From an uncultured bacterium (GTDB taxonomy: Bacteria > Edwardsbacteria > AC1 > EtOH8): 64,000 nucleotides of DNA. The stretch's first letter is position 1; each line of letters starts with the position of its first letter. Below the pieces are notes generated by a model that searched no databases, had not been told where the DNA came from, and worked only from the letters and a program-made list of their open reading frames with translations. The DNA is taken from NCBI GenBank assembly GCA_937863685.1, contig CALMGM010000005.1, positions 496,001 to 560,000 on the forward strand, written 5' to 3'. The translations under genes were made by a program, and so were the position numbers. Positions 1-64,000 of the stretch are shown piece after piece.

Positions 1-664
1 CCTGGTGAGTGCGACCGTAATCGTAAAAATACTTCAGGAATAATTTCCACTTTTTTCCCAGCATTTGCATCTGACCGCAGTCCTTTATCTTTTTTGCGTA
101 GGTGATCGAGCCGACCACGCCCGCCTCGGCATACCCGGATTTCAGGAATATTTCATCGCGGACCAGCTGCTTTGGCCCGGGCCAGTCTACGGAATCATGA
201 AAGGCGATGATGCCGCCTTCGATCAAATGCGGACTCCAAAGTTCGAAATCCTGCTTTACCAGTTCATACTCGTGGGCCCCGTCTATGAATAAAAACTCTA
301 TGGGCCCCTGCCATTCCTCAGCCGCCAGTTCGGAGGTCTTCACCAGCGGGATCACTTTGTGTCCCACTCCGGCCTTTTTAATATTGTCCTGGAACTCACC
401 CAGGGTGTCTATCCTGCCCATTTGCTGTTTATGCTCGCTGGAGCCGGAGTGCGGATCTATGGCGTATATCTTGATGCCATCCCGGGCCCCGGCAGCCAGG
501 CAGACGGTGGAACGTCCCTTCCACGATCCTATCTCCACTATGGCACCCATCCCCTTACAGGTCCCGGCCATTCGGAATAAAAATCCCCCTTCCTCCGGCG
601 AAAGGAATCCTTCGATAGCCGAGAATAAAGGTTCCGTATTTTTCCAAGTTTTATTTTCTATCAT
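1..664 (-). CDS. Class I SAM-dependent methyltransferase (Methyltransf_24-like), partial at window edge
   Basis: Manual minus-strand translation MIENKTWKNTEPLFSAIEGFLSPEEGGFLF..GAIVEIGSWKGRST..IEFLFIDGAHEYELVKQDFELW; open to the window start. Confidence 0.75.
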   Translation of the reverse strand, partial: MIENKTWKNTEPLFSAIEGFLSPEEGGFLFRMAGTCKGMGAIVEIGSWKGRSTVCLAAGARDGIKIYAIDPHSGSSEHKQQMGRIDTLGEFQDNIKKAGVGHKVIPLVKTSELAAEEWQGPIEFLFIDGAHEYELVKQDFELWSPHLIEGGIIAFHDSVDWPGPKQLVRDEIFLKSGYAEAGVVGSITYAKKIKDCGQMQMLGKKWKLFLKYFYDYGRTHQ

Positions 665-713
665 TTGCAACTCTATCTTTTTGGCCGGAATGTTTCATTT
701 CAAGACATTTCCG

Positions 714-1730
714 TCAGATCAATTCCTCGTGGTTTGTGTTGCCGGTCCAGCCCTCTTTTTCCAGCATTTCAAAGATCTGGTCTTTTGTCATTCTTTGAGC
801 CAGGGCGGAACTGTATTCGAATATTTCGACTTTTTTGTGCTTGAGGTAATGGCCTCCGGGATCTGCGTCCGTCAAATGCGAAAGAATTATATAATGGCTC
901 CCGGCGTCGACCGTCCGCATCGATTCCTCTTCGGAGATCAGCGTTTCATGAATCTTTTCCCCGGGGCGCATCCCGATATTCTTAACGGAGATTTTTTTGC
1001 CTCCGTCCTGGGCCATCACTTCGGCTAGGTCCTTGACCAGCAGCGCCGGCAGCTTTTTCACGAAGATCTCGCCCCCCTTGGCCTTTACGGACGCCCAAAA
1101 TACCAGGTCGATGGCCTGGCCCAGGGTCAATACAAACCTGGTCATCCGGGGATGGGTGATGGTCAACGGCCCGCCGTGCTCCAGCTGCTTCCGGAAAAGT
1201 GGAATGACGCTGCCCCGGGAGCCGATCACGTTCCCGTAACGGACGCAGGCATAGACCGGGAAGTTCTTCCGGGTTTTAAAATTGGCGGAAATAAACAACC
1301 GTTCCTGAAGGGCCTTGGTCATGCCCATTGTATTGACCGGCTTTACCGCCTTGTCGGTGGAAATGGATATGACCCGGGACACTCCTTCCTCCCGGCAGGC
1401 GGTGATGATGTTGTGGGCGCCGATCACGTTGGTCAGGACCGCTTCCCGGACATTATATTCGCAGGATGGCACCTGTTTTAAAGCCGCCGCATGAAAGACC
1501 ACGTCCACGCCCCTCAAGGCGACCTTGACTGCAGAATAATCACGGACGTTGCCGATGATGAATTTGATCTGGGGATCGTTCCGGAACTCGTAGCGCATGT
1601 CATCCTGTTTTTTCTCGTCCCGGCTGAATACTATGATCTTTTTGGGGCGCTTCTTCAAAAGCTTTTTGGCTATATAATGTCCGAAGGAACCGGTGCCGCC
1701 GGTGATCAAAACATTCTTATTCAAAAACAT
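714..1730 (-). CDS. Polysaccharide biosynthesis NAD-dependent epimerase/dehydratase (CapE/FlaA1-like UDP-GlcNAc 4,6-dehydratase)
   Basis: VLITGGTGSFGHYIAKKLL Rossmann motif; FSRDEKKQDDMRYEF; family-typical C-terminus. Confidence 0.88.
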   Translation of the reverse strand: MFLNKNVLITGGTGSFGHYIAKKLLKKRPKKIIVFSRDEKKQDDMRYEFRNDPQIKFIIGNVRDYSAVKVALRGVDVVFHAAALKQVPSCEYNVREAVLTNVIGAHNIITACREEGVSRVISISTDKAVKPVNTMGMTKALQERLFISANFKTRKNFPVYACVRYGNVIGSRGSVIPLFRKQLEHGGPLTITHPRMTRFVLTLGQAIDLVFWASVKAKGGEIFVKKLPALLVKDLAEVMAQDGGKKISVKNIGMRPGEKIHETLISEEESMRTVDAGSHYIILSHLTDADPGGHYLKHKKVEIFEYSSALAQRMTKDQIFEMLEKEGWTGNTNHEELI

Positions 1731-1775
1731 GCTTCGCTCCTTATGACCTTTTCAAATGATGCCGTTCCAAGTTCG

Positions 1776-2192
1776 TCAGATGTCTAATTTATAGGGGTGG
1801 GTGTCGCCATCCTGGGGGTTGAAGGGTTCGTCGGTGTAAGCCAGCAGGTACATCATTTCTTCGCCGGTATTCCTGATGGCGTGGGCCGACCTTAAAGGAA
1901 GTTCCACCGTTATCATGTTGTCCTCGCCCATAATGATCTCGGTCCGCTGTTTGGTGTCTATGTCCTCCAACACCAGCAGTGCCTTGCCTTTGATGACGCA
2001 GAACCATTCGTGCTTGCGCAGGTGGTAGTGGTGCCCCTTGGAGATGCCGGGATGGGCGGTGGTCACGAAGAACTGGCCGAAAGCCTCCCGGCCGGGATGC
2101 AGGTCCTCTTTGCGCAGCACCTCGGTCAGCCAGCCCCGCTGGTCGGTCTTGATGTCCAGCTTGTTGACTTTCAATATTGGCGGGCCTCCCAT
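1776..2192 (-). CDS. Cupin-type polysaccharide biosynthesis protein resembling the CapF C-terminal domain
   Basis: DQRGWLTEVL..FFVTTAHPGISKGHHYHLRKHEWFCVIKGKALL..HAIRNTGEE..EPFNPQDGDT. Confidence 0.8.
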   Translation of the reverse strand: MGGPPILKVNKLDIKTDQRGWLTEVLRKEDLHPGREAFGQFFVTTAHPGISKGHHYHLRKHEWFCVIKGKALLVLEDIDTKQRTEIIMGEDNMITVELPLRSAHAIRNTGEEMMYLLAYTDEPFNPQDGDTHPYKLDI

Positions 2193-3034
2193 TCAAATTT
2201 TATGGTTTCAAAGCTTTTCTTCAGGTCCCAGACCTTGGTATTGAAATTTTTTTGGGCCTTTGTTGTGTCCAGCGATGCGTCCCGGGGCCTGGGAGCCCGG
2301 TAATTCGCCGAAGAGGACAAACCCGGCTTGACGGCTTTAGGATCGAATCCGAAAATCTGAGCGGCCGTTCTGATGAATTCGTATTTGGTATAGCTCTGGC
2401 TGCTGCCGATATTGAATATTCCGCCCAAACGCCGGGCCAGTATTTCTTCGATGAAAAGCGCCAGGTTGCGGGTGGAAACGGGGGTAAATAACTGGTCGGT
2501 GAAACCATTGACCGCTTCCCCTTTCCTTAACCGAAAGATCACTTTTTCCACCATCCCCGGCCTTTGGGGATCGCTGCCCAGCCCGTAAATGCTGGTGCGG
2601 ATTATGCAGCCATCACCGGGAACCTCGTTCTCCCCCTCCAGCTTGGTCCGGCCGTAAACCGAGAGTGGAGAGGGTTTGTCCTCTTCAGAATAATTTCCTT
2701 TTACCCCGTCAAAGACAAAGTCAGTGGAAATATAGACAATGTGGGCCCCTGCAACCGAGGCCGCTATATTGCGGGTGGCCATAACGTTCGCCTGATAAGC
2801 CTGTTCGGGGTGTTCTTGGCATTGGTCCACGTTGGTCATGGCGGCAGTATGCACTACAGCCTCAAAATCCGCAAGGTTCAGGTTCGGCCTTGTCAAATCG
2901 CATTCAATTGCTTTGGCACTCGTAGATTTAACCGGTGTGTGGTGTGTGGTGTAACTGACCTGGTGTTTTTGGGAAAGCTGTTCGACCAGGGTCTTTCCCA
3001 ACATCCCGGCCCCGCCGGTGACCAGCACTCTCAT
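2171..3034 (-). CDS. NAD-dependent sugar reductase, RmlD/SDR family
   Basis: VLVTGGAGMLGK; YISTDFVFDGVKGNYSEEDKPSPLSVYGRTKLEGE. Confidence 0.85.
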   Translation of the reverse strand: MRVLVTGGAGMLGKTLVEQLSQKHQVSYTTHHTPVKSTSAKAIECDLTRPNLNLADFEAVVHTAAMTNVDQCQEHPEQAYQANVMATRNIAASVAGAHIVYISTDFVFDGVKGNYSEEDKPSPLSVYGRTKLEGENEVPGDGCIIRTSIYGLGSDPQRPGMVEKVIFRLRKGEAVNGFTDQLFTPVSTRNLALFIEEILARRLGGIFNIGSSQSYTKYEFIRTAAQIFGFDPKAVKPGLSSSANYRAPRPRDASLDTTKAQKNFNTKVWDLKKSFETIKFEWEARQY

Positions 3035-3124
3035 TTTTCACCTTTCCGACCTGGCGGTTCAAACAAAAGTTCACGGCTTCAAGCGACCCGTCCCTTAACT
3101 GATGCTGCAGGATTTTTAATTAAT

Positions 3125-3150
3125 GCCCCTGCGGAAGAAACCGCAGGGGC
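3125..3150 (-). terminator. Strong intergenic hairpin, possible terminator
   Basis: GCCCCTGCGG-AAGAAA-CCGCAGGGGC perfect 10-bp stem; flanking T-tract weak. Confidence 0.5.
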
Positions 3151-3177
3151 TGTCTTTGATCCCGTTATCCCCGCTTT

Positions 3178-5418
3178 TCAGGTCCGGCTGAAGGGATTCA
3201 ACTTCTTGCGTTTTTCCTTGCGGCTCTTTTTACGGTGATCTTCGTCATATTCAAAATGATAGTAATAGGAGTATCCCGACAGCATATCGGTGCTTATGTT
3301 ATTGAGCACCGCCCCGGCTATGGCGGCATTGACGTTGGTCAACAGCGATTTGGCCCTTCTGGCCGCTTCCCGGTCGGTCTTTCCGGAATGGATCACCAGA
3401 AGCACAACGTCAGCCTCGGCTGCCAGGACCGCGGCATCGGTTACCGTGATAACCGGCGGACAATCGATGATCACCAGTTCGCAACAGGAACGCATCTCCT
3501 GGATCAGTTTTTTCATCTTGTGGGAGCTCAGAAGTTCCGAGGGGTTGGGGGGAATGGTGCCGGCTGGCAGGATGAAAAGGTTTTCGATCCCGGAAGGGAC
3601 CATGGCTTTCTGAAGGTCCCCGCCCTTTATCAAAAGCTCGGTCAGGCCTGGTTCCTGGGGAATGCCGAAAACTCCGGAGACCATGGGGCGCCGCAGATCC
3701 CCGTCCACGATCAGTGTCTTGGTCCCCACCTGGGCCATGGTGATGGCCAGATTGGAAGCGGTGGTGGTCTTCCCCTCCGAAGGGCCGGAGGAGGTCACCA
3801 GAATGACCTTCAGCGGCTGGTCGGGTCTTAGAAACTGCAGGTTGGTGCGCAGAATGCGATAGGTCTCCGAGATGGGAGACTTGGGCAGGTGATGGCTGAT
3901 CAGCCGTTTGGCAATTGACGAAGCCACGTTGCTGTTGTAGGCGCTGCCGTTTTCAACCTCGTCCTTGTCTATGGCCGGGATCAGTCCCAACACCGGCAGG
4001 TTCAGGAACTGCTCGATATCATGTATATTCTTGAGGGAAGTATCCAAATATTCCATCAACAGCACGATGCCGATGCCAAGGGAGAGCCCCAGTATGGCAC
4101 CGAACAATATGTTGAGTTTGCGCCGCGGGCCCACCGGTTTGTTTGGGATCTCGGCCGGGTCTATTATCTTAACGTTGCCCAGTTTCCCGGCTTCGGAAAT
4201 GCGGACCTCCTCGTATTTTTCCATCAGCATCTTGTAAATGTTATCGTCCAGTTCAAACTGACGGGTCAGCCGGGCCAGCTCCACCTCCTTGGGCGGGATG
4301 GCTTTCAGTTTCCCCAGATAATCGTTCACCACCCGCTGCTGGGCAAGTTCCTTGGCTTTGGAGGTCTCGATCTCAACCTGAAGGTCCAAGCTCTTGCTCA
4401 CCAGTTCTTCGGACAGCGCAATGGGATCGATGCTGCTGTTCTCCTGGGCCACGATCTTGGAGATCTCCTCCTTCAGCCGGGACTTGGTGTTTTCTATTTT
4501 CTTGGCCAGATCCTTCATCCTGGGATGGTCTGGCGGAAACCCCTGGGAGGTCATGGTGGCCATCTGGGTCTGCAGATTCAGCAGGTCCTGCCGCAGGCCG
4601 GATGCCAAAGGCGAAGATACCTGGGAGACATTCTCCAGCATATTCTTTTTCTGGAAGTCCAACTGGCCCTGAAGGTATGCCAGGCGCTTTTCGGCCGATT
4701 CCCTTTCCACCCTGGTCAGGTTATACTGGGATTCAAAAGAGGTCAGCTTGTCTATCAGGTTTTTTGATTCGTCGGAAAGCGACACCACTTGGTTGGTCTG
4801 CTTGAACAGCCGCAATTGGTTTTCTTCATTAAAAAGTCTTTTTTCTATTACCGGCAGCTGTACCTCCAAAAAGCGCCTGATCTCCGTGAACTCGCCCCGG
4901 CTATAGCTTAGATTGCGGGTGATAAAGGCCTGCCCCACGGTGTTGGCAATGGCTGCAGCCTGGGCCGGCCCGTTGCTGCTGGCTATCACCGTTATGACAT
5001 CGGTGGTGCGGGAGGACAACACGATGGTGGAGAACATAATGGTCTCTGTCAGCATGGTATCGGCGGTAAAACCCAATTCCCGGGCATCGGGCCTGGCTTT
5101 TAAGAGCAGGGCCGCTTCGTTGGCCATACTGCGGCTGCGGATGATCTCCACCTGATTGTTGATCATGTTGCGGCTCTGCTCGGTCTCCATCATCATCCCC
5201 AATATGGGTTTGTTGTCCCGCTGGACCAAAAGACTGATGTTGGCTTCGTAAATATTGGGCTGGCGGAACGAAAAGACGATGGAGGAGATCAGCACCGTCA
5301 GGAATGATCCCAGCACTATCCACCGTCGCCGCATGATTATCCTCATAAGTTCATGCAGCCCTACATGGGCGATCTCGGTCGATATTACTTTGCTTTCGCT
5401 ATTGCTGCTTTTCATCAT
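3178..5418 (-). CDS. Wzc-like polysaccharide co-polymerase fused to BY-type tyrosine kinase
   Basis: N-terminal Wzz region and coiled coil; Walker A SSGPSEGKTTTASNLA; LIVDGDLRRP; C-terminal Tyr cluster YSYYYHFEYDEDH. Confidence 0.92.
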   Translation of the reverse strand: MMKSSNSESKVISTEIAHVGLHELMRIIMRRRWIVLGSFLTVLISSIVFSFRQPNIYEANISLLVQRDNKPILGMMMETEQSRNMINNQVEIIRSRSMANEAALLLKARPDARELGFTADTMLTETIMFSTIVLSSRTTDVITVIASSNGPAQAAAIANTVGQAFITRNLSYSRGEFTEIRRFLEVQLPVIEKRLFNEENQLRLFKQTNQVVSLSDESKNLIDKLTSFESQYNLTRVERESAEKRLAYLQGQLDFQKKNMLENVSQVSSPLASGLRQDLLNLQTQMATMTSQGFPPDHPRMKDLAKKIENTKSRLKEEISKIVAQENSSIDPIALSEELVSKSLDLQVEIETSKAKELAQQRVVNDYLGKLKAIPPKEVELARLTRQFELDDNIYKMLMEKYEEVRISEAGKLGNVKIIDPAEIPNKPVGPRRKLNILFGAILGLSLGIGIVLLMEYLDTSLKNIHDIEQFLNLPVLGLIPAIDKDEVENGSAYNSNVASSIAKRLISHHLPKSPISETYRILRTNLQFLRPDQPLKVILVTSSGPSEGKTTTASNLAITMAQVGTKTLIVDGDLRRPMVSGVFGIPQEPGLTELLIKGGDLQKAMVPSGIENLFILPAGTIPPNPSELLSSHKMKKLIQEMRSCCELVIIDCPPVITVTDAAVLAAEADVVLLVIHSGKTDREAARRAKSLLTNVNAAIAGAVLNNISTDMLSGYSYYYHFEYDEDHRKKSRKEKRKKLNPFSRT

Positions 5419-5419
5419 T

Positions 5420-5920
5420 TTATCTTACCCCCGCCACTACCAGATAGGCCGTTATCAATACCGCGGCTTGGCTTAAAAAGCCGGTCATTCGCATCATCTT
5501 GTGATAGAAAGTAGTGGGGACGATCACTACATCGCCTTGATCCAGCATCGGAATTATAGATTTGTCGGCTTTATTGCTATATTTGCTGATATTGATCTTG
5601 TTGGTCTGGCCCTGGCCGAAACTTCCCCTAACCAGCTTGACCCTGGATAGAGCGGCATCTTCGGTAGGCCCTCCGGCGTAGGAGATCAAGCCCACTACAT
5701 CGGTGGTCACCGGCACCCGGTAGCGGCCCGGTTTATTTACCTGTCCCCATATCTGGACCTCGATCAGAACCTCTCTCTCGTATATATCCCTGGAAGGAAC
5801 GGCCTGCGTCGAAGCCCTCTCCAGATAACCGTCGGTTTGGGCAAAAAGAAGCTCATTATTGCTCAAAACACAGCAGGCAATCAGCAAAAGACCATTGAGC
5901 TTGTGGTTAAAAAACTTCAT
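5420..5920 (-). CDS. Short SLBB-domain polysaccharide export-like protein
   Basis: Signal peptide; VLIEVQIWGQVNKPGRYRVPVTTDVVGLISYAGGPTEDA; no N-terminal poly_export domain; C-terminal TM. Confidence 0.8.
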   Translation of the reverse strand: MKFFNHKLNGLLLIACCVLSNNELLFAQTDGYLERASTQAVPSRDIYEREVLIEVQIWGQVNKPGRYRVPVTTDVVGLISYAGGPTEDAALSRVKLVRGSFGQGQTNKINISKYSNKADKSIIPMLDQGDVVIVPTTFYHKMMRMTGFLSQAAVLITAYLVVAGVR

Positions 5921-6458
5921 TATTTAGGATCTCCTAGTATCGTTGGTTTCTGATAATATACCGGTCGCTGAACCACAGCTACTAAGTAGAATTACAAAGG
6001 ACTTAGCAGATTTTTTCAATTGGTCGTTAATTGATTAAAGTTATCACATTTTTTAATCAAAGTCAATAACTTAATGCATAATTTAACCTTAGCCTGAAAA
6101 CCGTAATAATATTTGCCGGCCGTAATATTCATTGCTTTTCGATATTTAGGGCTTCTCCAATGCTCTGAACGGTATATGCTGAACAATTTCGGCGGACAAA
6201 ATCCGCAATTCCTTCGGCCAAAGGCAATAACGCAATTCCTCATACCTTAAGCCAAGGGCAATAAAAACTGTCAAAACCGCCAAAAACAAGCTGAAAAATG
6301 CCGGTCCCTGTAATTTTCCAGGGCTAGGGGTTCAGACATAGGCCTTGGGACAGAATGCTTCGGGCCTTCAGCAGATGGGTACGAACCCTGAGACCAACGG
6401 CAGGACCACTAGAAAAAGCCGTAAACTAACTGCCCGGTCCGTTGCCTTGAAATTAGCA

Positions 6459-7640
6459 TCATTCTATAGGCATCTGATGGATCAGGTCCGATATTTTATC
6501 CAGCATTTCTTTCAAACCGAACGCCCTCCTCACCCTTATAGACCCGTTGTTAATGATCCTTTTGCGAAGCGGCTTGTCCGCAAGCAGCCTTTCGATGGCC
6601 CCGGCCAATTGGCCATGCGCTCCCGGGGACACCAGCAATCCGTCATCCCCATCCCGGATGATCTCGTCAGATGCGCCCCCCCTGGCGGCTATCACCGGAA
6701 CCCCCAGAGCCATGGCTTCAATGATCACCCGGCCGAAAGGTTCCGGTTCAATGGAACTGTGCACCAGAATATCCAAGCGCTGCATCAGCGGATATACGTT
6801 TTCCAACTGCCCGGTAAAGACCACGCGTTTCTGGATTTTGTTGCCGGCAACAAAATTCTCCAGCTCCTGCTTGAACCCCTGTTCCAGGAACAGGGATTCT
6901 CCGATGATAAGGAATTTTGCCCGGGGTAATTTTCCGGCCAGCAGTCGGACAGCCCGCAGGAAAACATCCTGTCCCTTCCACCGGGCGATCTGCCCCACAA
7001 TGCCTATGAATTGACAGTTTTTTGAGTTTCGCAAGATCCTTTTTATTTCGGCCGGCATTTCCCGGGCCGCCATTTTATGTACCTTGTCGGTATCGATGCC
7101 ATTATAGATGATTGATACCTTTGAGGCGTCAAACGGCCTGGACGCCGCTTCCGATACTGCGATTATCCTGTCCGGCAAAAATGCTGAAAATATCCTGATC
7201 ATCCGAGCCGGGGTTTTATGGACCGGGATATCCCGCACATGCCATATCACCTTCACTCCGGCTGCCCGTCCCGCCAGACCTCCCAGAATATGGCTTTTAA
7301 GGCTGTTGGTGTAGATGATATCGAACTTTTCCCGGCGAAGCAGGCGGCATATGCTGATGACCGCTTTTACCGCCTCTCCCGAGACAGTCAAAAACTTCCA
7401 GGGACCTTTCTGCAGGCCGTGTTTGCTGATTGAAAGGATCCGGTCAGACAGGGAAATGCCATGGATCGTTACCCCCAGATCCCCGGCCGGTCTTATCAAC
7501 TGCCCTCCCTTTACGGTCAAAAGATGGCAGTCCCTGGGTCCGTTGTTCAATCCCTGCAATATGTCCAGCAGGCTGTATTCCGCCCCGCTGATGACTGGCG
7601 AATGATCGAAGAACAGTATTTTTATTTTTTCCGGGGTCAT
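6459..7640 (-). CDS. Glycosyltransferase family 4
   Basis: VHSSIEPEPFGRVIIEAMALGVPVIAARGGASDEII. Confidence 0.9.
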   Translation of the reverse strand: MTPEKIKILFFDHSPVISGAEYSLLDILQGLNNGPRDCHLLTVKGGQLIRPAGDLGVTIHGISLSDRILSISKHGLQKGPWKFLTVSGEAVKAVISICRLLRREKFDIIYTNSLKSHILGGLAGRAAGVKVIWHVRDIPVHKTPARMIRIFSAFLPDRIIAVSEAASRPFDASKVSIIYNGIDTDKVHKMAAREMPAEIKRILRNSKNCQFIGIVGQIARWKGQDVFLRAVRLLAGKLPRAKFLIIGESLFLEQGFKQELENFVAGNKIQKRVVFTGQLENVYPLMQRLDILVHSSIEPEPFGRVIIEAMALGVPVIAARGGASDEIIRDGDDGLLVSPGAHGQLAGAIERLLADKPLRKRIINNGSIRVRRAFGLKEMLDKISDLIHQMPIE

Positions 7641-8686
7641 TTAACGGCGCTCATCATTTTCCGGGCTGCCTCCAGCACCATAACCACGGAAATATCCAGA
7701 CATCTTTGAACCGGCATCTTGCATCTCAGCCTGTGCGATGAATCATAACATGGCCCGCAGTCTGTTTGTTTTTTTATGATCCGGACGTTGGCGGCAGTAT
7801 GCCCGTATACCTCCGGATCCACCGGCCCGAATATCACCACCGTTGGCACGCCCAGAGCCGAAGCGCAGTGGGCCAGGCCGCTGTCGTTGGAGATAAAAAG
7901 CCCGCAGCTTCCGATCAGGGCCAGGGTGGTGCCAAAACTTTCACCGCTTAGATATCGGCAAGCTCCCGGGCCGATGCCCTCGGCCACCCGGCCGGCCAGG
8001 CCGGCCTCCTCTGGGCCGCCGAATATTATCATCGGAAACCCTTGGGCGGCCAGTTCCTTTCCTATGGCAATAAACCTTTCCTCCGGCCAGCGTCTCAGCG
8101 CCATCCCCGATCCGGGATGGATACCGATGACGGGTTTATCCCGGAATATATTGTTTTTATCAAGAAAATCCCCGGCCCGGGCCTGGTCCGTCGCAGAGGG
8201 GCGGATACCGAATCCCGCTTCTTTACCCTCTATGCCCAGTGGTTTTAAAAGATCCATATTTCTGTGTATGAAGTGCCTGTAACCATCGTCTCCGGCCAGC
8301 CGTACATTAAACAGGGCATTGGCATATTTTTTTTCGCAGATCCTAACTCCCGCCCCGCTCAAAAAAGCCAGCAGCCCGCTGCGAAGGCTGGGGGCCGGAA
8401 TTGCGGTTACGAAAGCCCCCGGTGCCTGCTGCCTGATTATTTTTAATAGAGATACTTTGCCAAAGAATCCCCTGTACCGGGGATCGTCCATCGATATTTT
8501 GATGAACCGGCTATCTTCCCCCAGCAGGCTGAGCATCACCTCGTTCTGGGCCAGGACCATGATGGTGCTCCCGGCCAGCTCCCGCCTGGCAGCGTTGATC
8601 ATGGGCAGAGACATTACCATATTCCCGATGCCGCCCCATACCAGGAATAAAACCCGGGAAGGGGGCTTTTTAATTTTCGCAATCAT
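7637..8686 (-). CDS. Glycosyltransferase family 9 (heptosyltransferase-like)
   Basis: VIGIHPGSGMALRRWPEERF; SNDSGLAHCASALGVPTVVIFGPVDPEVYGH; 4-bp overlap with next gene. Confidence 0.9.
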   Translation of the reverse strand: MIAKIKKPPSRVLFLVWGGIGNMVMSLPMINAARRELAGSTIMVLAQNEVMLSLLGEDSRFIKISMDDPRYRGFFGKVSLLKIIRQQAPGAFVTAIPAPSLRSGLLAFLSGAGVRICEKKYANALFNVRLAGDDGYRHFIHRNMDLLKPLGIEGKEAGFGIRPSATDQARAGDFLDKNNIFRDKPVIGIHPGSGMALRRWPEERFIAIGKELAAQGFPMIIFGGPEEAGLAGRVAEGIGPGACRYLSGESFGTTLALIGSCGLFISNDSGLAHCASALGVPTVVIFGPVDPEVYGHTAANVRIIKKQTDCGPCYDSSHRLRCKMPVQRCLDISVVMVLEAARKMMSAVK

Positions 8687-8687
8687 C

Positions 8688-9683
8688 TCAGGCCAACCCC
8701 TCTTCGGTAGGTACTTTTTCGCCTGTGTATATCAGCGGCAATCCCAGCAGGTACATCCCGGGATAGAATAATATTCCCTCCAATATTGATTTGATCTGGC
8801 GCTGCCGGTAAAACCGGGCGATCAGGCCCGCCAGGAAATGGAACTTGTGTCTGCCGGTAAAGCTGCCAGCTGCCAGCCTTTGCCTGATATTGGCAGGAAA
8901 GAGGCAGCCACCCCGGAAACCCGATCTCTCCAGTAATCCCAGCCAGGTGGAAATACTGTAATGCTTTTCTATCACCCCCTCCGGACCCTCCAGACGTCCG
9001 GCACTGCTTTGAAACGCTTCGGCCAGACCCCGAACCGGCTCATTGATGATCTCCAGCCTCCCCCGGGATTCCATGGTCCGGCATATCTCGGCCAGGCTGG
9101 AGGCCAGGTCTCGGCTGTGGTGCAGGGCAGCCGAGGCAAAGGTCAGGATGAAGGTCTCTGGACGGAAAGGCAGATTGTTGACGTCGGCCAGCACCCGGTC
9201 GAAATAAATAGTCCGGTTGAAATACTGCCGGCCCAGCTCCAGTTTGTTGTCGTTCGAGATGTCTATGGCCACCGCCCGGTATCCCCTGCCGGCCAGCCCG
9301 GCCGTGGTCCAACAGGTGCCGGCTCCCACATCCAGCACCCAACCCTGCCCGGGATCCAGACGGGAAATCAATTCCCGGTAATTGGCCTCGGTATCCTGCC
9401 GGTAGACGCTATCCATGTGCCCGCGACTGGCCAGCATCTCGGGAGAGGCGCCGGACAGTGTTTCCTTAGCTCTTTTATAAACCAGGCGGGCCATACTGAC
9501 CGAAGGATCGACAAAGACCAGAGCATCCAGAATGCCGTTCTCTATCGGGTATGTCAGGCCGCAACGGCGGCAAACCACAGATCCCGTGGTCACCTCGATT
9601 TTGTTTTGGTTCTTTACGGTCAGATGCAGATCATCCGATCCGCATCTCAGGCAGATCAATATTTCAACCAAGGCCGGTCTCAT
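8688..9683 (-). CDS. Class I SAM methyltransferase with N-terminal Trm112-like zinc ribbon
   Basis: MRPALVEILICLRCGSDDLHL..VCRRCGLTYPIENGI; VLDVGAGTCWTTAGL; start trimmed from 9845 because the upstream gene ends at 9680. Confidence 0.83.
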   Translation of the reverse strand: MRPALVEILICLRCGSDDLHLTVKNQNKIEVTTGSVVCRRCGLTYPIENGILDALVFVDPSVSMARLVYKRAKETLSGASPEMLASRGHMDSVYRQDTEANYRELISRLDPGQGWVLDVGAGTCWTTAGLAGRGYRAVAIDISNDNKLELGRQYFNRTIYFDRVLADVNNLPFRPETFILTFASAALHHSRDLASSLAEICRTMESRGRLEIINEPVRGLAEAFQSSAGRLEGPEGVIEKHYSISTWLGLLERSGFRGGCLFPANIRQRLAAGSFTGRHKFHFLAGLIARFYRQRQIKSILEGILFYPGMYLLGLPLIYTGEKVPTEEGLA

Positions 9684-10624
9684 ACAGCGCCGTCCCCCTT
9701 TATGACCGAATGCCGGCCGGCCGGACCGAACCAGACCAGGCGCCAAAGTTTGCCAAGTAACAGCGGTTCGGGTCTGGGTACGATATCGGTCCACCTGTCT
9801 CTTTTGGGAATTTCGCCAAACCGATGCTCGATTGGTTGTGACCAACTTATTCCGTTGTCAGCCTTTTGCCGCCATTTATGCCGGAATAGGTAGCGTGAGC
9901 GCCTAACGTGCAGTTTCCAAATCGTCGATTCCCTCCCTCCCCGAAAAATACTTGATCTGCTGGCGAAGTGGTAGAAAATGATCGAAGGAACCCGCACCAT
10001 CCGCGGGGCCTCGCTCAGACGAACCAGTCTAATAAACAAGTCCGGGTCAGATGCCGCACCTGGGTTAAAACGCTCGTCCAGACCGTTCACTGAGTCCCAT
10101 AAATTACGCGAAATCATAAAAGGATAATTAATGCCGAGTTCTGTTTTCTCCTTGATTTCGGCCCCCGCTTTTTTTGCCTCCTCGTTGAAATTCGCTATTC
10201 TGAATTCATCGGGATTATTGCCAAAACTACGGGTCATAAAGCAGGACGGCACCGGTATCAATCCCGGCTCCCAGCAGGCGGCGCTGACCACGGTGTCATT
10301 CGTGCAGTGTTTTAGAAATATATCCGCCCAATTCGGACTGGGAACCATGTCGTCGTTGACTATCAGCATATATTCGCCACGGGCTTCCCTGGCTGCTAGG
10401 TTAGTCGCTGTGCATAAACCTTGTCGCCGTCGAGTCATGCTGATGGTAACCGGAAGCTTTTCTAGATAATTCCTCACACCCCGGTTGTCGCCATCCAAGC
10501 CTATGATCACTTCAACCCTTGGGCAACGGAGGTAGCAAGGCAGCAAAAGCTTCAAATATTCTGTACCGGTGAAGGTCGGTATAATCACCGATATGAGGGG
10601 TTTATCGCTGTACGTCATCAACAT
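9680..10624 (-). CDS. Glycosyltransferase family 2
   Basis: LISVIIPTFTGTEYLKLLLPCYL; GEYMLIVNDDMVPSPNW. Confidence 0.87.
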   Translation of the reverse strand: MLMTYSDKPLISVIIPTFTGTEYLKLLLPCYLRCPRVEVIIGLDGDNRGVRNYLEKLPVTISMTRRRQGLCTATNLAAREARGEYMLIVNDDMVPSPNWADIFLKHCTNDTVVSAACWEPGLIPVPSCFMTRSFGNNPDEFRIANFNEEAKKAGAEIKEKTELGINYPFMISRNLWDSVNGLDERFNPGAASDPDLFIRLVRLSEAPRMVRVPSIIFYHFASRSSIFRGGRESTIWKLHVRRSRYLFRHKWRQKADNGISWSQPIEHRFGEIPKRDRWTDIVPRPEPLLLGKLWRLVWFGPAGRHSVIKGDGAV

Positions 10625-10672
10625 TTATAATGCAGGTTATCATATTCATCTTTTCAACAATTGAACGTAATC

Positions 10673-12424
10673 TCATTTAGTATCTACTGATGATTGATAA
10701 ACCTCGTTGCTGTGCAAACTCCCTAGGGGTATGCAGTTTGGATCAGACTGCTGATTCAGTGCAGATAAAGAAATTAATTGTCCGAGAATCCGCGTCCGAT
10801 TATTTCCCCGTAAATGCTCATCCCAGATGTTGGTAACACCGCTAATATCCAAAAAGGACGGTAGATGTCTACAAAATAACATCTCATGGGCCCAGTCTTT
10901 CAGCGGCCCTCTTAACCAGTCTCCAAAATTTACTATCGGTAAAATCCTATGTTTGCAGCCCGGCCACCAGTATAGCGGCGGCAACCCATCGGTCAGGGGC
11001 TTTCCGGTTTTATCCCAAACGACCCGGGATAGTTCGGGGCAAATTGCGGTGATCATCAAGCGATGAAAGGACGACCCCAATTTCCACCGGATGGGAAGAT
11101 CGGCGAACAGGTCGAGGACCGATTCTTTCAGAAACGGGTGGCACCGTCGAAGAAACAACCCATGTAGCTGCTGCCCTGGCATCAGGAAACGCCGCACTGT
11201 TTGCTCCAGATATAGAGACTCAAGAAAACAAGATAGGCTCGGGGCTTCTGCCAGTGTCTGCCAAAGCTGATTCTTTCTGGTTTCCCCTTGTGTTATTATT
11301 TGCGTCAGCGCTTCTGGCAAAAAGACCGATTCCCACACAGGGCGTAGTCGTCCCGTCATTCTTCTGGTAATGATGGCATCAATAAATGCCTTGCCAACAA
11401 ATTGCGCTGGATCGATACCTGCAATCAGCTTCCCGAACCAAGAAAAATCGTAAAATGGTGCCCGTCCGTACTCGCTGCCGGTACCCGTAATGGTTATCGA
11501 CCCTTGATTGTGCCGATAGAACTCCTCCGGCATCGCAATAGAGCCATCCACCGGCGAGGCCTCTCCGCCGGTCCAGGTGGATATATGCCTGCTCTGTTTT
11601 ATGAAATCATCAGGTTTGATCTCGATAAATAAGTGTTCAATGCCGAGCCGCTTAGCTATGTCCTCCGCTATTTCCCGGTCGGTTGATTGAGGTTGTCCAA
11701 AAGTATAGGTTTGCGGCTTGATACCTGCGCGTAGCAACATCGCTAATAGTAGTCTGGAATCAAGCCCCCCTGAAAGCGGTAATAGCGTGCGTTGTAACGA
11801 TTCAATGTCAGCGCCCAGTGCATTGGTAGCCGAATGAATAAGAATACTTGCTTCATCTAATGAATGGCCAGCCGGATGCTTTCCCCTGACCGTTGGCATC
11901 AGACGGTCCCTTGTAACGCTATTGTTTATCCAATCGATTGCTACAAGTTCGTTCGGGCCGATTAGTTCGACAGCGGTGTGCAGGGTCTCATTTCCCAGAA
12001 TGTGGCTGGTGGCAAAAAGGTCGGCGGCGGCGGAAATATTCCACTCTGCGTCGTTCAACTGCAGGCCCAGTAGATTCGGATAATTAGCCCACCGCTTGTG
12101 TATCAAGGAAAAATAAAGCGGGAAAGCGCCGTAACGGGATCCCAACAGAAACAGCTTTTTGTCGTTCGGTCTCCAGTGCCAGCTGGAGAATAAATGATTT
12201 TTAGCGCAGTTTGCCAGAATCGATCGATAACTATGATGGAAGCCTCGATGCAATTCGTTCATAAGCCCAGAATCAATGAATTCGCCCCAAGCCACTGTTA
12301 TGCCGCTCTTGTCGGCTTGCGTTCCCGTTTCACCCTCGAATCCCTTGACGGAAAAAAAGGTTTCGTCAAATCGTCCAGGCAATCCCAAAGAATTGTGGCC
12401 GTATGAAGCAGCCATAAATGCCAT
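10673..12424 (-). CDS. Asparagine synthase-related protein
   Basis: LLPLSGGLDSRLLLAMLLRAG PP-loop; N-terminal Ntn-like region without catalytic Cys2. Confidence 0.8.
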   Translation of the reverse strand: MAFMAASYGHNSLGLPGRFDETFFSVKGFEGETGTQADKSGITVAWGEFIDSGLMNELHRGFHHSYRSILANCAKNHLFSSWHWRPNDKKLFLLGSRYGAFPLYFSLIHKRWANYPNLLGLQLNDAEWNISAAADLFATSHILGNETLHTAVELIGPNELVAIDWINNSVTRDRLMPTVRGKHPAGHSLDEASILIHSATNALGADIESLQRTLLPLSGGLDSRLLLAMLLRAGIKPQTYTFGQPQSTDREIAEDIAKRLGIEHLFIEIKPDDFIKQSRHISTWTGGEASPVDGSIAMPEEFYRHNQGSITITGTGSEYGRAPFYDFSWFGKLIAGIDPAQFVGKAFIDAIITRRMTGRLRPVWESVFLPEALTQIITQGETRKNQLWQTLAEAPSLSCFLESLYLEQTVRRFLMPGQQLHGLFLRRCHPFLKESVLDLFADLPIRWKLGSSFHRLMITAICPELSRVVWDKTGKPLTDGLPPLYWWPGCKHRILPIVNFGDWLRGPLKDWAHEMLFCRHLPSFLDISGVTNIWDEHLRGNNRTRILGQLISLSALNQQSDPNCIPLGSLHSNEVYQSSVDTK

Positions 12425-12576
12425 GGTTACCGACCGGTGAAGTAATTGTTTAACATTATCATGTAGCCTCCTAATCGGGCACGATTACATACCGTTTAGT
12501 GATAATCGTCCCGAATTTATAAATACCATAGAAGGATAATTCCCAGAAAGATTGATTGACTATAAATATCTTATAC

Positions 12577-13272
12577 CTATGGGATATCGGATTTGATGAT
12601 CCTTTTTACCGCCTGCGGACCGCAGTTGTACAGCATATCGATGATCGACAGCCCCGGAATGAATTCTCCCCACAGCTGGGGATAGGCCTGCGGATGATAG
12701 GTGACAAACCGGAGATCTATTCCGGCGGCCTTAAACTTGCTCTGGTCAAGATATTTCTTTCCGCCCGGCCCTGACAGATAAACGTCGGCCGACAGTTTTT
12801 TGCAAACATCTATCAGCAGTTCACTGGATCGTGAATCTATATTCATGTCTGACAGATTTACGTATTGCGGGATTATCTCCAAATCTTTTGCCAACGCTTT
12901 GACCAGGTTGATATTTAATTTCGACAGGCGGTCATGTTTTTTTTTGTAGGCCCTCTCGCTCAGCCACTGGTAATCCCCGAAATAAGGCGATTGGGAATAG
13001 CATGATATAATATTTCTGTTGTGGTTCTTCTGCCATTCTTTCTGATTGTCGATTTCCACCTCGGAAATCTCCTGGTAATAACGACCTTTTTTAAAGACCG
13101 GAACCGACAACCACTGCGCTTTGCCGTTTACCCCCTTTATCAGACAGCGGGCTGTGTATGATGTCCGCGAATATTGCACGCTGTCCAGGAATACAAAAGC
13201 ATCGCAACGGGCCATCTTATAAAAGTATCCGGCCCAAGGAAGGTAATTTGGCTGATGAGCGGCTAGGATCAT
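12577..13272 (-). CDS. WbqC family protein
   Basis: MILAAHQPNYLPWAGYFYKMARCDAFVFLDSVQYSRTSY; start trimmed from 13410. Confidence 0.88.
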   Translation of the reverse strand: MILAAHQPNYLPWAGYFYKMARCDAFVFLDSVQYSRTSYTARCLIKGVNGKAQWLSVPVFKKGRYYQEISEVEIDNQKEWQKNHNRNIISCYSQSPYFGDYQWLSERAYKKKHDRLSKLNINLVKALAKDLEIIPQYVNLSDMNIDSRSSELLIDVCKKLSADVYLSGPGGKKYLDQSKFKAAGIDLRFVTYHPQAYPQLWGEFIPGLSIIDMLYNCGPQAVKRIIKSDIP

Positions 13273-13277
13273 AATAG

Positions 13278-13907
13278 TTATCTGATGACCCAGCGGATGA
13301 CCTCGAAAGCCTCGGCAAAGGCGGCCCCGATCTGGGTCCCTCGGGTCTTGGCCAGGGCCCGGATGAACTCCTCGTTGGCATAGAACCGGTCCAACTGCGA
13401 CTTGTAGCATTTCAGGGCATTGACCTTGGCCTGAATGTGCTTTTCATCCAGCAGGACGAAGGATTCGGTGTTGAAGGTCTTGTTGTTCCAAGGGATCTCG
13501 TAGCCCAAGATGGTCCGGTCCTTGAATGCCCGGAAACCCTCCTGGGCGACGGTCAGGTGGTCTTGGTGGGTGTCGTTGAAACAGGGCATCAGTACCAGGT
13601 CCGGCTCGATCCTGTCCTTGAGGGCCACCATGTCCTCCAGCAGGGCCTGGCGGTGTTCCGGAAAATCCCTGACGCTGTAATCATAGATGAACCGGTTCTT
13701 AGCGGCGATGCCCAGACTGTCCAAGGCGGCATTCAGTTCGTTCTTGAGGGTGTCGGGGTGGGCGCCGGGCGGCAGGGATTTCTCGGCCGAAGAAAAGGCC
13801 GCATAGCAGACCTCGGCCCCCTGCTCCAATAGCTTGGCCATAAACCCGCCGCAGCCGAATTCCCCGTCATCGGTATGCGGCGCCAGCACCAGAATTTTTT
13901 TAAACAT
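13278..13907 (-). CDS. PIG-L/LmbE family deacetylase
   Basis: KILVLAPHTDDGEFGCGGFMAKL; CFNDTHQDH. Confidence 0.9.
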   Translation of the reverse strand: MFKKILVLAPHTDDGEFGCGGFMAKLLEQGAEVCYAAFSSAEKSLPPGAHPDTLKNELNAALDSLGIAAKNRFIYDYSVRDFPEHRQALLEDMVALKDRIEPDLVLMPCFNDTHQDHLTVAQEGFRAFKDRTILGYEIPWNNKTFNTESFVLLDEKHIQAKVNALKCYKSQLDRFYANEEFIRALAKTRGTQIGAAFAEAFEVIRWVIR

Positions 13908-13926
13908 GTATCGCTCCTGCAAAATA

Positions 13927-15192
13927 TTAAACCTTCAATCCCTGGTCAATGATGGATCGCCATTTGTCAGCGCACCTGTCTATGGAGAGAATTTCTTCAA
14001 CCAACTTAAGTCCGTTATTGCGGCAGTTCCCATAATCCGCCAACAATCCTCCTTCTTTTTCCATAGGCTCGTCCTGATCTGGATCAACCACTATCCCGCA
14101 GCGGTATTTTTCGATAAGCCGGGCCACCCCCTCCACATGCGGGGTACAGATCACCGGCATCCCGGCAGCCAGGTATTCGCCCAGCTTTACCGACAGGCAG
14201 ACCTTGGTGTTGGCAACCTTCCGCTCCAGGATCAGGCCGGCATCCCCCATCGCCATCATATCAGCCAGCTCCGGACCGGCCGGATGATATATCCTGAAAT
14301 CATCCGGGCCCAGCCCCTCCTCCAACAGGGCCCTTTCGATGGCCGGGCCAAAGGCGGGTGTTCCCGAAGCAACTATCAGAATAGCATCGGGCCTGACTTT
14401 TTTAAAACGCAACAGGTATTTTCCGGCCAGGCCCCGGTCGCCAAGCGTGCCGAAGGAGCCCAGATGCAGCAGAACGAAACGATCATCCAGCCCGTATTTT
14501 GCCTTGGTCTTCCCCTTATCCGGCGGCCTGATCTTGCCGGAGTCCACGCAACAGGGAATGAACTTCACCCTGGCGCCGGGGTCGATGTCCAGAACATGCT
14601 CCACGAAAGGCTGAGAAACGACCACACAGGCACGGGAGGAAACAATGATCTTTTTTTCCAGTTCTTTCCAGAACTGATAATCCGGGGAATTTACATCATA
14701 TCTGTCGGCATTTACCGCCTCCTCGGGATACATGCCCCGCAGGTCGAATAGATAGGGGATCTTCAATATCTTCTTTGCCCAGCAGGCCAGCAGGGCCGCC
14801 GGGTAACTCCGGGCTATTATCAGATCGGGCTTCAGGAACAACAACTTCAGGATAAATCCCGGAAGGGTGGCAGCAACAAATAATGCCGTCTCGCTTTTCC
14901 GCAAGTTGAACTGTCTGGGCATAAAAGGGTACAGTGCCAGGCTTACCCGGTATTTGATATTTTTTATCGATAATCCCGAGCGCAGCGATGCATTCCTATT
15001 ATGGTTCTGTATATATTGCCCCAGGGGGTTCCGGCGGCCCAGATAGAAGGCCAGCGGGATCACCGATAGGAATGAAAGCTGCCACCGGCCGTTTGATAAA
15101 GCCAATGCCTTGGCCAGGGGATCGAAGAACTGTGTCTCTACCAGCCGAGAGCGGAACGGTGCCTCGATGGCGGTCAGAGCCAGCACCTTCAT
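13927..15192 (-). CDS. Glycosyltransferase family 4-like
   Basis: PYLFDLRGMYPEEAV; LLHLGSFGTLGDRGL; KLGEYLAAGMPVICTPHVEGVARLI. Confidence 0.85.
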   Translation of the reverse strand: MKVLALTAIEAPFRSRLVETQFFDPLAKALALSNGRWQLSFLSVIPLAFYLGRRNPLGQYIQNHNRNASLRSGLSIKNIKYRVSLALYPFMPRQFNLRKSETALFVAATLPGFILKLLFLKPDLIIARSYPAALLACWAKKILKIPYLFDLRGMYPEEAVNADRYDVNSPDYQFWKELEKKIIVSSRACVVVSQPFVEHVLDIDPGARVKFIPCCVDSGKIRPPDKGKTKAKYGLDDRFVLLHLGSFGTLGDRGLAGKYLLRFKKVRPDAILIVASGTPAFGPAIERALLEEGLGPDDFRIYHPAGPELADMMAMGDAGLILERKVANTKVCLSVKLGEYLAAGMPVICTPHVEGVARLIEKYRCGIVVDPDQDEPMEKEGGLLADYGNCRNNGLKLVEEILSIDRCADKWRSIIDQGLKV

Positions 15193-15193
15193 A

Positions 15194-16300
15194 TCACAGA
15201 ACCCTCATCCGGTAACAATCTACGCAGATGGGAAATAGATTTGCCTCCGCCAGCCTTTTGCGGAATTTTAAAAACTCCTGCGAGTTCCAGGCCTCGGCCA
15301 GTTTCGCTTCCCGAAGGTCGCCGAAGCTCTGCCGGAAATGCTGGCAGTGGATCAGCCGGCCGGCCGGGTCCACCCTGACGGAATCCAGGGCTCCGCAGGT
15401 CAGCCGGTGTTTTTTCCTGATGCTGCCGTCCCGGATCTCCCGGTAATGCTTAAGAAAACCGTCCGGGCTGGTGCTGACCGACATGCCGCAGCTTTTGCCC
15501 AATGCCAGCCCGGATTGCAGATCCTCCAGCAATTGAAACGAAGCGGTTTTATATTCCAGTTCCGGTTTTGAGGTTATGCAGATGTCCTTTGCTCCGATGC
15601 CGGACAGGCTGGCCGTTTCTTCAATGTCGGCCTGGCGGTGGTTGACGATCAAAGAAACATCCATCGTTTTCACCTTCAGATCATCCAGCAGCCTTATCAG
15701 CTCTCCAAGCTTTTCCCGGTTGCTGTCCAGGATCAGGACGCTCACCGTCACCGGCAGTCCGGCCCCCACCGCCAGATCTATGCCCTTGCTGGCCCGGTTG
15801 AAAACATCCTTCCCCTGGCGTATCCTATCATCGACCCCCGCCACTCCTTCTAGCGAGGCCCCGAAATTCCTGATATGATCCTTATGATCGGACCAGACTT
15901 TGAGCCTCTCGGCACTGAGCAAAGTGGAATTGGTCTGGACCGAAACATCCATTCCCATCCCCACTGCCGCTTTCATCAGATCTTCCAGGTCATTTCTGAC
16001 GAACGGTTCGGAACCGATGAACCCGATGGTCCGGAAATCATGCTGTCTTTTCAGGTGATTTATGAATTCGATTGCACCACCGGTATCCATCTCAGGGCAG
16101 GAATTCTCGGTATGGTGCTGGCGGTGGCAGCACATGATGCAAGACAGGTTGCAGCGCTGGGTGGGCTCGAACACCAGCCCCCGGGGCAGGGGCAGCCGTT
16201 CGCCGGCCAGTGCCTTCCGGCGCAGGCCGCTGGCCTTCCGACGCTGCCTGATGGCCCTGAGGGGTGCCGCGTTTTTCAATATTTCAATCGGCGATCTCAT
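15194..16300 (-). CDS. Radical SAM/SPASM domain protein
   Basis: EPTQRCNLSCIMCCH (CxxxCxxC); C-terminal CGALDSVRVDPAGRLIHC..CVDCYRM. Confidence 0.9.
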   Translation of the reverse strand: MRSPIEILKNAAPLRAIRQRRKASGLRRKALAGERLPLPRGLVFEPTQRCNLSCIMCCHRQHHTENSCPEMDTGGAIEFINHLKRQHDFRTIGFIGSEPFVRNDLEDLMKAAVGMGMDVSVQTNSTLLSAERLKVWSDHKDHIRNFGASLEGVAGVDDRIRQGKDVFNRASKGIDLAVGAGLPVTVSVLILDSNREKLGELIRLLDDLKVKTMDVSLIVNHRQADIEETASLSGIGAKDICITSKPELEYKTASFQLLEDLQSGLALGKSCGMSVSTSPDGFLKHYREIRDGSIRKKHRLTCGALDSVRVDPAGRLIHCQHFRQSFGDLREAKLAEAWNSQEFLKFRKRLAEANLFPICVDCYRMRVL

Positions 16301-17570
16301 TCATGCCGCTTTCGTGCTCGTTGATCAGTGAATATTCTTCCGCCTTTTCCGGAGACAATGTCTTCTTGGATTTATTCATGAACAATCCGATGAATAACAA
16401 TGCCTGGACAGCATAGGAAATGCTCGATGCTGCCGCTGCTCCCGAGATGCCATATTTCGGTATCAGCCACAGGTTCAACGGGATATTGCATAACAGTCCG
16501 GCCGCCTTGCCCCAGATCAAGACCTCGGGAGAGCCCATTTCGGCTATCAAGGGCGCCTCCAAAAACTTCGGCACCGACAACATCACCGTCCCCGGCAGCA
16601 ACAGGACGAACGGCCAGGCGGCCCCGGCGAAGGATTCGCCGTATAACAGCTTGATGACCGGGCCGATCAAGAAGGCCGAAACCACGGCCAGGCCGGAGGT
16701 GACCGCCAGGACCGTCATGGCTGATTTTTTTATTATACTCCGGGAAAGCCCGTTCCGGGCCAGCGCTGAGAAGACCGGGGCGTAAAGCCCTCTGGCTACC
16801 ATCCAAAGCAGTTCGGACAGAAAAGCAGCCGTAGCGTACAGTCCCACCTGGACATTGCCCCTCCAGAAAAGGAGCAGGAAGATGTCAGCCCGGTAATGCA
16901 GGAACCCCAAAATCTCCCCTGCGAAGACCTTCAGTCCGAATCTGAGAATATCGGCCGTTGGCTTGAATGAAAGTGCGGAGAACCCCGGTTTAAGATAGAT
17001 GAGCAGTACCGTCGCCGAGATGATGAAGGCCGCCCAGTTCAGGATCACCGAGGCCAGAAGCACCGCCTGGAGTTTATTGCTGAACAGGATAAGGAAGAAC
17101 AACAGGGTCGCCACCCGGAAAGCCTGAAAACCGGTCCTCCATCCGTTATAGCCCCGAAGCAGGCCCAGCCCCAGAAAGATCTCCGGCAGAAAGGTTAGCC
17201 ACAGGCCGGCAGGGATGATGCTCAGGATCAGGAAGCGGTTGAACCCGCCCCAGGCCACCGCCGGCAGCCTTACCACCGCTCCGGTGATGACCATGGTCAG
17301 GCCGCCCAGGACCAGGCTGGCCGCCAGCAGGAACATGACGATCGAGCCGGGCTGGTACTTTTTCCTGGCCAGCTGGTAGGCCCCCGAGGTCCCCAACCCC
17401 AGCTCGGCGAAGACCACTGCGGTCTGAGGGATCAGCAGACAGGCCACGAATATCCCCTTGAGCTCCGGGCCCAGTGCCCGGTTTATCAGGATACTGGCCA
17501 GCATCCCCAGGGCCAGCACCCCGGCATGGCTGATCAGGGTATCCAGGCTTTGGCTAAGTAGTTTTTTCAT
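16284..17570 (-). CDS. Oligosaccharide flippase / polysaccharide transporter (Wzx-like)
   Basis: Multi-TM; MKKLLSQSLDTLISHAGVLALGMLASILINRALGPELKGIF; start trimmed from 17600. Confidence 0.85.
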   Translation of the reverse strand: MKKLLSQSLDTLISHAGVLALGMLASILINRALGPELKGIFVACLLIPQTAVVFAELGLGTSGAYQLARKKYQPGSIVMFLLAASLVLGGLTMVITGAVVRLPAVAWGGFNRFLILSIIPAGLWLTFLPEIFLGLGLLRGYNGWRTGFQAFRVATLLFFLILFSNKLQAVLLASVILNWAAFIISATVLLIYLKPGFSALSFKPTADILRFGLKVFAGEILGFLHYRADIFLLLFWRGNVQVGLYATAAFLSELLWMVARGLYAPVFSALARNGLSRSIIKKSAMTVLAVTSGLAVVSAFLIGPVIKLLYGESFAGAAWPFVLLLPGTVMLSVPKFLEAPLIAEMGSPEVLIWGKAAGLLCNIPLNLWLIPKYGISGAAAASSISYAVQALLFIGLFMNKSKKTLSPEKAEEYSLINEHESGMNEIAD

Positions 17571-17578
17571 ATCAAAAA

Positions 17579-17607
17579 GACGGGGGATAGTTATTCTCAC
17601 CCCCGTC
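17579..17607 (-). terminator. Rho-independent terminator
   Basis: GACGGGGG-N13-CCCCCGTC followed on the minus strand by TTTTTG. Confidence 0.75.
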
Positions 17608-17633
17608 GCATTGGTCTCTTAAGTATCTGATTT

Positions 17634-18770
17634 TCAGCCGCCCCTCTTTTGGTTAAGATCCAGCTCCTCCTGCTTGCGGGCCTCGATCCGGTCGGCGATC
17701 TCCTGTTCCTCCTTCTGCCGTTTCTCGATACGGCGGTCCAGATCGATCACCTTTTTCCTGATCAGCTCTATCTTCTGGGCCAGCTTGACCTCTTCCTGTT
17801 TATGGGCCGAGATCTTGGCAGCCAGTTCCTTCTCCTCGCTGGTCAGGGCAGCCTGCCGTTCCAGGGGATTGGCTTCCAGGATCTTTTTGCGCTTGTCGAT
17901 ATGGTCTGCCAATTCGGTGGATTCCTTCTTCAGGGCCTCCAGTTTGTAGGTCTCCTCGAACTGCTGTTTCTTCATCTCCTCTATCTGCTGTTCCATGTCC
18001 CCCTGCTGGCTCTGCATCTGCTCGGCCTGGGCCAGCTGCTGCTTGGCGCTAGCCAGCTTGGCCGACACCGCCGATTCCTCGGCCTTGAGGGCGCTCAGCT
18101 TGGCATCGCTCACAGCCGCCCCGCCGGTTCCGGCCTTGAGACCGGCCAGCTGCTTGGATTTCCCGGAGATCAGCACCACCGGCGCGGCGATCCCGATTAT
18201 CATGGCGATCAGTCCGATGATCATTAGCAGATTCTTGCCTCCGGCTGAACCGCCCTTGACCGCCGGGATTTCCACGGTCATCCGCAGGCCGCCGATGATG
18301 GTTTTCATGGAGATTATCGGGGTGGCCACCCAGACGCTGCCTGCTGAGAGTTCCGTGACGGTGAATTTCTCGCCGGCGTCAGGCTTCATTCCGGACGGGA
18401 TCTTGTAGGGTTTTTCTATCTCGTCCTCCTTGGCGGAGTACACCACCATCCGCTTGTCGTCCAGCACCCAGATGTCCTTGATCTCGGGAAAATCGGCCTT
18501 GATGTCCTTGACCACCTTGTCCAGGAAGAACTGGCGTTCCATGGCGTCCTCGTAATCCAGGATCCCTTTGGCCGAAAGCCGGGCCACGGATTTGGCTAAC
18601 ACCTCAAGCTGTTTGTCCCGTTGCTCGCTCACGGCGCCGGTATCGGAACCCGGCCAGGTGGCTACCGACATTCCAGTGACACCGCCCACCGTCAGGATCG
18701 CTATTACCGCCAGAATGATCATCAGGCTGTTCAAATTAACAGCTTTGCTATCCGCCATAACCCCCTCCAT
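17634..18770 (-). CDS. Membrane protein with extracytoplasmic sensor-like segment and long cytoplasmic coiled coil
   Basis: Two TM segments flanking KDIWVLDDKRMVVYSA..; C-terminal K/E/Q-rich heptads. Confidence 0.6.
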   Translation of the reverse strand: MEGVMADSKAVNLNSLMIILAVIAILTVGGVTGMSVATWPGSDTGAVSEQRDKQLEVLAKSVARLSAKGILDYEDAMERQFFLDKVVKDIKADFPEIKDIWVLDDKRMVVYSAKEDEIEKPYKIPSGMKPDAGEKFTVTELSAGSVWVATPIISMKTIIGGLRMTVEIPAVKGGSAGGKNLLMIIGLIAMIIGIAAPVVLISGKSKQLAGLKAGTGGAAVSDAKLSALKAEESAVSAKLASAKQQLAQAEQMQSQQGDMEQQIEEMKKQQFEETYKLEALKKESTELADHIDKRKKILEANPLERQAALTSEEKELAAKISAHKQEEVKLAQKIELIRKKVIDLDRRIEKRQKEEQEIADRIEARKQEELDLNQKRGG

Positions 18771-18808
18771 ATAACCATAGTTAGACTATATATTTACCAT
18801 ATTTTCCA

Positions 18809-20758
18809 CTATGTTGTCAATGGCTTTTTAAGAAATATTTTAAGTTTACTTCTTAACATCAGTTCGGACATCAGGAAGAGCCCGGTCAGGAGCAGCAGGA
18901 TATTGTTCAATTCCCTCTTTCCGGTGGGCGTTTTGGGCGAGGATATCTGTCTGCTCCACCGGTTATTTTTAATGATCTTGGCCAGTTCAGCTTCATCCAG
19001 CGGTCTTAGGTCGGATTCGCCGGGCGGGATATTCACCGCCAGAGGACGGATACCGGTGGTCCTTGATGCCGAATATAATCCGGCCTTCTCCAGGGGCCAT
19101 TGGGCTTGGCCCCGCTGGTCCGGAATGCCGGATATCCTTTTGCCGTCCGGGCCGGTCAGGCCAGCTATGGTGGCGTCGGTCAGAAAATGGCCGGTCAAAA
19201 AGCCGGAATCGACGGATCTTACCAGCCCCCGGCAGGTCTGGTTCAGCAGGGCCAGAAAGGCCGGATGGAAACCGATATCGGTCATGCCGGGCTCGGTTCC
19301 GAACAGCCAGATACCAGCCTTGCCCGATCCTTGATCGATCATCGCCAAACCCGGGAATTTGCGGTCGATGGTGAGCAAAGCAGGATGCTTGGTCCGCACC
19401 CGCCAGTATTTGTATATCGAGATGTGCCTCAGGTCCCGGGAGTTGATGTCCTGAAAATATTCCTCCGACCCAAGATCCAGGGCCTTCGGCAGTAAATCAT
19501 CCGACATTCCGTTTATCTGAAGCTCCGGCGATAAATTTGATAACAGATTATTGTAATCATTGATCACCGCTTTTTCCGGCGGGATGATCAATAACCCCGC
19601 TCCGTTATTCGCTGCTTCAAGGAGGCCGCTGTTGAGACCGGTTAGCGAGCGCCCCGCCACGACGATCAGATCCGAAGTGGTGATGTCCTCAGAAGCGGGC
19701 CGGCTTTGGATCTTCAGTTTATACCCTGCCGCAGATAATGCTATAAAGGCCTGTTTCAAAATATCACTGGCCTCGGTTATCAGCAGGGCATTTATGCTGT
19801 CGTTGGTATTGGGAGGAAGGTAGTGCCTGTCATCCAGCGGCATATCATCCGGCGAGCATTCCAGAAAGCTTTGCCCCCGGCCATCCCAGCCCAGGCCGGC
19901 CGAGAAATTTCCGTCGGAATCAGGTTTGATCCGGGCTTGATAGGCGATCCGGCCGTCCTTGACCAGGCTCAGGTTTTGCTCCAGATCCGGCGCGGTCTTC
20001 CCTTGGATGATCAGTCTTTTCTTAAGAGAGTAGAATCTCACCCTGCGCCATTCCAGGTTTTTGCCCGGCCCGGCCCGCCCGGCCGGCACCAGGCTTAAAA
20101 CGGCCGCTGATTTTAAGGCCGGCAGCGGTTCCGCATTATCGCCAAAACAGTTCTTCCCAAAATCGGAAAATACCGATATTGATGCCCCGGACTGCCCGGC
20201 ATTGGATAGAAGAATATCGGCCTTTAGGACAGCCCCGGCCAGATCGGTCCCCAGATCGGTCTGTTCGATGGATACTATCTTCCTGGCCGCTTCGGCCGGA
20301 TCCGCCTGGCTGCATAATATTTTGTTCCCCTGTGAGCCGCATACCACCGCCACCCGGCTGCCGGGGCTTAAGGTGGAGCATAGATTTAATGCCGCGGATC
20401 GGGCCTGCGATAAATTGCTGCTGTCGCCTTCGATCGCCGACATGCTGGCCGAGTTGTCGATGATCAGGGCCAGGGCCATCTCGGGCGGCGCCATCCAGGA
20501 CGGCAGGTCGGCCTTCACTGACGGCCCGGCCATCAGCATTACCAGCAGCAGCAGGATCATCGTCCGAACCGCCAGCAGCAGCCATTCCTGCAGCCGGCTT
20601 CTTTTCCAGGTTTTGGTGTGGGTGGACTTTAGTAGCAAAATGCTGGAAAAGGGGATCACTTTGGCCCGGTGATGGCGAAAGAGATGGATCACCAGCGGCA
20701 GGGCGGCCAAAGGCAGGAAGAACAATGCGGCGGGATTTTGGAAGGAGATAAGATTCAT
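18809..20758 (-). CDS. BatA/vWA domain membrane protein
   Basis: N-terminal FQNPAALFFLPLAALPLVIHLFRHH; vWA LALIIDNSASMSA. Confidence 0.85.
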   Translation of the reverse strand: MNLISFQNPAALFFLPLAALPLVIHLFRHHRAKVIPFSSILLLKSTHTKTWKRSRLQEWLLLAVRTMILLLLVMLMAGPSVKADLPSWMAPPEMALALIIDNSASMSAIEGDSSNLSQARSAALNLCSTLSPGSRVAVVCGSQGNKILCSQADPAEAARKIVSIEQTDLGTDLAGAVLKADILLSNAGQSGASISVFSDFGKNCFGDNAEPLPALKSAAVLSLVPAGRAGPGKNLEWRRVRFYSLKKRLIIQGKTAPDLEQNLSLVKDGRIAYQARIKPDSDGNFSAGLGWDGRGQSFLECSPDDMPLDDRHYLPPNTNDSINALLITEASDILKQAFIALSAAGYKLKIQSRPASEDITTSDLIVVAGRSLTGLNSGLLEAANNGAGLLIIPPEKAVINDYNNLLSNLSPELQINGMSDDLLPKALDLGSEEYFQDINSRDLRHISIYKYWRVRTKHPALLTIDRKFPGLAMIDQGSGKAGIWLFGTEPGMTDIGFHPAFLALLNQTCRGLVRSVDSGFLTGHFLTDATIAGLTGPDGKRISGIPDQRGQAQWPLEKAGLYSASRTTGIRPLAVNIPPGESDLRPLDEAELAKIIKNNRWSRQISSPKTPTGKRELNNILLLLTGLFLMSELMLRSKLKIFLKKPLTT

Positions 20759-20774
20759 ATCAGTCCGGCATATA

Positions 20775-21572
20775 TCAGCATTCCCGGATCTTTCCGCTCC
20801 AGAAGTGGTCCAGCGGACCGAAGCCGTGGCCGATGCCGACCGAATTTTTGATGCAGCCGGTGACGTATTTCTTGGCCTCGGCGATGGCCGGCTCCATCTT
20901 CATCCCGCAGGCCAGGCAGGCAGTGATGGCCGCCGAATAGGTGCAGCCGGTGCCGTGGGTGTTGGAAGTATCAATCCTTTCGTTCTCATAGATTCGGAAG
21001 GTCTTACCGTCGAAGTAAAGATCGGTGGCCCTGCCCGGCAGATGCCCGCCCTTGATCAGCACGGCCCTGGGGCCCAGCATCGAGATCTTCAGGGCGGCTT
21101 CCTTCATCTGGTCCAGGTTCTCGATCTTCTTCATCTTGGACAGCCTCACTGCCTCGTCGATGTTGGGCGTCAGCAGATTGGCTAGCGGCAGCAGGCAGGT
21201 GATAAGCGCCTCCTCGGCCTCGGCCTTCAGCAGGGCGTGCCCGCCCTTGGCCACCATCACCGGATCCACCACCAGCGGCGATATCTTGTATTTTTTGATC
21301 TCGTGGGACACCTGTTCGATTATCTGGCTGTTGTACAGCATGCCGGTCTTGGCCGCCTGGCAGCCGATGTCCTTCATCAGCACGAACAACTGCTTGGCGA
21401 TGAACTTGGGGGTTTGCTCGGCCACTCCGAAGACGCCCTGGGTGTTCTGTGCGGTCAGGGCGGTGATGACGTTGATGCCGTAGACCCCGAAGGCGGCGAA
21501 GGTTTTGAGGTCGGCCTGGATGCCGGCCCCGCTGCCGGAATCGGAACCGGCGATGGTGAGAGCCACTTTCAT
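20775..21572 (-). CDS. thiD: Hydroxymethylpyrimidine/phosphomethylpyrimidine kinase
   Basis: [50 protein letters not shown]. Confidence 0.95.
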
Positions 21573-22369
21573 TTTTTATTGAGACCTTTCAATTCGGGAA
21601 TTTTATTGAGAATGTCATTGAAGCCGTGGGCGATGTGTTCCGCCTGGTGGGCGTCGCTGCCCAGGGTCAGCCGGGTGCCGCCCATCTTGAGATACTCCAT
21701 CACCGCCGGCAGGTCGGGATAGCTTTCCTGCGGGTCGTGCCGCAGGCCCGAGGTGTTGATCTCCACCATCAGGTCGCGCTGCACCGCCCGTTCCAGGATC
21801 TTTTTTATGGGCTTTTGATATTTCTGCCAGGACATGGCGCCGTAATGCTTGAAGCCGTACTTCTTGCATAGGTCCAGGTGCCCCAGACAGTCGAACAGCC
21901 GGCTGTCCACCAGCCTCAGTACCTCCTGAAAATATGCCGTATAGGCCGGCTCCTCTTCCATGCGGTCGTAGAATTTTTTGGCCAGCTCCGGCCAGGAGAC
22001 ATCGTCGATCCCCACCATGTGCACCGAGCCCATCACGAAATCGAATTTGTAGGAGTTGATGAATCTCTCTATTTCATCGCGGTACTGCGGCTGGTAGGTG
22101 ATCTCCACCCCCTTGTAGATCTTGAGGTGCTTCCCGGCCATCACCCGGCAGTCGGCCAGGCTGGATCCGATGGCCTTGTCGTTGTAGACCCCGTAACCCT
22201 GGTCAGTGGGATCGAAATCCACGTGCTCGGTGAAGACCAGCGCCTTAAGGCCCAGCTCCATAGCCCGGCGGCAGGCCGCGGCCGGCTCCATTTTGGAGTC
22301 GCAGGAATGCCTGGTATGCAGGTGGGTGTCTATGGCGCCGATCTGGTATTTTAGTATTTCGGGATTCAT
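21569..22369 (-). CDS. PHP-domain histidinol-phosphatase family protein
   Basis: [41 protein letters not shown]. Confidence 0.88.
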
Positions 22370-22373
22370 TTAA

Positions 22374-23072
22374 TTACTTTTCGTAATACCCCTGATTAAT
22401 TTTATAGTCTTCTATATAGATTCTTAATTTAAATACTACATCCATTTGATTTCTTAAATCGTCTTCCTTCTTTGTTAGTATATTTTTAAGATTATCTGCA
22501 AAGCTTTTATCATCTGGCATTATAAATGTCACAATATCTCGAATATTTTCAAGTGATTCATGTGTTAAATATTTTATAAATAGATCTGTTTTATTTTTCA
22601 ACAAATATTCGTATATGGGACCAAACGCTTCCGATATATAACCGTCAGAAAAACCGTTGTACAATCTAATATATTTCCAGGCAGTTTCATCTTCATAAAC
22701 GGCCACGTTCTTTTTTAACACATTTAATATTTCGAATAATCGGTAATTATTATCAAGACTCCAGAATCCATCTTTTGTTTTGGGTAAATATTTATATAGC
22801 TGTTCTGACCAATGTTTTTTATCGGGATGTATATTGTATAAAATAATAATTACATCTATTTTTGTACTTTCTGGTAAATTCTTTTTATCCAGATATTTCC
22901 TTATTCTAGAAATATCGTTTTCTTTTTTCGTTTTCATAAGGTTGTGAAAAGCCTCGCTCTGTTTAGCGCTGTTTGTCGGCACAGTTAAATCCTTAAGCCC
23001 TTTCCCAACGTCCGCCAATGCAAAGGGAACCATAAAACTTAACAGACAAATTACAATTATGGCCTTTTTCAT
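22374..23072 (-). CDS. Hypothetical secreted protein (AT-rich gene)
   Basis: Signal peptide MKKAIIVICLLSFMVPFALA; no recognised domain. Confidence 0.6.
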   Translation of the reverse strand: MKKAIIVICLLSFMVPFALADVGKGLKDLTVPTNSAKQSEAFHNLMKTKKENDISRIRKYLDKKNLPESTKIDVIIILYNIHPDKKHWSEQLYKYLPKTKDGFWSLDNNYRLFEILNVLKKNVAVYEDETAWKYIRLYNGFSDGYISEAFGPIYEYLLKNKTDLFIKYLTHESLENIRDIVTFIMPDDKSFADNLKNILTKKEDDLRNQMDVVFKLRIYIEDYKINQGYYEK

Positions 23073-23096
23073 ATTGGTAATCCTTTAATTATTTGA

Positions 23097-23879
23097 TCAA
23101 ACCTTAAGCCCGGCGGCGGTCATGTCCTCGTCGCTGACGGCCTTCATCCCCAGCCACAGGTACGAGGCGGCCATCAGATAGTACAGGATGAAGAAATACG
23201 GAAAATCTATCCCGCTCAGGCTCAGCAGGGCGTCAAGTACAATCCCCAGCGACAGCGCCCTGATGGACAGTTTGTAGATATCGCCGAAGGGCATGTTCAT
23301 CCGCATGATGGCTTTGAAATTCATGCCCAGCCCGGCAATGAACAGCGCGCTGAGCAGCTTCCCGGCCAGGTAGGTGATCATCCAGAAGGCCGCCATGAAA
23401 AAGCCCAGCATCCCCCGGTTCGCCAGGGCGGCCAGAATTTCTTTCTTATCCACTTTCAGGTCGCCATAATCCTTGAACGGCATAACCCGTTTCTGCCCCT
23501 CGCCGCCGCTAAGCACCAACCGGTCAGCATACAGCAAAATGCCCCGGGGGAAGCCGGCCAGCAGGCTGTCGTTGAAATCGCTTTTGGCTCCCAGCACCAG
23601 GATGAAATCGCCCTCCTTGGGGTAGACCGCAGTGGTCTCCGGGCTGGTGGTGAACACTCCCCTGGCCAGCGAGAAATCCGGGGCCTGGCCGGTCAACCAA
23701 CCGGCCAGATCGTCGGCGTCGCTGTTGAAGGTCTTCCAGGGCCGGATGAAACTGATGGAGCCGAACACCAGGCATAAGAAAAGCAGGTAGCCCAGGGTCC
23801 GCAAAAACCCCTGCTGGCGGAAAAAGCCGTAGGCCTTGAAATTGGTAAGACTATTGATCAGCTCTCGAAATAATTGCAT
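23097..23879 (-). CDS. DUF1189-like membrane protein
   Basis: FFRQQGFLRTLGYLLFLCLVFGSISF and C-terminal TM segments. Confidence 0.65.
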   Translation of the reverse strand: MQLFRELINSLTNFKAYGFFRQQGFLRTLGYLLFLCLVFGSISFIRPWKTFNSDADDLAGWLTGQAPDFSLARGVFTTSPETTAVYPKEGDFILVLGAKSDFNDSLLAGFPRGILLYADRLVLSGGEGQKRVMPFKDYGDLKVDKKEILAALANRGMLGFFMAAFWMITYLAGKLLSALFIAGLGMNFKAIMRMNMPFGDIYKLSIRALSLGIVLDALLSLSGIDFPYFFILYYLMAASYLWLGMKAVSDEDMTAAGLKV

Positions 23880-23881
23880 GA

Positions 23882-24745
23882 TTATTCTATAATTTTAAGT
23901 TGCTCGTCAATTTTATTAATAATAACCGGATAATTTATAACCTTTTTTCTTAAATCGAGCAGTGTAGCTCTAGCATCCTTCACTTTACGGGCATTTTTGT
24001 AGCAGTTAACGATTGACCCTACCTTAAACGGGGCAAACTCAAAATCCGGATATTTTTCAATAAGATCAACGTATTGCATTGCGGCCAACACATGATCATG
24101 TGTTTGCCAAGAATTATAATTTATCCATTTCATATATGCAGTGGGGGCATAGATACTATGGGGATATTTTTTAAATACATCCAATAATAATTTTAAGTTT
24201 TTTGCCTCTTGTTTTTTACCATGATTTTTTAACATCGCCTTTTTATATAATTTAAAGGCACCTTTTTCTGATACGGGTGGTTCACTTATTTTTATTAATA
24301 TCTTTTCGCTATATTGCTGCATTTGCTTGCCATCAATGGTTTTAAATCTTATGCCGAATTTTATTTTATATTCATCAGCCGGCATAAATTCTTTCATTTT
24401 CCGTGAACTAAAATAGGCACCTGTGATATCCTCATAACCCACGGAAGCTTCCCCTGCTTTTAGTGTCTGTAAATCACCATCAGTTATAACAGTATTACAA
24501 TTTATTATTTCATTCTTTGAATTTTCAATTGTCCACAATCCCCCTTCAGAAAACATGAATGTGTCTTCTACAACACCTGTGTTTTTAATATTAGTTTTTA
24601 ATAGAACAGGCTCGCCAATAATATAATTATTTGATTTCTTTACATTGGTTCCCGTTAATTCCCACGGTTCGGCAAATAATACAGTGCTACTAAAAACCAT
24701 AAACGATAGAAAAAAGAAAAGACAGGCGCTGATTTTTGTTCTCAT
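23882..24745 (-). CDS. Hypothetical secreted protein (AT-rich gene)
   Basis: Signal peptide; Ig-like N-terminus; TPR-like C-terminus. Confidence 0.6.
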   Translation of the reverse strand: MRTKISACLFFFLSFMVFSSTVLFAEPWELTGTNVKKSNNYIIGEPVLLKTNIKNTGVVEDTFMFSEGGLWTIENSKNEIINCNTVITDGDLQTLKAGEASVGYEDITGAYFSSRKMKEFMPADEYKIKFGIRFKTIDGKQMQQYSEKILIKISEPPVSEKGAFKLYKKAMLKNHGKKQEAKNLKLLLDVFKKYPHSIYAPTAYMKWINYNSWQTHDHVLAAMQYVDLIEKYPDFEFAPFKVGSIVNCYKNARKVKDARATLLDLRKKVINYPVIINKIDEQLKIIE

Positions 24746-24807
24746 TAGTTAACTCCTAAATGAAGGCTTATTCTATCAGAAAACCTTATGTTTGGCAATT
24801 GAGATAA

Positions 24808-25629
24808 TTATTCCTTGACCGCCTTGATGGAGAACATCAGCGGGATGGCATTCTTCCGGTCCTTCATTCTCCAGTATCCGTCCCTGCCCTTCTTCATATC
24901 CTTATAATAATTCCAGACGGTGAAGGGGTATTCCTCCATCTTCACAATCCGCAGGCCGTTGCTGACCAGGGCGTTTATCACCTCGCTCAGGGGATAGGGC
25001 CACTCGTAGGACTTGTGGATGAAATCCGACTTCCGGTCGGCGTAGCTGCCATGGCATATCTCCACTATGGGCTTTTTGCCCGGGAAGTAGGGATAGGAGA
25101 CCTTCTGGTATTCCTCATCGAACAGGATCATGAAGGGATGGAACTCGGAGATGAAGAATGTGCCGCCTTTTTTCAGGAAGCTTGATATCACCTTGCCCCA
25201 CTTGTCCAGATCGTGCAGCCAGCACAGCACACCATAGGAGGTAAACACTATGTCGAATTTTTTATTGAGTTTCTTGGGCAGGTCATAAACGTCGGCATTG
25301 ATAAATTTGGCATCCAGGCCCAAGCGAGCGTTCAGATCTTTGGCCAAAGCAATGGCCTTGGGCGAAAAATCCACTCCGGTAACACTGGCGCCCAGCCGGG
25401 CCCAGGATAAGGTGTCCAGCCCAAAGTGGCACTGCAGGTGCAACAGGCTTTTGCCTTTCACCTTGCCCAGCGCTTTCTTTTCGATACCATACAACGCCTT
25501 TTTACCCTTAAGGAATCCCTTAACATCGTATTCCCGGGTCTTGTAATTCATCTCGGCCCAGTTGTTCCAAAGCTCCCGGTTGTTGGCATAGCAGCCGGCT
25601 ACCCTGATCTTCTTTTCTTTCAGCGGCAT
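24808..25629 (-). CDS. Class I SAM methyltransferase
   Basis: SLLHLQCHFGLDTLSWARLGASVTGVDFSPKAI. Confidence 0.88.
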   Translation of the reverse strand: MPLKEKKIRVAGCYANNRELWNNWAEMNYKTREYDVKGFLKGKKALYGIEKKALGKVKGKSLLHLQCHFGLDTLSWARLGASVTGVDFSPKAIALAKDLNARLGLDAKFINADVYDLPKKLNKKFDIVFTSYGVLCWLHDLDKWGKVISSFLKKGGTFFISEFHPFMILFDEEYQKVSYPYFPGKKPIVEICHGSYADRKSDFIHKSYEWPYPLSEVINALVSNGLRIVKMEEYPFTVWNYYKDMKKGRDGYWRMKDRKNAIPLMFSIKAVKE

Positions 25630-26933
25630 AATTCGGCGATCCTTTTACGATAAAGTCTTTTGGGCTCTTTCCCCTGCAGTTTTTTGAACAATAAAAGAGC
25701 CTGACGGCGGTCCTCTTCCCGTCCTGCTGTCCGGTAAAGTTGATAGTAAAGTTCCGCCCGGCAATGATCGTCTTTCTCTCCGGTCAACAATTTGGAGTAT
25801 CCTTCGGCCTGGCTCTTCTCGTCTCCCGATGATTTTATTTTAAGCAGCCGGCAGTTGAAGGCCACATCATCGCGGCCCGATCTGCCGGCGATATCCAAAG
25901 CTTCTCCGGCGGTCTTGGCGCACAGACCGCTCCTGCCGGTCAGCAGGTACAGCTCAGCCAGCAGGGCCAGGTATTCGCACAGGTGGTATTCCACCTGCAA
26001 TTCCGAGGCCGTGGCCACCGCCTCCTTCAGGTATCTTTCAGCCAGGGGAAATTCCTTCTCCTGGATCAGGATATCGGCGGCATTGTCCAGCGCGCTGCAC
26101 TTTCCCAGCCGGTCGCCCAGGTTGCCCATGATAGTTATCTTGTTGTTCTGGCATTCCAGCGCCCTGCGATTATCCTCCAGCGAATGATATAACGCCCCCA
26201 GATTTCCGTAGATCATCCCCAGGACCCTTTTATCTCCGACACCCTTGCAGATATCCATGGCCTGCTGATAACAGTCCAAGGCCCGGGTCAGTTCGTTCTG
26301 GCTCCAGTGGATCGTCCCTATATTGCACAATGTAATGGCCACGTTTCGGCGGTGGCCTATCCTCCTGGTCAGATCCAGGGCCTGTTGATAGAACTCAAAG
26401 GCCTTGCCGTTGTCGGCCAGGTCCGCATGAACGCTGCCCAGGTTTCCCAGCGCCCGGCTTACATTGAGGATATCCCCGGCCCGGTTTGCCATTTCGCGCT
26501 GCATCTCGTAAAGCTCCTGAGCCTCCTGGTGGTTCCCCTGCTTCCATTGGATGGTGCCCATCTTGCCCTTGACATGGGACATGTCCGCCAGGCTGCCCGT
26601 TCCTTCGAACCTTTCATAGGCGCTGTTCAGATACTGCATGGCTTCCGTAAAATTCCCCTTGGCCTGCAGGATGTCCCCCAGCCCGGTCTCGGCCCTGGCG
26701 ATGCGGTCATCCCGCCCACCCTTCCGGGCCCAGGACAGGTTCAACCGATAGGATTCCTCGGCCCCTTCCCAATTGCCGGTCACATAGAGCAGTTCCGCCT
26801 TGATCAGGTTGATCTCCCAGGGGTAATATTCCCGGCATTCCCCTGGCCCCAGTTCCAGCCATAACAAGCGGGGATCATAACGATGGTCTTTTTTCGAAGC
26901 TTTTCCAGTCATCTTTAAGGAAGACCCTTTCAT
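25620..26933 (-). CDS. Tetratricopeptide repeat protein
   Basis: Repeated TPR units, e.g. ALGNLGSVHADLADNGKAFEFYQQALDLTRRIG. Confidence 0.85.
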   Translation of the reverse strand: MKGSSLKMTGKASKKDHRYDPRLLWLELGPGECREYYPWEINLIKAELLYVTGNWEGAEESYRLNLSWARKGGRDDRIARAETGLGDILQAKGNFTEAMQYLNSAYERFEGTGSLADMSHVKGKMGTIQWKQGNHQEAQELYEMQREMANRAGDILNVSRALGNLGSVHADLADNGKAFEFYQQALDLTRRIGHRRNVAITLCNIGTIHWSQNELTRALDCYQQAMDICKGVGDKRVLGMIYGNLGALYHSLEDNRRALECQNNKITIMGNLGDRLGKCSALDNAADILIQEKEFPLAERYLKEAVATASELQVEYHLCEYLALLAELYLLTGRSGLCAKTAGEALDIAGRSGRDDVAFNCRLLKIKSSGDEKSQAEGYSKLLTGEKDDHCRAELYYQLYRTAGREEDRRQALLLFKKLQGKEPKRLYRKRIAELCR

Positions 26934-28681
26934 TGGCCCTTCAGCATTTCCAAAATGCGGGGATCCTCGGTCAAACCGTTCTTTACCGCCTGGTGATAAT
27001 ATTCCAGGGCCCTCTGCCTATCCCCGGCCGAATAATAAAGAAAAGAAAGATGGTACAGATTCTTGCTGTCATTGGGTGAGATTTGGTGGGCCTGTAAAAG
27101 ATATCTCTCAGCTTTGGCCCAGTCGCCCTTCTTGAGATACAGGTATCCCAAGTTATCCGCCGCTTCGGCCTTGTCCGTTCCAATTTCGACCGCCTTCAGA
27201 AATTCGGACTCGGCCAGGTCGGGCCGTCCGGCATTAAGATAGACCAATCCCAGGGTGTTGTGCATCCCGGCATTGCCGGGTTCCCTGTTCAAGAGATCGA
27301 GGGCCAGCTTCTCGGCCTTCCGGTACTCCCCCTTTTGCAGATACAGCAGGCAGAGGTCGTTATAGGCGGTGTAATGTTTGGAATTGAGTCCGAAGGCGAC
27401 GATGAACTCCTTTTCGGCCAGATCCGCCTTTCCCCGGTTGGCATAACTGCGCCCTAAAATGGTATGGGCCACGTAGGAATGGGGCGATACCTCGGTGGTC
27501 TTTTTCCAGTGGGCCAAACCGTTCCGGAAACTGCGGCTGTATGACAGATTGATCCCGATAAAGAATATAAAAACCAAGATAATGGTAAGGCGTGACAAAT
27601 AAGTCGGGAATCTTCCCAACTTGGCTGGATCCAGTTGCATCAGCATGACGGTAAAGCCCATCAGCGGCAAATACAGCCGGTGTTCGGCAAAGTTGGCGTA
27701 GGTGGTGTTGCCTAAAAACGTGGGAGCCAGAAATAACAGGAACCAGCCGATGCCGAACAAAAACAGCTTTTTGCTTTTTATCTTCAGCCAGGATATCAGG
27801 GCCAGCAACACGACCAGCCCGGCTATTCCGTAAGCCACCGGCAGGTCGGCCGGGATGGGGTCCCCGGAAAGGTTTATGGGCAGGAATATCTTGCCGATAT
27901 AACTTAAGAATCCGATCAGGCTTTCCCCAAAGGTGTTCATTCTGGCATCGGTCAGGCCGGAAGATCCCCTCAGGGCCGAGGTCCTTAGCAGCAGATAGGC
28001 GCCAACTGTCGTTATCCAGCCCACCATCGAAAGAAAGATCCCTTTATCGAACAGCTTTTCACCCTTCTCCCTGTACAGTAATGAATACAAGATAAGCAAT
28101 ACCGGCAGCAAAACGGCCGTCTCCTTGGTCAGCAGGGCCAGGAAGAAGGAAATGATGTGCAGCAGACCCCATAGAATGCTCCCTCCCCGCCGGTAATTTA
28201 GAAAACAGAGAAATGACAACAGAACAAAAACCGCCAGCAGGGAATCGTTGCGGCCCGGGATCCAGGCCACCGCCTGGATCAGCACCGGATGGATGGTGAA
28301 AAACAACGCAGCGGCAAGTGCTGCCGTTTTATCCGTTTTTATCGTTTTAAGGAACAAATACAGCAGACAACAGGCCAGCAGATGGATCAGAACATTTCCC
28401 AGATGAAATATGAACGGCCGGGTGCCGCCGACCAAAGTATCGGTCATGAACGACAGGGTCAGCGCCGGCCGGTAGTAGATGCCCCGGTTCCCCCATACCA
28501 CATCAGTGGCGAAGGCCTTCAAGATATTGGCCGGGTCCTTCAGAAAATGGGCCTTCTCCACCAGCAGCTCCACGTCGTCGTGGCTGCTGAAATCAAAGAG
28601 CAGCGTCTGGCCGTAGATTGCTATGACCAGCAGAGCGATCAGCAAGTAAGGGGAAAAAGGATGTTTAAATATTTTTTTCAT
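26930..28681 (-). CDS. Polytopic membrane protein with C-terminal TPRs (PMT-like N-terminus)
   Basis: Multi-TM with WIPGRNDSLLAVFVLLSFL; five or more C-terminal TPRs. Confidence 0.8.
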   Translation of the reverse strand: MKKIFKHPFSPYLLIALLVIAIYGQTLLFDFSSHDDVELLVEKAHFLKDPANILKAFATDVVWGNRGIYYRPALTLSFMTDTLVGGTRPFIFHLGNVLIHLLACCLLYLFLKTIKTDKTAALAAALFFTIHPVLIQAVAWIPGRNDSLLAVFVLLSFLCFLNYRRGGSILWGLLHIISFFLALLTKETAVLLPVLLILYSLLYREKGEKLFDKGIFLSMVGWITTVGAYLLLRTSALRGSSGLTDARMNTFGESLIGFLSYIGKIFLPINLSGDPIPADLPVAYGIAGLVVLLALISWLKIKSKKLFLFGIGWFLLFLAPTFLGNTTYANFAEHRLYLPLMGFTVMLMQLDPAKLGRFPTYLSRLTIILVFIFFIGINLSYSRSFRNGLAHWKKTTEVSPHSYVAHTILGRSYANRGKADLAEKEFIVAFGLNSKHYTAYNDLCLLYLQKGEYRKAEKLALDLLNREPGNAGMHNTLGLVYLNAGRPDLAESEFLKAVEIGTDKAEAADNLGYLYLKKGDWAKAERYLLQAHQISPNDSKNLYHLSFLYYSAGDRQRALEYYHQAVKNGLTEDPRILEMLKGQ

Positions 28682-28694
28682 GGGTATTGATATT

Positions 28695-30041
28695 TTACGA
28701 GCGGATTAAATTCAGCAGTTCGCCGGACTTGTCATTCAGAAGGGCCTGAGAGTTGGCCTCCACGTTAAGCCTCAGCAGCGGCTCGGTGTTGGATGGCCGG
28801 ATGTTGGCCCACCAGTCCTTGTAGGAGACGGTCAGCCCGTCCAGATGGTCCAGCTCGGCCCCCTTGTTCCGGTAGATGCTCTCCAGCTCGGCCAGCTTGG
28901 CCGGGATGTCCTCCACCTGGCTGTTGGTCTCGTTGATCCGATGATAGGGGTCGATCTCGGCCACCAGCTCCGACAGCGGCTTGCCCTCCTCGGAGATCAG
29001 CTGCCAGCACACCAGAAAAGCTATCAGCCCGGAGTCGGCGAACCAGAAATCGCGGAAGTAAAAATGCCCGGAGTGCTCGCCGCCGAAGATGGCGTTCTCC
29101 TGACGCATCAGCGGCTTGATCAGGGCGTGGCCCACCCGGCTGCGGATGGATTTGCCGCCGGCCCTGGCCACCGTCTCCGGCACGCAGCGGGAACAGATGG
29201 CGTTGTACAGCACGGTGGAGCCGGGCTTCTTTTTAAGCAGCATCTTGGCCACCAATCCGGCGATGTCCGACCCGCCCAAAGCCCGCCCCTTTTCGTCTAT
29301 CAGGAACATCCGGTCGGCGTCGCCGTCGAAGGCCGCGCCGAAATCGCACTTCTCGGCAATGACCTTGGCCTGCAGGGCAGCGATGTTCTCCGGCTCAATG
29401 GGGCTGGCCGGATGGTTGGGGAAACTGCCGTCCAGCTCGAAGAACAACGGGATCAGCTCGCCCGGCAGTTTGGCGAACAGCGGGGGCACGGTCTGCCCGG
29501 CCATGCCGTTGCCGGCGTCCACCGCTATCCTGTAGGGCTTGATCTTGTTGGCATCTATGAAAGTCAGGCAATAATTAATATAAGCTTCGTTGATATCCTT
29601 TTTGGCGATAGAACCTTTACCGGCGCTGTCTTTCAGCTGGCCCTGGTTGATAAGGTCCCGCATCTGGTTCAAACCATCGTCGCCGGAAAGCGGGATGGCG
29701 TCCTTCTGGCAGATCTTCAGGCCGTTATATTCCTTGGGATTGTGGCTGGCGGTGATCATCACCCCGGCCTCATATCCGTATTTGCCCACCGCAAAGTAAA
29801 GCCCGTCGGTGGAGACCCTCCCCAGGTCCACCACATTGGCCCCCTGCATGGTGATGCCCTCGGCCAGGGCCGCAAAGACGACATCGGAGGAAGTGCGCAT
29901 ATCGCGCCCCACCGCCACTTCCTGGCATCCCAGATGATCCACCAAGGCCCGGCCTATCTCCCGGGCCTGGTTTTCATCCCACTCGGTGGGGAATATACCG
30001 CGGATATCGTAGGCCTTGAAAATTTTCTGATTGACCGCCAT
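28695..30041 (-). CDS. Phosphomannomutase/phosphoglucomutase
   Basis: FKAYDIRGIFPTE; MITASHNPKEYNGLKIC; AAFDGDADRMFLID; GEHSGHFYFRDFW. Confidence 0.94.
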   Translation of the reverse strand: MAVNQKIFKAYDIRGIFPTEWDENQAREIGRALVDHLGCQEVAVGRDMRTSSDVVFAALAEGITMQGANVVDLGRVSTDGLYFAVGKYGYEAGVMITASHNPKEYNGLKICQKDAIPLSGDDGLNQMRDLINQGQLKDSAGKGSIAKKDINEAYINYCLTFIDANKIKPYRIAVDAGNGMAGQTVPPLFAKLPGELIPLFFELDGSFPNHPASPIEPENIAALQAKVIAEKCDFGAAFDGDADRMFLIDEKGRALGGSDIAGLVAKMLLKKKPGSTVLYNAICSRCVPETVARAGGKSIRSRVGHALIKPLMRQENAIFGGEHSGHFYFRDFWFADSGLIAFLVCWQLISEEGKPLSELVAEIDPYHRINETNSQVEDIPAKLAELESIYRNKGAELDHLDGLTVSYKDWWANIRPSNTEPLLRLNVEANSQALLNDKSGELLNLIRS

Positions 30042-30063
30042 AGTAAGCTCCTTGTTGTATTTT

Positions 30064-31788
30064 TTATTTTATAATTATCATTTTCTTGGAGATGCTTTTT
30101 CCGTCGGCATTCAGTTTATAAATATACACTCCGTTGGCCACCGCCCGGCCGTTGTCATCCCGGCCGTCCCAGGTTATTGATCCCGACCCCTCCCTCTTGT
30201 CCCTCCCCTCGAGAGCCTGCCCTGAGAATGACTCCCCGTTTTGAAACGAAGGGGGAGGGTTGGGTGGGGTCAGTGTTTTTACCAACTGCCCGGCGACGTT
30301 ATAAACCGCAAGCTTTACCGGCCCATCCCCTGTCACCTGGTACCTGATGACTGTTGACTGTCTGAACGGATTAGGATAATTCTGCCCCAACTTTAAACTG
30401 TAAACTTTATCATAGGAAACTGGTTCCCCAGCCACCCCGTCCGGCCCGGTATATTTGCACAACCAAACCATACGATTGCTATCGGCCAGCGAATTGGAAA
30501 ACAACACTTCACTCTTCCCATCGCCATCAACATCACCGGCCGCACCCATATTCACCAGCCAATCTCCCTGCCAGCGACCCCGTATATAGCCTGCCGGATT
30601 AGTATCAATATTCTTTTGCCCCAAAATAATATCCGCCTGTCCCATGCTCATTGGGTCAGGAATAGGGCTGTTCATTGAAACACCCAATTCCTCCAGGCTA
30701 TCGGCACTTAAATTTGAAAGATTAAAGCACCCAATACCATACCCGGTTAAGGTGTCCAATCCGACCTTGGTAATCTGCGGAATCGTATCCCAGGCAGCAT
30801 CTTGTTTAAGCAAATACATTTTGCCATTTGTTTGCGAGCTCCAATATCCTCCGGGGTAAAGATTGGCGCCAATGGCAGCCCATGTTTTATCATTTATCTT
30901 GCTTAATGCAAGTGTCCATGCACCCAACATATGTTCTATTCCCTCTCCATGAATCCAACCATCGGGTAATGTATCCATGGGTTCACCGCCATAATATATA
31001 TATACCTTTCCGGCATTGGAATAGCTTTCACTATTAGCATCAGCACCGACAATAATATCATCGCAACCATCTCCGTTAAGGTCCCCACCGGATGCCACGG
31101 TGATGCCAAAATGCTCCAAAATATCATATAAACCACCATGGATGACCACATCCGGCCAAGTATGCAAGCCAAGGGTATCGCCATAATATATATATACACA
31201 ACCATCGCCCCAATTGTTGGTACTGTGCATATATGCACCAATGACCAGATCGTCTATCTTATCCCCGTTGATATCCCCACTGGCGAGTGAACAACCAAAA
31301 TATTCCCGGGTGTTATTACGGGTAACGCTCCAATCTGCAATGGTGTCCATCGGATCCCCCCCATAATATACGTATACTTTGCCATCTTCGTATGTACTAC
31401 CATAATCCGTGGCTGAAACCGCAATGTCACAATATTCATCCCCATTAAAGTCTCCGGTACAAATATATTGCCCATAACGGTTGGTTGCATTTTCACCAGT
31501 TAATATAATATCTGCTATTGTATCAATATAATCGGTATATATTCTTATAGTTCCTTTATAGGGGTTAGATGAATACAAACTTAATGGTGGTGACCCAATT
31601 ACGATATCGCTGAACCCATCTTTATTTATGTCACCTCCAGCCAAAGAAGTGCCGAACACATCTACAGTATCAATGCCTCGGTGCTGCCAGATGGTATTAA
31701 GGTTATATGTAGTCTGGGCCTCCGCTTTGCAGGTGTACAGAAATAAGAGGGACAGAAATAGAAGGAATGTTATTTTAATTTGTTTCAT
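30064..31788 (-). CDS. Secreted FG-GAP repeat protein with C-terminal FlgD-like/T9SS type A-like sorting domain
   Basis: Signal peptide; repeated DINGDKIDDLVIGA motifs; GQNYPNPFRQSTVIRYQ..WDGRDDNGRAVANGVYIYKLNADGKSISKKMIIIK. Confidence 0.88.
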   Translation of the reverse strand: MKQIKITFLLFLSLLFLYTCKAEAQTTYNLNTIWQHRGIDTVDVFGTSLAGGDINKDGFSDIVIGSPPLSLYSSNPYKGTIRIYTDYIDTIADIILTGENATNRYGQYICTGDFNGDEYCDIAVSATDYGSTYEDGKVYVYYGGDPMDTIADWSVTRNNTREYFGCSLASGDINGDKIDDLVIGAYMHSTNNWGDGCVYIYYGDTLGLHTWPDVVIHGGLYDILEHFGITVASGGDLNGDGCDDIIVGADANSESYSNAGKVYIYYGGEPMDTLPDGWIHGEGIEHMLGAWTLALSKINDKTWAAIGANLYPGGYWSSQTNGKMYLLKQDAAWDTIPQITKVGLDTLTGYGIGCFNLSNLSADSLEELGVSMNSPIPDPMSMGQADIILGQKNIDTNPAGYIRGRWQGDWLVNMGAAGDVDGDGKSEVLFSNSLADSNRMVWLCKYTGPDGVAGEPVSYDKVYSLKLGQNYPNPFRQSTVIRYQVTGDGPVKLAVYNVAGQLVKTLTPPNPPPSFQNGESFSGQALEGRDKREGSGSITWDGRDDNGRAVANGVYIYKLNADGKSISKKMIIIK

Positions 31789-32317
31789 GGGTATCGCCTT
31801 TTCTAAGCAACTCTGTGTCGCTGTTTGGCCGTTTTGGCATCGGCACCCATTGATTTGGAAAATATCTCAAAAACAGTCCTTTGCCGCAGTCTATATATCC
31901 GTAAAGATTAACGCCCTTTTGCTCCATTTTAATTGAAACAAACGGATACGATCTTATAAGCTCAACAAACCAATTGGAACCATCCATCGTCTTAAGCAAT
32001 ATACCGAAATTCTTTTCTTCTCCTTTATTCCTGTACCCTACCACCCAACCCCTCCGTTCACCCACAAAGCAAACATCCTGGAAATCGTAATCAGACTGGT
32101 TTATTCCGTTAACAATAATATTATTCCAGGTAATGCCGCCATCAATACTTTTCATCAATAGACCGTTAGAGCCCACAGCCCAAGCAATGCTGGAATCCAC
32201 CCTGCACACCGAGGTGAACTTGGTGGTATCGGTGGGCACAGCATTATTAACGGCTGTTTGTTGAGCATGCGCAGGCAAGGCAATAAAAAGCAATATGGAT
32301 AAAATAAACCCGCGCAT
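31775..32317 (-). CDS. Secreted protein with YCF48/BNR-like repeats
   Basis: Signal peptide; SIAWAVGSNGLLMKSIDGGITWNNI; RRGWVVGY..GILLKTMDGSNW. Confidence 0.6.
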   Translation of the reverse strand: MRGFILSILLFIALPAHAQQTAVNNAVPTDTTKFTSVCRVDSSIAWAVGSNGLLMKSIDGGITWNNIIVNGINQSDYDFQDVCFVGERRGWVVGYRNKGEEKNFGILLKTMDGSNWFVELIRSYPFVSIKMEQKGVNLYGYIDCGKGLFLRYFPNQWVPMPKRPNSDTELLRKGDTHETN

Positions 32318-32318
32318 A

Positions 32319-34334
32319 TCACCTCAAAACGATCATCTTTTTTGCCAGGCTTTTCCCGCCGGCGTTCAGTCTATAAACATACACCCCGTTGGCCACCGCC
32401 CGGCCGTTGTCATCCCGGCCGTCCCAGGTAACTGACCCCAACTTGGGTACAGACCCCTCCCTGCCCTCCCCGATGCGGAGAGGGACAGAGCTGTTGATAA
32501 GAGTTTTTATTAATTGCCCGGCAATATTGTAAACCGAAAGATTTACCGGCCCGTCCCCTGTCCCCTGGTACCTGATGACTGTTGACTGTTTGAACGGATT
32601 GGGATAATTCTGGTTTAACCTGATTGCTGTCCGCTGTCCCCTGTCCGCTGGCTCCGCCGCTACGCCGGTTACTTGCCCAAACGATACATCGTCCCACCGG
32701 TCCCAGTAGGCGTTGCTGTTCACCGCCCAGATGTTCAGCTTGATCCGGGCGAAGGCCGCCTTGGCCGGAGCCGTCACCGTTCCGGTGGTCAGATAGATGT
32801 ACGCCGCGCTGTCGGCGCTTAAGGCGGCGGTGGTATCGTCCAGCAGGAGATTGGCATGCAGAGAATCGAACCACTGGATCCGCATCCTCATGGTGTTGCC
32901 GGCCCCGTCGTTCTTACGCCCCCAGCCGGACAGACAATAGCTGGCCCCGGGAATTACTTTGACATCCTGAAAGAGAAATGACAGAAACGGCGCCGCCTTA
33001 CCAGAACAATCGGCCCGGTGCCGCAGGGCGTAACTGCCGGAATGAATGAAATCGGTGGCGGTATCGGCCACCGCATTGTCCCCTTCCAGCCATCCAAAGG
33101 GCTTGAGAGCGTTGTTGGACGGCACCGCCACGGTATCGCGGAAAACATTTTCCATCCCTCCGTTTATCAATGAATCGATTGGAATATTGAAATTGGTCCT
33201 CAGCGCGGTCCACAGTTCGGAACGGCTGCCGTCGTAGGACAGGGCCCACATCCCGGTGCCGGCCAAAAGGCTGTCCCACACCATCTGATACTTGTAGCCC
33301 AGGCTCATCTCGTCATCATACCAGCACTGGTGCCATTCCCCATCGTTGTAATAATACCAGGGAGTATAGAAGGAGGCCTGCCACTGCCGGCCGTAGTCAT
33401 AGGCCAGGGTTTCGGCCTGGGAAAATATCACCGCGCTGCCGTTCCCGGTGGTGGCCGAGCCGGCGGTTGTTCCTTCGCAGGGCCAGTCGTAACCGTAATA
33501 GGGCACCCCGCAGATCAGTTTATCACGGCGATTGCCGGAATAGACCGCGTAATCGCGAATGGTCCAGCCCACGTCGTAGGCATACCCGTCCAGCGGCGCC
33601 ACCGGCCCGGTGGTCGACGAGCCGCTCCAGAAATAATCGTAGGCCATGATGAACAGCCCGTCGGAATAGATGGCCAGACTGTCGTAATCCCAGGATCCGG
33701 CCCAGTCCACCGCCGGGGTGGCCAGCGAAACGTAGGAAGTGGGATCCCAATTGTGGAAGCTGTCCGACAGTTCGCGAGTGAACTTCACCATGTTCTGCTT
33801 CTGGGAAAGAAGCAGGCCCTCGAAGTCGATATTGACCCCTTCCACACCGGCATTGCGAACCATAGTTATGAGATTCTTCACCGCGTTGGTGCGAAAGGAA
33901 TCGCTGGAAAGTATCGAGGTGATGGCCGTACTGCTGAAGCAGGTGGCGCACAGCAGCACCTTGACCCCGTTCTTGTGGGCATGGGCGATGGTGGCCGACC
34001 AGGCGCCGGGAAAGCCGTGGCTGTCGGAGATGCTTCCGTCCCCCGCCATCTCGGCGCTGAAGCAGGCCAGATGGGTGATCAGGTCGTAATGCAGATACTG
34101 GTCGCTGGTCCAGTAGGGATCGTAACCCAGGATGGTCTTGCTTACCCGGGGTGATTTATCTTTGGCCAGCGGCGGGTATTTCACCTCCGAACCCTTGATG
34201 ATCAGGCTGTCGGAATAGCTCTCCGACTGCAGCTGATGGATGCTTTTATTCTGGGCCAGACCGGCGGAACAGAATACCGTCAAAAAGGCCAGCGCATCAA
34301 CCAAAAGGTAGTAGCTCATGTTTTTTGCTTTCAT
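32319..34334 (-). CDS. Secreted glycoside hydrolase family 18-like protein with C-terminal FlgD-like sorting domain
   Basis: AGVEGVNIDFEGLLL (GH18 active-site-like); LNQNYPNPFKQSTVIRYQ..GVYVYRLNAGGKSLAKKMIVLR. Confidence 0.87.
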   Translation of the reverse strand: MKAKNMSYYLLVDALAFLTVFCSAGLAQNKSIHQLQSESYSDSLIIKGSEVKYPPLAKDKSPRVSKTILGYDPYWTSDQYLHYDLITHLACFSAEMAGDGSISDSHGFPGAWSATIAHAHKNGVKVLLCATCFSSTAITSILSSDSFRTNAVKNLITMVRNAGVEGVNIDFEGLLLSQKQNMVKFTRELSDSFHNWDPTSYVSLATPAVDWAGSWDYDSLAIYSDGLFIMAYDYFWSGSSTTGPVAPLDGYAYDVGWTIRDYAVYSGNRRDKLICGVPYYGYDWPCEGTTAGSATTGNGSAVIFSQAETLAYDYGRQWQASFYTPWYYYNDGEWHQCWYDDEMSLGYKYQMVWDSLLAGTGMWALSYDGSRSELWTALRTNFNIPIDSLINGGMENVFRDTVAVPSNNALKPFGWLEGDNAVADTATDFIHSGSYALRHRADCSGKAAPFLSFLFQDVKVIPGASYCLSGWGRKNDGAGNTMRMRIQWFDSLHANLLLDDTTAALSADSAAYIYLTTGTVTAPAKAAFARIKLNIWAVNSNAYWDRWDDVSFGQVTGVAAEPADRGQRTAIRLNQNYPNPFKQSTVIRYQGTGDGPVNLSVYNIAGQLIKTLINSSVPLRIGEGREGSVPKLGSVTWDGRDDNGRAVANGVYVYRLNAGGKSLAKKMIVLR

Positions 34335-34442
34335 ATTTTTATAAGTTTATGGCAGTAGACGGTTAATGTCAAGGAATAATTCATGTTCCGGACGTCAATT
34401 ATCTTCTTGACTTTTAGTTCAAAATACTTGAAAATTCATCTT

Positions 34443-36221
34443 ATGCGATTCAGTCTTATCATATTGTCCTATTGTCTGTTTTTTATTCTGTCTCCGGGGT
34501 ATTGTCAGGAACCGCCCACCCCCGGCAATGATGATGAATTCAGGCCTTTCACCATTCTGGCCCCCCTGCCGGATTCGGTGATCCCATCCGGGGAGGTTTT
34601 GGAAATTTCCCTGCTGCTGGATGAGGCCGCCGGCATGGACATCCACTTGCTGCTGGACGGCATTGAGCTGACATCACGGGCGCAGATAACCAAGGACTAT
34701 CTTTTCTATCTTTCACCGGAGCCGCCGGCGGCCGGCCCTCACCGGATAACCGTAATGTTCACCAGTCTGGCCGATACCGTGTTCAACAATTCCTGGAGCT
34801 TCAAGGCCTCTGCTTCGGATACCGCAATTGCCGGGCCAATAAAGATACCTCTCGATATCTCCCTTGCCGCCGGCATGTTCTATTCGCAGTGCGACAAAGA
34901 CACTGCCGGCCTGGGCCTGAGCTTTCCCATTGGCTGGCAACCCTCGGGCGATATTAATCTATCGGGACAGCTGGACGGCGGATTCTTCAATTCCTACCTG
35001 TCCTACGATCCGGCTTATGATAAATATCTTCACGGGCTGCTGCAGTATGACAATCCCTCGTTTGGGCTGTCCGCTGGAGAATTCTATCCCGAACTGTCAG
35101 CCTTGGTGTTCTCGGGAACATCCCCGTTGGGGGTTCTGGCTTCATGGCAGGGGCAAAAGACCGGGGTCCTGGGCACCGCCTGCCGCACCCAGCCGGCCGA
35201 TACTTTGTTACAGACCTACGCCCAGTATCTGGGCGGCGGACAGCTGAAAAGATCGCTGTCCGACAGCCTCTGGCTGTCCGCCGGATATCTCTACGGGTAC
35301 GACCAGCCGGGATCACTGCCGGACTCGGTGCGTTTTCGATCATCCACCTATATTTACAACGACACCCTGACCGGTTTCTCCGATACCCTGATAACTGTGG
35401 ACACCCTGTTATCGGGAAAGAACCGCCTTTGCTGGTTCTCTCTGGGGTGGCCGCTGGGTGGAGCCCGATTCCGCACCGATTACGCCCGATCGGGCTTCCT
35501 GCCGGATTCCTCGGCCGGATATATCAACGATCATAGTTATCTGCTGGGTATTAAAAAAGAGTTCGGCCGACATCAGCTTGACCTGCAGTATATCTCCTGG
35601 GGAAGGAGCTACAAGAGCTTCGGCAACCCCTATCTGGAGGCCGCCAAGAGAGAACTTGTGGGATCGGCGGATCTCCGGTTTCCCGCAAATCTTTCGGCCA
35701 GGCTGGACGGCTCGCTGTACAAGGTCCTAACCGATTCCGCCTCCGGCAGCAGCTTCAAGGCAGGTGGAGCAGTTAATTATGCCCGGGGGCGGCTGACCTC
35801 GGTCAGCCTGCGGTTGGATTACAACTTCCGGCCCTATATCGCCTATCTTTACCAGAACCGGAGCCTGAGCCTGAGCACCATTGCCAGACTGGGGGCCTTC
35901 TCGGCCATCTCCTCCTATTCTTACTCCTCAAGCTCCGGCATCAGCCTGACCCAGTCTCACAACGGAATGCTGGGCATCTCCCGCTATCTGATGCAGGACA
36001 AGCTGTATATTCAGGCCTCGGGACAGCACTATCAGGTTTTTGACAGTTATGGGCTGACCGACCAGGCCAGGACCACCGCCCAGTTGAGGACATCATTGCA
36101 GGCTACGGCCCATGCCGGAATCATTTTTGATTGCCGCAATATACAGCACCGGGATCGTGTCGCTTCGGATAAAAGCTATCATCAACAACTGGTATCGCTG
36201 TCAGTTAACTACAGATTCTAG
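34443..36221 (+). CDS. Putative outer-membrane beta-barrel protein with N-terminal Ig-like domain
   Basis: Signal peptide MRFSLIILSYCLFFILSPGYCQ; alternating aromatic/polar strands; terminal LVSLSVNYRF; start trimmed from 34383. Confidence 0.65.
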   Translation: MRFSLIILSYCLFFILSPGYCQEPPTPGNDDEFRPFTILAPLPDSVIPSGEVLEISLLLDEAAGMDIHLLLDGIELTSRAQITKDYLFYLSPEPPAAGPHRITVMFTSLADTVFNNSWSFKASASDTAIAGPIKIPLDISLAAGMFYSQCDKDTAGLGLSFPIGWQPSGDINLSGQLDGGFFNSYLSYDPAYDKYLHGLLQYDNPSFGLSAGEFYPELSALVFSGTSPLGVLASWQGQKTGVLGTACRTQPADTLLQTYAQYLGGGQLKRSLSDSLWLSAGYLYGYDQPGSLPDSVRFRSSTYIYNDTLTGFSDTLITVDTLLSGKNRLCWFSLGWPLGGARFRTDYARSGFLPDSSAGYINDHSYLLGIKKEFGRHQLDLQYISWGRSYKSFGNPYLEAAKRELVGSADLRFPANLSARLDGSLYKVLTDSASGSSFKAGGAVNYARGRLTSVSLRLDYNFRPYIAYLYQNRSLSLSTIARLGAFSAISSYSYSSSSGISLTQSHNGMLGISRYLMQDKLYIQASGQHYQVFDSYGLTDQARTTAQLRTSLQATAHAGIIFDCRNIQHRDRVASDKSYHQQLVSLSVNYRF

Positions 36222-36327
36222 GAACCATCCTGCAGGTGGAGGGCTCTAACCAATATTAGCAGTTATCTGGATATTTAAGGCTTTGTAATCCAGGCACTTA
36301 ATATCTGCTATTATTTTGGTGACCGGC

Positions 36328-36357
36328 GGAACTTTTTAAACAAAAAATTACTCTAAA
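36328..36357 (+). promoter_or_regulatory. Putative ECF-sigma-type promoter
   Basis: GGAACTT (36328-36334) - 17 nt - TCTAAA (36352-36357), upstream of the ECF sigma gene. Confidence 0.5.
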
Positions 36358-36375
36358 TTATAGATAATCGGGACT

Positions 36376-36903
36376 ATGTCTGAAAAACAGCGTCTGGAAT
36401 TTGAAGAAGTATTGGCTAAATACGGGCAGAAGCTGTTCAACCTGATGTTGAGGCTTACCGGCAACTATCACTGGGCCCAGGATCTGACGCAGGATGTTCT
36501 TTTGATAGCCCACCGCGAGTACCACAAGTTCCGGGGGGACTCCGATGTCTTCACCTGGATCTACCGCATCGCCATCAACCACCATCACCGGCAGGCCCGG
36601 AAGCTGCGGATCAAAAGCTGGCTGGGCTTCGATGATGTCCCCGTTCAGGTGCTTTCTACCAGTCCCGATGATGCCGACCCGGCCGAAAAGGATCAGCGGA
36701 CAAGAAAAGTGGCCCGGGCGGTATCCGCCCTTCCGGATGAATTCAAGGAGACCGTAGTGTTGCATTATTTCCAGGACCAGAGCTGCGAACAGATCGCTAA
36801 AATAATGAATTGTTCCGAGGGAACTGTTAAATCAAGACTTTGGCGGGGCCGGAAGATCCTGGCTCAGAAACTAAAAAATTATGTGTCCGAAACAGGAGTG
36901 TGA
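36376..36903 (+). CDS. ECF-type RNA polymerase sigma-70 factor
   Basis: LMLRLTGNYHWAQDLTQDVLLIAHREYHKFRGDSDVFTWIYRIAINHHHRQAR; CEQIAKIMNCSEGTVKSRLWRGRKIL. Confidence 0.93.
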   Translation: MSEKQRLEFEEVLAKYGQKLFNLMLRLTGNYHWAQDLTQDVLLIAHREYHKFRGDSDVFTWIYRIAINHHHRQARKLRIKSWLGFDDVPVQVLSTSPDDADPAEKDQRTRKVARAVSALPDEFKETVVLHYFQDQSCEQIAKIMNCSEGTVKSRLWRGRKILAQKLKNYVSETGV

Positions 36904-36907
36904 TAAT

Positions 36908-37609
36908 ATGAATTGCCGAAAAATCGAAGAACATCTGCTGAAAAATCCCGGGGCTCTTCTGTCCAGGGAACTGCAGGAACATCTGACCCGCTGCCGGGCC
37001 TGCTCCGAACTGTGGCGGGAACAGAGTGCCCTTAACGATGTTCTGAGATCCTTTCCCCAGGCTGAGCTTCCGGCTTACCTGGGAACCAGGGCCCTGGCCC
37101 GGCTTGAGGGCCGGCATACGGTTTCCGGCAAAAGGATGCTGGAACCGGGCTGGCTGACCCTGGCGGCCCCGGCCATGGCCCTGATCGTGGCCTTCTCCGC
37201 CCTGGTGATGCGCTATGAATACGGTTCCCGGTATATAAATACCCCGGACCGGCCGGCAATTGTCCAGGACCCTATCAGTAATAATAATACCATTCCGGAG
37301 ACGGTCCAAAATCTATTGTCGGAAAACAATTCTCAGATATACCCGGTCTGGCCGGCAGACCAAGATGTGATCGGCCGCGATGACCTGACCATCATGGCCT
37401 CGCTGTATCCCGACAATCCGGGAAGGGCCAGGATCTTGCTGGATGATATCGACGTCTCTTCCTGGGCTACCATCGACCGCCAGCATATCTCCTACGATCC
37501 CGGATCCCTAGAAGCTGGTGAACATGTGGTAAAGGTGATACTGCAGCAGGCGAACGGAAGCTACCATACCGCCAGCTGGAGCTTCTACCTGTTGGAGGAA
37601 CGATCATGA
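36908..37609 (+). CDS. Membrane-anchored zinc-finger anti-sigma factor with extracytoplasmic Ig-like domain
   Basis: LQEHLTRCRACSELW (HxxxCxxC); TM LTLAAPAMALIVAFSALVM; C-terminal ARILLDDIDVSSWATIDRQHISYDP. Confidence 0.82.
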   Translation: MNCRKIEEHLLKNPGALLSRELQEHLTRCRACSELWREQSALNDVLRSFPQAELPAYLGTRALARLEGRHTVSGKRMLEPGWLTLAAPAMALIVAFSALVMRYEYGSRYINTPDRPAIVQDPISNNNTIPETVQNLLSENNSQIYPVWPADQDVIGRDDLTIMASLYPDNPGRARILLDDIDVSSWATIDRQHISYDPGSLEAGEHVVKVILQQANGSYHTASWSFYLLEERS

Positions 37610-39297
37610 AAAAGAGGTTCTTGATGCTGGCAGCCCTGGTGCTGTTATCGGCAACTATCCTGCAGGCTGCCGGGCTTACGGTTTCGCCCAACCCGGCCGA
37701 GGTCCAGATAAATGACGCCCTGGTCTTTACCGCCCAGGGATTGGAACCCGATGCTTCATTGAATTGGGAGGTCATCCCAGCCGCCTTGGGAAATATTGAC
37801 CGTAACGGTTACTTCACCGCCTCCGGCAGCCCCGGAAGGGGAATGGTAAGGGTCGTCTCCAAAAACAAGGATGGCCGGAAGGTGCTGGGGCACGCCTTGG
37901 TAAAAGTGCTGGGAAACAAATCGGGACGCCTGGAGGTATCAGTATCTCCGGCCAGGGCCGAGTTTAAGATCAGCGAAACCCTGCGCTTCACCGCCCGGGT
38001 CATGCTGCCTGGCGGAATCCCGGAAGAAAATGCAAAAACCGAGTGGCTGGTGGTCCCCGGCTATCTGGGAACCATAGATGCTAGGGGTGAATTTACCGCC
38101 AGCGGTGCCGGCCAGGGGCGGATCGTTGCCATGACCAAGGGACCGGAACGGCACGGTTTGGGACAGGCTCAAATATCTGTCCGACCTTCCGACAAAGTCT
38201 CCGATCTTTCAGTGGCCGTTTCCCCCAAGAGAATTAAGCTGCAGCCAAAAAACCGGATCCGGCTGGCCGTTCAGGTCCGGGACCCGCAGGGGCAAACCGT
38301 CCGGGCCCGGATCAGTTATACCGTGTCACCAGAGGAACTGGGGACCATTGACCAGGAGGGAAATTTCATCGCCGGGGAAAAGACCGGACTGGGCGTTATC
38401 AAGGCCGAGGCCTCATCCGGCCACGCTTTTGGCAGCGCCCGGGCCTTCATTATAGTCTCTGAAAAAAACAGCCATTACCAGATAAAGATCAAGCCCCGGC
38501 AAATTGTGATGAAAGCCAGATCCAGCACCAAATTCGAGGTCGAGGTGCGGGACGAGAACGGCAGTCCGGTGATTCAGCCCGCCCTGGACTGGAAAGTGAT
38601 CCCAGAGGGTCTGGGCTCGATCACCCCCCAAGGACTCTTTACTTCGGGAGACCGGACCCTGTCCGGCAAGATAGTGGTTCAACTGCCGGCCGAATTCGGC
38701 CAGGGACGGGATGCTGCCTCGGTCAAGATACAAAGCAGCGGACGCAACAACATCCGGATAAATCCGCCCAAAGCCAGCCTGAAGCCGGGCCAGATGCTGC
38801 AGTTCTCGGCCGCCATAACCGACAGCCGGGGCCAGCCGGCCGGAGATTTGGGCGTCATCTGGAAACTGCAGCCGGAGAATCTCGGCACCATCACCCCCCA
38901 GGGGGTCTTCACCGCCGGGCCGGCCATCCGGTCGGGCACTGTCATCGCCGAGCTTCCCCTGGAATTCGGAGCTGGTCGGGCGATCGCCCCGGTCACCATC
39001 AGCAACTACCAAGTCAAGATAAACGCCCCGTCTAACCAGTATAACATCCACTCCGGTGAACAGATTGTCTTTGCCGCGTCGGTGCGGGATGCCAACGGGA
39101 ACGACCTGAGCGGTTCGGCAGTTTTTGAATGGGAATTGAAATCTTCCGTTGCCGGATTCGGCAACATCGACCAGAATACCGGCCTGTTCCGGGCCGGACT
39201 GCCGGCCAAATTACCGGCCGACGGCTATATAATGGTCAGGGTCTATATCAACAATAAGATCATCGGTAGCGATGGCATTAAAATAACAATCCGGTAG
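37606..39297 (+). CDS. Secreted multi-repeat Big-like (Ig-like) protein
   Basis: About six repeats with W-V-P-LG-ID/TP-G-FTASG signature; start overlaps the anti-sigma stop (ATGA). Confidence 0.8.
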   Translation: MKKRFLMLAALVLLSATILQAAGLTVSPNPAEVQINDALVFTAQGLEPDASLNWEVIPAALGNIDRNGYFTASGSPGRGMVRVVSKNKDGRKVLGHALVKVLGNKSGRLEVSVSPARAEFKISETLRFTARVMLPGGIPEENAKTEWLVVPGYLGTIDARGEFTASGAGQGRIVAMTKGPERHGLGQAQISVRPSDKVSDLSVAVSPKRIKLQPKNRIRLAVQVRDPQGQTVRARISYTVSPEELGTIDQEGNFIAGEKTGLGVIKAEASSGHAFGSARAFIIVSEKNSHYQIKIKPRQIVMKARSSTKFEVEVRDENGSPVIQPALDWKVIPEGLGSITPQGLFTSGDRTLSGKIVVQLPAEFGQGRDAASVKIQSSGRNNIRINPPKASLKPGQMLQFSAAITDSRGQPAGDLGVIWKLQPENLGTITPQGVFTAGPAIRSGTVIAELPLEFGAGRAIAPVTISNYQVKINAPSNQYNIHSGEQIVFAASVRDANGNDLSGSAVFEWELKSSVAGFGNIDQNTGLFRAGLPAKLPADGYIMVRVYINNKIIGSDGIKITIR

Positions 39298-39310
39298 AAT
39301 TAAACATATA

Positions 39311-39344
39311 AAAAGGGGGTGTCCCGTCGGGACACCCCCTTTTT
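39311..39344. terminator. Bidirectional Rho-independent terminator between convergent genes
   Basis: AAAAGGGGGTGTCCC-GTC-GGGACACCCCCTTTT. Confidence 0.9.
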
Positions 39345-39351
39345 ATATCGG

Positions 39352-40542
39352 CTATCTTTTCCTTGCCGGAACTAGAGATTTGATCTTTTTGGCCGCCCTC
39401 TTGGGCCTCGGGCTTTTGACTGGTTCCGGCTCCTCTTCTTTCAGGCCTGTTTGACAGCTTTCCTCCAGCGGTCCCTTCTCCGCGACAAAGATGTTTCGCT
39501 GGTCCCTTTTCATCACCACTATTCCGTAGATGATGGTTTGCCCGGTGACAAAGACGCTAAGCAGGTATGACAAGACCAGCAGCCGGACAGCGTTCAAGGA
39601 CATCCCCATGATAAAGGCTGCCGTATGGCCCGACCAGTTAAGGGCCGGGGGTGCCATCATAGCGGAGGACAGGCCCGACAAAACGGGATTGTCCAGGGCC
39701 ATGAGGTAATTGGTCGCCAGCGGCGGCGTATATAGGTTGAATGCAGCCAGGGCGATATCGGAAAATTTGCTTCCCATCGACCAAGAAAGAACCTGGTAAG
39801 CTATGCCCAGCCCACTGATGGTGAACCAGGCAAAAACGCCCGCAGCAACCAGGCACAGTACCTTAAGAAATCCGGTATATACCACCAACCGCCATGGCTG
39901 GGAAGTGATGGATGAAAATACCTCGAAAAGATTGTCAAAGGAATCGCCCTTGGTAGCCCCGGAGATCACCGGAGAAAAGAACAATCCAATGGCCAATGAC
40001 ACTAACAGGAAAACCAGAAATAAGCACACCAGGTAGATGGGCAGGCTCAACAGGGCGATGGTCAATTCACCCAGCACCGTTATCCGCCCCCACCAACCGG
40101 ACAGGATTCCGAAAAACAGCAGAAATAACACGAATGAAATTATGACCAGCGGTCCGCCCAAAATGGATTTCCAGGAATCCTTTAGATAACCCACCGCTTC
40201 CTTCACTTCGTAAAATTCGTTGCCTTTAAGCTGCTCCGCCGCCAGACGGGCCGTCACCGCAGCAGACAGCATGTATATCAGCAGGGCGCCTAACAGTCCG
40301 ATCGCCCACAGCACCCAGGATATGGCGCCGGAACCCGGCCAGGGCATGGCGGGAACCAGCCCGAACATCACCCAGACATCGGATAGGCTGCGGCCGGCAG
40401 CCAGATGGGCACAATAACCCAATGTTCCATAAAAGATGAAACCCCACATCAATCCCCAAAAGAAGACCCACATTTTTTTAGGCGACAGGCCCAGTCTGGC
40501 CGCCCTAAAAATATCCCGATAATCAAAGTATAGCTTCAGCAA
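39352..40542 (-). CDS. Polytopic membrane protein
   Basis: Multiple TM segments; basic C-terminal tail. Confidence 0.7.
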   Translation of the reverse strand: MLKLYFDYRDIFRAARLGLSPKKMWVFFWGLMWGFIFYGTLGYCAHLAAGRSLSDVWVMFGLVPAMPWPGSGAISWVLWAIGLLGALLIYMLSAAVTARLAAEQLKGNEFYEVKEAVGYLKDSWKSILGGPLVIISFVLFLLFFGILSGWWGRITVLGELTIALLSLPIYLVCLFLVFLLVSLAIGLFFSPVISGATKGDSFDNLFEVFSSITSQPWRLVVYTGFLKVLCLVAAGVFAWFTISGLGIAYQVLSWSMGSKFSDIALAAFNLYTPPLATNYLMALDNPVLSGLSSAMMAPPALNWSGHTAAFIMGMSLNAVRLLVLSYLLSVFVTGQTIIYGIVVMKRDQRNIFVAEKGPLEESCQTGLKEEEPEPVKSPRPKRAAKKIKSLVPARKR

Positions 40543-40588
40543 TTTTCCATCCTCCTTATTAAGGTTATGGTTACAAAGAGAGGTGCCA

Positions 40589-42160
40589 TCAACTTAAGTT
40601 GTCTATCAGCAGTTTGCAGATATAATCCTCGATTCGCCTGGCCAGCTTGGAGCGATAGGTGTTGTTTACCATTATGGAAAAAGCAAACATCTTGCCGTTC
40701 TTGGCAGTCAGGTAGCCGGATAACGCTGAGACCCCGCCGATAGATCCGGTCTTGGCATAGACCCTGCCGCAGAAATCCGGCTGGGAGAACCTTCCTTCCA
40801 GAGTGCCGTCGATGCCGCCGATGGCCAGCGATTTGTAAAAAACATCCCAGTACGGCTGTTCGTGCATGTATTTCAGAAGATTGACCACCTGCAGCGGGGA
40901 TACTTCGTTCTGCCGGGACAGCCCGCAGCCGTCGAACAGGTCAATCTCTCCCAGGCCCATTTGGCTGATGATGCCCCTTTCGGCCGATGAGCCTCTCTCC
41001 CGGCTGCCTTCGCCGTCCACCTCGGCCCCGATGGTCTGAAGCAGCGACTCGGCGTAAAGATTGTGGCTCTTTTTGTTGATGACTTTTATTATCTCGGAAA
41101 GGGGCTCGGAATAATGGACGTACAGCAGGGTGGTGGTGTTCTCCCGGGCCGGGGAATGGTCCTGGCTGGCCCTGATATCGCCGCTGATAGCGACATCCCG
41201 CTGTTTTAAAAGTTCGGCGAAGATCCTGGCGAAATGGCTTTCAGGTTCCTTGGCGATGAAAGTGAATTTTTTGCAGGCTCCAACCGCCAGTTTTCCGGTT
41301 ATTTTCAGGGTGGTTCCGTCGAAGGAAGCATAGGCCTTGCCGTTATTATAGACCCGGCGGCTCTTGGTGCTGTAGCTGCCGTCCTTGTTCTTTACCTTTT
41401 TAGTAATGGTGCTGTAGCTGCCGGGGATGGTCCGGCTGAGGTTCTTGATGTTAACCGACATCGGGGGATCGGTGGAGAAATTGACCGGCTTGCCTATCTT
41501 TCCCCCTTTCAGGGTCACCACCACCACGTTCTCCCTGAAGGATAGTCCGGAAAGTCTCCAGGCCAGGCGTTTCTTAGGGCGAACCAGCTTGTTGGCCGAG
41601 CGGGGTATGATCGATACCAATTTTTCGGGCAGGAAATCGCCCTTGTCGCCGATCACGTCGCCCCGCACTTCGGTTATACCCATGGCTTTGATATTGTCGG
41701 CCCACTCCTCCATGGTGGCGATATCGCTGATGGTGGGATCGCCCGACCCCTTGATAAGCAGATCCCCGCTCAGCACTCCGGCGGAGTCTATCGGTCCGCA
41801 GGCGTAGATCTCGGTCTGATAGCTGTAGTCCGGCCCCAGTTTCTCCAGGGCGGCGGCAGTGGTGAAAAGTTTGGTGTTGGAGGCGGGAATGAATCGGGAA
41901 TCGGAATTATGCTGATATATCAGAGAGCCGTCGTCCAGGGACATCACCGCCACTCCCCAGCGTCCCACCCGATTGAGCTTCTTGCTCAATAACTTATCCA
42001 GGTCATCCTGGACATCACCGGTGGGCTTGGGAAGATAAAAAACGCTGGAGGATTTTTTTTTGGCAACCTTCTTAGCATTAGTCTTCGCCCCCCCGGCGTT
42101 TGAAACACATAGAGCCCCGGTTAAAATAAGGATAGATATATATGCAATTCTTTTAATCAT
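40589..42160 (-). CDS. D-alanyl-D-alanine carboxypeptidase/endopeptidase, PBP4 (DacB) family
   Basis: FIPASNTKLFTTAAALEKLGPDYSYQTEIY; SHNLYAESLLQTIG; KTGSIGGVSALSGYL. Confidence 0.93.
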   Translation of the reverse strand: MIKRIAYISILILTGALCVSNAGGAKTNAKKVAKKKSSSVFYLPKPTGDVQDDLDKLLSKKLNRVGRWGVAVMSLDDGSLIYQHNSDSRFIPASNTKLFTTAAALEKLGPDYSYQTEIYACGPIDSAGVLSGDLLIKGSGDPTISDIATMEEWADNIKAMGITEVRGDVIGDKGDFLPEKLVSIIPRSANKLVRPKKRLAWRLSGLSFRENVVVVTLKGGKIGKPVNFSTDPPMSVNIKNLSRTIPGSYSTITKKVKNKDGSYSTKSRRVYNNGKAYASFDGTTLKITGKLAVGACKKFTFIAKEPESHFARIFAELLKQRDVAISGDIRASQDHSPARENTTTLLYVHYSEPLSEIIKVINKKSHNLYAESLLQTIGAEVDGEGSRERGSSAERGIISQMGLGEIDLFDGCGLSRQNEVSPLQVVNLLKYMHEQPYWDVFYKSLAIGGIDGTLEGRFSQPDFCGRVYAKTGSIGGVSALSGYLTAKNGKMFAFSIMVNNTYRSKLARRIEDYICKLLIDNLS

Positions 42161-42654
42161 CAGGTCTTTCCCAAAAACAGGTAAGGTTTCCAATTGTCGT
42201 CAGGATTATGTATAGAATACTGTATGAAAGAAAAGTAATGAGGCCGGCGCGGTTTTTTTATCAAGGTCATTTTGGATTGTTTGAGACTGCGATTGGCTTT
42301 TTTATTGTTGCATACCGTGCAGGCGCATACCAAATTATCCCAGGTATCATCTCCCCCCAGACTCTTGGGCACCAGGTGATCGATGGTAAGAGATCCCTGA
42401 TTGGTGCCGCAATACTGGCAGACGTGACGATCCCTCCTCAGGATATTCTGCTTGGAAAGCTTGACTTCCAGGCGCGGTTTACGGATGAAATTGCCTAGCC
42501 GGACGACGCTGGGCAATATGAACTTCCGGCGAATGCTGGCGGCAAAATGGGAACTGTTCTCCACTACCTCGGCTTTTCCCAAGAGCAACAGCACCAGGGC
42601 TCGTTTGGCATTGCAGACCAACAACGGTTCATAATTCTGATTGAGCACCAGCAC
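42160..42654 (-). CDS. HNH endonuclease family protein
   Basis: HVCQYCGTNQGSLTIDHLVPKSLGGDDTWDNLVCACTVCNNKKANRS. Confidence 0.92.
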   Translation of the reverse strand: MLVLNQNYEPLLVCNAKRALVLLLLGKAEVVENSSHFAASIRRKFILPSVVRLGNFIRKPRLEVKLSKQNILRRDRHVCQYCGTNQGSLTIDHLVPKSLGGDDTWDNLVCACTVCNNKKANRSLKQSKMTLIKKPRRPHYFSFIQYSIHNPDDNWKPYLFLGKT

Positions 42655-42680
42655 CTGGCGCCCCAGATTGTTATTTATAC

Positions 42681-43124
42681 TTATCTGACTAGCGGCTGTG
42701 ATTCCTTATGGCTAAAGTTTATTCTATGGGTATAGAACGGAAAGTACAATTCCACCGTATAATTTATGGAAATGCTGTAATTCTGGCCTTCTGCCCTTAT
42801 GATGTTCTGTAGGAAATAGTCCATGGCTCCGTCGAGATATTCCTTCTGCTGCTCCTCTGTCACCGGCCGATAGACATACTTATTGCCCTTCTCGTCCTGT
42901 ACCTGATAGAAATAATCTCCCACCAGCGGGATCTTATCATCCATGGCGGTCTCAGCCAGGGTACGGGCAATGCTTTCGTCACTCTCAGCTATGGCATTCT
43001 GGACGGCTTCCTCCATCTTGTCCTTGATATGAAAGTAACGGATGTATGGTATGCTGATGGCCACTGCAGCGTACATCAGGAACAGGACGGCTATTACCAG
43101 TACAACCTTCAAAATCGGAGGCAT
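42681..43124 (-). CDS. Small single-TM hypothetical protein
   Basis: N-terminal TM ILKVVLVIAVLFLMYAAVAISI; intact ORF. Confidence 0.65.
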   Translation of the reverse strand: MPPILKVVLVIAVLFLMYAAVAISIPYIRYFHIKDKMEEAVQNAIAESDESIARTLAETAMDDKIPLVGDYFYQVQDEKGNKYVYRPVTEEQQKEYLDGAMDYFLQNIIRAEGQNYSISINYTVELYFPFYTHRINFSHKESQPLVR

Positions 43125-43134
43125 TTTTTCTCCT

Positions 43135-43165
43135 TAAAAAAGAGCACAAGCGTATGCCTGTGCTC
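43135..43165 (-). terminator. Rho-independent terminator downstream of tRNA-Ala
   Basis: Minus strand GAGCACA-N10-TGTGCTC followed by TTTTTT. Confidence 0.75.
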
Positions 43166-43245
43166 GATTTCTACGACGCTTGCCGAATTGTCTTTCGGCA
43201 ATACAGCCGTAAATCAATTGCCTACGCAAGCATCATAATTATATC

Positions 43246-43323
43246 TGGTGGACCTGAGGGGGCTCGAACCCCTGACCTCCTGACTGCCAGTCAGGCGCGC
43301 TACCAAAACTGCGCCACAGGCCC
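43246..43323 (-). tRNA. tRNA-Ala(GGC), CCA encoded
   Basis: Cloverleaf GGGCCTG..CAGGTCC with G3-U70; anticodon loop CTGGCAG; TTCGAGC; 3' ACCA. Confidence 0.96.
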
Positions 43324-43437
43324 ATTCATGTTTTTTAAAGCCCAAAGAACAGATGTCCCACACCTAAATATCGTTCATAAGTTTAGCAAATAATCTGTCC
43401 CGTGTCAAGCATATTGATGCTCTCATGAATGCAATTC

Positions 43438-43917
43438 TTAGAAGAAGATCCTGACCCCTATCCCCCCCTGCATATCGAAACCGGTCTCCGGGACAAGGTT
43501 CAGGGCGGGAGCCAGTTCCAGGAACAGGTCCACCGGGGCCTGGGGGAAAATATATTCCAATCCGGCCACGCCCCGGACCCCCAGATTGAAGTGCTTGTCA
43601 TAATGGGCCCTTTCCCCCGACCACAGCGTTCCGCCGATCCCAAAATATACTGGCAGCTGTCCCCTTTCCACCTCCAGAAGTTTATAATCATGCCAGAGGT
43701 GATCGGCATGAAGCCTCAAGTATCCGGCATCGTTGAACGACCAGGCCATCGCCCCGGCCCAGGCTCTTTCTTTTCCGTTCCACAGCTTCCAAGATAGGCC
43801 GGTCGGCTCTCCGGCTATCAGTCCCAGACCGAAACCACCGCCCCCCTTGACCGGTCCTTTGCCATGGGCCAGGGAAACGCCCAATAACAATATGCCAATA
43901 GCGATCTTCTTTTTCAT
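43438..43917 (-). CDS. Small outer-membrane beta-barrel-like protein
   Basis: Signal peptide; GFGLGLIAGEPTGLSWKLW; LPVYFGIGG; terminal GIGVRIFF. Confidence 0.7.
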   Translation of the reverse strand: MKKKIAIGILLLGVSLAHGKGPVKGGGGFGLGLIAGEPTGLSWKLWNGKERAWAGAMAWSFNDAGYLRLHADHLWHDYKLLEVERGQLPVYFGIGGTLWSGERAHYDKHFNLGVRGVAGLEYIFPQAPVDLFLELAPALNLVPETGFDMQGGIGVRIFF

Positions 43918-43941
43918 ATCATCCTTTAAAATATATTTGTA

Positions 43942-44340
43942 TTATAAAAACTTGACTTCCTGGACTGCTTTGTTGACCACGAAAACCTTTTCGGTATTTG
44001 ATCTCTTATCGGCCGGGAAAAGGAAAAACCCTTTCCGGTTGGGCATATACATCTCGGTGATTCCTGTCAGCTTCTCTCCATCGAAGAAGGTGACCTCCAT
44101 CTTTTTGCAGTTGACCGGACAGCTGCCGTCAAAATCGTTTCTCTCGTCATACTCCCGGTTTCCGGTAAAATCCTTGACAAAGAACACCGCCTTAAGCTGT
44201 TCGATCCGGACTTCGGCGGAGGGGCCGGGATTATCGTTGGATGAAAGATGGAAGGCATCCTTATTCATCGAAAAATCCAGGGTGTGCCCTTTAACCACCC
44301 GGCCGTCAAGATAGCGCGCCACCAGTTTTCTTTCCTGCAT
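43942..44340 (-). CDS. Conserved hypothetical (DUF6982-like, tentative)
   Basis: RKLVARYLDGRVVKGHTLDF..LKAVFFVKDFTGN..VTFFDGEKLTG..KGFFLFPADKRSNTEKVFVV. Confidence 0.65.
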   Translation of the reverse strand: MQERKLVARYLDGRVVKGHTLDFSMNKDAFHLSSNDNPGPSAEVRIEQLKAVFFVKDFTGNREYDERNDFDGSCPVNCKKMEVTFFDGEKLTGITEMYMPNRKGFFLFPADKRSNTEKVFVVNKAVQEVKFL

Positions 44341-44360
44341 GATTGACCTCTGGTTTTGGT

Positions 44361-44516
44361 TTATGCTTTCCGGCGATCGTTATTTCTTCTTTCCATACTG
44401 CGCCGCTCGACTCTGCTATTGTTATTCTCCTGATCGTTTTGGGATCGGCGCCGCTCGTCCTTGCGGCGGTCCTCGAAACGCCGGTCATATAGAGTTTGAT
44501 TCGCTTTGAATATCAT
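44361..44516 (-). CDS. 51-aa highly basic RR-rich small protein (not in ORF track)
   Basis: Manual translation MIFKANQTLYDRRFEDRRKDERRRSQNDQENNNSRVERRSMERRNNDRRKA; SD AAGGAGG just upstream. Confidence 0.7.
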   Translation of the reverse strand: MIFKANQTLYDRRFEDRRKDERRRSQNDQENNNSRVERRSMERRNNDRRKA

Positions 44517-44622
44517 AATGCCTCCTTAATTGTTGGTTAACCATTGATCTCCGAATCGAATCGTTCCGTCCGGCAAATATCCGGACCAGCGGGCAATTAT
44601 GTTTTGCATATGCTATGATCAA

Positions 44623-45531
44623 TCATCCCAAACGCTGTCTTTTATGCAGATAAGATAATAAGGCCTTATCAAAAGGGGTTTTGGTGTCCAAGGGAACATA
44701 ATCTATGAAATCTTTCCGGCATTCCCTGTTCAGCCCCTCGCGCCAGTTGGTCACCGCCTTTTGGTATTCCGGGGCGGCGCCAGCCATATCCAGCTGGATC
44801 CTTTCCCCGGTCTCCATATCCTCAAAGGAAAGTTCGCCCGAAAACGGCAGGGACAACTCGTCATGGTCCAACAGATGGAACAAAAGTACCTCGTGCTTGA
44901 GATGTCGGAAATGTTTTAATGCTTTAAGCACGGCATTGGATCCGTCCCACAGATCGGAGATCAGAATTATCAGCCCCCGGCGTTTGAGATGTCCCGCCAG
45001 GTCGTAGAATATCTTTTCAAAATCGGTCCTGCCCCCGGGAATCTCCCTGTCCAACAGCTCCAGCATTTGACGCCAGTGGGAGCGGCGGGAGCTGGGAGCC
45101 ATGAAATTGCTGATGCCCTCCCGGAAGGTGGCCAAGCCGGCCGCATCATGCTGGTTCAGCAGCAGCAGACTCAGCGCTGCCGCCAGGCAGGCGCCGTACT
45201 GGTATTTTGATAGGCCTCCCTTTTTATGATAACCCATCGAAGCCGAACAGTCAAGCAGCAGATAGGCTTTTAGATTGGTCTCCTCCTCGAATTCCTTGAC
45301 GTAATACCGGTCGCTCCTGGCCAGGGCCTTCCAGTCAATTCTTTTTATCTCATCACCCGGCATATAGGAGCGGTATTCGGCAAACTCAACCGAAAAGCCG
45401 TGATAGGGGCTTTTATGCAGACCGGTCAGAAATCCCTCCACCACCAGCCGGGCCTTGATGTCCAGTCCCTTGATCTGGGCGATAAAATCGGGGGACAGGG
45501 AATCCTGAACTGCCGTCATGATGTTATCCAT
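44623..45531 (-). CDS. DUF58 domain-containing protein
   Basis: GFSVEFAEYRSYMPGDEIKRIDWKALARSDRYYVKEFEEETNLKAYLLLDCSASMGY. Confidence 0.9.
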   Translation of the reverse strand: MDNIMTAVQDSLSPDFIAQIKGLDIKARLVVEGFLTGLHKSPYHGFSVEFAEYRSYMPGDEIKRIDWKALARSDRYYVKEFEEETNLKAYLLLDCSASMGYHKKGGLSKYQYGACLAAALSLLLLNQHDAAGLATFREGISNFMAPSSRRSHWRQMLELLDREIPGGRTDFEKIFYDLAGHLKRRGLIILISDLWDGSNAVLKALKHFRHLKHEVLLFHLLDHDELSLPFSGELSFEDMETGERIQLDMAGAAPEYQKAVTNWREGLNRECRKDFIDYVPLDTKTPFDKALLSYLHKRQRLG

Positions 45532-46861
45532 GTGAAGATTCGGCTTTTTTCTGTTTGACCACAATGCCGGCCGCCACCAAGCTGAATACCGCCAGCAATA
45601 TCCCGCACCAGAACAGGGTCACCCGTTCGTGATTGGTGGTGCCCAGCCGGGGCAGAATGATCTGGGCAATGAAGCCGAAGAACAGTGAACTCAGCATGAA
45701 ACCCCCATTCAGCACAAAGTCCCGCCCCGAGAATATCCGGCCCCACAGCTTGTCGGGGGCAGACTCATGAAGCAGGGTGTCCTGGGCCACCATCACCGGT
45801 GAAAGAAAAACTCCGATCAGCAGGCCCACCGGCAGCAACTGCCAGTATGACCGGCACAGAGCGAACAGGCTGACCATGGTCCCTACTCCCAGCAGGCCCA
45901 CTACTATGATCATCCGGCGGGAGTAGCGGTGCCCCAGAAAGCCTATCGATAAAGAACCCAGCATCATGCCCAGGGCGAAGATCCCGCCCAGCACGCCAAC
46001 GCCTCCGGTGCCGGAACCGATGCTGCCCCGGATCCCTTTCTGGACGATGACCACCACCAGGGGATAAAGGGTCCCGCCGAAGATGGCCACCAGCAGCAGG
46101 GACAGCATTACGAATTTGACCTTGGGGGAGGAGAAAATCAGGGTCCACAGCTCCTTGAGGTCGGCCTTCAGGTTGTTTATCCGCCGCCGCCACAGCTGGG
46201 CCAGTTCGGGCTCCCTTTGGCTCTCGATCACTTTCTCCCCGGTCTTGAGCATGGCGATGGTGACCACCGAGATCAGGAAGGTCAGACTGTCCAGGTAGAA
46301 CCCGGCCTCCCAGGGCTGCAGCTTGAGGTGCCGCCAGAATCCGCCCACCACCAGCAGTCCGCCGCCCACGAAGCCCACCATCCCGGCCAGCTTGTTGATG
46401 AAATTCATTACCGCATTGGCGGCGAAGATCTTGTTCTGGGGCACCAGGTAGGGGATCAGCGACAGCCGGGCGGCGCTGGCGAACAGCCCCATCAGAAAGG
46501 AGATGAACACCAATGGGAACAGGATCAGCACCGAGCCGGTCACTTTCATCAGCAGGGGGATCAGCCCGATGATAATGGCCCGGCCGGCGTCGGCCGCTAT
46601 CAGCACCTTGCTCTTGGCCCGGCGGTCCACCACCACCCCCACGATGGGGCCGAACAGCAGGGCCGGCAGGGCGATGGCCACTGTGATCTGGGAATAGGCC
46701 AGCGGGGCCCGGGTGGTGTAGGCCCCGATCACCGCGATCAGGGCCATCTGGGCCAGATAATCGCCGAACTGGGAGACCAGCTGCCCGGCGGCGAACAGGG
46801 CGAACTTGGGCTCCGACAGGGCCGCGGCAAAATGTCCTGATTGTTTAGCCACCGGCCGCAC
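45524..46861 (-). CDS. MFS transporter
   Basis: FAAGQLVSQFGDYLAQMALI; VVDRRAKSKVLIAADAGRA; about 12 TM segments. Confidence 0.87.
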   Translation of the reverse strand: MRPVAKQSGHFAAALSEPKFALFAAGQLVSQFGDYLAQMALIAVIGAYTTRAPLAYSQITVAIALPALLFGPIVGVVVDRRAKSKVLIAADAGRAIIIGLIPLLMKVTGSVLILFPLVFISFLMGLFASAARLSLIPYLVPQNKIFAANAVMNFINKLAGMVGFVGGGLLVVGGFWRHLKLQPWEAGFYLDSLTFLISVVTIAMLKTGEKVIESQREPELAQLWRRRINNLKADLKELWTLIFSSPKVKFVMLSLLLVAIFGGTLYPLVVVIVQKGIRGSIGSGTGGVGVLGGIFALGMMLGSLSIGFLGHRYSRRMIIVVGLLGVGTMVSLFALCRSYWQLLPVGLLIGVFLSPVMVAQDTLLHESAPDKLWGRIFSGRDFVLNGGFMLSSLFFGFIAQIILPRLGTTNHERVTLFWCGILLAVFSLVAAGIVVKQKKAESSHG

Positions 46862-47351
46862 CCTTTCTCCCTCTCCCGATGGGAGAGGGGTGGGGAGAGG
46901 TTTTCCCCACCCCGGTATGTCCGAAACCGCCTTTACCTCTTTTGGTATTATTAAGCGACTTTGCCTTGACCAGCTTCGCCTTGACCACCGGAGCTATCAC
47001 CAATTGGGCGATCCGGTCGCCGGGTTGAATGACGAAATCCTTTTTCCCCAGGTTGATCAGGATCACCCCCACCTCCCCGCGGTAATCGGCATCGATGGTG
47101 CCCGGGGCATTGACGATGGAAATGCCGTGCTTGATAGCCAGGCCGCTCCGGGGGCGGACCTGCCCTTCGTAGCCGGGAGGGATCTCCAAAGCCAGGCCGG
47201 TGGGCGCCAGGCATATCTGTCCCGGCTTTATCTTCAGGGGTTTCCTGATGGCCGCCTTAAGGTCCATCCCGGAGGAATGGGCGGTGGAATATTCCGGCAC
47301 CTGAGCCAGATCGGAGAGCAGGGATATTTTTATCTTCAGGTCTTTCATCAT
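46845..47351 (-). CDS. dut: dUTP diphosphatase
   Basis: AGMDLKAA-like HSSGMDLKAA; RPRSGLAIKHGISIVNAPGTIDADYRGEV; GDRIAQLVI; RGKGGFGHTG. Confidence 0.95.
   Translation of the reverse strand: MMKDLKIKISLLSDLAQVPEYSTAHSSGMDLKAAIRKPLKIKPGQICLAPTGLALEIPPGYEGQVRPRSGLAIKHGISIVNAPGTIDADYRGEVGVILINLGKKDFVIQPGDRIAQLVIAPVVKAKLVKAKSLNNTKRGKGGFGHTGVGKTSPHPSPIGRGRKGAAGG
46864..46913. repeat. GC-rich palindromic short repeat at the dut 3' end
   Basis: CTTTCTCCCTCTCCCGATGGGAGAGGGGTGGGGAGAGG; related text inside 32319-34334. Confidence 0.6.
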
Positions 47352-47439
47352 AACTTTCAGGTGTTTTTCTATGTTCGATTGAACTTTATTATATCAATTG
47401 CCGATAAGTTTGACAATAAAATTGTTGAATAAATGCAAA

Positions 47440-47461
47440 GGGGCGATGCTCCGATCGCCCC
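47440..47461 (-). terminator. Hairpin terminator for aminotransferase gene
   Basis: GGGGCGAT-N6-ATCGCCCC then CTTTGCATTT on the minus strand. Confidence 0.6.
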
Positions 47462-47481
47462 GTGGTCAGATTTTTCCGGGA

Positions 47482-48708
47482 TCATTTCCGGCGGTTGTAA
47501 GCCTCGATCCCCTTGGCCAGTACTTTCAGGGCCTTACGCAGGTCGCCCTCGTTAAGCACATAGGCCAGGCGGACCTCCTGCTTGCCCTGGCCCGGCGTGG
47601 CGTAAAAGCCGTCGCCCGGGGCCACCATGGTGGTGGCGCCCTCATGCGAGAAATCGGTCAGCATCCACTGGGCAAACTTGTCGGAATCGTCGATCGGCAG
47701 ATGGGGCATAATATAAAAGGCACCGGCCGGTTTTTTGAAGATGGCCCCCGGTATCTTGGCCAGCTCCTCGCAGACCACATCTCGGCGACGCTGGTACTCG
47801 GTGATCATCTTCTTGAGGTATTTGTCGATGGTCTGGTATCCGGCGATGGCTCCCACCTGCTCGATGGTGGGCGGGCACAGCCGGGCCTGCCCGAACTTTA
47901 GCATGGTCTGCATGATCTCGGGATTGCGGCACACCACGCAGCCCACCCGGGCCCCGCAGGCCGAAAAACGCTTGGAGATGGAGTCCATCATGATGGCCCT
48001 ATCCTCTACCCCCGGGATATGCAGGATGCTGGTGTGGTAGCCGCCATCGTAAGTGAACTCCCGGTAGACCTCATCGGCCAGCAGCCACAGGTTCTTCTCC
48101 CTGGCCAGGCCGGCCAGCATCTCCAGATCCTTTCTGGAAAAGAGGGCCCCGGTTGGGTTGTTGGGCGAACAGTACATGATGGCCTTGGTTCTGTCGGTGA
48201 TCCGCTTGACGAATTCGGCCTTGGAAGGCAGGGCGAAACCCTCCTCCACATCGGTGGGCACCGGCACGATCTTCATGCCGGCCATGGTGGCGAAGCCGTT
48301 GTAGTTGGTGTAGAACGGCTCGGGGACCAGTATCTCATCGCCGGGATCGCCGATGGCCATCAGGGCGAAGATGATGGCCTCTGAGCCGGCGGTGGTCACC
48401 AGAACATCATCGGCGGACACCATGATATCCTGCCGTTCCAGATATTTCTTTATTTCCTGCCTGAGGGCCGGCAGGCCCTGGGAGGGCCCGTAGGCCAGCA
48501 CTTCCTCGCTGAAGTTGCGGATGGCATCCATGATGTCCTTGGGGGTGGCGATATCCGGCTGTCCGATGTTGAGATGATAGATATGGGTGCCCCTATGTCT
48601 GGCGGCGTCGGCCAGCGGCACCAGCCTTCTGATGGGAGAGGCCTGCATGCCCAGGGCCCTTTGGGACAGGCCCAGGGCCGTTTTTTTCTCTTTGCTCATT
48701 ATCGTCAT
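47482..48708 (-). CDS. Pyridoxal phosphate-dependent aminotransferase (class I/II)
   Basis: YHLNIGQPDIATP; YCSPNNPTGALFSRKDLEML; DSISKRFSACGARVGCVV. Confidence 0.93.
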   Translation of the reverse strand: MTIMSKEKKTALGLSQRALGMQASPIRRLVPLADAARHRGTHIYHLNIGQPDIATPKDIMDAIRNFSEEVLAYGPSQGLPALRQEIKKYLERQDIMVSADDVLVTTAGSEAIIFALMAIGDPGDEILVPEPFYTNYNGFATMAGMKIVPVPTDVEEGFALPSKAEFVKRITDRTKAIMYCSPNNPTGALFSRKDLEMLAGLAREKNLWLLADEVYREFTYDGGYHTSILHIPGVEDRAIMMDSISKRFSACGARVGCVVCRNPEIMQTMLKFGQARLCPPTIEQVGAIAGYQTIDKYLKKMITEYQRRRDVVCEELAKIPGAIFKKPAGAFYIMPHLPIDDSDKFAQWMLTDFSHEGATTMVAPGDGFYATPGQGKQEVRLAYVLNEGDLRKALKVLAKGIEAYNRRK

Positions 48709-48736
48709 CCTATAAACTTGAATTTATAAATTTCTC

Positions 48737-50020
48737 TTAACCGACCTGAAGCATCTCCCTCAGTTGCGGCAATGAAATATCCTTGGCTGATACCGGCCCC
48801 AGAACCGCCGCCGCCAAAGCCTCGGGACGGATCACCCTTTGGGCGATCGCCAAAAGGTCATCGGCCGTGACCGCATCGATCTTAGCCAGGGTCTGCCCCA
48901 GGTCCAGGTAGGGCTCCCGGTTTATCTCCATCTTAGCCAAGCGCATCATCCGGTTGGAGGTGCTCTCCAGACCCAGCATCAGATTGCCTTTGAGCTGAGA
49001 CTTGGCGTTGGCCAGTTCCTCCGGCGAGGGCGGCTCCACCAGCAGCCGTTTGAATTCGGCCAGGGTGGTTTCCAAAGATCTTCTGGTCTGCTCCGCCGCC
49101 ACCCCCAGGTAGACCCCGAATATCCCGGTATCGCAGTACAGGTCGGCGAATGAATAGATGGAATAGGCCAAACCCTCCTCCTCCCGGATTTTTTGAAACA
49201 GCCGGGAACTCATTCCTCCCCCGAAGATGGTGTTCAACACCAGCAGGGCGTAACGGCCGGGATCGCCGAAAGGCGGCGCCGGCATCCCCAGGCAGATGTG
49301 CACCTGGGAGGTCTTTTTCTTTTTCACCAATAGCCCCGGGGCCTTTAGGGCGGCGGAGGCGTTCTTTTTGACGACGGGACAAGTTTGGTGCCAGCCCAGG
49401 TATCTCCGGGCCAATTGTTCCAGAGCCCGGTGTTCCACCCGCCCGGCCACCGCCAGCACCATGTTTCCGGGAAGGTAGTTCTTGCGGCGGAAGGCCTGGA
49501 GGTCAGCGATCTTGAAGGATTGACAGTTCTCACGGCTGCCCAGGATGGGATAGCTTAACGGATGCCCGTCGAACAGGGCCTCGGAAAAAAGCTCGTGGAC
49601 AATCTCGTCGGGGGTGTCCTCGACGGCCTTGATCTCCTCCAGGATGACCTGGCGTTCCTTCTCCAGGTCCCGGGGGTCGAAGCGCGGATGGGAGATGACG
49701 TCGGATAGTATGTCCACCGCCTGGGGAAGGTGCTCGTCCAGGACCCGGGCGTAGAAGCAGGTCTCCTCCTTGGAGGTGAAGGCATCCAGGTGCCCGCCGA
49801 TGGATTCCAGAAAGACGGCAATTTCCCGGGCGGTGCGGGTCCGGGTCCCCTTGAACAGCATGTGTTCTATCAGGTGGGACAGACCGTTCTGGCTTAAGCG
49901 CTCATCCCGCGATCCCCGGGCTATCCACAGGCCGACGGCCGCAGAGCGTACATGGGGGATATTCTCGCTTACCAGGGTCAGGCCGTTGGGAAGCACCGAG
50001 CGGTTGTAGGTGATGCTCAT
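48737..50020 (-). CDS. M16 family metallopeptidase
   Basis: HLIEHMLFKGTRTRTAREI (HxxEH); start trimmed from 50110. Confidence 0.93.
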   Translation of the reverse strand: MSITYNRSVLPNGLTLVSENIPHVRSAAVGLWIARGSRDERLSQNGLSHLIEHMLFKGTRTRTAREIAVFLESIGGHLDAFTSKEETCFYARVLDEHLPQAVDILSDVISHPRFDPRDLEKERQVILEEIKAVEDTPDEIVHELFSEALFDGHPLSYPILGSRENCQSFKIADLQAFRRKNYLPGNMVLAVAGRVEHRALEQLARRYLGWHQTCPVVKKNASAALKAPGLLVKKKKTSQVHICLGMPAPPFGDPGRYALLVLNTIFGGGMSSRLFQKIREEEGLAYSIYSFADLYCDTGIFGVYLGVAAEQTRRSLETTLAEFKRLLVEPPSPEELANAKSQLKGNLMLGLESTSNRMMRLAKMEINREPYLDLGQTLAKIDAVTADDLLAIAQRVIRPEALAAAVLGPVSAKDISLPQLREMLQVG

Positions 50021-50055
50021 CTGAAATCCGGCGGGTTGATGATGGCGGTTTGTTT

Positions 50056-51759
50056 TCAACGGACCTTGATGTCCTTCAGGCGGAGCTGCAGCTTCTTCTG
50101 CCCCTGCCATTCGTTCTCCTCCAGCACGAAGGCCATGTCCAGCGAGGCGTCGGGATCTTCGATCTCTTCCAGCGACTCCCCGAAGGAGAATCCGATGGTG
50201 TCGAACACCCGGTGTTTCTGCTTGACCTTGAACTTCAGGTGGTTCTTGCCCACGATATAAGGGCTGCCCACCACCCGCAGTTGCTGGCAGGCCAGCACCG
50301 GATGGCGGTTGCCTGGACCGAAGGGGGCGAATTTGGCAAAACTCCGGGCGGTGTCGAAATCCACTTCGTCCAGGTCGACCAGGGCGTCCAGCACCTGGCT
50401 GGGTATCAAATCCTCGCTGGTCAGTGTCTGCCGGGCGATCTGGTTCACCTTCCGCCGGAACTCCGGGATCTTGGCCGCTTCGATGGACATTCCGGCAGCA
50501 TACTTGTGCCCACCGAAGCCCAGCAGGTGCTCCTGGCAGCCCTTCAATGCCTCGTGCAGGTGGAAGGCGGCGATGGAGCGGGCCGAGCCCTTGCCCTTGT
50601 CGCCGTCCACCGCTATCAGGATTGTGGGGCGGTAGAACTGCTCCACCAGTCTGGAGGCCACGATGCCGATGACCCCCTGGTGCCAGGCTTCGGACTCCAG
50701 CACAATCACCATCTCCTGGTCCAGATCCACCCGCTGTTTCACCATGCCCACCGCATCGGTCAGTATCTGGTCGTCTATCTCCTTGCGTTTGCGGTTTTCC
50801 TGGTCCAGGGTTTTGGCAATGGCAAAGGCCTCGTCCTGATTCTCGGTGATCAACAGCCTTAAGGCCGTGTCGGCCTCGCCGATCCTTCCCACCGCGTTGA
50901 TCCTGGGAGCCAGCATGAACACGATCTGCCCCGAATCCAGCGGTTTCCCGGTCAGCCCGGTCACTTCCAGCAGGGCCCTGATGCCCGGTTTGGCGCTGCT
51001 GCGGATCTTCTCCAATCCATATTTTGCCAGCACCCGGTTCTCTCCGTTCAGCGGGACGATATCGGCCAGGGTGCCCAGGGCCACCAGGTCCAGATTCTCC
51101 TGCAGCTGGGCTTCATCCAGGCCCAGATGTCTATACAGACCCTGCAGCATCTTGTAGGCCACCCCCACCCCGGCCAGCTCCTTGAACTGATAACCGCAAT
51201 CCTGCCGCTTGGGATCCAACACCGCCGCCGCCTGGGGCAGGCTGTCCTTGGGTTCGTGGTGGTCGGTTATAATGCAGTCTATGCCCAGCGACCGGGCCAG
51301 CTCTACCTCCTGGTGGGCGGTGATCCCGCAGTCAACCGAAACAAGCAGCCTGACTCCGCGTTTCTGGGCCTCCTCGATCCCGCCGGGGGATATGCCGTAG
51401 CCCTCCCTGGCCCGGTTGGGAAGATAACAGCTGACCTCGCCCCCCAGGTATGACAGGGACCGCCACAACAGGGCGGTCCCGGTGATCCCGTCGACGTCAT
51501 AATCGCCGTAGATCATTATCCGTTCCTTTTCCCGCAGGGCTTTCTCCAGCCGGATCACGGTGATGTCCATGTCTTTCATGGTGAAGGGATCATGACAATC
51601 GCTCATCCTAGGGTCCAGGAAAAGCCGGGCCTCCTGTGCATTTTTGACGCCCCGGGCCAGCAGCAGCCGGGCCACCAGGGGTGTCACCTCCATAGAGATG
51701 GCCAGCTCCTTTACCACTTGCTCGTCCCCGCCGGGGGGGAATATCCATTTTCTTTCCAT
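50056..51759 (-). CDS. recJ: Single-stranded-DNA-specific exonuclease RecJ
   Basis: IMIYGDYDVDGITGTALLWRSL; CIITDHHEPKDSLPQA; GSARSIAAFHLHEAL; start trimmed from 51876. Confidence 0.93.
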   Translation of the reverse strand: MERKWIFPPGGDEQVVKELAISMEVTPLVARLLLARGVKNAQEARLFLDPRMSDCHDPFTMKDMDITVIRLEKALREKERIMIYGDYDVDGITGTALLWRSLSYLGGEVSCYLPNRAREGYGISPGGIEEAQKRGVRLLVSVDCGITAHQEVELARSLGIDCIITDHHEPKDSLPQAAAVLDPKRQDCGYQFKELAGVGVAYKMLQGLYRHLGLDEAQLQENLDLVALGTLADIVPLNGENRVLAKYGLEKIRSSAKPGIRALLEVTGLTGKPLDSGQIVFMLAPRINAVGRIGEADTALRLLITENQDEAFAIAKTLDQENRKRKEIDDQILTDAVGMVKQRVDLDQEMVIVLESEAWHQGVIGIVASRLVEQFYRPTILIAVDGDKGKGSARSIAAFHLHEALKGCQEHLLGFGGHKYAAGMSIEAAKIPEFRRKVNQIARQTLTSEDLIPSQVLDALVDLDEVDFDTARSFAKFAPFGPGNRHPVLACQQLRVVGSPYIVGKNHLKFKVKQKHRVFDTIGFSFGESLEEIEDPDASLDMAFVLEENEWQGQKKLQLRLKDIKVR

Positions 51760-51787
51760 ATATCCTGATGTTTTTTTTCGTGAAAAA

Positions 51788-52177
51788 GGACAGGACCTGT
51801 AAGCCGAGTTCCGTATCCCGCATAGCGGGACGGCGATCATCTCTCTGGTCCCGGCCCTGGGGCCGGGATCAAGCAACCCACCCTTCCGCCTTCCGGACGG
51901 GCCGTCCTTGTACCGCTGTTTCCAGCGGGGCGGCGGAATCTATTTGGTCTTGCTCCGGCAGGGGCTTGCCATGCCCTGGAAGTTGCCTTACCAGGCGGTG
52001 AGCTCTTACCTCGCCTTTTCACCCTTGCCCCGCCGAAGCGGGGCGGTATATTCTCTGTGGCGCTTTCCGTATCCGCCGGTTGCCGGCGGATCCCCCGGTA
52101 TTCCCGGGGCTGCCTGCCCTCTGGAGCTCGGACTTTCCTCCCCGTCTAAAAGGCGGGGCGATCGCCCGGTCCTGTCC
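51788..52177 (-). ncRNA. rnpB: RNase P RNA (bacterial type A-like)
   Basis: Minus strand GAGGAAAGTCCGAGCTC; CCACAGAGAATATACCGCC; GGGTGAAAAGGCGAGGTAAGAGCTCACC; AACTCGGCTTACAGGTCC; ends pair GGACAGGACC. Confidence 0.95.
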
Positions 52178-52186
52178 AATCGCTCA

Positions 52187-52768
52187 TTATAATTCCGGGG
52201 CGGCCTCCTTGTCAATGGCCAGGTTGGCCAGCCGGTCGGCCAGCCGGTTCTGAAGCCGGGGTACCGCCCGGATCTCCCACTTTTCCAGCCCGGCCAGCAG
52301 CTCCTGGACCTGGACGAAAAGCTTTTTCAGCCGGGGCTCCTTTATCCGGTAACTGCCGTTGATCTGGTTGGCCAGCAGTTCGCTGTCTGTCTGGATGGAC
52401 AGTTGGGAGAATCCCCGCTCCTTGGCCAGCCTCAGCCCAAAGATCAGGGCCTGGTATTCTGCCTCGTTGTTGGTGGCCTTGCCCAGATACTGGCTGAGCT
52501 CGGCCAGGATGTTACCGTGGCTGTCCATCAGGGCCGCCCCGGCCCCGGCCTGGCCGGGATTTCCCCGGGCCGCGCCGTCCACCGCCAGAGTCACCTGGGA
52601 AATGCCGAAATCGGTTTCGATCTTGTCGGCCAGGGCCACCAGAGCCTCCTTGAGAGTGTCCTTGGAGCAGCCCATGGACTGGGAGATGTCCTCCATGGGG
52701 TGGCCCGAGGCCACCTTCCGCAGAACTACCGAAAGTTTGGAATATATCTGGTCCTTGTCTTTGGTCAT
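52187..52768 (-). CDS. Ribonuclease HI-like protein
   Basis: VTLAVDGAARGNPGQAGAGAALMDSHG; NNEAEYQALIFGLRLA; QTDSELLANQINGSYRIK. Confidence 0.9.
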   Translation of the reverse strand: MTKDKDQIYSKLSVVLRKVASGHPMEDISQSMGCSKDTLKEALVALADKIETDFGISQVTLAVDGAARGNPGQAGAGAALMDSHGNILAELSQYLGKATNNEAEYQALIFGLRLAKERGFSQLSIQTDSELLANQINGSYRIKEPRLKKLFVQVQELLAGLEKWEIRAVPRLQNRLADRLANLAIDKEAAPEL

Positions 52769-52789
52769 AATGCTACCTCGATAATATTA

Positions 52790-53503
52790 CTATTGCTGGG
52801 GAGGCTGCCAGATAAGTATCCGTCCGCAGTTTTCGCAGGTTATCACCTTGTCCATGTCCCGGATGCGGTTGAGCAGTTGGGTGGGCAGGTTGCCGAAACA
52901 TCCTCCGCAGGCGCCGTTCCTGACCGTCACCACCGCGATCCCGTTGCGGGCCTTGCCGATCCTGTCGTACAGGGCCAGGATGTCCCCGGGCAGGCTGGTC
53001 AGCGCCTGCTGTTTGTTCTTCTTCATCTCATCGTTCTGAGCCGAAAAAGCAGCCGCCTCCCTGTCCAGCTCCTGTTGTTTCCCCCGGCTCTGGCTTTCAG
53101 CCAGCTTAAAGACATTCTTCTCCTCTGATTCCTGCAGGCCCAGTTTCTCCAGATTCTCCATGATGGCTAATATCTGTTCCTCGATATCGGCGATCTTCTT
53201 TTTCTCCCCCTCAATCTCATGCAGCATGGTGGAGTATTCCTTGTTGGTCTTAACCGACAATAGCTGAGTCTGGTGTTTCTTGATATTGGCCAATGTCTGC
53301 TCCACCTCCTGTTCCAGGCCTTTCCTCTGCTTGGCCAGGTCGTTCTGCTGCCGGGTCACTTCTTCCAGTCGGGACCGCGATTGTTTGAGACTTTCTTGGA
53401 TATCTGCTATATTCTTCGGGATCTGGTCCAGCCGACTTTGGTTGGCCCTGATCTGGTCATCCAGCTTTTGGATCTGGTAGATGGCTTCTAGAATTTCCTT
53501 CAT
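52790..53503 (-). CDS. C4 zinc-ribbon coiled-coil protein (CT398/CdsZ-like)
   Basis: Long coiled coil; CGGCFGNLPTQLLNRIRDMDKVITCENCGRIL. Confidence 0.85.
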   Translation of the reverse strand: MKEILEAIYQIQKLDDQIRANQSRLDQIPKNIADIQESLKQSRSRLEEVTRQQNDLAKQRKGLEQEVEQTLANIKKHQTQLLSVKTNKEYSTMLHEIEGEKKKIADIEEQILAIMENLEKLGLQESEEKNVFKLAESQSRGKQQELDREAAAFSAQNDEMKKNKQQALTSLPGDILALYDRIGKARNGIAVVTVRNGACGGCFGNLPTQLLNRIRDMDKVITCENCGRILIWQPPQQ

Positions 53504-53527
53504 GTTACGACTTCTCTCCGGGTGAAT

Positions 53528-53562
53528 TTAAAAAGTGCGTTCCCCTGTATCGGGAAACGCAC
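53528..53562 (-). terminator. Leader-embedded intrinsic terminator
   Basis: Minus strand GTGCGTTTCCC-GATAC-AGGGGAACGCAC then TTTTTA, upstream of the zinc-ribbon gene. Confidence 0.7.
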
Positions 53563-53565
53563 CGG

Positions 53566-53670
53566 CTAAAACCAATGCCTGTCGGCAGGAGTGCTCTGGG
53601 CCGGCCGGCTTATCTTGAAATTACATTTCCTCATGGCTGGGGGACGGATCATTCGGTCCTCTTTCTTCAT
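53566..53670 (-). CDS. Candidate 34-aa leader ORF (not in ORF track)
   Basis: MKKEDRMIRPPAMRKCNFKISRPAQSTPADRHWF*; starts within about 10 nt of the predicted TSS. Confidence 0.35.
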   Translation of the reverse strand: MKKEDRMIRPPAMRKCNFKISRPAQSTPADRHWF

Positions 53671-53682
53671 CTTGACGATTTC

Positions 53683-53712
53683 ATTTTAGCACCAAAGAAC
53701 GAGCCCTGTCAA
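53683..53712 (-). promoter_or_regulatory. Sigma70-type promoter (minus strand)
   Basis: TTGACA (53712-53707) - 18 nt - TAAAAT (53688-53683). Confidence 0.65.
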
Positions 53713-53730
53713 TAAAAATATATTTTTAAC

Positions 53731-53758
53731 TTGACAAATCGGGATTTTGATATATAAT
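53731..53758 (+). promoter_or_regulatory. Consensus sigma70 promoter for tetR-type gene
   Basis: TTGACA (53731-53736) - 16 nt - TATAAT (53753-53758). Confidence 0.75.
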
Positions 53759-53772
53759 ATACACTGTGTATA
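53758..53772. promoter_or_regulatory. Putative TetR-family operator
   Basis: Perfect inverted repeat TATACAC-T-GTGTATA overlapping the -10/+1 region. Confidence 0.6.
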
Positions 53773-53789
53773 CTAAATCAAGGAGGCCC

Positions 53790-54428
53790 ATGGGCAAAAA
53801 AAGAGAGCAGCTCCGCCGGGACAAGGAGCAACGGATACTGGGCGCCGCCCAGCAGCTTTTCATATCCCGCGGCTACCGGAATATCACCTTCAGGGATATC
53901 GCCGCCCAGGCTGGCTTTACCAGACGTACGATCTATGCCTACTACCCCACCAAGGAGGAGTTGATCATGACCCTGCATCTGGAGGGTCTGCAGGAACGAC
54001 TGGTGGTGTTGGAGAAGGCCATGGCTTCGTCCAAGACCGGTCTGTCCAAGATCGACGCCTTCGGCCGGGCCTACTTCCGCCACTACCAGGCCCATCCGGA
54101 CCAGCTTCTGCTGCAGGTGATTTTGGACACCGAGAAGCTGGACCATGCCAAAATATCCCCCGGCCTGATGTCCCGTTTCCGGCAGGCCAACGACCTGGGG
54201 CATGAACAGCTGGAGGGGGCCCTGACCCTGGGCAAAAAGGACGGAACCATTTCGCCCGACATCAACGTCAAGCTGTATTTTGTCTACCTGGTCTTTACCC
54301 TGCGGGCCATAGCCAAACAGACCCTGTTTCCCGCCCTGCTGCCGGTCGAGCGCTTTGGCGAAAAATTCTATTACGATTACCTGAAACTGCTGCTGAAAGC
54401 CCTGGCCCCGGATGAATCTAAAATTTAA
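53790..54428 (+). CDS. TetR/AcrR family transcriptional regulator
   Basis: ILGAAQQLFISRGYRNITFRDIAAQAGFTRRTIYAYYPTKEELI; ATG at 53790 preceded by AAGGAGG. Confidence 0.93.
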   Translation: MGKKREQLRRDKEQRILGAAQQLFISRGYRNITFRDIAAQAGFTRRTIYAYYPTKEELIMTLHLEGLQERLVVLEKAMASSKTGLSKIDAFGRAYFRHYQAHPDQLLLQVILDTEKLDHAKISPGLMSRFRQANDLGHEQLEGALTLGKKDGTISPDINVKLYFVYLVFTLRAIAKQTLFPALLPVERFGEKFYYDYLKLLLKALAPDESKI

Positions 54429-54444
54429 TTCAAAGGAGGCAAAG

Positions 54445-56772
54445 ATGAAACGGTCAGCATTGATCATTCTTCTGACCACAGTATCATTTTGGAAGCCGGC
54501 CGTCGGCCAGCCGGCCTTTAAGGTTATGACCGCCGACACCAATGTCAACCACGCTGCGGCCATAGCAGTGGCCGACCTGAACCGGGATGGACTGCCCGAT
54601 CTGGTGGCCGCCTCCTGGGGCAACCCGCCCAGCAGCGCCGACTACCGGGGGGTTCGCTACAGCCTGGGCCAGGACAGCGCGGCCTCTTCCTGGACCTGTC
54701 GGCCGGTCGATTCCAGTTATCAGCCCATGGGAGTGGAGGCGGCAGATATCGACGGAGATAGCCTCTGTGATGTGGCGGCCTGCAGCTGGACATCAAATGA
54801 CCTGGCCTGGTGGGGTAACGACGGAGGGAATCCGATCGTATGGACCAAACATGCCATCGATTCCAATTTCACCAATGCCCATGAGATCCATGCCGCCGAT
54901 GTTGACGGGGATGGTGATTTGGACATCATTGCTGCAGCGGCCGGCGTCAATCAAGTGGCAGTTTGGTATAACGACGGTTCCCAGCCGCCGGTTTGGACCA
55001 AGCAGGTGATAGATTCCGCCTTCGGCGGGGCCCGTTCGGTGGTGGCGTCCGACTTTGACGGGGACGGCGACCTGGACCTGGCCGGTGCCGCCGTGCTCAT
55101 CGACCAGGCGGCCTGGTGGAGGAACGAGGGAGGATCGCCGGCCGTCTGGACCAAGTACGTGATCGATGATGCTTTTGACACCGCCCATCGCCTGAACTGG
55201 GTCGACCTGGATCAGGACGGGCGGATAGATCTGGTGGGCGCCGGATACTCCGGCTCCATAGCCTGGTGGCGCAACAGCGCCGGATCGCCCATTGACTGGG
55301 TCAAGCAGGTGGTAGCCCCGGAATATCCCGGGGGTATGGTGGCCCACGCCGCAGACATGGACGGCGACGGCGACATCGACATCATCGGGACCAACCAGGT
55401 CAATGATCTGGTCAGCGTCTGGACCAATGAAGGAGGCGCGCCCCCGGCCTGGACGGAATGCCGGTGGAGCTTTCCCGGACCCTGGCCCATACTGCCCTAC
55501 GACCTGGACCACGACGGGGCCCCGGACATCGTCACCGGCGGATATTACGAAAGCGCATGGTTTCGTAACCTTTCCCGCTTGCGGCTGTCGGCTGATCTGG
55601 CTTTCTGCAGTCTGTCTCCCGGTGACAGCATAATTGTTCGTCTTTACCTTCCCTTGCGGTACGGGAAGACAGCAACCGTAGATATTTCTCCGGCCCTTGA
55701 CAATACGCCGACACTGGGTTTTATAAACCTGACCCTTGATCGAACTACCATCTCATCTCCCGATAGTTGCCAACTGACAATCAAGGCTTCCCCGGATGCC
55801 TCGCCGGGTAAATACGGGATCTCGATAATCTCAAGCGATGGCATTGACACCTTGGAAGCAGAAGGAATGATCGAGGTCGAGATCATCGGACAGGGACAGG
55901 CAGTCTGCATAGGCGCCGACCGGAAAATGATGGATCTGGTCCGATCTGTGTGGGGTGCTACCGACAGCCTGTGGAACGTCCCATCCACCCTGGGCAGTAA
56001 TTACCAAGCGGTGATAATAGAGAGCGGAGCCGGACCGGCCGATACTGCCAAGTTGCGAAGCTTCATCGGAAACGGCGGGCGGATTCTGCTGACCGCCAAC
56101 ACTCCTTACGATCTGTGCGCCGGCACCGGGTTGTCCGCCGTCAGCGGCTGGCTGGGCGCCTCCACTTTTGCTTTTTATACCGGAGCCGGGATATCAATCA
56201 TATCCAATTATAATGAGCCGTTTGGTTTCAGCGGCATTTCCTCTGGCGACACTTTGGGAATAGCGGTTTCGGGATGCGGCCGGCTGACTGGCCTCACGGC
56301 CAATGCCACTTCTATAGCCCATCTGGGCTCGGTCGGCAGCGCTATTGCCGGGGCTTACTGCCATTACGGCAGCGGGCACAGTTTCTATTACACCGGGGGA
56401 GCCGGAATCAGCCCGGCCAGCGATTCCCTGCTGGCCGCCTTCCTGAAGAACCCGGCCCTGGGGGTGGGAGCAGCATCCCAGGGAAGCACCCTGCCCGTGC
56501 CCCTGGCGCTGAGCGTGAGGCCCAACCCCATGACCCGTTCCTGTCGAATTGACTTTAGCCTGCCGGTCTCCGGCCCGGCCGATCTTTCGGTGTACGATAT
56601 TGCCGGCAGGAAAGTTTTCTCCATTTTGCACCGGCCGATGGTCCGGGGCCCCCAGACGGCATATTGGAACGGCCGGTCGGACGGGGGGATGAGATGCGCC
56701 TCGGGGGTTTACTTTATGCGGTGCACCACGCCGGCCGGTGTAGTCACTCAAAAAGTGCTGCTGCTAAAATAG
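54445..56772 (+). CDS. Secreted FG-GAP/VCBS repeat protein with C-terminal T9SS/FlgD-like domain
   Basis: Signal peptide MKRSALIILLTTVSFWKPAVG; repeated DVDGDGDLDIIAAA; C-terminal SVRPNPMTRSCRIDFSL..VYDIAGRKVF..YWNGRSDGG. Confidence 0.88.
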   Translation: MKRSALIILLTTVSFWKPAVGQPAFKVMTADTNVNHAAAIAVADLNRDGLPDLVAASWGNPPSSADYRGVRYSLGQDSAASSWTCRPVDSSYQPMGVEAADIDGDSLCDVAACSWTSNDLAWWGNDGGNPIVWTKHAIDSNFTNAHEIHAADVDGDGDLDIIAAAAGVNQVAVWYNDGSQPPVWTKQVIDSAFGGARSVVASDFDGDGDLDLAGAAVLIDQAAWWRNEGGSPAVWTKYVIDDAFDTAHRLNWVDLDQDGRIDLVGAGYSGSIAWWRNSAGSPIDWVKQVVAPEYPGGMVAHAADMDGDGDIDIIGTNQVNDLVSVWTNEGGAPPAWTECRWSFPGPWPILPYDLDHDGAPDIVTGGYYESAWFRNLSRLRLSADLAFCSLSPGDSIIVRLYLPLRYGKTATVDISPALDNTPTLGFINLTLDRTTISSPDSCQLTIKASPDASPGKYGISIISSDGIDTLEAEGMIEVEIIGQGQAVCIGADRKMMDLVRSVWGATDSLWNVPSTLGSNYQAVIIESGAGPADTAKLRSFIGNGGRILLTANTPYDLCAGTGLSAVSGWLGASTFAFYTGAGISIISNYNEPFGFSGISSGDTLGIAVSGCGRLTGLTANATSIAHLGSVGSAIAGAYCHYGSGHSFYYTGGAGISPASDSLLAAFLKNPALGVGAASQGSTLPVPLALSVRPNPMTRSCRIDFSLPVSGPADLSVYDIAGRKVFSILHRPMVRGPQTAYWNGRSDGGMRCASGVYFMRCTTPAGVVTQKVLLLK

Positions 56773-56790
56773 CATAAATAGGGTATGAAA

Positions 56791-56817
56791 AAAACCAGAC
56801 CGTTTGGTCTGGTTTTT
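56791..56817. terminator. Bidirectional terminator between convergent operons
   Basis: AAAACCAGACC-GTTT-GGTCTGGTTTTT. Confidence 0.88.
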
Positions 56818-56884
56818 CCGAAGCGGGCATGCTGTCTGGTTGAGTATCAACAAGCTTTTCCCTTTATACTTGTTGTCACTCGGT

Positions 56885-57157
56885 TCAATTCGCCTCCAGG
56901 GACATCCTGGCCGGCTGGTCCTGGTGGCACTCCCGGCAAACAACCTCACAGTTGGCGGCGATGTCGATGATACCGTTGGCCAGTTGCAACCGGTGGCGGG
57001 CAAGCCAGCCCTCCGGATCATGCAGCATGCCGTGCTTGTCCCAGTGCAGACCGCGGCTGCATGGCACTTTGCGTCCATCAACGACCTTGGTAGATTCACA
57101 CTTTCCTTCGGCCCTCTCCCAGGCCTTTTTCAGAGTCTCCTCGGAAAAAAACATCAT
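56885..57157 (-). CDS. Small HNH-like zinc-binding protein
   Basis: LKKAWERAEGKCESTKVV..VPCSRGLHWDKHG..WLARHRLQLANGIIDIAANCEVVCRECHQ; start overlaps the upstream stop. Confidence 0.65.
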   Translation of the reverse strand: MMFFSEETLKKAWERAEGKCESTKVVDGRKVPCSRGLHWDKHGMLHDPEGWLARHRLQLANGIIDIAANCEVVCRECHQDQPARMSLEAN

Positions 57158-57783
57158 TTGACCTCCTCGTTTAAGTTCCCGTCGCCGCCGGCCCGTGGAT
57201 AGAAGCAGTACTTGCGGCGCTGGTGTATCTTCTTGTAGGGACAATCCCGGGAATCACAGCAGGCAAATTCAAATCCCCGGGCAAATAGATCGGTCTGAAC
57301 GGCCGGGAACCGATGAGCCAGCCCGCAGACCGGCGGCGGCTTTTTGCCGAAACCATCGGGGCGTTCCAGGGCCTGGGTCAATCTTTGGTGCAGCTCCGCC
57401 AGAGCGAACGGCTTTTTCATGAATTGGGCCTCCCCGGGGATCTCTCCCGGGCCGGGCTGACTGCCGGAAACTATCAGAGTAATCAGCTCCGGCTTGATCC
57501 CGATCAATTTCCGGTGCAATTCGATGCCGCTGCCGTCCGGCAGGACCAGGTCGGTGAGCAACAGCCGGATCGCTTGCTGGTTCTCTCCAAAAAGCTGTTC
57601 GGCCCGATTGAAGCTGTCGGCGGTCAGAACGGCATAACCATTGTTCTGGAGAAGAAACGCCTCGATCTCCCGCATGGCTTTCTCGTCCTCCACCAGCAGA
57701 ATGGTTTTATCCGCCTCCTGATCGCGCGATTCTGATGATCCGACCGGTACCGGGTTTAAGCCAGCTTTAAAAGCCCCGTCCAT
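57154..57783 (-). CDS. Response-regulator receiver protein with Cys-rich C-terminal tail
   Basis: TILLVEDEKAMREIEAFLLQNNGYAV; LLLTDLVLPDGSGIEL; FMKKPFALAEL; tail CGLAHRF..CCDSRDCPYKKIHQRRKYCFYP. Confidence 0.85.
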   Translation of the reverse strand: MDGAFKAGLNPVPVGSSESRDQEADKTILLVEDEKAMREIEAFLLQNNGYAVLTADSFNRAEQLFGENQQAIRLLLTDLVLPDGSGIELHRKLIGIKPELITLIVSGSQPGPGEIPGEAQFMKKPFALAELHQRLTQALERPDGFGKKPPPVCGLAHRFPAVQTDLFARGFEFACCDSRDCPYKKIHQRRKYCFYPRAGGDGNLNEEVK

Positions 57784-57955
57784 CCATCCTTTCGGCCATC
57801 ACCATTGAGTTCTGGTACAGGATCATCCTGCGAGGCTGCTCGGCCCGCCTCAGGGCGCTGATCACGATCTTGTCCCGGTCGTGGGCCAGCACCTTTCCAT
57901 AATATTCCCTGCCGTTGCTAAGCAGGAAATGGTATATGTGGATTCTATCGTACAT
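57767..57955 (-). CDS. 62-aa small protein, possibly Sm/Hfq-like fold
   Basis: MYDRIHIYHFLLSNGREYYGKVLAHDRDKIVISALRRAEQPRRMILYQNSMVMAERMDGRGF; start trimmed from 58030; overlaps the receiver gene. Confidence 0.5.
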   Translation of the reverse strand: MYDRIHIYHFLLSNGREYYGKVLAHDRDKIVISALRRAEQPRRMILYQNSMVMAERMDGRGF

Positions 57956-58035
57956 ATTTATTCCTAAAGCTTGATTTACCGCCGGGCCGGCAATCCGGCC
58001 GGACCGGCAGTAAATTGATTGGCATTTCACCTTTG

Positions 58036-58176
58036 TTAAAATTCGTCCGGAGGAGGCGGCGGCACAGGATAGATCACGGTGGTAGTGGGAAGCGGATCAT
58101 CGGCGAAGCTGAGGGTGACTCCGGCCAGGGAAGCCAGCATAACTGCCAGCAGTAAAGAGTAGATCAGTTTTTTCAT
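58036..58176 (-). CDS. 46-aa secreted Pro-rich peptide (not in ORF track)
   Basis: MKKLIYSLLLAVMLASLAGVTLSFADDPLPTTTVIYPVPPPPPDEF*; SD GGAG upstream; clear signal peptide. Confidence 0.72.
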   Translation of the reverse strand: MKKLIYSLLLAVMLASLAGVTLSFADDPLPTTTVIYPVPPPPPDEF

Positions 58177-58226
58177 TTTGTCTCCGATTTTATTGATTGA
58201 TTGTTTATGCATCTGTCTTTTATTGT

Positions 58227-58242
58227 TTCATTAATCGTGCCA
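58227..58242 (-). promoter_or_regulatory. Possible sigma54-type promoter
   Basis: Minus strand TGGCACG-ATTA-ATGAA; -24 box perfect, -12 box degenerate (GA for GC). Confidence 0.4.
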
Positions 58243-58320
58243 AATTTTTATATATGTTTTAACCCCTTGATTTTACAACCTTTAACACTTTATGATAGCT
58301 CAGATGGGAGAAAAAAACAA

Positions 58321-58353
58321 AAGGCGGTTGAGACATTATGTCTCAGCCGCCTT
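58321..58353 (-). terminator. Rho-independent terminator after kinase/sigma54 regulator gene
   Basis: AAGGCGGTTGAGACA-TTA-TGTCTCAGCCGCCTT; minus strand continues TTGTTTTTTT. Confidence 0.85.
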
Positions 58354-58439
58354 AGTTTAATGGCTAAAATATATTATAACTTCTTCATTTTAAATGGGTA
58401 ACAAAATATGTGTCCTTGGGTCTCGCATTTTTCACAATG

Positions 58440-61400
58440 TCACACCTTAATGTTGTGTTTTTCCATCAACCGGTACAGGTGACGACGGGATATCCCTAAT
58501 GCTTTGGCCGCTTGAGAGATATTTCCATTAAAATTTTTAATGCCCTCGAGTATATCCTGACGACGATTGCTCTGATATTTATTCTGGGTTTCGCTCAAAC
58601 CCGGAGATATCTCCAGTTCCTTGGCTGTTATGGCCTTTTTATTTGTCAGCAGCACCGCCCTTTGAACCGTATTTTCCAACTCACGGACGTTACCTGGCCA
58701 GGCATGGCCGATCATCTGCTGCTTAGCCTCGGAATCAAAACGGAGCCCGATCTTGCCGAATTTGCGGCAATACTTTTCTTTGAAATATTCGGCCAACAAC
58801 AGTATGTCTCCGCTCCTTTCCCGCAGCGGGGGAATGGGAATGGTCATCACCTTAAGCCGATAGTACAGGTCCTCCCTAAAACGGCCTTCGTTGATCTCAA
58901 TCTCCAGATCTTTATTGGTGGCGCAGATCACCCGGACGTCCACCGTCCGGTTCTCGGACTCTCCCACCCTTCTGATCTCTCCGCTCTCCAGCACCCTTAG
59001 CAGGCGAGACTGAACCGCCTGGCTGGCGCTGGCGATCTCGTCCAAGAATACCGTGCCGCCATCGGCCGATTCGAACAACCCGGGCTTGTCCTTGCCGGCA
59101 CCGGTGAAAGCCCCCCTAACGTAACCGAACAGCTCCGATTCCAAAAGGGTCTCCGGAAGCGAACCGCAATCCAGGGCCAGGAACTTGCGCTTCCCTCGGG
59201 ACGACAATCTGTGGACCGCCAAAGCCGCCAGTTCCTTGCCGGACCCGGATTCGCCGTCCAGCATGACGGTGATGTCCGCCTGGGCAACGGTTCTGATCCG
59301 CTGGATCATCTGCCTGACCGGAGGGGATTGGCCGATTATCAAGTTGAAAATGTCATTCTCTTGCAATTCGGCCGTCGCTTGATCGAAGCGGAGCCGGCTG
59401 ATCAGTTGGCCGCTTTCCAGGACCGCCCCGATGATGCCGGCCAGGGCCAGCAGGAACTCCCGCTGCCTGTCCCCGAACAGGCCGCTGGTGACCCGGGAGT
59501 CCAGATAGACGGCCCCGGCCGCCCCTTCCCGAAAATGCAAGGGGACGCACAGCAGCGACCGGATGATGTTTCGCTGCACGCTAAGCCGCGAGCGGAAGGC
59601 CTCATCCAAAGAGGCATCATTGGATATAATCAGCCGGCCCTGGCCGGCGGCGGCCCGGACGGCGGTGGCCGAAAATTCCAGGGCGTCCTTTCTGGTCTGG
59701 TCGTCCAGGTCTATCTGAGCGGCCATGGTTATCTGCAGGTCTTTGTCCAGCAGGAAAAGAGCCCCGCGTTCCGCGCCGGTCATCTCCAGCGCCAGCTTGA
59801 GCGATTCGCGAGCCAGATCCTGCTGGCCCACTTCGGTGGCCAGCAGGCCGGCCAGCCGATAGATGCCGTTCAGCAGGTTCGGTGAAAATGTTTCCCGGTC
59901 CGGACGGTCGAAGCAGAGGCGGTCCGCCCGAAGCATGATCTCCCTGGCCCTGCCCAAATGATCGGGCGTTCCCATTTCGATGAACAGAGATTCGGCCCTG
60001 ACCAGCCAAGGCAGGACTTTTTCCAGCAACTCCGGGCGACCCTGTTCGACCGCTTCCTCGGCCGCCCGCAGCCAGCAGTTGGCGGCATTGAATCTATCGC
60101 CTTTCTCCATAAGCTCCTGTCCGGCCTCGATCGCTGTTTTCAACCCCTGTTTTCCGGTGTTATCATCGACCATTTGCAGAATACCCTCCACGATTTTTAT
60201 TTGACCGGTTAATATGCTGTTCTTCTGGGGATTTTCTTTCGCCCGGGACAGGTATTCCCGGGCCAGGCCGTTATTGCCGTTCCGGTGCTCGGCAAAGGCC
60301 AGGTCGGCAAATATCTCGGGATCAGGGGCAAAGCCCAGCCGGTGATAATTCTCCAGCGACTCTTGAAAGGTGGCAATGGCCCGGGGCCAGTCACCCTGTT
60401 CCAGCTCCAGGCCGGCCCTGACCCTTAGCACTGCCGCCGGACCGCAAACGCTGTCCGGCCGTTGGCTGATCTCCAGCGCTTTGGCGATATGGATTGCCGC
60501 CAGCTCCTTTTGGCCCAACAGGCTTTCGACGATGCTCAGGTTGGACAAACTGGCTGTCAGGCCCCGATCCCGTTCCCCTTTACCGGCTCCGGCCAAAAGC
60601 GCCAGAAGGAACCTGTGGGCCGCCGAATAGCCGCCTTTATTCATGGCGATGTTTGCCAGACCGGTCAGGGCTTCTGTTAAATACTGCTGGCTGCCGACAC
60701 CCATCATGTGATACATGCTCTGCCGATATGCCTCCTCGGCCCTGTCCCAATCCCGGAGGTTAAAATATACCGACCCTAAGCTGTAGTGTATCTTTCCCAG
60801 GGCCTGATCTGGGATCGCTGAATCGGCATGGGAGATGGCCTCTTCCAGTCTGTCCCTGGCCTTCTCCGGCAAACCCAGTATCCCCAGGGTGTTCCCGTAA
60901 AAGGCCAGTATCCGGGATTTTTCATAGCCGGCGGTATCCTGGTCCCACATCTGCATTACGGTCTCCAGGGGTTCTGCGACCAGATCCCAGTGGTTTTTCT
61001 GATAATGATATATGCCCAGCAGTTCGGCGGCTGCCATCATGGCCCTGGGGCTGCCCAGTTCCTTTCCTCGCCTCAGGCATTCCCGTAGGATCCGGTCCGA
61101 ATCGTCGGAGCCATCCCTGATCCCCCGGAGATACCCTTGATAACTTTGACCGAAAAGGGCTATTTCCGGATCCAGCTTACCGATCCTCCCGGCCAGAAGT
61201 TTTAGCTTGTTCTCCGCCTCCTCATAAAGCTTGCCGTTGGAAATGATATAGAACAGCCGCTTCCAGTATTTCCAGTCCCGGCCCCGGGAGTTTTCCAGTT
61301 TTTGCCAAGACTCCAGAGCCTCGCTCCATCGCCCCATCCGGCAGCACAGGTCGGCGATCTGCTCTGCCAGTTCCCGGTAAAAGACCCCATCGGTTGTTTC

Positions 61401-63167
61401 CGCTGCACAAAGCTCCCGGGCCAGTAGCAGTGTGCGGTGGATGTCGCCCCGCTGCCGGGTCTTGGCATACAGTCGGGTGGTCAAGCGGATCCGCTGTTCG
61501 CCATCCGGCAGCCAGGTCCGGTATGCCTCCCGGCAGAAAAAGTCGCTGGTGGGGTCCGGCTGGTGCTCGATCTGTCCGATCAGTTCCCGGCGTTGGCCCT
61601 GCCCCCAGCCGGTCATCACCAGCCTTAAACATTGCTCGTCGCTTATGGCGTATCTATCGCCCCGTTTTACGACCCTGTGCTTTAACCTGTCCGGCAGGGA
61701 CTGCCCGGCAGGAACCTGACCCAGGGCTGCAGCCCCAGCCAAGGCTCTCTCGCCGGCCGACAGGCCCTGCCACCAATCGGACAATCTCCTGGCACCGTTT
61801 TCCGGGCCTTCCCGGTTGGCCAGAATCTCCGGCCATTTGACCTGCCGGATCTTCTCCTTTTTTGAGATCCATCCGCTCCGCACGTAAAATTGGATCAGCT
61901 CCTCGGCCCGCCCAACATCATCGCCGGTTTCCTCGCAGATCCGGCAGGCCAGCAGACCCAGGTCATAGATGCTGATATCCTCAAAACAGCCTTTTAAAAT
62001 ACGGCGGTAAAGATCTTCCGTGGCCGGGTCAATTGAAATCACCCGCATCGTGGACGGGACCGAATGATCGTCGGGGCCATCTCCGGCATAGATTATGCTC
62101 CAGCGCCCCGTCCCGGACATCTTTTCCAGCCGGGGATCGGAAGGTTTTATATGGTCGATCAGAAGAAGGGCGCCTTCGGTGAAATCGAAATCCGGGATAT
62201 CGTTTTTCGGAAGGCTTTTCAGGTCCAGATAATAGCTGTCCCGGCCCCTGAGTCGGCTGATAAAATCGATCTCCTTCAACAAGCCGGTCCGGCCGCTTCC
62301 CTGTCCGCCGTCCAGCTTCACCAGGCGCGGTTTGGCCGGGTCATCATGGCGCAAGGCTTCCCGCAAAGCCGCCGGGGGAGATGCGTAATCGAACCTCACC
62401 GGTTCCTGATCCGGGCAAAACATCCCTGCCTGGCAGCCCGCCTCCAGCAGAGACCCGGCAGAATCGTACCGCTCGATGGGATCGTAACGGAGCATTTTTA
62501 TCAACAGGTCGGCCACCGGCCCGGAAAAGCGCTCCGTTATGTGGGCCGTCAGGGGCTCGTTCCGGTTGAGCCTGATCTCCGGGCGGGGCAGCTCTCCGGT
62601 CAGCATCTGGAACAGCAGCAGACCCAGGCTGTAGATGTCGGAGGCCGGAATGTTGCCGCCGCGCCCCGACAGCGATTCGGGCGGGGCATAGGCCGGAGTG
62701 CCGCAGCCCGGGCCGGCCCCGGCCTGTCCCAGGTCCAGCAATTTGACCGAATGGCCGGAGACGATTATGTTATCGGGTTTTATATCGCCGTGGACCAGGC
62801 CCCGCTTATGAAGATACGACAGGATCCGGCAAAGCTTTTCCAGAACGGGCATGGCCTCGGCCGGGGGCATCGCCCCCGGGGCCAGCATCTGGAAAAGGGA
62901 TCGGCCGGGGCAGTATTCCAGGGATAGATACCCTGTTTCCCTTTCCGGCGAGAGCGTAAGATCGTAAACCTCCGGAAGCCCGGGATGCCGGAAACGGTGC
63001 AGCCGGATGTACTCGTTCTTCAACAAATGACAAAATGGCCCGGAGGCCATTTTCAATGCCACATCCCTGCCGGCCGCCAGGTCCCTGGCCAGGAATACCT
63101 GGCCGAAACCGCCCTGCCCCAGGGACCGGACCATCTTATAGCGCCGGGGGAATATGTAGTTTTCCAT
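58440..63167 (-). CDS. Ser/Thr protein kinase - ATPase-like - TPR - GAF - sigma54-interacting AAA+ - Fis-type HTH regulator
   Basis: GQGGFGQVFLARD, HGDIKPDNIIV, GTPAYAPPES; P-loop-like GGQGSGRTGLL; TPR array; GAF; GESGSGKELAA, GAFTGAGKDKPG, WPGNVRELEN; Fis HTH at C-terminus. Confidence 0.92.
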   Translation of the reverse strand: MENYIFPRRYKMVRSLGQGGFGQVFLARDLAAGRDVALKMASGPFCHLLKNEYIRLHRFRHPGLPEVYDLTLSPERETGYLSLEYCPGRSLFQMLAPGAMPPAEAMPVLEKLCRILSYLHKRGLVHGDIKPDNIIVSGHSVKLLDLGQAGAGPGCGTPAYAPPESLSGRGGNIPASDIYSLGLLLFQMLTGELPRPEIRLNRNEPLTAHITERFSGPVADLLIKMLRYDPIERYDSAGSLLEAGCQAGMFCPDQEPVRFDYASPPAALREALRHDDPAKPRLVKLDGGQGSGRTGLLKEIDFISRLRGRDSYYLDLKSLPKNDIPDFDFTEGALLLIDHIKPSDPRLEKMSGTGRWSIIYAGDGPDDHSVPSTMRVISIDPATEDLYRRILKGCFEDISIYDLGLLACRICEETGDDVGRAEELIQFYVRSGWISKKEKIRQVKWPEILANREGPENGARRLSDWWQGLSAGERALAGAAALGQVPAGQSLPDRLKHRVVKRGDRYAISDEQCLRLVMTGWGQGQRRELIGQIEHQPDPTSDFFCREAYRTWLPDGEQRIRLTTRLYAKTRQRGDIHRTLLLARELCAAETTDGVFYRELAEQIADLCCRMGRWSEALESWQKLENSRGRDWKYWKRLFYIISNGKLYEEAENKLKLLAGRIGKLDPEIALFGQSYQGYLRGIRDGSDDSDRILRECLRRGKELGSPRAMMAAAELLGIYHYQKNHWDLVAEPLETVMQMWDQDTAGYEKSRILAFYGNTLGILGLPEKARDRLEEAISHADSAIPDQALGKIHYSLGSVYFNLRDWDRAEEAYRQSMYHMMGVGSQQYLTEALTGLANIAMNKGGYSAAHRFLLALLAGAGKGERDRGLTASLSNLSIVESLLGQKELAAIHIAKALEISQRPDSVCGPAAVLRVRAGLELEQGDWPRAIATFQESLENYHRLGFAPDPEIFADLAFAEHRNGNNGLAREYLSRAKENPQKNSILTGQIKIVEGILQMVDDNTGKQGLKTAIEAGQELMEKGDRFNAANCWLRAAEEAVEQGRPELLEKVLPWLVRAESLFIEMGTPDHLGRAREIMLRADRLCFDRPDRETFSPNLLNGIYRLAGLLATEVGQQDLARESLKLALEMTGAERGALFLLDKDLQITMAAQIDLDDQTRKDALEFSATAVRAAAGQGRLIISNDASLDEAFRSRLSVQRNIIRSLLCVPLHFREGAAGAVYLDSRVTSGLFGDRQREFLLALAGIIGAVLESGQLISRLRFDQATAELQENDIFNLIIGQSPPVRQMIQRIRTVAQADITVMLDGESGSGKELAALAVHRLSSRGKRKFLALDCGSLPETLLESELFGYVRGAFTGAGKDKPGLFESADGGTVFLDEIASASQAVQSRLLRVLESGEIRRVGESENRTVDVRVICATNKDLEIEINEGRFREDLYYRLKVMTIPIPPLRERSGDILLLAEYFKEKYCRKFGKIGLRFDSEAKQQMIGHAWPGNVRELENTVQRAVLLTNKKAITAKELEISPGLSETQNKYQSNRRQDILEGIKNFNGNISQAAKALGISRRHLYRLMEKHNIKV

Positions 63168-63339
63168 TTCGCCTCTTCCCGTAATCATTCCATCACTGTG
63201 CATCCGCCCAGACCGGGCAATGGTATTGCCTGTCTATTTTGAGGGACCCCGGGGCTGCCGTTCGGCCTAAAATCACGCCCGATAATATTACATGAAAATA
63301 GTCTTTTGCGCAACAAGAAAAACCAGCTTTTTAATGAAA

Positions 63340-63364
63340 AACCCGGCAGCCATGCTGCCGGGTT
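63340..63364 (-). terminator. Terminator downstream of tRNA-Val
   Basis: AACCCGGCAGC-ATG-GCTGCCGGGTT followed on the minus strand by TTTCATT. Confidence 0.75.
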
Positions 63365-63380
63365 CTAATTATGATCATTA

Positions 63381-63459
63381 TGGTGGGCGATACAGGACTT
63401 GAACCTGTGACCTCATGCATGTCAAGCATGCGCTCTAACCAAAACTGAGCTAATCGCCC
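63381..63459 (-). tRNA. tRNA-Val(GAC), CCA encoded
   Basis: GGGCGAT..ATCGCCC acceptor; anticodon loop TTGACAT; GGTTCAAGTCC T-arm; 3' ACCA. Confidence 0.96.
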
Positions 63460-63477
63460 AACTTATATCATTGCTCC

Positions 63478-63577
63478 GTCATCCTGAGCGGTACTACTTG
63501 CCTTACTACCGAAGGACGCCCCACCTTATCATTACTTCGTTATCCTGAGACTGACACCTTGCGATCCTTACGAAGTA
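63478..63577. repeat. Two divergent copies of a TCATCCTGAG...GAAGGA-type short repeat
   Basis: GTCATCCTGAGCGG...CGAAGGACG (63478-63515) and CGTTATCCTGAGAC...GATCCTTACGAAG (63538-63577). Confidence 0.45.
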
Positions 63578-63727
63578 CCCCCAAATTGAATCTATTATCC
63601 TCGCTAAAAAACACAAAACACCCGAAAATGTTTTATAAATTTAGCGCATTTCGCGGGCAAAATATATCGAGCCTTGTAACAGGGGTAATTATACAATCAT
63701 CTTTCCCAAAAGTAAAGGGCAAATTTC

Positions 63728-64000
63728 TCAGCTGTTTCCCGGCTGGACGGTCCGGAACAGGAATTTTTGGACGGCTATCAAACTGCCCAGTCCGCCCAGG
63801 CAGACCCCGAAGGCCAGCAGGCCCAGCAGCTGCTGGCTGGTGAAGAACCCGAACATGTCGAAGTGCGAAGACAGCAGGCGGTAGGCCAGGTACAGCAGGC
63901 CCAGCCCGGCCATACTGCCGGCCAGCCCCTGCAGCATGCCCTCCAGCAGGAACGGCCGGCGGATGTGGGCCCCGTCCGCCCCCACCAGCTTCATGATCTC
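63728..64000 (-). CDS. ftsX: Cell division protein FtsX C-terminus, partial at window edge
   Basis: EIMKLVGADGAHIRRPFLLEGMLQGLAGS; terminal TM FLFRTVQ. Confidence 0.85.
   Translation of the reverse strand, partial: EIMKLVGADGAHIRRPFLLEGMLQGLAGSMAGLGLLYLAYRLLSSHFDMFGFFTSQQLLGLLAFGVCLGGLGSLIAVQKFLFRTVQPGNS

What the first reader, a model, noticed from the sequence alone, without database searches (positions are those of the whole stretch)
58036..58176. Overlooked 46-aa secreted proline-rich peptide gene
ORF below the track cutoff. Translation MKKLIYSLLLAVMLASLAGVTLSFADDPLPTTTVIYPVPPPPPDEF has a textbook signal peptide ending LSFA, a short acidic/Pro-rich mature part (about 21 aa) and an SD-like GGAG upstream. 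It is the first gene of the operon next to the kinase-sigma54 regulator.
Basis: seen in the sequence. Interest (0 to 1): 0.72.

Follow-up and report, generated by a model that had tools for sequence, protein, structure and literature searches.

The report
Conserved secreted proline-rich peptide operon
A 46-residue, easily overlooked gene in an uncultured bacterium (Candidatus Edwardsbacteria) is real and conserved: it makes a short proline-rich peptide that is very probably exported and switched on by the giant kinase/sigma-54 regulator beside it, in a layout that resembles peptide-signalling systems known from Gram-positive bacteria.

Summary
A matching peptide gene sits directly behind the orthologous kinase-TPR-GAF-sigma54 regulator in 9 of the 10 genomes held for Ca. 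Edwardsbacteria, under purifying selection (pooled pN/pS 0.24; mature part 0.20). All nine copies have a sigma54-type -24/-12 element 49-70 nt before the start codon and GACA-N3/4-TGTC palindromes further upstream. In relatives the same element pair precedes other genes, mostly for secreted proteins (LCAT-like hydrolase, RHS protein, small secreted proteins). In one genus the Sec signal is replaced by a double-glycine leader while the Pro-rich tail stays, pointing to the exported tail as the product. The next gene is an LSm/Hfq-fold protein. Best reading: the exported product, possibly the autoinducer, of a sigma54 regulon, arranged like PlcR-PapR but with a ~1575-aa kinase-TPR-sigma54 regulator. 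Gene and sigma54-type control are well supported by sequence comparison and export is likely; the signalling role is inference (about 0.4). A secreted effector or bacteriocin-like peptide is the main rival (about 0.35).

The parts
58036..58176 (-). peptide gene, 46 aa; likely signal part residues 1-25 (58102-58176), mature part residues 26-46 (58039-58101)
   Evidence: conserved frame in nine genomes, pN/pS 0.24
58182..58185 (-). Shine-Dalgarno-like GGAG, 5 nt before the ATG
   Evidence: sequence; GGAG also upstream of the start in G001, G002, G006, G008
58229..58242 (-). sigma54-type promoter element TGGCACGATTAATG (-24/-12)
   Evidence: similar element at -49 to -70 from the start in all nine loci; chance 0.1-1% per spacer; sigma54 gene present
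58329..58345 (.). palindrome TGAGACATAATGTCTCA, proposed activator site; also the core of the hairpin that follows the regulator gene
   Evidence: only exact copy in the own genome; hairpin fold z -6.3
58433..58444 (.). weak second half-palindrome TGTGACATTGTG overlapping the regulator stop codon, at the place of the distal site of other genomes
   Evidence: sequence comparison; weak in this genome
58310..58353 (-). terminator-like hairpin plus T run after the regulator gene (not called by the simple terminator scan, whose loop rule excludes it)
58440..63203 (-). regulator: Ser/Thr kinase - TPR - GAF - sigma54 AAA+ (GAFTGA) - Fis HTH, 1575-1587 aa
   Evidence: Pfam matches; orthologs in the phylum
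57974..58015 (-). intercistronic GC hairpin between the peptide gene and gene 2
   Evidence: fold z -4.6; hairpins in six of eight loci, weakest in G004
57767..57955 (-). gene 2: 62-aa LSm/Hfq-fold protein
   Evidence: conserved in 8 of 10 genomes; AlphaFold pLDDT 85 and Hfq top matches in PDB
57154..57783 (-). gene 3: receiver-domain protein with Cys-rich C-terminal part
   Evidence: Response_reg E 6.4e-12
56885..57157 (-). gene 4: 90-aa Cys-rich, weakly HNH-like protein
   Evidence: phrog_740 E 0.006; homologs in the same operons of G006, G009, G007, G004

Best explanation
The gene makes a precursor that is exported (by Sec here; by a double-glycine leader in a sister genus) and trimmed to a short acidic, Pro-rich peptide. 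It is the first product of an operon that the adjacent kinase-TPR-GAF-sigma54 regulator turns on: its Fis-type HTH binds the GACAT palindromes and it drives sigma54 polymerase at the TGGCAC element, co-activating in relatives a set of secreted proteins. The most likely purpose of the peptide is an autoinducing signal read by the TPR part of the regulator, in the manner of PlcR-PapR. Well supported by comparison: gene, selection, promoter element, palindromes, operon. Inferred: export and cleavage, binding of the palindromes by this regulator. Speculative: return of the peptide and binding to the TPRs.
For: Conserved peptide and position in nine genomes; purifying selection also on the mature part; sigma54-type element and palindromes in all nine loci, sigma54 gene in all nine genomes; palindrome plus promoter also ahead of LCAT-like, RHS and small secreted proteins in relatives; leader swapped for a double-glycine type with the tail kept in genomes that have a C39-ABC transporter; regulator carries TPRs; SBP_bac_5 peptide-binding proteins present; published PlcR-PapR layout of adjacent small propeptide, TPR regulator and a mostly exported regulon.
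Against: No peptide-regulator contact is shown. The regulator is about three times longer than RRNPP receptors and also has kinase and GAF inputs. Import of so Pro-rich a peptide is untested. The window's own genome has no second exact copy of the palindrome, so its regulon may be this operon alone. SignalP was not run and the cleavage site is unclear in G006, G008 and G009.
Confidence: 0.4

Rival explanations
1. The peptide is a secreted effector, bacteriocin-like or surface-active, made under the same sigma54 control as the lipase and RHS protein, and does not feed back on the regulator.
For: Other genes with the same promoter signature encode exported proteins; the G004 form weakly matches bacteriocin double-glycine leader models, below cut-off; PlcR also controls small antibacterial peptides.
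Against: No immunity, modification or dedicated transporter gene in the operon; peptide is acidic, very short and strongly conserved in its tail.
Confidence: 0.35
2. The peptide is a structural or chaperone-like component of the envelope or periplasm, for example a Pro-rich ligand of an exported protein.
For: sigma54 regulation has been linked to the cell exterior in general (PMC3162934); Sec-type leader in seven of nine copies.
Against: The double-glycine version would leave by a different machine; mature part only about 16-21 aa; no partner gene identified.
Confidence: 0.13
3. The short ORF is a regulatory leader: ribosome pausing at the Pro run controls the downstream genes, and the product itself has no role.
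For: Pro run near the C-terminus and a hairpin before gene 2 in six of eight loci.
Against: Two different export leaders are conserved; 31-46 aa is too short for a Sec-monitoring arrest peptide to expose its signal at the pause; hairpin absent in G006 and G009; mature part kept by selection on amino acids.
Confidence: 0.07

Closest known systems
PlcR-PapR (RRNPP/RRNPPA peptide quorum sensing, Bacillus cereus group)
   Same: Small Sec-type propeptide gene adjacent to a TPR-containing transcription activator; palindromic boxes; targets largely exported proteins including phospholipases
   Different: Receptor-candidate is ~1575 aa with kinase, GAF and sigma54 AAA+ domains and acts through sigma54, not sigmaA; different phylum; double-glycine variant; peptide binding not shown
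Double-glycine leader peptides / class II bacteriocins (TIGR01847, PF10439)
   Same: The G004 and G007 forms have an LS/MMxIKGG-type leader, and a C39-ABC transporter exists in both genomes
   Different: Below model cut-offs; the window's own peptide has no such leader; no immunity gene
sigma54 enhancer-binding proteins of the NifA/NorR/LuxO kind
   Same: GAF, sigma54 AAA+ domain with GAFTGA, Fis HTH
   Different: Kinase and TPR front end; scores far below every equivalog cut-off in NCBIfam
Hfq / LSm proteins (operon gene 2)
   Same: Predicted five-stranded Sm fold, Hfq structures as top matches
   Different: About 10% sequence identity, no Pfam match above cut-off

Membership tests
RRNPP quorum-sensing system (five-criteria signature of PMC10075063) | propeptide of 10-100 aa | tested here: met
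   46 aa
RRNPP quorum-sensing system (five-criteria signature of PMC10075063) | propeptide secreted by Sec (SignalP) | tested here: inconclusive
   Sec-type signal by inspection only in seven copies; SignalP not available; two copies have a double-glycine leader instead
RRNPP quorum-sensing system (five-criteria signature of PMC10075063) | receptor of 250-500 aa | tested here: not met
   1575-1587 aa
RRNPP quorum-sensing system (five-criteria signature of PMC10075063) | receptor has TPRs | tested here: met
   TPR_12 E 2.5e-15, residues about 768-993
RRNPP quorum-sensing system (five-criteria signature of PMC10075063) | receptor and propeptide genes directly adjacent | tested here: met
   adjacent in nine genomes; spacing 263 bp here, beyond the -50 to 191 bp of reference systems but within the detector's default of 400
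RRNPP quorum-sensing system (five-criteria signature of PMC10075063) | mature peptide binds the TPRs and changes output | not testable with these tools
   needs binding and reporter experiments
Double-glycine leader bacteriocin / peptide | leader ending in GG with model score over cut-off | tested here: not met
   window peptide has no GG leader; G004 form 13.0 bits against cut-off 15.7 (TIGR01847) and 12.1 against 27.1 (PF10439)
Double-glycine leader bacteriocin / peptide | C39-ABC exporter in the genome | tested here: met
   in G004 and G007, elsewhere in the genome; also G000 and G003; none in G001, G002, G008, G009
sigma54-dependent enhancer-binding protein (the regulator) | sigma54 AAA+ domain with GAFTGA, and DNA-binding HTH | tested here: met
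   PF00158 E 1.9e-65, HTH_8 E 4.8e-7; GAFTGA in the sequence
LSm/Hfq family (operon gene 2) | Sm fold | tested here: met
   predicted model only: pLDDT 85; Hfq E 2.6e-3, TM about 0.7
LSm/Hfq family (operon gene 2) | RNA binding as a ring | not testable with these tools
   needs experiment

The most novel reading that the evidence does not exclude
A peptide quorum-sensing circuit outside Firmicutes in which a Ser/Thr kinase-TPR-GAF-sigma54 activator is the receptor of its own exported Pro-rich peptide, with an export leader that differs between genera (Sec or double-glycine) while the signal part is kept.
Probability: 0.35. Interest if true: 0.85.

Novelty: new variant of a known kind. Interest (0 to 1): 0.62.

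Why it matters
If the signalling reading is right, TPR-based peptide communication would not be confined to Firmicutes, and sigma54 activators with kinase-TPR front ends would gain a candidate ligand. Even as a plain secreted effector it is a clear case of an easily missed short gene with strong comparative support, and its palindrome-plus-promoter signature gives a way to read a regulon of exported proteins in genomes that cannot be grown.

Tried and rejected
(1) Weaker tblastn matches of the peptide outside the phylum (G032, G054, G010 and others, E 4e-4 to 10): no kinase-sigma54 regulator was seen beside those looked at; treated as low-complexity chance. (2) A distant regulator in G145 outside the phylum: no Pro-rich peptide found around it. 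(3) The second regulator of G007 (C117): the contig ends soon after it and no peptide was found. (4) Rfam: nothing at gathering threshold in 57600-58600. (5) PADLOC: only the kinase and sigma54 domains of the regulator match; none of the small operon proteins does. (6) Foldseek for gene 2 also lists a domain of a diheme cytochrome c; Hfq preferred because most top hits are Hfq. (7) Literature searches for Edwardsbacteria peptides or a double-glycine/sigma54/kinase system gave nothing relevant. (8) One palindrome-plus-promoter match in G002 lies inside coding DNA and was set aside as chance. (9) The simple terminator scan did not call the hairpin after the regulator; folding did show it.

Full report
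Observation. The ORF is on the minus strand at 58176->58036 and reads MKKLIYSLLLAVMLASLAGVTLSFADDPLPTTTVIYPVPPPPPDEF. GGAG at 58182-58185 precedes the ATG. An upstream in-frame ATG (58212) exists, but the start conserved in relatives is the one at 58176.

Organism. The genome is one of ten held for its phylum. Named records whose contig lengths equal those of three sister genomes (G003:C13, G004:C70, G007:C78) are labelled Candidatus Edwardsbacteria or UBP2.

It is a real gene. tblastn finds it in the three other species held for the genus at 78, 58 and 58% identity, directly behind the orthologous regulator and ahead of the same 62-aa gene. In a second genus the ORF behind the regulator is of the type MKKASLFLLAAFLLISSIAIPAYSAVINKPIIVLGDDPVPLPPPPR (G006, G008, G009). 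In a third it is MKVLDKAMLSRIKGG-DTIDPPLPPPPPPIIP (G004) and MKVLDKALMMKIKGG-DEIDPPVPPTPPPVRP (G007). Nine of ten genomes have it; G005 shows only a fragment of the regulator. Four independent pairs give pN/pS 0.24 overall, 0.20 for the mature part and 0.34 for the leader. The Pro run uses mixed codons, so it is not a simple slippage repeat.

Export. Seven copies have a Sec-type signal by inspection; SignalP was not available and the cleavage site is less clear in G006, G008 and G009. Two copies have a double-glycine leader. Both of those genomes encode a C39-ABC transporter. G001, G002, G008 and G009 (95-100% complete) show none, so there the peptide should not depend on one. G000 and G003 have the transporter, with its own set of double-glycine peptides beside it. 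The leader differs in type while the tail is kept, so the tail is most likely the working product. That both forms descend from one gene is inferred from position, promoter and tail, not from leader similarity.

Control. In all nine loci a TGGCA[C/T]-N6-TG element lies 49-70 nt before the start codon; the chance of one in a shuffled spacer was 0.1 to 1%. sigma54 is encoded in all nine genomes searched. Palindromes with GACA-N3/4-TGTC cores lie upstream, the proximal one mostly at -169 to -191, with a second about 80 bp further in several genomes (in G007 only the distal one fits the exact core). The proximal palindrome also forms the hairpin after the regulator gene (four genomes, z -5.6 to -9.4). 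Searches with the palindrome or palindrome plus -24 element find the peptide promoter in seven genomes and a few more places. The window's own genome has only this one. In G002 the extra sites precede an LCAT-domain hydrolase, whose homologs lie downstream of the peptide operon in G001 and G003, and a protein with a secretion-tail domain followed by an RHS protein. In G003 and G007 they precede other, apparently secreted proteins, and in G006 a run of small secreted proteins. One further G002 match is in coding DNA and is taken as chance. Binding by this regulator is inferred from the co-occurrence.

Operon. Gene 2 (57955-57767) is predicted as a five-stranded Sm fold (pLDDT 85) with Hfq structures as top matches (E 2.6e-3, TM about 0.7). 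Gene 3 is a receiver-domain protein, gene 4 a small Cys-rich, weakly HNH-like protein. A hairpin separates peptide and gene 2 in six of eight loci, which would fit a higher yield of the first gene.

Mechanism. Supported by comparison: a conserved short gene under purifying selection, its own sigma54-type promoter, palindromes shared with genes for exported proteins. Inferred: export and trimming, and activation by the adjacent regulator, which has the domains for it (kinase, TPR, GAF, sigma54 AAA+ with GAFTGA, Fis HTH). Speculative: that the peptide returns and binds the TPR region. The model is PlcR-PapR, where the PapR heptapeptide is imported by Opp and binds the TPR domain of PlcR (PMC6568020), and 40 of 45 PlcR-controlled proteins are exported, with phospholipases and PapR among them (PMC2464732). 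Of the five-point RRNPP signature (PMC10075063), peptide size, TPRs and adjacency are met, receptor length is not, and Sec export was judged only by eye. So it is not filed as an RRNPP system; it may work like one. SBP_bac_5 proteins exist in all nine genomes searched, which permits import but proves nothing. A secreted effector is nearly as likely.

Range. Among 239 sampled genomes the full regulator was found only in Edwardsbacteria, with a distant relative in G145 lacking the peptide.

Verdict. Interest 0.62: a solid, conserved, exported-peptide operon with an unusual regulator and an unusual change of export leader; the signalling role is open and directly testable.

Noticed in passing
L120:4762-5229 (G000:C5, outside the window) and L121:4846-5266 (G003): Three tandem short genes for double-glycine leader peptides (MKELNRDELLKVKGG-EDIVEPDETD...YGSYY) beside a C39-ABC transporter and an accessory protein: a second exported-peptide system in the same organism.
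   Followed up: partly
window 57767-57955 (-): 62-aa operon protein with a predicted LSm/Hfq fold and almost no sequence similarity to Hfq.
   Followed up: yes
window 58310-58353: The proposed activator site is also the stem of the hairpin after the regulator gene, in several genomes: one palindrome with two possible jobs.
   Followed up: partly
L127:1620-1733 (G002:C4): Between a palindrome/sigma54 promoter and the LCAT-like gene lies a short ORF ending NLKADETQSPVVPTGIVPDV, perhaps a decayed or divergent peptide gene.
   Followed up: no
L153:3016-4908 (G006:C13): Four related small secreted proteins (109-115 aa) in a row behind a palindrome pair and a TGGCAC-N5-TTGC promoter; function unknown.
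   Followed up: partly
window 54412-56772 (+): 786-aa FG-GAP repeat protein with a weak secretion-tail (Por_Secre_tail) match, convergent to the operon.
   Followed up: no
G000:C1:32250-37591 (L067): A second kinase-TPR protein (1240 aa) followed by a separate GAF-sigma54 activator (542 aa): a split version of the same architecture; no Pro-rich peptide was seen beside it.
   Followed up: partly
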